Shown one piece after another: positions 1-25,808 of a stretch of DNA of 25,808 bases. The notes under the pieces were generated by a model. The model had not been told where the DNA came from. It saw only the letters and a program-made list of their open reading frames with translations, and did not search any database. A program made the translations under genes and the position numbers. This DNA is from Candidatus Nitrosopelagicus sp. (GTDB lineage: Archaea; Thermoproteota; Nitrososphaeria; Nitrososphaerales; Nitrosopumilaceae): NCBI GenBank assembly GCA_018691945.1, contig JABHJJ010000207.1:1-25808 (forward strand). The letters are read 5' to 3'. Every line of letters starts with the position of its first letter. Positions within the stretch are counted from its first letter, which is position 1.

Positions 1-200
1 GGTTCAGGAATCCATAACATGAGAAATCCCAATTTTTGCATTTTTTTACCTGGTGCAGATGCACGATTTAATGCACCTAAGGATTGAGATGTTTTTTTGT
101 CATCAAGTTTTCCCATATCAGAGTACAAATCAGAACGTCTAGAAGCAGATTCCTTCATAAGTCGTAATTTTTCAATTTTGTCTCTAAGAGGATCAGCCAT
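1..200 (-). CDS. Small hypothetical protein, 3' part cut by window edge
   Basis: The frame starts with ATG at 200 and reads leftwards without a stop to the window edge, giving about 66 residues that begin MADPLRDKIEKLRLMKESAS. The visible part is a charged, probably helical N-terminus rich in Lys, Arg and Asp. From about residue 55 it turns hydrophobic (KLGFLMLWIPE), which could be the start of a membrane segment. A TATA-like stretch about 24-26 bp upstream on the minus strand (219-228) fits a leaderless start. It is divergent from the MntR-like regulator across 116 bp. I do not recognise the family and the C-terminus is missing. Confidence 0.6.
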   Translation of the reverse strand, partial: MADPLRDKIEKLRLMKESASRRSDLYSDMGKLDDKKTSQSLGALNRASAPGKKMQKLGFLMLWIPE

Positions 201-287
201 CTATTGTTATTTTGAAAAATATAGTTAACAGTCAGTGATCAAAATCTACTACGTCCAAGTCAAAATTTTGTCACAATAATTTTGAAT

Positions 288-298
288 TTATATAAAAG
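288..298 (+). promoter_or_regulatory. TATA box of the mntR-like gene
   Basis: A TTTATATAAAAG-type element is centred about 25 bp before the ATG at 317. That is the archaeal TATA-to-start-site distance, so the transcript probably begins at or next to the start codon. Confidence 0.65.
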
Positions 299-316
299 CA
301 ATTTCATATTGCCATA

Positions 317-778
317 ATGAAAAATAAGATTTCACGTAGATTAGATTCAATCAAAGCAGCGCATGAATCAGAGAAAGCAATTTCATCAAGAGTAGAAGAC
401 TATCTAGAAGTGATATCAGAATTAGTAGATATGAAGGGATATGCAGCAACACTTGATATTTCAAGATACATGAACGTTAGTGCCCCAAGCGTAACAAAAA
501 TGCTAAAAAAATTAGATGCTGATGGATATTTAATATACGAAAAATATTATGGAATTAATTTAACAGGAGAAGGTCAACGTATTGCGGACATAATAAAGCA
601 GAAACATGGAATTTTACTTGAATTTTTCGAGATTTTAGGAATTGGAAAGGAGATTGCAAATCAAGATGCAGAAGGAATAGAACATTATCTAAACCCAAAA
701 ACAATTAGACAGATTAGGAAATTTGTAACATTCTTCAAAGCAAATCCAAAAGTGCTTAACAGTTTTAATGAGTTTTAA
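317..778 (+). CDS. mntR: MntR/DtxR-family metal-dependent transcriptional regulator
   Basis: A 153-residue metal-sensing repressor of the DtxR superfamily, closest in appearance to the manganese sensor MntR. A winged helix-turn-helix spans about residues 24-92, with recognition region SAPSVTKMLKKLDADGYLIY, and is followed by a short dimerisation domain at about 93-145. From memory of the Bacillus subtilis MntR ligands (D8, E11, H77, E99, E102, H103), all six are present here as D28, E31, H97, E119, E122 and H123, each shifted by 20. This predicts a dinuclear Mn(II)-type site. There is no C-terminal SH3-like domain, as in MntR and unlike DtxR/IdeR. The basic N-terminal extension of about 20 residues is additional. 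The gene ends 14 bp inside the convergent PINA-like gene. No manganese transporter is adjacent, so the target is not shown by context. Confidence 0.85.
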   Translation: MKNKISRRLDSIKAAHESEKAISSRVEDYLEVISELVDMKGYAATLDISRYMNVSAPSVTKMLKKLDADGYLIYEKYYGINLTGEGQRIADIIKQKHGILLEFFEILGIGKEIANQDAEGIEHYLNPKTIRQIRKFVTFFKANPKVLNSFNEF

Positions 779-2237
779 GGAATATTTCCAGATTATCGTT
801 AGTGTTAACAAATCTAGAAAAACGTTTACCCTCGGTAGAACGTTTCAAGATTTTAATTTTACCTTTTTTGCCTATTCTAGATGAAAAAAGAAATTCATCG
901 TTTACAACAAAGCTTGCAATATTTCCAGTGTACTGTCTATCTACCTCAAATATCAATGCCATTCCAGATTCAGAAAAATCATACGATAAAGCCTGAGACG
1001 GAAGTTCTTGTTGCACCACATGCTCTTCAACATCAATGTGTAAACCAAGAGATTTTTCTAATTCTTGTATGGTTTTTCCAGCCTTACCAATCAATGATGG
1101 AATTGAATCTCTTGAAACAAAGACCTTGATTCTTCCAGGAGTGAGAAATTCAATTTTTGGGTGTGGATCAAATCTATATAATCTATCCAGAATTTTTTCT
1201 TCAGCTAAATGTTCAATACCAGATTTTTGTGAACCGTTTTCAGTTACAGGAATTATGATATTTTCCTCACCAAATGTATAGATTTCATATTCCAGAGTAT
1301 TTGTTTCAAAATCAGATATTTCAATTACAGGCCGAGCCAAGTCTTGTTCAACCATTCCAGATGGAACCTTTACCTTTAATTCCAAATCATAAACTTTGGA
1401 GATTCCTCCATCCTTTACATAAATGACAGTATCTAGTACATTTGGAATAATTCCAAGTTCAATTTTTCCAATAAATCTTTGAATTGCATCAATCGGAGTA
1501 TTTGCATGAACAACCCCAACCATACCAACACCAGTTAATCTAAGATCACTAAAAATTCTAAAATCTTCTCTTCGTCGGACCTCATCAAATATTGTGTAAT
1601 CAGGTCTTACAAGTAACAAAATATCAGCTGAGTTTTCAAAACTTCCATCCAATCTAGTATACTGAGTTACTCCAGGATCAACTTGTAAGTCACGTGGAGA
1701 TTCAAAAGTTTTTACAATATTTCCAGAGCGATTAAAGAAATTTGCAATTCCTGATGCTAGTGTACTTTTTCCAGAACCTGGAGCACCAGAGATTAGAATT
1801 CCTTCCGCTTGTTGTTCCAATCTTGACAATAGTTTCTCAGATAGATGATAATCCTCTAATGACATTTGTTTAATTGGATGAACTATTGTAATTTCTAAAA
1901 GTTCAGAAAATGGAGGTCTTGTGATGGCAATTCGATAATCTCTATACTGTATTACCAAAGCACCAGGTTTTGAGATTTCTGTATTACCAAGTGTTTCATC
2001 ATCAATTGATGCCAAAATTTGTGATGTTATAATTTCAAGATAGTCACGGTCAAGTGTTTTTGTATCTAATTCAACTAATTCGAAATTTCCAGGTTTTCCT
2101 TTTTTTCCAAGAGGTTTTTGATTTTCTTTTAGATGAATGCTCATTGTGGTAGGGTCAAAGAATTTCAGGAATTCCAAATCAGGAGTTTTTTCTCCATTAG
2201 TGACTAATTCTGATTCAGGTTTTTGTAAATCGCTCAT
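765..2237 (-). CDS. PINA-like ATPase with KH domain, lacking the PIN domain
   Basis: A 490-residue P-loop ATPase of the PilT/VirB11-like type found in archaeal PINA proteins, which are hexameric ATPases linked to Holliday-junction processing. The order is a conserved N-terminal ATPase-associated domain (about 20-140, with FFDPTTMSIHLKE and YRIAITRPPFSE), Walker A GAPGSGKST (151-159), a Walker B region ending DYTIFDEVR (213-221), an His-box-like VVHANTPIDAIQRF (242-255), a KH domain with GKAGKT (384-389), and a C-terminal basic tail of about 80 residues. Family members normally carry an N-terminal PIN nuclease domain. Here only about 20 residues precede the ATPase-associated domain and none resemble PIN. 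The ATG at 2237 has a TATA-like element at 2261-2270. It overlaps the convergent mntR-like gene by 14 bp. Confidence 0.85.
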   Translation of the reverse strand: MSDLQKPESELVTNGEKTPDLEFLKFFDPTTMSIHLKENQKPLGKKGKPGNFELVELDTKTLDRDYLEIITSQILASIDDETLGNTEISKPGALVIQYRDYRIAITRPPFSELLEITIVHPIKQMSLEDYHLSEKLLSRLEQQAEGILISGAPGSGKSTLASGIANFFNRSGNIVKTFESPRDLQVDPGVTQYTRLDGSFENSADILLLVRPDYTIFDEVRRREDFRIFSDLRLTGVGMVGVVHANTPIDAIQRFIGKIELGIIPNVLDTVIYVKDGGISKVYDLELKVKVPSGMVEQDLARPVIEISDFETNTLEYEIYTFGEENIIIPVTENGSQKSGIEHLAEEKILDRLYRFDPHPKIEFLTPGRIKVFVSRDSIPSLIGKAGKTIQELEKSLGLHIDVEEHVVQQELPSQALSYDFSESGMALIFEVDRQYTGNIASFVVNDEFLFSSRIGKKGKIKILKRSTEGKRFSRFVNTNDNLEIFLKTH

Positions 2238-2276
2238 AATTGCAATTTAGGCTAGGTTCTATTATGTATTCTTTTA

Positions 2277-2504
2277 ATGCGTAAAACATCCACACAACTT
2301 AAACAAATTATTCTCACAAAGCCAAACAAAAGAATTGTTTTAGATCGATTAGTAATGACGATTCAAGATAATCCTAATTTACAATTTCACTCAGATTGTA
2401 ATAATTATTTTGAATCGTTAAGAGAAAAAGGCGAAACAGATTTTGAGTTTGAAGATGAGTATTTCTTTACCATGCCTGCAATATCACAAATAAGTTTAGA
2501 TTAA
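2277..2504 (+). CDS. Small hypothetical protein (75 aa)
   Basis: A 75-residue frame with an ATG start and no recognised domain. The N-terminal half is basic (MRKTSTQLKQIILTKPNKRI) and the C-terminal half is acidic and aromatic (ETDFEFEDEYFFTMP). It has no signal peptide or membrane helix. It is divergent from the PINA-like gene by only 39 bp, so the two promoters must overlap; CAATTTAG at 2243-2250 is the best TATA candidate. The uracil-DNA glycosylase follows 28 bp later on the same strand. It is probably real because it fills the gap exactly, but no function can be assigned. Confidence 0.55.
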   Translation: MRKTSTQLKQIILTKPNKRIVLDRLVMTIQDNPNLQFHSDCNNYFESLREKGETDFEFEDEYFFTMPAISQISLD

Positions 2505-2532
2505 TTATTCAGTAGTTCCTCGAATCATAGAT

Positions 2533-3258
2533 ATGCACAAGCTAGATTCAATTGCAGAAAATATCAAAGTATGTGAAAAATGTAAGTTATGTGAAACACG
2601 AATAAAGGCGGTTCCAGGTAAGGGAAACTTTGATGCAGACGTAATTTTTGTAGGAGAAGCCCCAGGCAGAAATGAAGATATGCATGGAGAGCCATTTGTC
2701 GGCGCTGCAGGAAAAAGGCTTGATATGATTTTAGAAGATACGGGGATAGATAGAGAAGATGTCTATATCACAAATATTGTAAAATGTAGACCCCCAAAGA
2801 ATAGAGTTCCATCGAAACAAGAAGAAGAGGCATGTAATGACTTTATCAAACAGGAAATCGAAATAATTAATCCAAAGATTATCTGCATTATGGGCAATAC
2901 TGCATATGGTACACTTCTGGATGGAAAAGAGATAACAAAGAATCATGGGAAAATTGTAGAAAAAGATGGAAGGAAGTTTTTTGTGACATTTCATCCTGCT
3001 GCAACAATTTACAATCAAAAACTAGTTGATGAATTAAAAAATGATTTTAGAAGATTAGCAGAGTTTCTAGGAATGAATGATCAACCAAAACAGTATGAAG
3101 AAAGACGATGTGATTTCTGCATGGCTAAAACAAAACACGAGGTGGTGGTCATGCCAAAGGTGGTCACAAGAAAAAGAAGATGGCTCTACAAATGTACAGA
3201 ATGTAATCATGAAAGATGGCTTGTCCCATACAGAACAGTTGCAGAAAGTTTGTACTGA
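2533..3258 (+). CDS. Family-4 (Fe-S) uracil-DNA glycosylase with C-terminal zinc ribbon
   Basis: Removes uracil from DNA at the start of base excision repair. The family-4 core spans about residues 3-180. The four iron-sulfur cysteines fit C14, C17, C85 and C101. Catalytic motif A is GEAPGRNED (41-49) and the second active-site motif is HPAATIYN (154-161). After the core, about 60 extra residues carry two CxxC pairs (C193/C196 and C221/C224) with basic and aromatic residues between them, a typical zinc-ribbon pattern. Common family-4 enzymes are about 190-220 residues, so this 241-residue form is extended. A TATA-like ATTAATTATT at 2502-2511 lies 26 bp before the ATG. Its 3' end nearly touches the convergent collagen-like gene. 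Confidence 0.9.
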   Translation: MHKLDSIAENIKVCEKCKLCETRIKAVPGKGNFDADVIFVGEAPGRNEDMHGEPFVGAAGKRLDMILEDTGIDREDVYITNIVKCRPPKNRVPSKQEEEACNDFIKQEIEIINPKIICIMGNTAYGTLLDGKEITKNHGKIVEKDGRKFFVTFHPAATIYNQKLVDELKNDFRRLAEFLGMNDQPKQYEERRCDFCMAKTKHEVVVMPKVVTRKRRWLYKCTECNHERWLVPYRTVAESLY

Positions 3259-3262
3259 TTAT

Positions 3263-4534
3263 CTAATACAGATGACTTTGTAATTCAATTTGTTCTTCAG
3301 CAGACATGATGCCCTTTCTAACTAAAATGTCGAGCATATCTTTGAACAATTGTTTTTGCTCTTCAGACATTCCACCTTTGTTTCCTTTTTCTCCAGGTGG
3401 ACCAGGAGGACCACGAGGACCTTTTTCTCCCACAGGACCTTGTAGACCCTGTGAACCTTTGTCACCTGAAGGACCTTGTAGACCCTGTTTTCCTTGTTCA
3501 CCTTGTGGGCCTTGAATTCCTTGTGGACCACGAGGACCTTTGTCTCCAGTTAATCCAGGTGGACCTTGTTCACCTTGTGGACCAATAGTTCCACGATCAC
3601 CTTGTGGACCAGGAACACCAGTTAATCCTTTGTCACCAGGACGACCTTGTGGACCACGAGGACCTTTTTCTCCAATCGGCCCAGTAATTCCAATTTTTCC
3701 TTTTTCACCTTGTGGACCTTGTGGACCAGTTGGACCTTTTTCTCCCATTGGACCAGTAACTCCTTTGTCACCTCTTTCACCAACAGGACCGGGAACTCCT
3801 TTATCACCTTGAACACCAGGAGGACCAGTTGGACCTTTTTCTCCTTTGTCACCACGTAAACCAGTTAATCCTTTGTCACCTGAATGACCTTGTTGACCAG
3901 TTGGACCTTTGTCACCTGAAATTCCACGTCCGCCTTGTTCTCCTTTGTCACCTTTGTCACCAGTAAGACCTTTTTCACCTTTGTCACCTTTGTCACCTTT
4001 TGGACCAAGTGTACCTTTGTCACCTTTGTCACCTTTGTCACCAGTGACACCCTTATCACCACCAGTACCTTTTTCACCCGATGGACCTTTGTCACCTTTG
4101 TCACCTTTGTCACCTTCAGGACCAGGAGGACCAGGAGGACCTTTGTCACCTTGAAGAGATCGTGAAGATGGTTTTACTTTAGATGGTTTTGGATCAGATT
4201 TTGGTTTGTTAGGGAGTTGTCTCATTGTTTCAGGAACTTTAAATTCAAAAGAAGTTCCCACAGATGAAAATTGATCAACTAGAATTATCCAGACACTAGT
4301 GAATGTAGAAATTTTTTCAGGTAATGGATTTGATGAAGACCCCAAAGTAGCTTCAAAGTTTCCATTTTTAATATTAAGATGAGATTTTTCACGCCATAGT
4401 GGAAGAAATGATTTTTGTGCAATTTGTTCACCAGAAGGTTTTGCTTCAGTGATAGCAAATTCAACTTCAAAAACACCATTTTTTTGTGTGTAAGGTGATT
4501 GGCCTCTAACAGAAATGTGGTCAGATGAAGACAT
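3263..4534 (-). CDS. Collagen-like protein with 87 uninterrupted Gly-X-Y triplets
   Basis: A 423-residue protein in three parts. Residues 1-108 form a small, mostly beta-looking N-terminal domain of unknown family ([20 protein letters not shown] onward). Residues 109-128 are a Lys/Pro/Ser linker. Residues 129-389 are Gly-X-Y without a single break: glycine at every third position from G129 to G387. Residues 390-423 are a short, probably helical cap ([18 protein letters not shown]). The triplets are dominated by G-D-K, G-E-K, G-P-x and G-x-Q. Adjacent KGD and KGE steps are the arrangement that stabilises triple helices by inter-chain Lys-Asp/Glu pairs in the absence of hydroxyproline. I see no signal peptide and no transmembrane helix. 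The ATG at 4534 lies 26 bp from a TATA box (4553-4566). It is divergent from the TPR gene. The role is unknown; an adhesive, surface or structural function is only inference. Confidence 0.9.
3368..4150 (-). repeat. Nine-base periodic coding repeat of the collagen-like gene
   Basis: The stretch is 783 bp, exactly 87 units of 9 bp, encoding Gly-X-Y. On the plus strand units such as CCTTTGTCA recur, with near-perfect tandem runs around 3944-3962, 3975-3999 and 4014-4040. The homogeneity suggests growth by slippage or unequal exchange. Confidence 0.9.
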
Positions 4535-4552
4535 GATCGTTTCTTTGAATAT

Positions 4553-4566
4553 CTTGTATTTAATTA
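4553..4566 (-). promoter_or_regulatory. TATA box of the collagen-like gene
   Basis: Read on the minus strand this is CTAATTAAATACAAG-like, centred about 26 bp before the ATG at 4534, which predicts a leaderless transcript. Confidence 0.6.
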
Positions 4567-4575
4567 GATTTTCGA

Positions 4576-4605
4576 GCCTATTAGGCGTAATTCCATCGCT
4601 AATGG
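4576..4605. promoter_or_regulatory. Dyad symmetries between the collagen-like and TPR promoters
   Basis: Two inverted repeats sit between the two TATA boxes: GCCTA-T-TAGGC (4576-4586) and CCAT-CGCTA-ATGG (4593-4605). Their place just upstream of both core promoters is where archaeal regulators bind. No regulator can be named from the sequence. Confidence 0.35.
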
Positions 4606-4610
4606 CAGGT

Positions 4611-4621
4611 TGATATTTATC
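4611..4621 (+). promoter_or_regulatory. TATA box of the TPR gene
   Basis: TGATATTTATC is centred about 27 bp upstream of the ATG at 4645, which fits a leaderless or nearly leaderless transcript. Confidence 0.5.
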
Positions 4622-4644
4622 CGATAAATGTAAGAATTTACTTC

Positions 4645-5751
4645 ATGAAGAATGAAAAAAAAGACACATCTCTTAGTAAAAAAGAAGAGACGGGGTTAAC
4701 TAATGTAAATTATCAACGAGATAGACTTTTCAAAAAAGGTATCAATTTCATGGCAGATGAAAAATTAGAAGAAGCAGTAAGAAATTTTGAGATGATACTC
4801 AGAACAGATCCAAATGATGTGGAAGTGATGCTCAAACTAGGATATTCAAGATTCCATTTAGACGACTATTCAGAAGCAATGAGAGTTTATGATAAGATCT
4901 TAGATATTGATATAACGAATCCAGAAGCATGGAATCTCAAATCACTAGTAAATTATGAAAAAAAGAACTATGCAAAAGCATTGGATTGCGTAGAAAAAGC
5001 AATAGACTCAGACCCAACATATGGAATGGCATGGTATAACAAAGGATGTTATCTTTCAATGTTAAATCAAGTACCAGATTCGCTAGAAGCACTAAAACGT
5101 TCAATTGAGATTGATGTTAAAAATGCAAGAAAAGCGGTAAAAGACAAAGACTTTGTAAATGTAAGATCAGAAGAGGGATTCAAACGAATTATTGAGGTTG
5201 TATTAATTGAATCATTACGACAAGGATATCACACAATTGGAGCAATTGTATGGACTACATTCCTAGGAAAAGAAGATACGATCAAAGGATTAGATGAATT
5301 AATCTTGAAAGGAGTTGTTATTAAAAGTGAAAAGAGACAGGGATTTAATCAGATTATACCTATTTATGATTTGGTTCCAGATGTCGCAAAAAAAATTGGT
5401 GCAAAGAGACGTGGACTACTTGGACCAAAAGAGATTGGAAAAGTTCCAACACCTGTTAAAAATCTCAAAGAAATTGGATTAGCAATTCAAACAACAAGGA
5501 CTGCAATAGAAAACGAAGATACTGAAAAAACAGTTGACAGTTTTGATGTATTTATAAATCCAGGAAAATGTGGACAGCAGATGATTGAAGAGTTTTTAGA
5601 CGAACATAGAGAGATTAGATTATACAAAATTAGATTAGATGACAAAGGTAAGGATTATCTAATTGATAATAAAAAGAAGATGCTTGAATTATTTGAAACA
5701 ATAGAAATGCAAGTTACAAAAAAATTACGAGCTAGTGTTACGCAGAATTAA
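4645..5751 (+). CDS. TPR-repeat protein with a C-terminal domain of unknown function
   Basis: A 368-residue soluble protein. After a charged N-terminus (about 1-24), four tetratricopeptide repeats can be followed at about 25-57, 59-91, 93-125 and 127-158, with usual signature positions such as A44, G66-Y67, A78, P93-W96, A110, P124, W130-N132-G134 and P144. TPRs form a helical scaffold for protein-protein contacts. The remaining 200 residues are not TPR. The stretch ESLRQGYHTIGAIVWTTFLG followed by LDELILKGVVIKSEKRQG (about 189-239) could be a winged-helix-like element, but this is a guess from pattern alone. It is divergent from the collagen-like gene, sharing a 110-bp intergenic region, and ends directly against the convergent 68-residue gene. 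The partner is unknown. Confidence 0.8.
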   Translation: MKNEKKDTSLSKKEETGLTNVNYQRDRLFKKGINFMADEKLEEAVRNFEMILRTDPNDVEVMLKLGYSRFHLDDYSEAMRVYDKILDIDITNPEAWNLKSLVNYEKKNYAKALDCVEKAIDSDPTYGMAWYNKGCYLSMLNQVPDSLEALKRSIEIDVKNARKAVKDKDFVNVRSEEGFKRIIEVVLIESLRQGYHTIGAIVWTTFLGKEDTIKGLDELILKGVVIKSEKRQGFNQIIPIYDLVPDVAKKIGAKRRGLLGPKEIGKVPTPVKNLKEIGLAIQTTRTAIENEDTEKTVDSFDVFINPGKCGQQMIEEFLDEHREIRLYKIRLDDKGKDYLIDNKKKMLELFETIEMQVTKKLRASVTQN

Positions 5752-5958
5752 TTAGGTCATAGATTCTTTTTCTTTTTTTATGATTGGAATGCCATCAATG
5801 ACTGATAAGTCATCTTCCTCATAGACAGTGTGCCAACGTCCATTATGAGGGAGTAAATTGTTTAATTCCTGAATTTTTTTATTTGTTGGTTTTTTGTTAA
5901 GCAAAGCCCCCCATTTCATATCTGGGACTTTTGGCATTATGTCGTTAATATCTTTCAT
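5752..5958 (-). CDS. Small hypothetical protein (68 aa)
   Basis: A 68-residue soluble frame starting MKDINDIMPKVPDMKWGALL, Lys- and Pro-rich, with no cysteine, signal peptide or membrane helix. A clear TATA element on the minus strand (5983-5994, TTTTATATAC) lies about 30 bp before the ATG, so the gene has its own promoter behind the rhodanese gene. Its stop codon abuts the stop of the convergent TPR gene (5751/5752). No family was recognised. The good promoter and exact packing make it likely to be a real gene. Confidence 0.65.
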   Translation of the reverse strand: MKDINDIMPKVPDMKWGALLNKKPTNKKIQELNNLLPHNGRWHTVYEEDDLSVIDGIPIIKKEKESMT

Positions 5959-5982
5959 CTTTATAATTAATTTTTAGTTTTT

Positions 5983-5994
5983 GTATATAAAATC
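5983..5994 (-). promoter_or_regulatory. TATA box of the 68-aa gene
   Basis: The minus-strand element GATTTTATATAC is centred about 30 bp upstream of the ATG at 5958. Confidence 0.55.
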
Positions 5995-5995
5995 A

Positions 5996-6793
5996 TCATT
6001 CGGCTGAAAGATCCCAATAATTAGCATTTTCTTGTTTATCAATTGGCTTTTCAAGACTTTTCCATTCCTTAAAAGAATGAACATATAATTTGACATTGGG
6101 CAATCCTACAGACTTTAGAGCATAATATGCAAGACCAGATAGAGTCCCTACACTTCCACAATATGTGATTATTTCAGCATCCTCGGAAATTCCTCTGTTT
6201 TTGAGAAGATTTTTCATTCCTTCTTTAGTTCTCAGAATTTTTCCATCTGTTGCAAGTGTCCTGTATGGGATATTTATTGCACCTGGAATGTGCTGTTCCA
6301 GATAATTTAATCGTTCACGATTATCAATAATTATAACATTTTTGTTTTCTTTTACTTTTTCAAGATATTCTGCAGTAGCCATTATGTCTTTATTCTCTTT
6401 GATAGAGTGTGTAGCAGATTCAATTTCAGGAACTTCAGTTGAGATTTCATATCCAAGAGCCTTCCATTGAGAAAATGTTACATCAAGCAATTTTGCATCT
6501 TTATGTCCAATGTATTGTAATGCCCAAACAACTCTTGATGATAATGCACCAAATGTATCATCATAAATGACTACAGAGGTTTCATCAGATATTCCCAAGT
6601 CCTGTGCAATCTTTTGTATAGATTCTACACTATCATCTGCAAGAAGTTTTGCTAATGGGAGATTTACTGCATTTGTGATATGACCTAGTTGATAGTCTTG
6701 TTCTCGTCTTACATCAACAATTCGAATTGAATTGTCTTTAATTTTTTCACGAAGAATTTTTGAATCAATTATAGACATACTAGAATTATTCAT
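5996..6793 (-). CDS. Tandem-rhodanese sulfurtransferase
   Basis: A two-domain rhodanese (thiosulfate/3-mercaptopyruvate sulfurtransferase type) that moves sulfane sulfur through a cysteine persulfide. The N-terminal, inactive domain covers about residues 6-120. Its active-site position reads YDDTFGALSS, with Asp where the cysteine would be. The C-terminal, catalytic domain covers about 137-253, with loop YCGSVGTLSG carrying the catalytic Cys212. The domain entries IVDVRREQDYQLGHI and IIIDNRERLNYLEQHIPGA are typical. The start at 6793 was chosen because its ATG overlaps the TGA of the upstream reductase gene (ATGA). An in-frame ATG at 6802 and one at 6778 are alternatives. The coupling suggests that it works with the sulfite reductase product. 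Confidence 0.88.
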   Translation of the reverse strand: MNNSSMSIIDSKILREKIKDNSIRIVDVRREQDYQLGHITNAVNLPLAKLLADDSVESIQKIAQDLGISDETSVVIYDDTFGALSSRVVWALQYIGHKDAKLLDVTFSQWKALGYEISTEVPEIESATHSIKENKDIMATAEYLEKVKENKNVIIIDNRERLNYLEQHIPGAINIPYRTLATDGKILRTKEGMKNLLKNRGISEDAEIITYCGSVGTLSGLAYYALKSVGLPNVKLYVHSFKEWKSLEKPIDKQENANYWDLSAE

Positions 6794-8592
6794 GCAGCAC
6801 ATTCACCTTTTCCAGTTACTGTATGATAACTAGTGTCACTTCCATAATCCATATAGAAATCAGGTTCATCTTCAACCTTAGGAGGAATCAAGAAAGAGTT
6901 AATTTCTTTTTTGATATCTTCAACAGAATTAATTTTAGAAGATTCATTTCCATGAATAATTCTATCAATCCATCTAGATAATGTATCATCAGATTGCTTA
7001 TTTTCTTTGTATAATTCAATAATTTTGAGAATTACAGGAATTACACGTTTTACAGGAACACGAGCTGTATGATGACCAAGTATAGAACCTTCATCAAATC
7101 TACCACCTAATGACATAGTATAATTTGGAAACATATCATTTTCATATCTACCACCCCCACCATAAAATCCAATTGTCGCAACTTCATGTTGTCCACAAGA
7201 GTTAGGACATCCACTAATTTTGATGGTGGAGTCTTTCAAGTCATCATCCTCATCAAGTTTTAATTCTAAGAATTTTCTTTGTACTTCTTTTGCTAAACGG
7301 TGAGAATTGGTTAATGCCAAATTACATGAAGTTGTACCAGAGCATCCTACTGCAGAGGCCATAGTTAACGAACCAGTTTTGGCAAGACCTGTTTCAAGTA
7401 ATTTCGAATACATTGATTTAAGATCATCATCATGGACATAACGAATCACAATATTTTGTGAAAAACCATTCCTAGCAAAACCTTCAGCGGAATAATCACG
7501 AATGATTTCTGCAACACTTCTTAATTGATTAGCAGTGATATCTCCAGATTCTAGACCAATGAATACAGAATTAAAACCACCTTGTGATTGTTTTTCAACA
7601 TTAGTTTTTTGCCATCTTGCAAATCCATCAGGTACAGAAGCAGATTCATTACTAACCGAAATTGGTCTTTGAATTTCATTTATACTTTCATCGATGTTTA
7701 ATTTAACAATAACAGATTGTGTAGATTTTACAATAGCTCTTTCTTTTAAAACAAGATTTCGGAATTTTTCCCAACCCATATCATTTACTAAATAACGCAT
7801 TCTGTTTCGTGCCATATTTTTTCGATCACCCAATCTATCAAATATTCTAATTACAGCCATTGAAGTGTAAAGTAAATCTTCAACAGGTGTAAAATCTTCT
7901 AATTGATGACCAATAAATGATTTATTTCCTAGTCCACCACCCAAGAAAATTTTGAATCCTTTTCTTTGTTCTCCATCAATTTCTTGTATTTGAGGCAAAA
8001 GACCAACATCAACAATTCTTATCATTCCATGCTTTTCACAACAAGTAAAATTAAATTTGAATTTGCGTGGAAGACCTTGACATATTGGATTTCTAAGCAT
8101 GAATCTTGCGATTGCCAATGCATAAGGAGTTGCATCAAAAATTTCATCTTTACAAACACCTGACAATGGACTACACATTACATTTCTCACAGTATTTCCA
8201 CATGCTTCACGAGATGTCATTCCAACATCAGAGAGAGATTGCATTATCTCAGAAACATCTTCAAGAATTACCCAATGAAGTTGAATGTTTTCACGGGTTG
8301 AGAAATGTGCACTACCAATAGAATACATCTCACTTAATTGAGCAATTTTTTCTAGTTGATATGGATATACTTGTCCTGCAGGAACTTTGATTCGTACCAT
8401 TGCATAATCATCAGTCATACGAGTTCCATATGCACCATGTTGCAACCGAAATCTACGAAACGTGTCAGGATCAACTTTGCCTTGTCGGAATAGCTTCACG
8501 GTTTCAGCGAAATTTTCTGCTTCTTGTCTTCTGGACCAATCAATCTTGGGCTGTTTATCAGCCGGTTTTGATGGTCTTAGCTGTTGTGCCAT
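6790..8592 (-). CDS. Siroheme sulfite/nitrite reductase (ferredoxin type)
   Basis: A 600-residue siroheme and [4Fe-4S] reductase that performs six-electron reduction of sulfite to sulfide or nitrite to ammonia. Two ferrodoxin-like/siroheme half-domains repeat. The cluster and siroheme ligands fit C417 and C423 in GCSGTTSCNLAL, and C462 and C466 in GCPNSCGQH. The substrate and siroheme basic patch includes HFSTRENIQLHW (96-107) and GNTVRNVMCSP (132-142). The C-terminus ends in GKGECAA, a terminal cysteine tail outside the cofactor motifs. Coupling to a rhodanese favours sulfite as substrate, but sequence alone does not exclude nitrite. A minus-strand TATA-like element (8617-8629) lies about 30 bp before the ATG. 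The adjacent Thi4 also handles sulfur. Confidence 0.88.
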   Translation of the reverse strand: MAQQLRPSKPADKQPKIDWSRRQEAENFAETVKLFRQGKVDPDTFRRFRLQHGAYGTRMTDDYAMVRIKVPAGQVYPYQLEKIAQLSEMYSIGSAHFSTRENIQLHWVILEDVSEIMQSLSDVGMTSREACGNTVRNVMCSPLSGVCKDEIFDATPYALAIARFMLRNPICQGLPRKFKFNFTCCEKHGMIRIVDVGLLPQIQEIDGEQRKGFKIFLGGGLGNKSFIGHQLEDFTPVEDLLYTSMAVIRIFDRLGDRKNMARNRMRYLVNDMGWEKFRNLVLKERAIVKSTQSVIVKLNIDESINEIQRPISVSNESASVPDGFARWQKTNVEKQSQGGFNSVFIGLESGDITANQLRSVAEIIRDYSAEGFARNGFSQNIVIRYVHDDDLKSMYSKLLETGLAKTGSLTMASAVGCSGTTSCNLALTNSHRLAKEVQRKFLELKLDEDDDLKDSTIKISGCPNSCGQHEVATIGFYGGGGRYENDMFPNYTMSLGGRFDEGSILGHHTARVPVKRVIPVILKIIELYKENKQSDDTLSRWIDRIIHGNESSKINSVEDIKKEINSFLIPPKVEDEPDFYMDYGSDTSYHTVTGKGECAA

Positions 8593-8616
8593 CTATATTT
8601 TTTTGATCGCAGTATG

Positions 8617-8629
8617 GTTATAAGTTTTC
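8617..8629 (-). promoter_or_regulatory. TATA box of the siroheme reductase-rhodanese operon
   Basis: The minus-strand element GAAAACTTATAAC is centred about 30 bp before the ATG at 8592. Confidence 0.5.
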
Positions 8630-8652
8630 GATATGGGTAAGTTACACATATC
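8630..8652. promoter_or_regulatory. Inverted repeat GATATG-N11-CATATC, possible operator
   Basis: Perfect 6-bp arms at 8630-8635 and 8647-8652 are separated by 11 bp, about 1.5 helical turns centre to centre. They sit just upstream of the reductase TATA box in the divergent region shared with thi4. A dimeric regulator site is possible but not shown. Confidence 0.35.
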
Positions 8653-8706
8653 AATTAAACAAAATATACATTTTTGCCGGTTTATGTTAGTATACCCTAA
8701 TTTTGA

Positions 8707-9582
8707 ATGAAAATACCCAAAGCTATTAATGAGTTTGGAATAAAAAAAAACATGCAAGAGTCAGTTAACGAACAAAGACCAGAAAAAATTTTTGCAGACG
8801 CAAAAGAAGTAGAGATTACTAGAGCCATTGCAAAAGAGTTTTACGATGTGTTACAAGATAGAGCAGAAAGTGATGTCATAATTATTGGTGCAGGACCTGC
8901 AGGACTAACTGCATCTAGGGAATTATCATTATTAGGTTACAAAGTATTAGTTATTGAACAGAATAACTATCTAGGTGGAGGATATTGGCTTGGAGGTTAC
9001 ATGATGAATCCAGTAACAGTACGTGCACCAGCACAAAAAATTTGGGATGAGATAGGCATACCTTACAAAAAAGTGGGAGAAGGATTGTATCTTACACCAG
9101 GGCCACATGCAGTTTCTAAATTAATTGGAGCCGCATGTGATGCAGGAGTAAAATTCTTGAATCTCACAAAATTTGATGATTTAGTTATGAGACATGGAAG
9201 AGTTGTAGGTATTGTTGTGAACTGGATGCCAGTTTCAGCACTACCAAGAAATATCACATGTGTAGATCCTGTTGCACTAGAAGCAAAAATGATTATTGAT
9301 TCATCAGGACACGACTCAGTTGCAGTAAAAAGATTGGTGGATAGAAAACTTGTCGAATGGAAAGGAATGGATCCAATGTGGGTAGAAGATGGTGAAGAAC
9401 ATGTGGTACATAAAACAGGAGAAGTTTATCCAGGATTAGTCGCTGCAGGAATGTCAGTTACAGAGACGTATGGATTAGCAAGAATGGGACCAACATTTGG
9501 TTCAATGTTATACTCTGGAAAAAAGGCAGCCGAAATAACTGATCAAAAGATTAAAGAATTTGATAATAAGATTCAAAAATAA
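8707..9582 (+). CDS. thi4: Thiamine thiazole synthase Thi4 (active-site cysteine type)
   Basis: Makes the adenylated thiazole precursor of thiamine from NAD and glycine. A 291-residue Rossmann protein with the dinucleotide motif GAGPAGLTASREL (61-73), the Thi4 signature EQNNYLGGGYWLGGYMMN (84-101) and C-terminal GLVAAGMSVTETYGLARMGPTFGSML (243-268). The decisive loop reads PRNITCVDP, with Cys185 where yeast Thi4 has its sulfur-donating cysteine. Sulfide-using methanogen enzymes have His there. The protein is therefore predicted to sacrifice its own cysteine sulfur in one turnover, although Cys-type archaeal enzymes may behave differently. It is divergent from the siroheme reductase, and a DUF6775-like gene follows after 5 bp. 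No TPP riboswitch was seen in the short leader. Confidence 0.9.
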   Translation: MKIPKAINEFGIKKNMQESVNEQRPEKIFADAKEVEITRAIAKEFYDVLQDRAESDVIIIGAGPAGLTASRELSLLGYKVLVIEQNNYLGGGYWLGGYMMNPVTVRAPAQKIWDEIGIPYKKVGEGLYLTPGPHAVSKLIGAACDAGVKFLNLTKFDDLVMRHGRVVGIVVNWMPVSALPRNITCVDPVALEAKMIIDSSGHDSVAVKRLVDRKLVEWKGMDPMWVEDGEEHVVHKTGEVYPGLVAAGMSVTETYGLARMGPTFGSMLYSGKKAAEITDQKIKEFDNKIQK

Positions 9583-9587
9583 TCTAT

Positions 9588-10382
9588 TTGAACTTTAAAA
9601 AAATAACATTATACAAAGAACCAGCATTACCAGAAATTGATATTAAGCGATTAACAGATTTTTTAGAAGAAAACTTTCCATTCAAGATTGAAATAAAAGA
9701 TAATATTTTCAAGGAGTTAAACATAGAGAATATCAATAAATTATCAAAGAGTAGAGTTACAGACATTAAAAATTCATTTTCAGTGTATAAGACTAGTGAT
9801 ATTGAGTTTGAGTTTGAAAAGAAATTGTGTCAGGATTCATCATTAATGAATTCAACAACTAAAGTAGAAGATGCTCAAGAAATAAGTCAAGTTTTCATGT
9901 ATGATGGATTTGAATTACAAAAAATTTTCAGATATCTTAATGAGAATGATGAAACATTACACATCATTCTAACAAATAGGCTTACATGTACATTTGATGA
10001 AAAGGATGAAAGATATCATGCGAGAGCAGTAATTTGTGCCAATCCTGCAATTATTTCTACTACAGGAATTATAGAAGCCCCTGCAAAACCAAAAGAATAC
10101 TATTTTGAAGTAATGGCATTAAAGGCACAAGGATTAGATAAAAAATCTGCTAAAGAAAAGTACAAAGAGCAATTTTTAGACTATAATGATGAAAGATTAA
10201 CAAAAGTTGTGGAAGGTTATATCTTACAAGTTATTTTTTACAATATAACAGGAGAATCATTCTGTGAAGATATTGAATGTAGGTTAAATAATGCTCATTG
10301 GCAGAAGGATCTTTTATTCTCACAACTTGAAATAAGTAAACTATGTCAAAAACATAATGAGATCTTATCAAATCTCAATTGA
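9588..10382 (+). CDS. DUF6775-like putative metallopeptidase family protein
   Basis: A 264-residue soluble protein that resembles archaeal proteins labelled DUF6775. The opening KKITLYKEPALPEIDIKRL and the core LHIILTNRLTCTFDEKDERYHARAVI followed by NPAIISTTGIIEAPAKPKEYYF (about 124-171) are the parts I recognise. I see no HExxH motif, so the peptidase label is weak. The start is TTG at 9588, because no ATG or GTG occurs before the conserved opening; the next in-frame ATG is about 85 codons in. It lies 5 bp after thi4 on the same strand, so it is almost certainly cotranscribed and perhaps translationally coupled. Family assignment is from memory and is moderately certain. Confidence 0.65.
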   Translation: MNFKKITLYKEPALPEIDIKRLTDFLEENFPFKIEIKDNIFKELNIENINKLSKSRVTDIKNSFSVYKTSDIEFEFEKKLCQDSSLMNSTTKVEDAQEISQVFMYDGFELQKIFRYLNENDETLHIILTNRLTCTFDEKDERYHARAVICANPAIISTTGIIEAPAKPKEYYFEVMALKAQGLDKKSAKEKYKEQFLDYNDERLTKVVEGYILQVIFYNITGESFCEDIECRLNNAHWQKDLLFSQLEISKLCQKHNEILSNLN

Positions 10383-10412
10383 CTTAAATTGCAATTATAG
10401 ATTAGAACAAGC

Positions 10413-11417
10413 ATGTCAAGTGCAGATGGCTCAGTAATTATGGAGGATCGAGGATCTAGTGATGAACCAAAGACTCCAGATTTTCCAAAAAAGATAAAGA
10501 CATTATACGATGTCATAATTATTGGTGCAGGACCTGCAGGATATACTGCAGGAATTTATTGTTCAAGAGCTAGACATGATACATTATTAATTTCAGGACT
10601 GTTGCCAGGAGGTCAATTGATGAATACAACAGATGTGGAAAACTATCCTGGATTTGATGAAGGGATAATGGGACCAGATCTAATGTTAACAATGAGAAAA
10701 CAAGCAGAAAGAATGAACACCACAATCATGGATGATGTTGTGGTGAATGTTGATTTTCGTGCAAAACCATTCAAAGTTTTAACAGGTTCAGAAGAGTATG
10801 AAGCAAAAGCAGTAATAGTTTGCACAGGAGCAACTCCAAGAAAAATTGGCATAGAAGGAGAACAAACATTCAGTGGAAAAGGTGTCTCATATTGTGCAAC
10901 ATGTGATGGAGCATTTTTTAGAAATCAGGATATCGCAGTAGTTGGAGGAGGAGATTCCTGTATGGAAGAGGCAACGTTTCTTACAAAGTTTGCATCAAAG
11001 GTTCACATTATTCACAGACGTGATACATTCAGAGCTAGTAAAATCATGCAAGAACGTGCATTAAACAATGAAAAAATTGAGGTTCATTGGAATAGTGCAG
11101 TTGAAGATATTAAAGGAGATCAAAAAGTTCAACAAATAATTCTAAAAGATACAAAGACGGGAGAAAATAAAACCTTGGAAATGGGCGGAGTTTTTGTAGC
11201 TATAGGTCATGAACCAAATACAGAATTATTCAAAAATCAACTTGAAATGGATGAAAATGGATACATAATTCAAAAAGATAATACAGAAACAAGTGTGAAA
11301 GGAGTGTTTACTGCAGGTGATGTTCACGATCATCGATATAGACAAGCTGTAACTGCTGCAGGGTTTGGATGCATGTCAGCAATCGATGTTGACAAATATC
11401 TAACTGAACAGAATTAA
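10413..11417 (+). CDS. trxB: Thioredoxin reductase
   Basis: A FAD- and NADPH-dependent reductase that keeps thioredoxin or similar proteins reduced, 334 residues. The FAD motif is GAGPAGYTAGIYCSRA (38-53), the redox-active disulfide CATC is at 161-164, the NADPH motif is VGGGDSCMEEA (177-187), the HRRDTFRAS (201-209) basic motif is typical of NADPH preference, and the FAD-binding tail has GVFTAGDVHD (297-306). An acidic N-terminal extension of about 30 residues precedes the Rossmann fold. A second in-frame ATG at 10440 could be the true start, since the nearest TATA-like element (10390-10398) would place the start site near 10418. It follows the DUF6775-like gene by 30 bp. Confidence 0.93.
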   Translation: MSSADGSVIMEDRGSSDEPKTPDFPKKIKTLYDVIIIGAGPAGYTAGIYCSRARHDTLLISGLLPGGQLMNTTDVENYPGFDEGIMGPDLMLTMRKQAERMNTTIMDDVVVNVDFRAKPFKVLTGSEEYEAKAVIVCTGATPRKIGIEGEQTFSGKGVSYCATCDGAFFRNQDIAVVGGGDSCMEEATFLTKFASKVHIIHRRDTFRASKIMQERALNNEKIEVHWNSAVEDIKGDQKVQQIILKDTKTGENKTLEMGGVFVAIGHEPNTELFKNQLEMDENGYIIQKDNTETSVKGVFTAGDVHDHRYRQAVTAAGFGCMSAIDVDKYLTEQN

Positions 11418-11419
11418 GA

Positions 11420-11662
11420 TCACTTTATTTTTTTTATTGTAAATTCCAAGTCACTGCCATTTTTCTTAAGCCCTACTAGTTCATGCCCACGCGTACGACA
11501 TAGATCAGTAATATCATCTTCAGCAGCAGGGTCATCAGCTAAAACAAGAAGTGTTTGACCTATTTGCATTTTTGATAGCTCAACTACAGTTTGCATAGCA
11601 GGAGAAGGACAATACAATCCTCTTACATCTAGTTTTTTTTCTGGTTCTGAAATTTTTATCAC
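11420..11662 (-). CDS. TusA/SirA-family sulfur carrier protein
   Basis: An 80-residue member of the TusA family, which passes persulfide sulfur to downstream acceptors. The fold pattern is LDVRGLYCPSPAMQTVVELSKM, with the conserved CPxP motif at residues 18-21 and Cys18 as the sulfur-binding residue. It continues with GQTLLVLADDPAAEDDITDLCRTRGHEL. The start is GTG at 11662, supported by a TATA element (11681-11693) about 25 bp upstream on the minus strand. It converges on trxB with 2 bp between stops. In a neighbourhood that also holds a rhodanese and Thi4, it probably belongs to a sulfur-transfer network; the acceptor is not known. Confidence 0.9.
   Translation of the reverse strand: MIKISEPEKKLDVRGLYCPSPAMQTVVELSKMQIGQTLLVLADDPAAEDDITDLCRTRGHELVGLKKNGSDLEFTIKKIK
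11424..11438 (+). terminator. T-tract terminator after trxB
   Basis: A T-rich run, TTTATTTTTTTTATT, begins 6 bp after the trxB stop. Archaeal termination often uses such oligo-T tracts without a hairpin. It lies within the 3' end of the convergent TusA-like gene. Confidence 0.45.
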
Positions 11663-11680
11663 CTAACAAAAATTCAGTAG

Positions 11681-11693
11681 TTCTATATTAAAA
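11681..11693 (-). promoter_or_regulatory. TATA box of the TusA-like gene
   Basis: TTTTAATATAGAA on the minus strand is centred about 25 bp upstream of the GTG at 11662, which supports a leaderless GTG start. Confidence 0.6.
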
Positions 11694-11724
11694 TCTAGTT
11701 CTTTTTAGCTTCGCCTATAGGTTT

Positions 11725-12645
11725 TTAGAAGATCATTTTTGTCATTGTTGGAATATCTCGTGTTCTAAATGCATAAGGATCATATCCCTCAAAATTAATT
11801 TTGTAAGAAATTCGTCTTAATCCAAAAAGTGCAATCTTGAAGACAGCGCGCCACATAAATGATTTTTTAGTAAACATATATGATTTGTACATCTGGTTAA
11901 ACAGCCAGAAGTATTTGGGATAAAATTCTTGTATGTATTTATCTATATACTCTTTTGAGTTTTCAATTTTATATTGAATATGCTCTAAAACTTCACGGTG
12001 CGTCACATATTCTGTTTTTTCAATAGAGATTTTTCCTTTTTTCATTGCATGTATAACATCGTCTAAGTTATTTTGAGAATCTATAAGATTTGTACATCTT
12101 CCAATAGTAGATGCAATATGCGAGTCACTTCCAGCAGTTGTGAGTAGATTTTTTTCCTTTGCAAAAATTTCTGCTTTTTTATTTGAGTAGATATCAATAT
12201 TTGAGCTGTTAAACACTTCAAAAAGGTCACATTTCAGTGAGTCATCACGTAAAGCATCAATCAAACTGAAAGGATGGGGTGCAATTGTTATTGCATCTTG
12301 AGATTTTGCAGCATCGATAATTTCATCCAAAGTTTGGTTTGATTTAATTTCCTCATGCAAACCATAAACAAGAACATGTGCTTCTTTATCAGTAGTTATT
12401 TCTACAGCAGGATAAATTTTCAGATTCGAGAATTTTTCGTGGTCATTTTTATAATCTGTAATTTGGTTGAAACCATCTAAGGTATTATGATTTGTTACAA
12501 ATAATACATCAAGCTTAGATTCCAATGACTTTTCTAATTGTTCACTTATTGATACATTACAATCAAAAGGGGGTTCCAAGTCACCAACATGGCCATTAGA
12601 GTAAACATTATGACAATGTAGTTCTGTACGAAGCATTTCTAACAT
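11725..12645 (-). CDS. PHP-domain metal-dependent phosphoesterase
   Basis: A 306-residue protein with an N-terminal PHP domain, the polymerase/histidinol-phosphatase type of metallo-phosphoesterase. Metal-site residues visible are H10 and H12 (LHCHNVYS), H53 (TNHNTLDG), E82 (PAVEITT), H124 (APHPFS), and D174 and H176 (AGSDSHIAS). The catalytic domain ends near residue 215. The C-terminal 90 residues are aromatic and basic (FYPKYFWLFNQMYKSYMF, about 246-263) and may be an amphipathic or membrane-associated region. The substrate is unknown; the family includes histidinol phosphatases and nucleotide phosphoesterases. The ATG at 12645 was chosen; an ATG three codons later is possible. A TATA-like TTAATTAAAAG (about 12662-12672) precedes it. 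Confidence 0.85.
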   Translation of the reverse strand: MLEMLRTELHCHNVYSNGHVGDLEPPFDCNVSISEQLEKSLESKLDVLFVTNHNTLDGFNQITDYKNDHEKFSNLKIYPAVEITTDKEAHVLVYGLHEEIKSNQTLDEIIDAAKSQDAITIAPHPFSLIDALRDDSLKCDLFEVFNSSNIDIYSNKKAEIFAKEKNLLTTAGSDSHIASTIGRCTNLIDSQNNLDDVIHAMKKGKISIEKTEYVTHREVLEHIQYKIENSKEYIDKYIQEFYPKYFWLFNQMYKSYMFTKKSFMWRAVFKIALFGLRRISYKINFEGYDPYAFRTRDIPTMTKMIF

Positions 12646-12672
12646 TTTATGTGATATGTTACTTTTAATTAA

Positions 12673-13410
12673 TTATCTGAATAGATCTTCTTCTTTTGAG
12701 CGTATAATATTCTGAATATTTCCAGTACGCTCTTTAAATTCAAAATTTTTAATAATTGCCGCAGGACATTTTTTGGTTTTGCCCATCACAAGTTCTGCTG
12801 CAGAACAGAGTTCATCAACTACGGCAGTAGCAGTGACTCGTAAAATTTTGCCAAATGTATCAGGAGTTCCTTCATAATGCAAAATAGCATCGATGCCGGA
12901 TATGCCTATGGCATGATCAGTCTGACCCATTCTAAAAGGACGCCCAAATGTATCCGAGATGATAACAGCAATTTTTTTTCCTGTTTGTTGTAAGATTTTT
13001 AATCGTATTTGTTGTGCAGAATTATCAGAATCCTTTGGAAGTAATGTTGCATAGTCATCTTCCACATTACTTTCATCTATTCCTGCATTGGCACAAATGA
13101 AACCATGTTTAGTTTGAACAATTATCACACCATTTTCCATTCTGACTATTCTTTCTGATTCAGATAAGATGACTTCTACTAATTTTGGATCTTTATCATA
13201 TGCAGAGGCAATACCAACAGACAATTCAGATGGGATAACAGATTGAAGATTTACAACTTGTCCTTCATGTTTTGATATGACTTTTTGTGAGATTACTAGT
13301 ACGTCTCCATCTTCAAAAGTGGCTTTTGAAGAAGATAGTAGAAGTTCAACCAAACTATCTGCAGGCTGAACATCATTTTTTACATGAATAGGTATTACTT
13401 GTATAGTCAT
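12673..13410 (-). CDS. cofE: Coenzyme F420-0:L-glutamate ligase
   Basis: Adds glutamate residues to F420-0 with GTP, the last step of coenzyme F420 synthesis. It is 245 residues, the usual length for archaeal CofE. Recognisable blocks are VISQKVISKHEG (39-50), GFICANAGIDESN (103-115), the nucleotide/metal block ISDTFGRPFRMGQTDHAIG (151-169), and later RVTATAVVDELCSAAELVMGK. The ATG at 13410 is preferred to the TTG immediately before it. The HAD phosphatase gene lies 41 bp upstream on the same strand and the PHP gene 27 bp downstream, so these may be transcribed together. F420 is widespread in ammonia-oxidising archaea, although its reductant role there is poorly defined. Confidence 0.92.
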   Translation of the reverse strand: MTIQVIPIHVKNDVQPADSLVELLLSSSKATFEDGDVLVISQKVISKHEGQVVNLQSVIPSELSVGIASAYDKDPKLVEVILSESERIVRMENGVIIVQTKHGFICANAGIDESNVEDDYATLLPKDSDNSAQQIRLKILQQTGKKIAVIISDTFGRPFRMGQTDHAIGISGIDAILHYEGTPDTFGKILRVTATAVVDELCSAAELVMGKTKKCPAAIIKNFEFKERTGNIQNIIRSKEEDLFR

Positions 13411-13451
13411 CAATAGATAGTAAATTGTGGCATAATTGAATTTTGTCTATC

Positions 13452-14135
13452 CTATGATGAGATAGGTAAAGGAAGTTTCATCGAGTAATGTTGATTAATG
13501 ATAGGGATGATTTTTGCAAGATTCTTTTCTTCTAGGCTAATTGTTGCAAGGTCTTTGACAAGATCTTGTGCACGATAGGCTATACCTAGATTGCAAATAT
13601 CAAATAATTTTATATCATTAGCGCCATCAACAATAACAACAATCTCATCTTTAGGAATATTCCATTCTTCAATCTTAATTCTAGCAGATTTTGCTTTATC
13701 TGAATCAACATTGATTTTTACACCATCTAATTTTCCATCTTTGAATATCAATTCATTTGTATAGATATGATCAAGGTTTAGTTCTTCTTTTAATCTATCA
13801 GTCATAATTGTAAATCCACCTGATACTGCCATGATTTTCCATCCTGCATCTTTTAGAACTTTACAAGCATTCCTTGCACCAGTCATTATAGGTAAAGAAT
13901 CAGCAACTTCTTTACATGTTTCAAAATCCAAACCTTTCAAAAGTTCAACTCGTTTTGTCAATCCATCTTCCCAGTTTATTGAGCCTTGGATTCCTTTCTT
14001 TGTGATTTCCCAAATCTCATCTTCTTTGTTCACTTTTTCAGCTAGTATTGGCAGATATTCTGCGTCATACAATACTCCTTCTACATCAAAAATTGCTAGC
14101 AATTGTTTTCTATTTTCACACAAAAAATTCATCAT
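13452..14135 (-). CDS. HAD-superfamily phosphatase, SerB-like, with DxE motif
   Basis: A 227-residue haloacid-dehalogenase-type phosphatase with the layout of phosphoserine phosphatase. Motif I is IFDVEGVLYD (15-24), with nucleophile D17 and Glu19 where SerB has its second Asp. The cap occupies about 25-85, motif II is AVSGGFTIM and motif IV is VDGANDIKLFD. The substrate may be phosphoserine or another small phosphate ester; the DxE change argues for caution. The N-terminus is uncertain. A good TATA-like element (14134-14144) overlaps the ATG codons at 14135 and 14132, and would place transcription start near 14113. A TTG at 14102 would give MLAIFDVEG, a normal-length N-terminus. It precedes cofE. 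Confidence 0.82.
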   Translation of the reverse strand: MMNFLCENRKQLLAIFDVEGVLYDAEYLPILAEKVNKEDEIWEITKKGIQGSINWEDGLTKRVELLKGLDFETCKEVADSLPIMTGARNACKVLKDAGWKIMAVSGGFTIMTDRLKEELNLDHIYTNELIFKDGKLDGVKINVDSDKAKSARIKIEEWNIPKDEIVVIVDGANDIKLFDICNLGIAYRAQDLVKDLATISLEEKNLAKIIPIINQHYSMKLPLPISS

Positions 14136-14205
14136 ATAAAAGTTGAAACAATGAAGTCCGATCAGCGATAGCTAGTAATAAATCAGCCCTCATAGAGATT
14201 ATATC

Positions 14206-14499
14206 ATGGTTGAAGAATTAGAGCATAAATTCGAAGTTAAAGTGCAAACCCGAGAAGGAAGACAGAAACTCCCAGAGGACGTCAAAGCAATTCTAAAAGA
14301 CGGCGGAATGATGGACGAGAAAGGAAAATTAAAGTTGAAAGGAGTTAGTCCAAAGATGCTAAAGAAAATGAAGCAGGAATTTGTCGAGTGTCCAGTCTTA
14401 AAAGACGAGATTCATTTCATTCAGTGTTTTGTTTGCCCAAACTTTCAAAGTAGAGTCATGGGCAGTGTTTTGTGTAAAGGCGATTCACTCAAAGATTAG
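14206..14499 (+). CDS. Four-cysteine small protein of unknown function
   Basis: A 97-residue, highly basic protein. The N-terminal 55 residues are charged and helical in character (MVEELEHKFEVKVQTREGRQ, then KGVSPKMLKKMKQEF). The C-terminal part carries C62, C74, C77 and C90 in the pattern C-x11-C-x2-C-x12-C, suitable for a zinc or iron-sulfur site. It has no signal peptide or membrane segment. TAGTAATAAATC (14173-14184) lies about 26 bp before the ATG, so a leaderless mRNA is likely. It converges on the DUF6659 gene with an 11-bp overlap. I do not recognise the family and assign no function. Confidence 0.7.
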   Translation: MVEELEHKFEVKVQTREGRQKLPEDVKAILKDGGMMDEKGKLKLKGVSPKMLKKMKQEFVECPVLKDEIHFIQCFVCPNFQSRVMGSVLCKGDSLKD

Positions 14500-14860
14500 C
14501 AGTGATTCTCTTAATTTGATTAACAATCTTCATTTTTCGTTGTACTGTTAACTCGGGCTCCATTGTAAAGAATATGGTTTTTCTTGCAGTATAAATGACA
14601 AATTGAGTCACTTTTTCACGTTCAACATGGACATACCTAACCTTTCCAAGAGGACGGTCAAATTCTTTTCTCATTTTACGTCTTTGAGATACTTGTTTGC
14701 AAAAGTGTTCTTCTTGACGTTGTGATTCAAGTGAAGCTTTGCCAGTTTTCATAATTCCTTCAACAATGTTACCTTTTAGATCAATTATAGAAGCAAATCT
14801 CATTTGAGAATCTAAAGAAATTATTTTCTCAATCATGTTAAGGAGATCTTGTTTTGCCAT
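14489..14860 (-). CDS. DUF6659-like protein
   Basis: A 123-residue soluble protein resembling DUF6659, a family common in Nitrososphaerota. The pattern is a helix (MAKQDLLNMIEKIISLDSQM), a strand pair RFASIIDLKGNIVEGIMKTG, a helical middle, then GKVRYVHVEREKVTQFVIYT and TIFFTMEP strands. This looks roadblock/profilin-like in outline. The start was placed at the ATG at 14860 instead of an upstream GTG at 14911, because a TTATATAGAA TATA box (14881-14890) sits 26 bp ahead and would lie inside the longer frame. No function is known. It overlaps the convergent four-cysteine gene by 11 bp. Confidence 0.7.
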   Translation of the reverse strand: MAKQDLLNMIEKIISLDSQMRFASIIDLKGNIVEGIMKTGKASLESQRQEEHFCKQVSQRRKMRKEFDRPLGKVRYVHVEREKVTQFVIYTARKTIFFTMEPELTVQRKMKIVNQIKRITANL

Positions 14861-14880
14861 GTTTTTCCTCATTTTATATT

Positions 14881-14890
14881 TTCTATATAA
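14881..14890 (-). promoter_or_regulatory. TATA box of the DUF6659-like gene
   Basis: TTATATAGAA on the minus strand is centred 26 bp before the ATG at 14860 and decides that start over the GTG at 14911. Confidence 0.65.
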
Positions 14891-14923
14891 TTCTAGGTTT
14901 TCAAAATACACGGTAGAAACAAG

Positions 14924-14934
14924 ACTAAATAATT
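14924..14934 (+). promoter_or_regulatory. TATA box of proS
   Basis: ACTAAATAATT is centred about 26 bp before the ATG at 14956, which favours that ATG over the in-frame TTG at 14944. Confidence 0.55.
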
Positions 14935-14955
14935 ACAAAATTCTTGTCATTACAA

Positions 14956-16398
14956 ATGGGAAAAGAGATAGGGATTACTGTAAAAAAATCAGAAGATTTT
15001 AGTGAATGGTATACACAAACGGTCATTAAATCAGAGTTGGTGGATTATGCCCCAGTCAAAGGATTGATTGTTCTTAGACCAGACGGATATTCAATTTGGG
15101 AATCACTCAAGTCATCACTTGATACAAAATTTGCAGCCACAGGCCACAGAAATGGATTTTTGCCAATTTTAATCCCAGAGTCATTATTAGGAAAAGAAAA
15201 AGACCATTTTGCAGGATTTAACCCAGAAGTTTTTTGGGTTACAAAATCAGGAGATAGTGAACTAGGAGATAGATTAGCATTAAGACCAACCTCTGAAACT
15301 TTAGCATATACATTATTTTCAAAATGGATTAGAAGTTGGAGAGATTTACCTTTAAAAATTAATTTTTGGAATACAGCACTTAGAGCAGAAATAAAAGCAA
15401 CAAAACCATTTTTGAGAACATCCGAATTTCTATGGCAAGAAGGACATACAGTACATATGAACAAGGAAGAAGCAGAAAAGGAGGTTACAGATATTTTATC
15501 ATTATATAAGAAAACAGTTGAAGAAGAATTAGCAATACCAGTGATTACAGGGAAAAAATCTGAGAATGAAAAATTTGTAGGAGCAGTATATACACTAACT
15601 ATGGAATCGTTAATGCCAGACGGAAAGGCATTACAGATGGGTACATCACATTTTCTTGGACAAAATTTCTCAAAACCATTTGATGTCAAGTATGCAGACA
15701 AAGAAAATGTTGAGAGCTATGCATGGCAAACATCATGGGGCGTATCATGGAGATTAATTGGTGGAATGATTATGGTTCACGGTGATGATAAAGGACTAGT
15801 TTTACCTCCAAGAGTTGCGCCAATTCAAGTAATAATAATTCCAATTTATTATTCAGATGAAGATAAAGAAAAAATTCAAAAGGTGTCACAAGGAATTGAA
15901 GAAAAATTAAGAGAATCAAAAATTAGAGTTCAAGTAGATAATAGAGAACAACTTACTCCAGGTTTCAAGTTTAATGATTGGGAGATGAAAGGAATTCCAT
16001 TACGAATTGAAATTGGACCAAAAGATTTAGAGAAAAATAAGGTTACATTTGCCAGAAGACATAACCGTCAAAAAGATGATCAAGAGATAGTAGGTCTTGT
16101 AGACAGAGTGATATCAGAATTGGATAAAATTCATGAAGATATGTTTGCAGATGCTAAAAAAATTCTAGACGATAAGACAGTAGAAGTGAACAACTATGAT
16201 GATTTCAAAACTGAATTAGAAAAAGGACGATTGATTAAAGCACCAATTTGTGACAACCCAGATTGTGAAGAGAAAATTAAAGAAGAAACAAGTGCAGATG
16301 TTAGAGTAATTACAGAAAATTCAAGCGACACAAGCTCAAAATGCATCAAATGCTCAAACCAAAGCGTGATTAGACCACTTTTTGCGAGAGGATACTAA
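14956..16398 (+). CDS. proS: Prolyl-tRNA synthetase, archaeal/eukaryotic type
   Basis: Charges tRNA-Pro with proline. The 480-residue protein is the normal length of the archaeal/eukaryotic-type ProRS, which lacks the bacterial editing insertion. Class II motifs are visible: ALRPTSETLAYTLFSKW, motif 2 LRTSEFLWQEGHTVH, and motif 3 region GGMIMVHGDDKGLVLPPRVAP. An anticodon-binding domain follows (PIQVIIIPIYYSDEDKEK). A C-terminal zinc-binding domain has C432, C437, C463 and C466, and the chain ends in ARGY with the terminal tyrosine typical of this class. The ATG at 14956 is used instead of the TTG 12 bp earlier because of the promoter spacing. A membrane protein gene follows 33 bp downstream. 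Confidence 0.95.
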   Translation: MGKEIGITVKKSEDFSEWYTQTVIKSELVDYAPVKGLIVLRPDGYSIWESLKSSLDTKFAATGHRNGFLPILIPESLLGKEKDHFAGFNPEVFWVTKSGDSELGDRLALRPTSETLAYTLFSKWIRSWRDLPLKINFWNTALRAEIKATKPFLRTSEFLWQEGHTVHMNKEEAEKEVTDILSLYKKTVEEELAIPVITGKKSENEKFVGAVYTLTMESLMPDGKALQMGTSHFLGQNFSKPFDVKYADKENVESYAWQTSWGVSWRLIGGMIMVHGDDKGLVLPPRVAPIQVIIIPIYYSDEDKEKIQKVSQGIEEKLRESKIRVQVDNREQLTPGFKFNDWEMKGIPLRIEIGPKDLEKNKVTFARRHNRQKDDQEIVGLVDRVISELDKIHEDMFADAKKILDDKTVEVNNYDDFKTELEKGRLIKAPICDNPDCEEKIKEETSADVRVITENSSDTSSKCIKCSNQSVIRPLFARGY

Positions 16399-16431
16399 AT
16401 TTTATTAGTTTTCAGGGGGTATCTAATCATA

Positions 16432-16920
16432 ATGATGTTAAAATTAACAATCAAGGATGTCTTGAAACAAAAGCCATTTGGAATAATTGGTATAATTTCA
16501 GGAATTTCGTTAGGAATATTGTATTATTTCCTCACATTAGAAATGGCACTAACACACATGGCAACAGAGATGGAATTACTACCTATGTATATGACAGCAT
16601 CAATTACGTTGACAGTAATTGTAGCAGTGTTAGCAGGAATTAATATTGCATTAGTAGCATACAACATCAAAACACAGAGAAATAAGAATATAAAAAATGG
16701 TACAAGTGCAATATTAGGAGGAGCTCTAACAGCATTTACACCAGGATGTCCAGCATGTACTACTTCACTTTCAGCAGTTTTAGGAATAGTTGGGGGATTA
16801 GCAATTTTTCCACTACAAGGATTAGAATTAAAGCTAGTATCAATTGGTGCATTAACATTTTCAATTTGGTGGGCCATGCGTAACATTAACAATGCCACAT
16901 GTTGTGTAATGAAAGAATAA
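16432..16920 (+). CDS. Polytopic membrane protein with CPAC motif
   Basis: A 162-residue integral membrane protein with about four hydrophobic helices: about 17-37, 53-78, 92-125 (perhaps broken or two short helices) and 131-149. The loop/helix ALTAFTPGCPACTTSLSAVL contains a CPAC motif (106-109) flanked by Thr and Gly. A second pair, C157-C158, lies four residues from the C-terminus. CxxC in or near the membrane suggests a thiol-redox or metal-handling role, but no known enzyme fold could be assigned. The ATG at 16432 is immediately followed by another at 16435 after one intervening base frame (MM). It lies between proS and egtB, both on the same strand, and egtB has its own TATA box. Confidence 0.8.
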   Translation: MMLKLTIKDVLKQKPFGIIGIISGISLGILYYFLTLEMALTHMATEMELLPMYMTASITLTVIVAVLAGINIALVAYNIKTQRNKNIKNGTSAILGGALTAFTPGCPACTTSLSAVLGIVGGLAIFPLQGLELKLVSIGALTFSIWWAMRNINNATCCVMKE

Positions 16921-16930
16921 TCACAAAACC

Positions 16931-16940
16931 AAATATATTC
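16931..16940 (+). promoter_or_regulatory. TATA box of egtB
   Basis: AAATATATTC is centred 25 bp before the egtB ATG at 16960, which predicts a separate leaderless transcript. Confidence 0.6.
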
Positions 16941-16959
16941 AAAAAATTTTAACTACTAC

Positions 16960-18261
16960 ATGACACTTGAGCAACAATCACAAAATTCACTACTAAATTC
17001 ATTTAATGAAACAAGAAATACAACATTACAATTAGTAAAAAATTTGGAAAGAGATGATTTTGGAGTCCAAACTGCAGTTTTTATGAGTCCACCAAAATGG
17101 CATATTGGACATGTAAGTTGGTTAAATGAAATAGTTTTAAGTAAAACACAACAAGATTACAAATTCTTTTCAGAAGAACTTTCAGAGTATTTGAATTCTT
17201 ACTATAATCAATTCGGAAAGCCTCATGATAAATCAAAACGCGGAGTAATGTCAAGACCAACAGTAGATGAAATTTTAGAATATTTTGAGGTTATAACAAA
17301 TAGAGTTAGAGAAGTGATTAGTAAACCATTAGATAAAGAAACTATGTATCTTTTTACAATGGCAATTCATCATGAATGCCAGCATCAAGAACTTTTAGTT
17401 TATGATTTACAACATTTGTTAGGAGATCAATACAAACCAGCAAAGAGAAATGAATCTCCAATTTCATTGAATAAAGAAAAAAAGAAGATTAGAATTAATG
17501 GAGGATTATACAATTTAGGATATTCAGGTAAAGACTATTGTTACGATATAGAACTTCCAGAACATAAAATATATCTAAATGATTATCAAATTGACACTTT
17601 TCCGGTGAGTAATGCAGAATATTTAGAATTCATGAATGAAGGTGGATATGATGACTATTCATTTTGGCTTTCAGATGGATGGGATGCAGTTGAGAAAAAT
17701 GAATGGAATTCGCCAATGTATTGGGAAAAAGATGAGGACCAATGGATAACTAGAGATTTTGCCGGAAAACGAAAAATTAATCAAAATGAACCAGTCTGTC
17801 ATGTAAGTTTCTATGAAGCATCAGCATACTGTAAATGGGCAAATAAGAGATTACCAACGGAAGCAGAATGGGAAAAAGCAGCATTATGGAATAATGAGAA
17901 AGGAGTCAAAACAGATTTTCCATGGGGTAATGAAAAACCAACAGAATCACATGCAAACTTGTTAGAATCAAATATTTGGAATTGTAGTGATATTGGTTCT
18001 TATGAAAACGGAAAAAGTAATTATGGATGTTACCAAATGATAGGTGATGTTTGGGAATGGACAACATCAGAGTTTGTTGGATATCCAGGTTTCAAAAGTG
18101 GTTTTGATGAATATAATGACAAATGGTTTACAAATCAAAAAGTATTACGTGGAGGATCATTTGGAACACCATCAAAATCAATTAGAGGATCTTACAGAAA
18201 CTTTTTCAGATTAGATGAAAGATGGTTAATTTCGGGATTTAGATGTGTAGAAGATATTTAG
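16960..18261 (+). CDS. egtB: Hercynine oxygenase EgtB (ergothioneine synthesis)
   Basis: A nonheme iron enzyme that joins hercynine to a cysteine-containing thiol and oxidises it to the sulfoxide, 433 residues. The N-terminal DinB-like domain (about 8-160) supplies the iron-binding three-His site: H51 in WHIGHVSWLNE, and H138 and H142 in AIHHECQHQE (HxxxH followed by xE). The C-terminal formylglycine-generating-enzyme/sulfatase-modifying domain (about 175-430) has PVCHVSFYEASAYCKWANKR, LPTEAEWEKAA, GDVWEWT and VLRGGSFGT. It has no fused methyltransferase, unlike OvoA. EgtD is convergent with stop codons overlapping by 4 bp. Whether Cys or gamma-Glu-Cys is the thiol donor cannot be told from this view. 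Confidence 0.92.
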   Translation: MTLEQQSQNSLLNSFNETRNTTLQLVKNLERDDFGVQTAVFMSPPKWHIGHVSWLNEIVLSKTQQDYKFFSEELSEYLNSYYNQFGKPHDKSKRGVMSRPTVDEILEYFEVITNRVREVISKPLDKETMYLFTMAIHHECQHQELLVYDLQHLLGDQYKPAKRNESPISLNKEKKKIRINGGLYNLGYSGKDYCYDIELPEHKIYLNDYQIDTFPVSNAEYLEFMNEGGYDDYSFWLSDGWDAVEKNEWNSPMYWEKDEDQWITRDFAGKRKINQNEPVCHVSFYEASAYCKWANKRLPTEAEWEKAALWNNEKGVKTDFPWGNEKPTESHANLLESNIWNCSDIGSYENGKSNYGCYQMIGDVWEWTTSEFVGYPGFKSGFDEYNDKWFTNQKVLRGGSFGTPSKSIRGSYRNFFRLDERWLISGFRCVEDI

Positions 18262-19307
18262 ATTTTTTTTGCCAAGACAAGAACAAAATATTTTTGTGAA
18301 TCAAACCACATTTCAAGTTTTTCAAAGTTTGATTCCTTCAATGAGGACTCTATTTGTGAGATAGAAAATTTGTGTGAATTCTCAGTATGAATTAATTCAT
18401 CTTTTGAGAGAGTAATTGAAAGTTCAGATTTCGAGATTGTGATAGATTGTTCAGATAATGAACGGAGATACATCTCAATTCGACCTTTTTCTTCGTCATA
18501 AACAGCATGATGTTCAAAATTTTCTATATTAAAATTAGCATCCAATTCATCATTAATTCTTTTTAGAACATTTAGATTGAATTTTGCAGTTGTTTTTTGG
18601 GAATCATTGTATGCATTGTGTAGAACTTGTTGATCTTTTTTCAAATCCAGTCCAATTAAAAACAGATCATCAGATTTCATCAGATTATTGATTTTTTGAA
18701 GAAATAGCATCCCTTCATTTTTACTAAAATTTCCAAAGCTTGAACCAAGAAAAGTTATCAGATTAGGTTTATCATCATAATGTTCAATAAAATCAAGACC
18801 ATTTTCAAAGGTATCAACTACACCAGTCACTGAGAGATTTGGATAATCCATACAGAGATTTTTAGCACTTTGATCTAGAATTTCAGATATGTCTATTGGA
18901 AAATATTGTAAATGGTTTTGAGATTTTAGTAGAATATCAATTAAAAGTCGAGTCTTCACTGAAGAGCCACTTCCCAATTCTACTAAATGAAATTCATTTG
19001 AAAGATATGGGATTAATTTTTTCTCAATTGCTTGTAAAATTTCAGTTTCAGCATTGTATGGGTAATATTCAGGAAGTGAACATATTTCATCAAAAATTTT
19101 TGAACCATCTTTATCATAGAAAAATTTTGGACTGATTGATTTTTTTGGTTGTAAAAGTGTATGACGGATTTCTTCAGCAAAGGTGGTAGTAGTACTAATC
19201 TTAGTAGGCTTGAAATACGTTAAATTTTCTTGAATTGAATATGATTGATATCCTAACAGTTCCTGCTTTGATTTATTGTTCATATTTTGACGATTTTTGT
19301 TTTGCAT
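18258..19307 (-). CDS. egtD: L-histidine N-alpha-methyltransferase EgtD
   Basis: Trimethylates histidine with SAM to hercynine, the first step of ergothioneine synthesis. The 349-residue protein matches EgtD over its length: substrate region SISPKFFYDKDGSKIFDEIC (57-76) and LPEYYPYNAETEIL (78-91), SAM motif VELGSGSSVKTR (109-120), YFPIDIS (135-141) and FLGSSFGNF (187-195). The frame stays open to 19475, but the ATG at 19307 is preferred. A minus-strand TATA box (19324-19336) sits about 24 bp ahead, and the longer form adds a hydrophobic stretch foreign to the family that overlaps the divergent ABC gene. The ATG at 19283 is an alternative. Convergence with egtB makes the pathway assignment firm. 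Confidence 0.9.
   Translation of the reverse strand: MQNKNRQNMNNKSKQELLGYQSYSIQENLTYFKPTKISTTTTFAEEIRHTLLQPKKSISPKFFYDKDGSKIFDEICSLPEYYPYNAETEILQAIEKKLIPYLSNEFHLVELGSGSSVKTRLLIDILLKSQNHLQYFPIDISEILDQSAKNLCMDYPNLSVTGVVDTFENGLDFIEHYDDKPNLITFLGSSFGNFSKNEGMLFLQKINNLMKSDDLFLIGLDLKKDQQVLHNAYNDSQKTTAKFNLNVLKRINDELDANFNIENFEHHAVYDEEKGRIEMYLRSLSEQSITISKSELSITLSKDELIHTENSHKFSISQIESSLKESNFEKLEMWFDSQKYFVLVLAKKI
18263..18270 (+). terminator. T8 tract after egtB
   Basis: Eight consecutive T residues start one base after the egtB stop, a plausible archaeal oligo-T terminator. It lies inside the last codons of egtD on the other strand. Confidence 0.4.
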
Positions 19308-19336
19308 AAATTTCTTATCACAGGAGAATATAATAC
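19304..19336. promoter_or_regulatory. Interleaved divergent promoters of egtD and the ABC ATPase
   Basis: A minus-strand TATA (GGTATTATATTCTC, 19324-19336) serves egtD and a plus-strand TATA (GCATAAATTT, 19304-19313) can serve the ABC gene. The start codons are 34 bp apart, so each TATA lies close to the other gene's start site and simultaneous occupancy is unlikely. Confidence 0.45.
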
Positions 19337-19341
19337 CGATA

Positions 19342-20166
19342 ATGAATAATATTTTAAAAGTTGAGAATTTAACAAAGAAATTCAAGAAAAAAAACTTTTT
19401 TTCATCTGATTCTGAAGAGGTTATTGCAGCAGATTCAGTAAATTTTTCAGTAGAGCAAGGAAAAATTTTAGCCATAGCAGGACAGTCGGGTTCAGGAAAA
19501 TCTACTATTGCAAAATTAATTCTAAGAGCAATTAAACCAGATTCAGGAAAAATTTTCTATAAACAAAAAGAAATTAAAGATAATTCAGATGAATTAAAAA
19601 AATTTAGAATGAAATGTCAAATGGTCTATCAAGATCCTTATGATTCAATTAATCCAAGAATGACAGTTTTAGATATAGTTAATGAACCTCTAGAAATTCA
19701 TAATTTAGGTACAAAAAAAGAACGTAAACAAAAAGTAATTGAAACATTACAAATGGTAAAACTAGAACCAGCGGAAGAAATTTCAAAAAAGCACCCACAT
19801 ATGCTTTCAGGAGGTCAGAGGCAAAGAGTTGTAATTGCAAGAGCAATAGTAGTTCAACCAGAAATTATTATTGCAGATGAACCAGTATCAATGCTAGACG
19901 TTTCAATACGTGCTGAGATTTTAGAACTAATGAAAGAAATTCAAAATAAAAATAATATTTCTATGATATACATTACACATGATCTTGCTACAGCCAAACA
20001 TTTTGCAGATGATATTCTAATTTTGAATTCAGGCAAAGTTGTAGAATCAGGTTCAATTAAACAAATATTATCAAATCCAACAGATTCATACACTAAAGCA
20101 TTAATTTCTGCAATATCAGAACCAGATCCAAATAATCTCTATAAAGAAAAGAAGATTTCAGTTTAA
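19342..20166 (+). CDS. ABC transporter ATPase, oligopeptide (DppF/OppF) type
   Basis: A 274-residue ATP-binding subunit of an ABC importer. Walker A is GQSGSGKST (47-55), the Q-loop region is MVYQDPYDSINPRMTV (94-109), the signature is LSGGQRQR (155-162), Walker B is IIIADEP (175-181) with the D-loop SMLD, and the switch His is in ITHD (211-214). QDPYxSxNPR and the C-terminal YTKALISAI segment are typical of the oligopeptide/nickel importer family. The ATG at 19342 is chosen over an in-frame TTG at 19297 that lies inside egtD. No permease or binding protein is near, so it is an orphan in this window. Its substrate is unknown; the divergent pairing with egtD may be coincidental. Confidence 0.88.
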   Translation: MNNILKVENLTKKFKKKNFFSSDSEEVIAADSVNFSVEQGKILAIAGQSGSGKSTIAKLILRAIKPDSGKIFYKQKEIKDNSDELKKFRMKCQMVYQDPYDSINPRMTVLDIVNEPLEIHNLGTKKERKQKVIETLQMVKLEPAEEISKKHPHMLSGGQRQRVVIARAIVVQPEIIIADEPVSMLDVSIRAEILELMKEIQNKNNISMIYITHDLATAKHFADDILILNSGKVVESGSIKQILSNPTDSYTKALISAISEPDPNNLYKEKKISV

Positions 20167-20198
20167 AGGATTACATTTGATATTTTTAATGTATAATT

Positions 20199-20324
20199 TC
20201 AAGATGTAAAATTTTCTTTAGAATTTTTTCGTTGATAGATCTTGTAGACCAATCCAGTAACAACCATTAGTACTGCAGTTATACCAGACCACATTACAAA
20301 TGCTATAAGATTGGTATCTGCCAT
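20199..20324 (-). CDS. 41-residue single-helix membrane protein
   Basis: A short frame reading MADTNLIAFVMWSGITAVLM, then VVTGLVYKIYQRKNSKENFT and S before TGA. The hydrophobic span covers about residues 5-27 and is followed by a positively charged tail (KIYQRKNSK), so the C-terminus should be cytoplasmic. A TATA-like TGTTTATCTTAG on the minus strand (about 20350-20361) lies about 30 bp before the ATG. It fills most of the otherwise empty 246-bp gap between the ABC ATPase and the GGR-family gene. No homologue was recognised. The membrane segment with a basic stop-transfer tail supports a real gene. Confidence 0.6.
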   Translation of the reverse strand: MADTNLIAFVMWSGITAVLMVVTGLVYKIYQRKNSKENFTS

Positions 20325-20380
20325 AGATGGATGTAAAATTACACTAAGATAAACATGATTAAGATGTTAATAATTGTTAG

Positions 20381-20391
20381 ATTATAATATT
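20381..20391 (+). promoter_or_regulatory. TATA box of the GGR-family gene
   Basis: ATTATAATATT is centred about 26 bp before the TTG at 20413 and supports that codon as a leaderless start. Confidence 0.6.
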
Positions 20392-20412
20392 CAAAGATAC
20401 GAGGAATTTTAG

Positions 20413-21621
20413 TTGGAAGAATTAAATTTTGATGTAGTGGTAGTTGGAGGAGGTCCAGCAGGTTCATCTGCTGCACGGATAGCCGCAGAAAATGAATGTA
20501 CAGTCGCATTAGTTGAGAAAGAGAAAGAGATTGCAGAAACTGTCAGAACAAGTGGTGTCACATGGATTTCAGATATAAAAAAATTTAAAATTCCAGAAGA
20601 TTGTTACAATTCAATAAAGAGATTTTCTTTCTGCTCTCCAAAAAATTCCGTCACAATTTCAGATAATGTCGCAAAAGCAGCAGTCTTAGATGTAAGAAAG
20701 ACATACAGATTCTTAGCAAATAGAGCACAATCATCAGGTGCGAAGATATTCACAAGTACAAATGTTTCAGAGGTTTTAAAAAATTCAGATGGAAAATGTG
20801 TAGGAGTTATTGCAAAATCAATAGACAAACATATTCAATTTAACGCCAAGGTGATTATCGATGCAAGTGGTTTTGCATCAGTTGTTGCTAAAGAATTAGG
20901 ACATGTTGAACAATGGAAAAAATTTGGGGTGGGAGCAGAATTTGAAGTAAAAACAGAGGAATTAGAACAAGATAATTGGTGGTTAATGGTGGGACAGGAA
21001 TATTCGCCTGCAGGATATGCATGGATTTTTCCAACTTCTAAAAACACCGCAAGAGTTGGTGTAGGAATTGGAAAGCCAGATTCAGAAGTGGATCCAACAA
21101 TTAGATTAAATGAATTGATTGACAAAAAAATTGGCCCCATCAAAGATTTAGGAAAAATTGAGAAGATAGAGTTCCATTATGGTTTGATACCAAATGAAGG
21201 ATTATCAAGAAAGACAGTATATGATAATTTAATTCTAGTTGGAGACTCAGCAGGTCAAGCAAATCCTCTTGTTTTAGAAGGAATAAGATATGCAATTAGA
21301 TTTGGAGAAGTTGCAGGAAAAGTTGCTGCAAGTGCAATAAAAAATGAGGATACATCCGAAAGATCATTAATTCCTTATGAAAAAGAATGGAGAAAAGCTA
21401 TAGAGTCAAAAATTAATTCTGCGATTAAGGTTCAAAATAGATGGGTAGGACTAACAGATGAAGAATGGGATAAAGAATTAGACATAATCAATGAATTAAC
21501 AGCAGATGAGTTTTTAGACTTTATTCGTGCCGACTTTGGAGTATCAAAAATGGTAAAGCTTGCAACACATCATCCAAAGATGATTGTGAGGCAATTATTC
21601 AATATGGTAAAAGGTACGTAA
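20413..21621 (+). CDS. Geranylgeranyl reductase family FAD-dependent oxidoreductase
   Basis: A 402-residue flavoprotein of the family that reduces geranylgeranyl chains, for example of archaeal membrane lipids. The FAD motif is VVGGGPAGSSAARIAAE (10-26), the family motif PxxYxWxFP is PAGYAWIFP (199-207), and the second FAD contact is LILVGDSAGQANPLVLEG (273-290). The C-terminal 90 residues are helical. The start is TTG, because the Rossmann strand begins at residue 6 and no other start codon is close. A TATA box lies at the leaderless distance. A lipid-saturation role is plausible, but archaeal genomes carry several paralogues with different substrates, so the exact reaction is open. Confidence 0.85.
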   Translation: MEELNFDVVVVGGGPAGSSAARIAAENECTVALVEKEKEIAETVRTSGVTWISDIKKFKIPEDCYNSIKRFSFCSPKNSVTISDNVAKAAVLDVRKTYRFLANRAQSSGAKIFTSTNVSEVLKNSDGKCVGVIAKSIDKHIQFNAKVIIDASGFASVVAKELGHVEQWKKFGVGAEFEVKTEELEQDNWWLMVGQEYSPAGYAWIFPTSKNTARVGVGIGKPDSEVDPTIRLNELIDKKIGPIKDLGKIEKIEFHYGLIPNEGLSRKTVYDNLILVGDSAGQANPLVLEGIRYAIRFGEVAGKVAASAIKNEDTSERSLIPYEKEWRKAIESKINSAIKVQNRWVGLTDEEWDKELDIINELTADEFLDFIRADFGVSKMVKLATHHPKMIVRQLFNMVKGT

Positions 21622-21645
21622 TCTATAATCACATATCTAAGGTAA

Positions 21646-21655
21646 GGCTTTATTC
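21646..21655 (+). promoter_or_regulatory. TATA box of the APC transporter gene
   Basis: GGCTTTATTC is centred about 27 bp before the ATG at 21679, the spacing for a leaderless mRNA. Confidence 0.4.
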
Positions 21656-21678
21656 ATCCATATTTTGTCGCTAATTGT

Positions 21679-24024
21679 ATGGCATTTGAAAAATCAGAAT
21701 CAGGTCTAGTTCGTAGCCTATCTCTAAAGGACTCAGTAATGATTGGAGTTGCATCCATGATTGGTGGTGCCATTTTTGTTCTAGTGGGACCAGGAATGGC
21801 ACAAGCTGGTGCAGCATTAATGATTGCATTTTTGCTTAATGGGATAATTACAGTATTCACTGCACTGACATATGCAGAATTAGGATCTGCATTTCCTGCA
21901 ACAGGAGGAGGTTACAAATGGGTTAGAGCAGGATTACCAAGACCTAATGCATATCTTAGTGGATGGATGGCATGGTTTGGACATACAATTGCTGGAAGTC
22001 TTTACGCAGTTGCATTTGGATCTTTTTTTGCACATCTATTAAGGACATCAGGTGTTATTGGAGACGATATAGGGATTCCAGTTGACAAAATTCTAGCAGC
22101 AATTGCAATAATTATTTTTATTTTCGTTAATGTAAGAGGTTCATCAGATACAGGTAAAGTTGGAAATGCTATTACATTTACACAATTAGCGATAATTGGA
22201 ATACTAATTGCAGCAGCAATTGGTGCAATGATGTTTACAAATCCAAATTGGTCTGATAATTATACAGATTTTATTCCTAGCGGAGTAGCAGGATTAGCAT
22301 TAGCAATGGGATTAACATTCATTGCATTTGAGGGTTATGAGATAATTTCACAAGCAGGGGATGAAATAAAGAATCCTAGGAGGAATATTCCGCGAGCAAT
22401 TCTAATTTCACTTGGAATTGTCGTGTCAGTTTACATTGTATTCACATTTGTTTTCATAGGTGGATTAAATGAATCAGTGATCGGAATGCCCGCGTGGGAA
22501 TTCATTGGAAGTTTTGGAGAATTGGGAATAATAGAAGCAGCAGACCAGTTTCTTCCATATGGAGCATTAATTGTGTTAGCAGGAGGGTTAGTTTCAACAC
22601 TTTCTGCATTAAACGCCACTACATTTGCAGCAAGTAGGGTAAGTTTTGCAATGGGTGTACAATACAATCTACCTCACATATTTAGTAAAATTCATCCAAA
22701 ATATCACACACCATTTGTTGCAACAATTATTTCAGGCGTGATTATGTTAATTCTTGCATTATCCATGGATTTGACTGCAATTGCATTTGCAGCAAGTGTA
22801 ATGTTTCTATTTTTATTTACACAAGTAAATTTAGCGTCAATTACAATTAGAAGGTTATACGCATCAACAGTAGAATATGGATTCAAAACACCACTTTTCC
22901 CATTAATTCCAATTTTAGGCATTTTGACAGCAGCTGGACTATCAATTTACCTACTATTTACACATCCAGAAAGTTGGCTGATAGCTATAATTTGGATAGG
23001 GATTGGTTTTGTAATTTACAAGTTCTATACATCAAAAAAAGAACTAGAACATAATGCACCACTTGTTTTTACACAAGGACCAAAGTTGAGAAAAAAATAT
23101 AGAGTTTTGATGGTATTTGACAAACGTTCTGCAGAAAGAATGTACAAAATGGCAAAAGCAATTGCCAAAGATAAAGATGGAGAAATTACAGTTTTAGATA
23201 TAGTGAATGTTCCACGACAAACTCCATTATCATTAACACATGGATTCGGAGACAAAGGACTGAAAGCAATAGAGGAGTTCAAAAGAGAGATTACAGGTTC
23301 ACTACGAAACAGATACCTAGTAAGACTAGCACATGATCCAACAGAAGCAATTTTACAAACTACCGAAGAACAGGATATCAATACATTATTGGTTGACTTT
23401 GACTTTTTGAAGAATAATAGAAAATTACTTTCATTGACAACATGTGATATAATTGGTGTACGATTAAGAAAAACGTTTGATGAGGATATCAAAAACATTA
23501 TTGTAGCATATGATAAAGGAAGACATAGTGATCTTGGATTAGAGATTGCAAATTCTTGTCAAAAAGTTGAACAATCAAAAATTCGTATAATTAGAGGAGT
23601 AGTAGAAAATTCAAAAGAAGAAACTCAAATTGTGAATAGAATTAATCAGAAGATGTTTGAATTAGAATTACCAAAGATTCAGTTTGAGAAAGTTTATTCT
23701 GATTCAAATATAATTACAGAGTTATTATCTAATTTCAAAAAAGAAAAAAATGCTTTGTTAATACTTGGTGCAGGAAACCAGACAGAAACAGCATTTAGTC
23801 CAAAAACACTCAGTATTTTGGATAAAAGTGGAAAATCAGCCATAATAGTTAGAAATCATAGATTTTCAGAGGTACATGTAAGATCTTTTGCCAATTTCAT
23901 CATTCCAAAGATAATTCAAATAAAATTCATCTATCAGATTTATGTAAATATTATGCAGAAAATTTATTCCATGAAGGCAAAATCTCATAAAAAAAGAGAC
24001 GATGATGATTATTTTGATAATTAA
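21679..24024 (+). CDS. APC-family amino acid transporter fused to UspA-like domains
   Basis: A 781-residue protein. Residues about 15-450 form a 12-helix amino acid-polyamine-organocation transporter with the family's first unwound helix GVASMIGGAIFVLVGPG (23-39) and helix 6 TFIAFEGYEIISQAGDEI (213-230). The cytoplasmic C-terminus (about 465-735) holds two UspA-like alpha/beta domains beginning YRVLMVFDKRSAERMYKMA (474-492) and NIIVAYDKGRHSDLGLEIA (606-624). A basic/acidic tail ends the chain. Such fusions are known in archaea and bacteria, where the UspA part is thought to regulate transport. I do not see the complete glycine-rich ATP loop of UspA, so nucleotide binding is uncertain. The substrate is probably an amino acid or amine. 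Confidence 0.9.
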   Translation: MAFEKSESGLVRSLSLKDSVMIGVASMIGGAIFVLVGPGMAQAGAALMIAFLLNGIITVFTALTYAELGSAFPATGGGYKWVRAGLPRPNAYLSGWMAWFGHTIAGSLYAVAFGSFFAHLLRTSGVIGDDIGIPVDKILAAIAIIIFIFVNVRGSSDTGKVGNAITFTQLAIIGILIAAAIGAMMFTNPNWSDNYTDFIPSGVAGLALAMGLTFIAFEGYEIISQAGDEIKNPRRNIPRAILISLGIVVSVYIVFTFVFIGGLNESVIGMPAWEFIGSFGELGIIEAADQFLPYGALIVLAGGLVSTLSALNATTFAASRVSFAMGVQYNLPHIFSKIHPKYHTPFVATIISGVIMLILALSMDLTAIAFAASVMFLFLFTQVNLASITIRRLYASTVEYGFKTPLFPLIPILGILTAAGLSIYLLFTHPESWLIAIIWIGIGFVIYKFYTSKKELEHNAPLVFTQGPKLRKKYRVLMVFDKRSAERMYKMAKAIAKDKDGEITVLDIVNVPRQTPLSLTHGFGDKGLKAIEEFKREITGSLRNRYLVRLAHDPTEAILQTTEEQDINTLLVDFDFLKNNRKLLSLTTCDIIGVRLRKTFDEDIKNIIVAYDKGRHSDLGLEIANSCQKVEQSKIRIIRGVVENSKEETQIVNRINQKMFELELPKIQFEKVYSDSNIITELLSNFKKEKNALLILGAGNQTETAFSPKTLSILDKSGKSAIIVRNHRFSEVHVRSFANFIIPKIIQIKFIYQIYVNIMQKIYSMKAKSHKKRDDDDYFDN

Positions 24025-24118
24025 TTATTAAAATTAAAAGAAGTGATTTAGAGCTGGCGGCAAGTTAATTCATTTTCTACCCTAATGTTCATATTCATGA
24101 AAAGCAGAATCATACATT

Positions 24119-24955
24119 ATGCTCAATACTGTTTTCAAAGATGCAATAATTAATCGTGAAAAGACGCTATCTATTCTCAAGGGACCTGAATATGAGAAGA
24201 TTATACAGAAAGCAAAGGAAAATTGGATTGATTATACACCAGAAAAACAAGAAGTAGTTTCTGCAGGAATAGATAGTAGTTTTAACAGCACAAAATTTCA
24301 GGGTGCAGAATTATGGGCAGTAACAGCAGTATCAATAAAAACAGATGGAGAGATAATTGCAGACCTACATGACTTTGGACTGGATACAAGTCCAATACTT
24401 GCATCATTAGCAAGTAAGATGGAGATTGATGCATGTAACATGTCAATTGATAATGCAGATTTAGTTTTGATGGATGGATCACTTTATTCACAATTTATGA
24501 CAAGACAAGCATCATTAACAGAATCAATGATTAATGCGATGAAGAAAAGAAACAATGTTGTGTTTATTTCAAAGACATCTAACACACGAAAACAATTTGA
24601 AGACTTGGGAGGGATTGCAGGAGATATTTTCTATTACAACCACGCTGCAAGAGCACCTGGATTTAGTAAAATATTTGAAGATTCAAAATTTGGGAAAGAT
24701 AAAATCATTACATCAATTTTTGCAAGATTAGCAGAATCACTACCATTAATCAAAGTTGAATTATTTGGAACAGGATATACAAATGAAGATTTTAAACAAG
24801 TGTTGAATAAAATTTATAAAAATAGTATTAGTGGATATCCATACTCACTAAAACTTGCTCACAATAACTGTAAGATTTCAGGAAAAGATCTTACAAAATT
24901 AGCGAGTATACATGGACTGTCAAATGAAATTGGTTCAAGAGAGGTTTTAGGATGA
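24119..24955 (+). CDS. nurA: NurA 5'-3' nuclease
   Basis: A 278-residue nuclease that works with HerA and Mre11-Rad50 to resect DNA double-strand ends for recombination. The RNase H-like core shows the metal-binding motifs VSAGIDSSFN (47-56) with its Asp, and ADLVLMDGSLYSQF (113-126) with its Asp. The middle VVFISKTSNTRKQ and the C-terminal SGYPYSLKLAHNNCKISGKD are also typical. The TGA stop overlaps the HerA ATG (ATGA), so the two are translationally coupled and made together as expected for a complex. It follows the APC gene by 94 bp with a weak TATA-like CATATTCA near 24090. Confidence 0.88.
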   Translation: MLNTVFKDAIINREKTLSILKGPEYEKIIQKAKENWIDYTPEKQEVVSAGIDSSFNSTKFQGAELWAVTAVSIKTDGEIIADLHDFGLDTSPILASLASKMEIDACNMSIDNADLVLMDGSLYSQFMTRQASLTESMINAMKKRNNVVFISKTSNTRKQFEDLGGIAGDIFYYNHAARAPGFSKIFEDSKFGKDKIITSIFARLAESLPLIKVELFGTGYTNEDFKQVLNKIYKNSISGYPYSLKLAHNNCKISGKDLTKLASIHGLSNEIGSREVLG

Positions 24956-25808
24956 GTCTAGGATTTGTAGTCGGTGAATCAAAACCAAATGTAGTGACAG
25001 TTCAGTCATCAAGAGCACTTCCAATAGGAGAATATGTGATAATTGAGGTAGACGAAGGAAAGATTGTAGGATTAGTAGAAACATCATTTGTTACAAGTGC
25101 AGCATTATCAGATGTCAAGAATTATGATGAAGCAGAAGAAAGCATTGAGCTTGCTGAACTAAACAAACGAGACAAAAGTTATACAGGAAAAATTTTGATT
25201 CTAGGATTTCTAGAAATGTTACGAAAAGGAAAAGCAATACTTCCTGCAATTCCACCATTTCCAGGAACTAGAGTAATCAAAGCAACAAAAGCAGATCTTG
25301 GAGAAATTTTTGCACCGGAAAAAAATGAATGGTTGAAAATTGGTAATCTTTTAAGAAATCAAGACATTGATTCAAAAATTAATCTAAACAAAATTGTTTC
25401 AAGGCATTTAGGAATTTTGGCAATGACTGGAATGGGAAAAAGTAATCTTGTTTCATTACTCGCATCTAAAATTGCAGCATTAAGTGGTACGGTGATAATT
25501 TTTGATTATCATAATGATTATGCCGATTTAGACATACCAAAAATTAATGTCATTGACGCAAAAATTAATCCAAGATTGTTAGATGCTGAAACATTATCAG
25601 AAGTTTTAGAGATTAGAGAAGGAGCAGACATTCAGCAAAGAATTTTGAGAAAAGCATTCACAACAGAAGTAAAAGAATCTGCCAATTTTTGGGAAGCATT
25701 AGATCAACAAGTACAGTATATTGGAAGTGATCCGGAAAGAAAAGAAGAAAGACATTCAGCAGATAGAGTTCAAGATAAAATTGATGATGCACGTAATAGA
25801 TTTGCAGA
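24952..25808 (+). CDS. herA: HerA hexameric DNA helicase/translocase, 3' part cut by window edge
   Basis: The frame starts with ATG at 24952, overlapping the nurA stop, and stays open for 285 codons to the window edge. The N-terminal HAS-barrel domain covers about 1-120 (MSLGFVVGESKPNVVTVQSS). The RecA-like ATPase then shows Walker A AMTGMGKSNL (157-166) and the Walker B/adjacent region VIIFDYHNDY (181-190), where FD-H is typical of HerA. The insert after it (about 190-285) is charged and helical. HerA is a ring-shaped DNA pump that drives end resection with NurA. The rest of the ATPase core and the arginine finger lie outside the window. Full-length proteins are about 500 residues. Confidence 0.92.
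   Translation, partial: MSLGFVVGESKPNVVTVQSSRALPIGEYVIIEVDEGKIVGLVETSFVTSAALSDVKNYDEAEESIELAELNKRDKSYTGKILILGFLEMLRKGKAILPAIPPFPGTRVIKATKADLGEIFAPEKNEWLKIGNLLRNQDIDSKINLNKIVSRHLGILAMTGMGKSNLVSLLASKIAALSGTVIIFDYHNDYADLDIPKINVIDAKINPRLLDAETLSEVLEIREGADIQQRILRKAFTTEVKESANFWEALDQQVQYIGSDPERKEERHSADRVQDKIDDARNRFA

Follow-up and report, generated by a model that had tools for sequence, protein, structure and literature searches.

A near-universal, single-copy collagen-like gene of the Nitrosopumilaceae whose product carries no recognisable export signal and may form an intracellular rod

The window analysed here, a stretch of 25,808 nucleotides from Candidatus Nitrosopelagicus sp. (assembly GCA_018691945.1, contig JABHJJ010000207.1), contains a gene for a collagen-like protein which is transcribed away from a neighbouring gene for a TPR-repeat protein. 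The following features, in window coordinates, make up the locus:

3263..4534, minus strand: collagen-like protein of 423 aa (open reading frame and translation; PF01391)
4229..4522, minus strand: orphan N-terminal domain, approximately residues 5-102 (alignment conservation; profile match 4229-4519)
4151..4228, minus strand: Lys/Pro/Ser linker, residues 103-128 (translation and orthologue alignment)
3368..4150, minus strand: 87 unbroken Gly-X-Y triplets, residues 129-389 (glycine at every third residue)
3395..3421, minus strand: GPR-GPP-GPP towards the C-terminus of the collagen domain, a possible nucleation site (motif G[PS][RK]GPPG[PA]PG)
3266..3367, minus strand: C-terminal cap, residues 390-423, or 36 aa by architecture count (alignment; profile match 3266-3373)
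4555..4561, minus strand: TATA-like AAATACA, 27 nt before the ATG, a putative promoter element
4645..5751, plus strand: divergent TPR-repeat protein gene (TPR Pfam matches; conserved neighbour)

The collagen-like open reading frame is complete from ATG to stop, and the plus strand across the same interval is full of stops. A preliminary description had placed an archaeal collagen-like protein at exactly this position, leaving out the strand, and had read it as an uninterrupted run of 87 Gly-X-Y triplets (G129-G387) combined with an N-terminal domain, a Lys/Pro linker and a short cap. All of these elements are borne out. The run comprises 87 consecutive triplets, against a longest glycine-every-third run of 8 in 2000 shuffles of the same residues; the three flanking parts are present; and the protein, from a host belonging to the Nitrososphaerota, matches the Pfam family Collagen (PF01391) with 144 bits (E 1.1e-42; cut-off 27.2), which identifies it as a Gly-X-Y protein. 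The commonest triplets in its collagen domain are GDK (20), GEK (8), GPQ (7) and GPP (6).

The N-domain displays an amphipathic beta-type pattern. It had no Pfam match at E up to 10, no counterpart among solved structures in a profile search at E up to 10 and no PHROGs match below E 0.2, whereas the linker that follows it varies in both length and sequence among orthologues according to their alignment. Two protein-database searches with the N-terminal region returned one and four hits, and the hits P0004-P0006 look like chimeras in which the N-domain is joined to unrelated or neighbouring sequence. The cap gave no match in the Pfam scan. A likeness of the N-domain motif to a domain of bacterial fibre proteins, and of the cap to a SHOCT-type hairpin, was considered and received no support from any search. 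It is plausible that both end domains act as trimerisation modules.

A search with the whole protein recovered matches in 135 of the 151 genomes of the window's family, the Nitrosopumilaceae, covering 22 of 22 genera, and in 93 of the 96 family genomes of good quality (completeness of 90% or more, contamination of 5% or less), leaving 16 and 3 genomes, respectively, without a match. As such matches may stem from the collagen repeats alone, the search was carried out with the N-domain only, using a profile built from a 27-row alignment (A1). At the level of the order, 78 of 250 genomes were matched, all of them Nitrosopumilaceae and each with one match; among the 172 genomes without a match, the 20 that were listed comprise 4 Nitrosopumilaceae and 16 members of other families. 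At the level of the phylum, 43 of 300 genomes were matched at E up to 0.01, again exclusively Nitrosopumilaceae. The search of named genomes yielded 126 relatives; the 80 best of these bear the depositor labels Nitrosopumilus, Nitrosarchaeum, Nitrosotenuis, Nitrosotalea, Nitrosomarinus, thaumarchaeotes or archaea, with one further entry among these 80 (L130) labelled Nitrososphaeraceae. A profile of the cap identified the collagen open reading frame in all 14 family genomes searched with it, the match in G004 being weak (E 0.03). Three genomes from other families gave no match, and one additional weak match (E 0.13-0.97) turned up in each of G080, G008 and G124. The collagen gene is thus near-universal and single-copy in Nitrosopumilaceae, including the window's genus, the genomes of which measure about 0.8-1.2 Mb and are in many cases incomplete. 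The preliminary description had considered a protein of this kind uncommon in such an archaeon, which is wrong for this lineage given the 135 of 151 family genomes.

Archaeal collagens have been counted as few, with 2,554 bacterial and 14 archaeal sequences in the Pfam of the time, according to the accessible part of PMC4565658, and collagen-like proteins are mentioned for marine Euryarchaeota, a different group, in that of PMC5069720. In the literature found by our search, as far as its accessible parts go, there is no description of the Nitrosopumilaceae family: the available text of PMC12448741 contains nothing on the collagen gene, that of PMC11082331 no filament terms, and those of PMC8889253, PMC6697440 and PMC10280926 nothing relevant to the gene.

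For comparison of architecture, we define the orthologue group by the N-domain, the collagen part, the cap and the place beside the TPR gene, a definition that includes the window gene. The 50 loci collected contain 49 with a full N-domain (L011 is cut and was dropped), representing 38 distinct proteins, every one of which has a single unbroken collagen run of 87-163 triplets. Ten further copies were read, nine of them unbroken, extending the range to 68-185 triplets, so that one unbroken run characterises 47 of the 48 readable copies, a count that leaves out L167, which is split over reading frames, and L170, which contains masked bases. The interrupted copy, L168, comes from the 0.8 Mb genome G004 and retains runs of 10 and 22 triplets. 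The split orthologue L167 (G006 C1, ~44.9-46.5 kb) represents either a pseudogene or an assembly error. Within the window's genus, two length classes are found, with 87 triplets (12 copies) and 68-69 triplets (5 copies). With the rise of 0.286 nm per residue typical of collagen, the computed length of the rod, if helical, is ~75 nm for the window protein and 58-159 nm across the copies. In the 38 orthologues, between 21 and 35% of the collagen triplets are of the charged G[DE][KR] type. Charged triplets make up 40% of the first quarter of the collagen part and 17% of the last, and the motif G[PS][RK]GPPG[PA]PG stands at the end of that part in 38 of 38.

The repeat is maintained at the protein level. 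Among 12 full-length orthologues of the same genus, 87 of 87 glycines are invariant and 76 of the 87 glycine codons show synonymous differences. Of the 87 X and the 87 Y positions, by contrast, 43 and 30, respectively, are variable in their residue. The glycines are under strong purifying selection. Chance or a repeat artefact is ruled out by this conservation together with the shuffles. The cap is almost invariant, its median dN/dS being 0.009 (58 pairs, range 0-0.1); the corresponding medians are 0.093 in the N-domain (64 pairs, 0.022-1.467) and 0.116 in the collagen part (66 pairs, 0.005-0.374).

Other collagen-like proteins exist in these archaea and differ from the orthologue group. PF01391 matches occur in 122 genomes out of 200 from the class. 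Of these 122, 11 lie outside Nitrosopumilaceae and, the N-domain having no match outside the family, must carry other proteins; in the window's genome and in G019, every PF01391 match falls in this one collagen open reading frame. Six further open reading frames from genomes of the same family (L161-L165 and L171) likewise contain Gly-X-Y repeats, yet charged G[DE][KR] triplets number 0 of 725 in these six and 0 of 743 with L166 included. A hydrophobic stretch, lacking in the window protein, stands at the start of five of them (the sixth, L161, is truncated N-terminally), and other domains were identified in three of the four that were scanned: fn3 and FG-GAP in L161, DUF11 in L165 and phage Collar in L171. 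L164 (G076, 1-4755), which bears a signal, has a run of 422 triplets with no charged triplet and extends past the stretch read. L161 and L162, both from MY2, lie at contig ends and may be two parts of a single gene: L162 has a signal-like N-terminus and repeats rich in Ala and Lys, L161 the fn3 and FG-GAP domains. L171 (G003 C1, 1787-2725), also signal-bearing, joins a short collagen run to a phage tail Collar domain.

The genomic setting of the collagen gene is conserved. The TPR gene lies directly beside it, in divergent orientation, in 19 of 21 loci, of which the window is one, when ORFs under 65 aa are disregarded (the exceptions are L035 and L046). Downstream, 13 loci contain a 94-aa gene, F11, either directly or after small ORFs, and the genes beyond F11 were read by eye as coding for a DRG-type GTPase, a HAD phosphatase and ArgS. 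The window differs in that F11 was not found there and UDG and PINA-like genes occupy the position. F11 itself is conserved and has no Pfam match (L048 7307-7591 and relatives). Farther along the window, a convergent pair at 16960-18261 (plus strand) and 18258-19475 (minus strand) encodes FGE-sulfatase/DinB_2 and histidine-specific methyltransferase domains, which we take to be domains as in the ergothioneine enzymes EgtB and EgtD.

The TPR gene is present in 56 of 121 genomes in all, 32 of which belong to other families. At three of eight loci from other families, L176 and L177 from one family and L180 from another, it faces F11 with no collagen gene between them (in L176 when one 102-aa ORF is ignored); at the other five of these eight loci, F11 was not found beside it. 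Since TPR and F11 are divergent neighbours in related families, the probable origin of the collagen gene is a gain between these two genes in the ancestor of the Nitrosopumilaceae. Its subsequent inheritance appears, as far as the trees show, to have been vertical: of its 20 splits, the tree of the N-domain plus cap has 10 in common with each of the TPR and NirA-like trees (23 taxa), the latter two share 13 splits with each other, and shuffled labels give a mean of ~0.2 shared splits with a maximum of 3 in 2000; no tree conflict was found at support of 0.9 or more. Recent horizontal or viral acquisition is contradicted by this agreement with the host trees and by the N-domain having no relatives in viral_contigs or phage records.

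No export signal is recognisable in the orthologues. In the first 40 residues of the 38 proteins, the highest 18-residue mean hydropathy is 1.09, compared with 1.9-2.8 near the N-termini of L162, L163, L164, L165 and L171, which served as positive controls; by this hydropathy measure, a crude test, 0 of 38 has a signal peptide. Likewise, 0 of 38 has LPXTG in the last 60 residues or RR in the first 30. A signal peptide hidden behind an upstream start is ruled out for most orthologues by in-frame stops: 31 of 38 have one within ~110 nt upstream of the N-domain motif, and in L028, L045, L049 and L050, which have a single in-frame start, a stop is positioned 6 nt ahead of it. The seven orthologues with no such upstream stop are L001, L014, L015, L025, L029, L043 and L046; L025, which may conceal a signal peptide, has in-frame start codons upstream. 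A TATA-like match lies 24-36 nt before an in-frame start in 35 of 38 orthologues (the exceptions being L012, L013 and L025), a spacing which suggests leaderless transcripts. Signal absence is not unique to this orthologue family, as L166 likewise lacks a signal; this collagen-like open reading frame contains 18 proline-free triplets and falls slightly short of the Pfam cut-off. Given that no export signal is recognisable, the protein may work inside the cell rather than on the surface.

Taken together, we give an even chance to the view that the gene encodes a lineage-core structural protein of Nitrosopumilaceae, a homotrimeric rod of the cytoplasm that serves as a spacer or scaffold. Its components merit separate weights: formation of a triple helix is very likely and residence in the cytoplasm is probable, while a scaffold or spacer role is a tentative proposal that we would put somewhat below even. 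The more detailed account, whereby this cytoplasmic collagen is a trimeric rod of sub-lineage-typical length and an intracellular cytoskeletal or spacer element, which arose once at the base of the family and was kept in nearly all members, those with streamlined genomes included, is possible but doubtful. Mechanistically, three identical chains would join through the C-terminal cap, which would set their register; formation of the triple helix would then start at the conserved GPR-GPP-GPP next to the cap and proceed in the direction of the N-terminus. PF13640, of the prolyl-hydroxylase type, exceeds its cut-off in one of 13 genomes and is absent from the four of these that belong to the window's genus; stability should therefore rest on charged pairs, that is, on Lys-Asp/Glu pairs instead of hydroxyproline. 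The three small beta-type N-domains would cluster at the far end of the rod as a binding head, so that the rod might hold the partners of the N-domains at a set distance inside the cell.

A surface location is the strongest competitor, albeit one that we consider unlikely. The protein would then be an adhesin or form a protective layer at the surface, possibly associated with the S-layer, and would leave the cell by a route that needs no classical signal peptide, an assumption also made for the collagen-like adhesin of Ca. N. chungbukensis. Proteins can be exported without a recognisable signal, and most prokaryotic collagen-like proteins of known role are surface proteins. Nevertheless, the absence of signal peptide (by hydropathy), LPXTG and RR from all 38 orthologues means that the usual secreted-adhesin picture is not easily reconciled with the protein; five other collagen-like open reading frames of these archaea do possess an N-terminal hydrophobic stretch. 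The accessible part of PMC13037477 reports an LPXTG-anchored collagen-like adhesin in MY2, which was detected in the proteome and shows higher expression at low salinity. The MY2 orthologue, which lies on contig NZ_AVSQ01000015.1 at about 185.9-187.3 kb, is the best scorer for that name among the three MY2 collagen open reading frames read, which speaks for the surface location, but remains under the curated cut-offs (174 of 500, 167 of 325 and 149 of 400 bits). On these scores and the portion of the paper available, the reported adhesin may be the MY2 orthologue of the present gene under a misleading name.

We regard as improbable that the gene encodes a domesticated protein of the viral tail-fibre type, made in the cytoplasm for a released particle or an injection device. 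The collagen part does resemble PHROGs phage tail-fibre families (best 7.3e-58), and fibres of this type lack a signal peptide, but these matches are confined to Gly-X-Y, the N-domain has neither viral nor PHROG relatives within the limits given above, and the gene lies among house-keeping genes and has a tree that agrees with those of the host. Equally improbable is a low-complexity disordered linker joining two small domains and forming no triple helix in the cell: the scarcity of PF13640 and the variability of X and Y positions would suit it, but it needs no glycine at every third position, 87 of which are fixed in 12 orthologues despite synonymous turnover, and bacterial collagen-like proteins form triple helices without hydroxyproline.

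The Nitrosopumilaceae are among the most abundant archaea of the ocean, and this dominant group of nitrifiers possesses a near-universal, single-copy collagen gene, the probable gain of which can be placed by gene order. If the protein resides in the cytoplasm, it would represent a constitutive, intracellular structural collagen of a free-living cell, outside spores and phages. In addition, names such as 'LPXTG-anchored collagen-like adhesin', when transferred from the repeats alone, can mislead physiological interpretation.

Among characterised systems, the streptococcal proteins Scl1/Scl2 (SclA/SclB) parallel the window protein in combining a long Gly-X-Y domain with a globular module; in the Scl proteins, the former makes a triple helix that contains no hydroxyproline and the latter is the N-terminal V domain. 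By contrast, Scl proteins have a signal peptide and an LPXTG anchor, the latter carried in the Scl NCBIfam name, and neither is seen in the window protein or its orthologues. The Legionella adhesin Lcl resembles the window protein in the collagen part (203 bits, under the curated cut-off of 500 for NF046116) and differs from it in being a surface adhesin, whereas the window protein has no export signal. Membership of the Scl or Lcl families is ruled out by scores under the curated cut-offs, which for the window protein also include 146 of 325 bits for NF038329 and 133 of 400 bits for NF038330. A further parallel is offered by the collagen-like tail fibres of phages and BclA of the Bacillus exosporium, which are cytoplasmically synthesised collagen rods lacking a signal peptide; from the phage fibres, with which the comparison was made, the window protein is set apart by an N-domain devoid of viral relatives and by its encoding in a chromosomal, single-copy gene.
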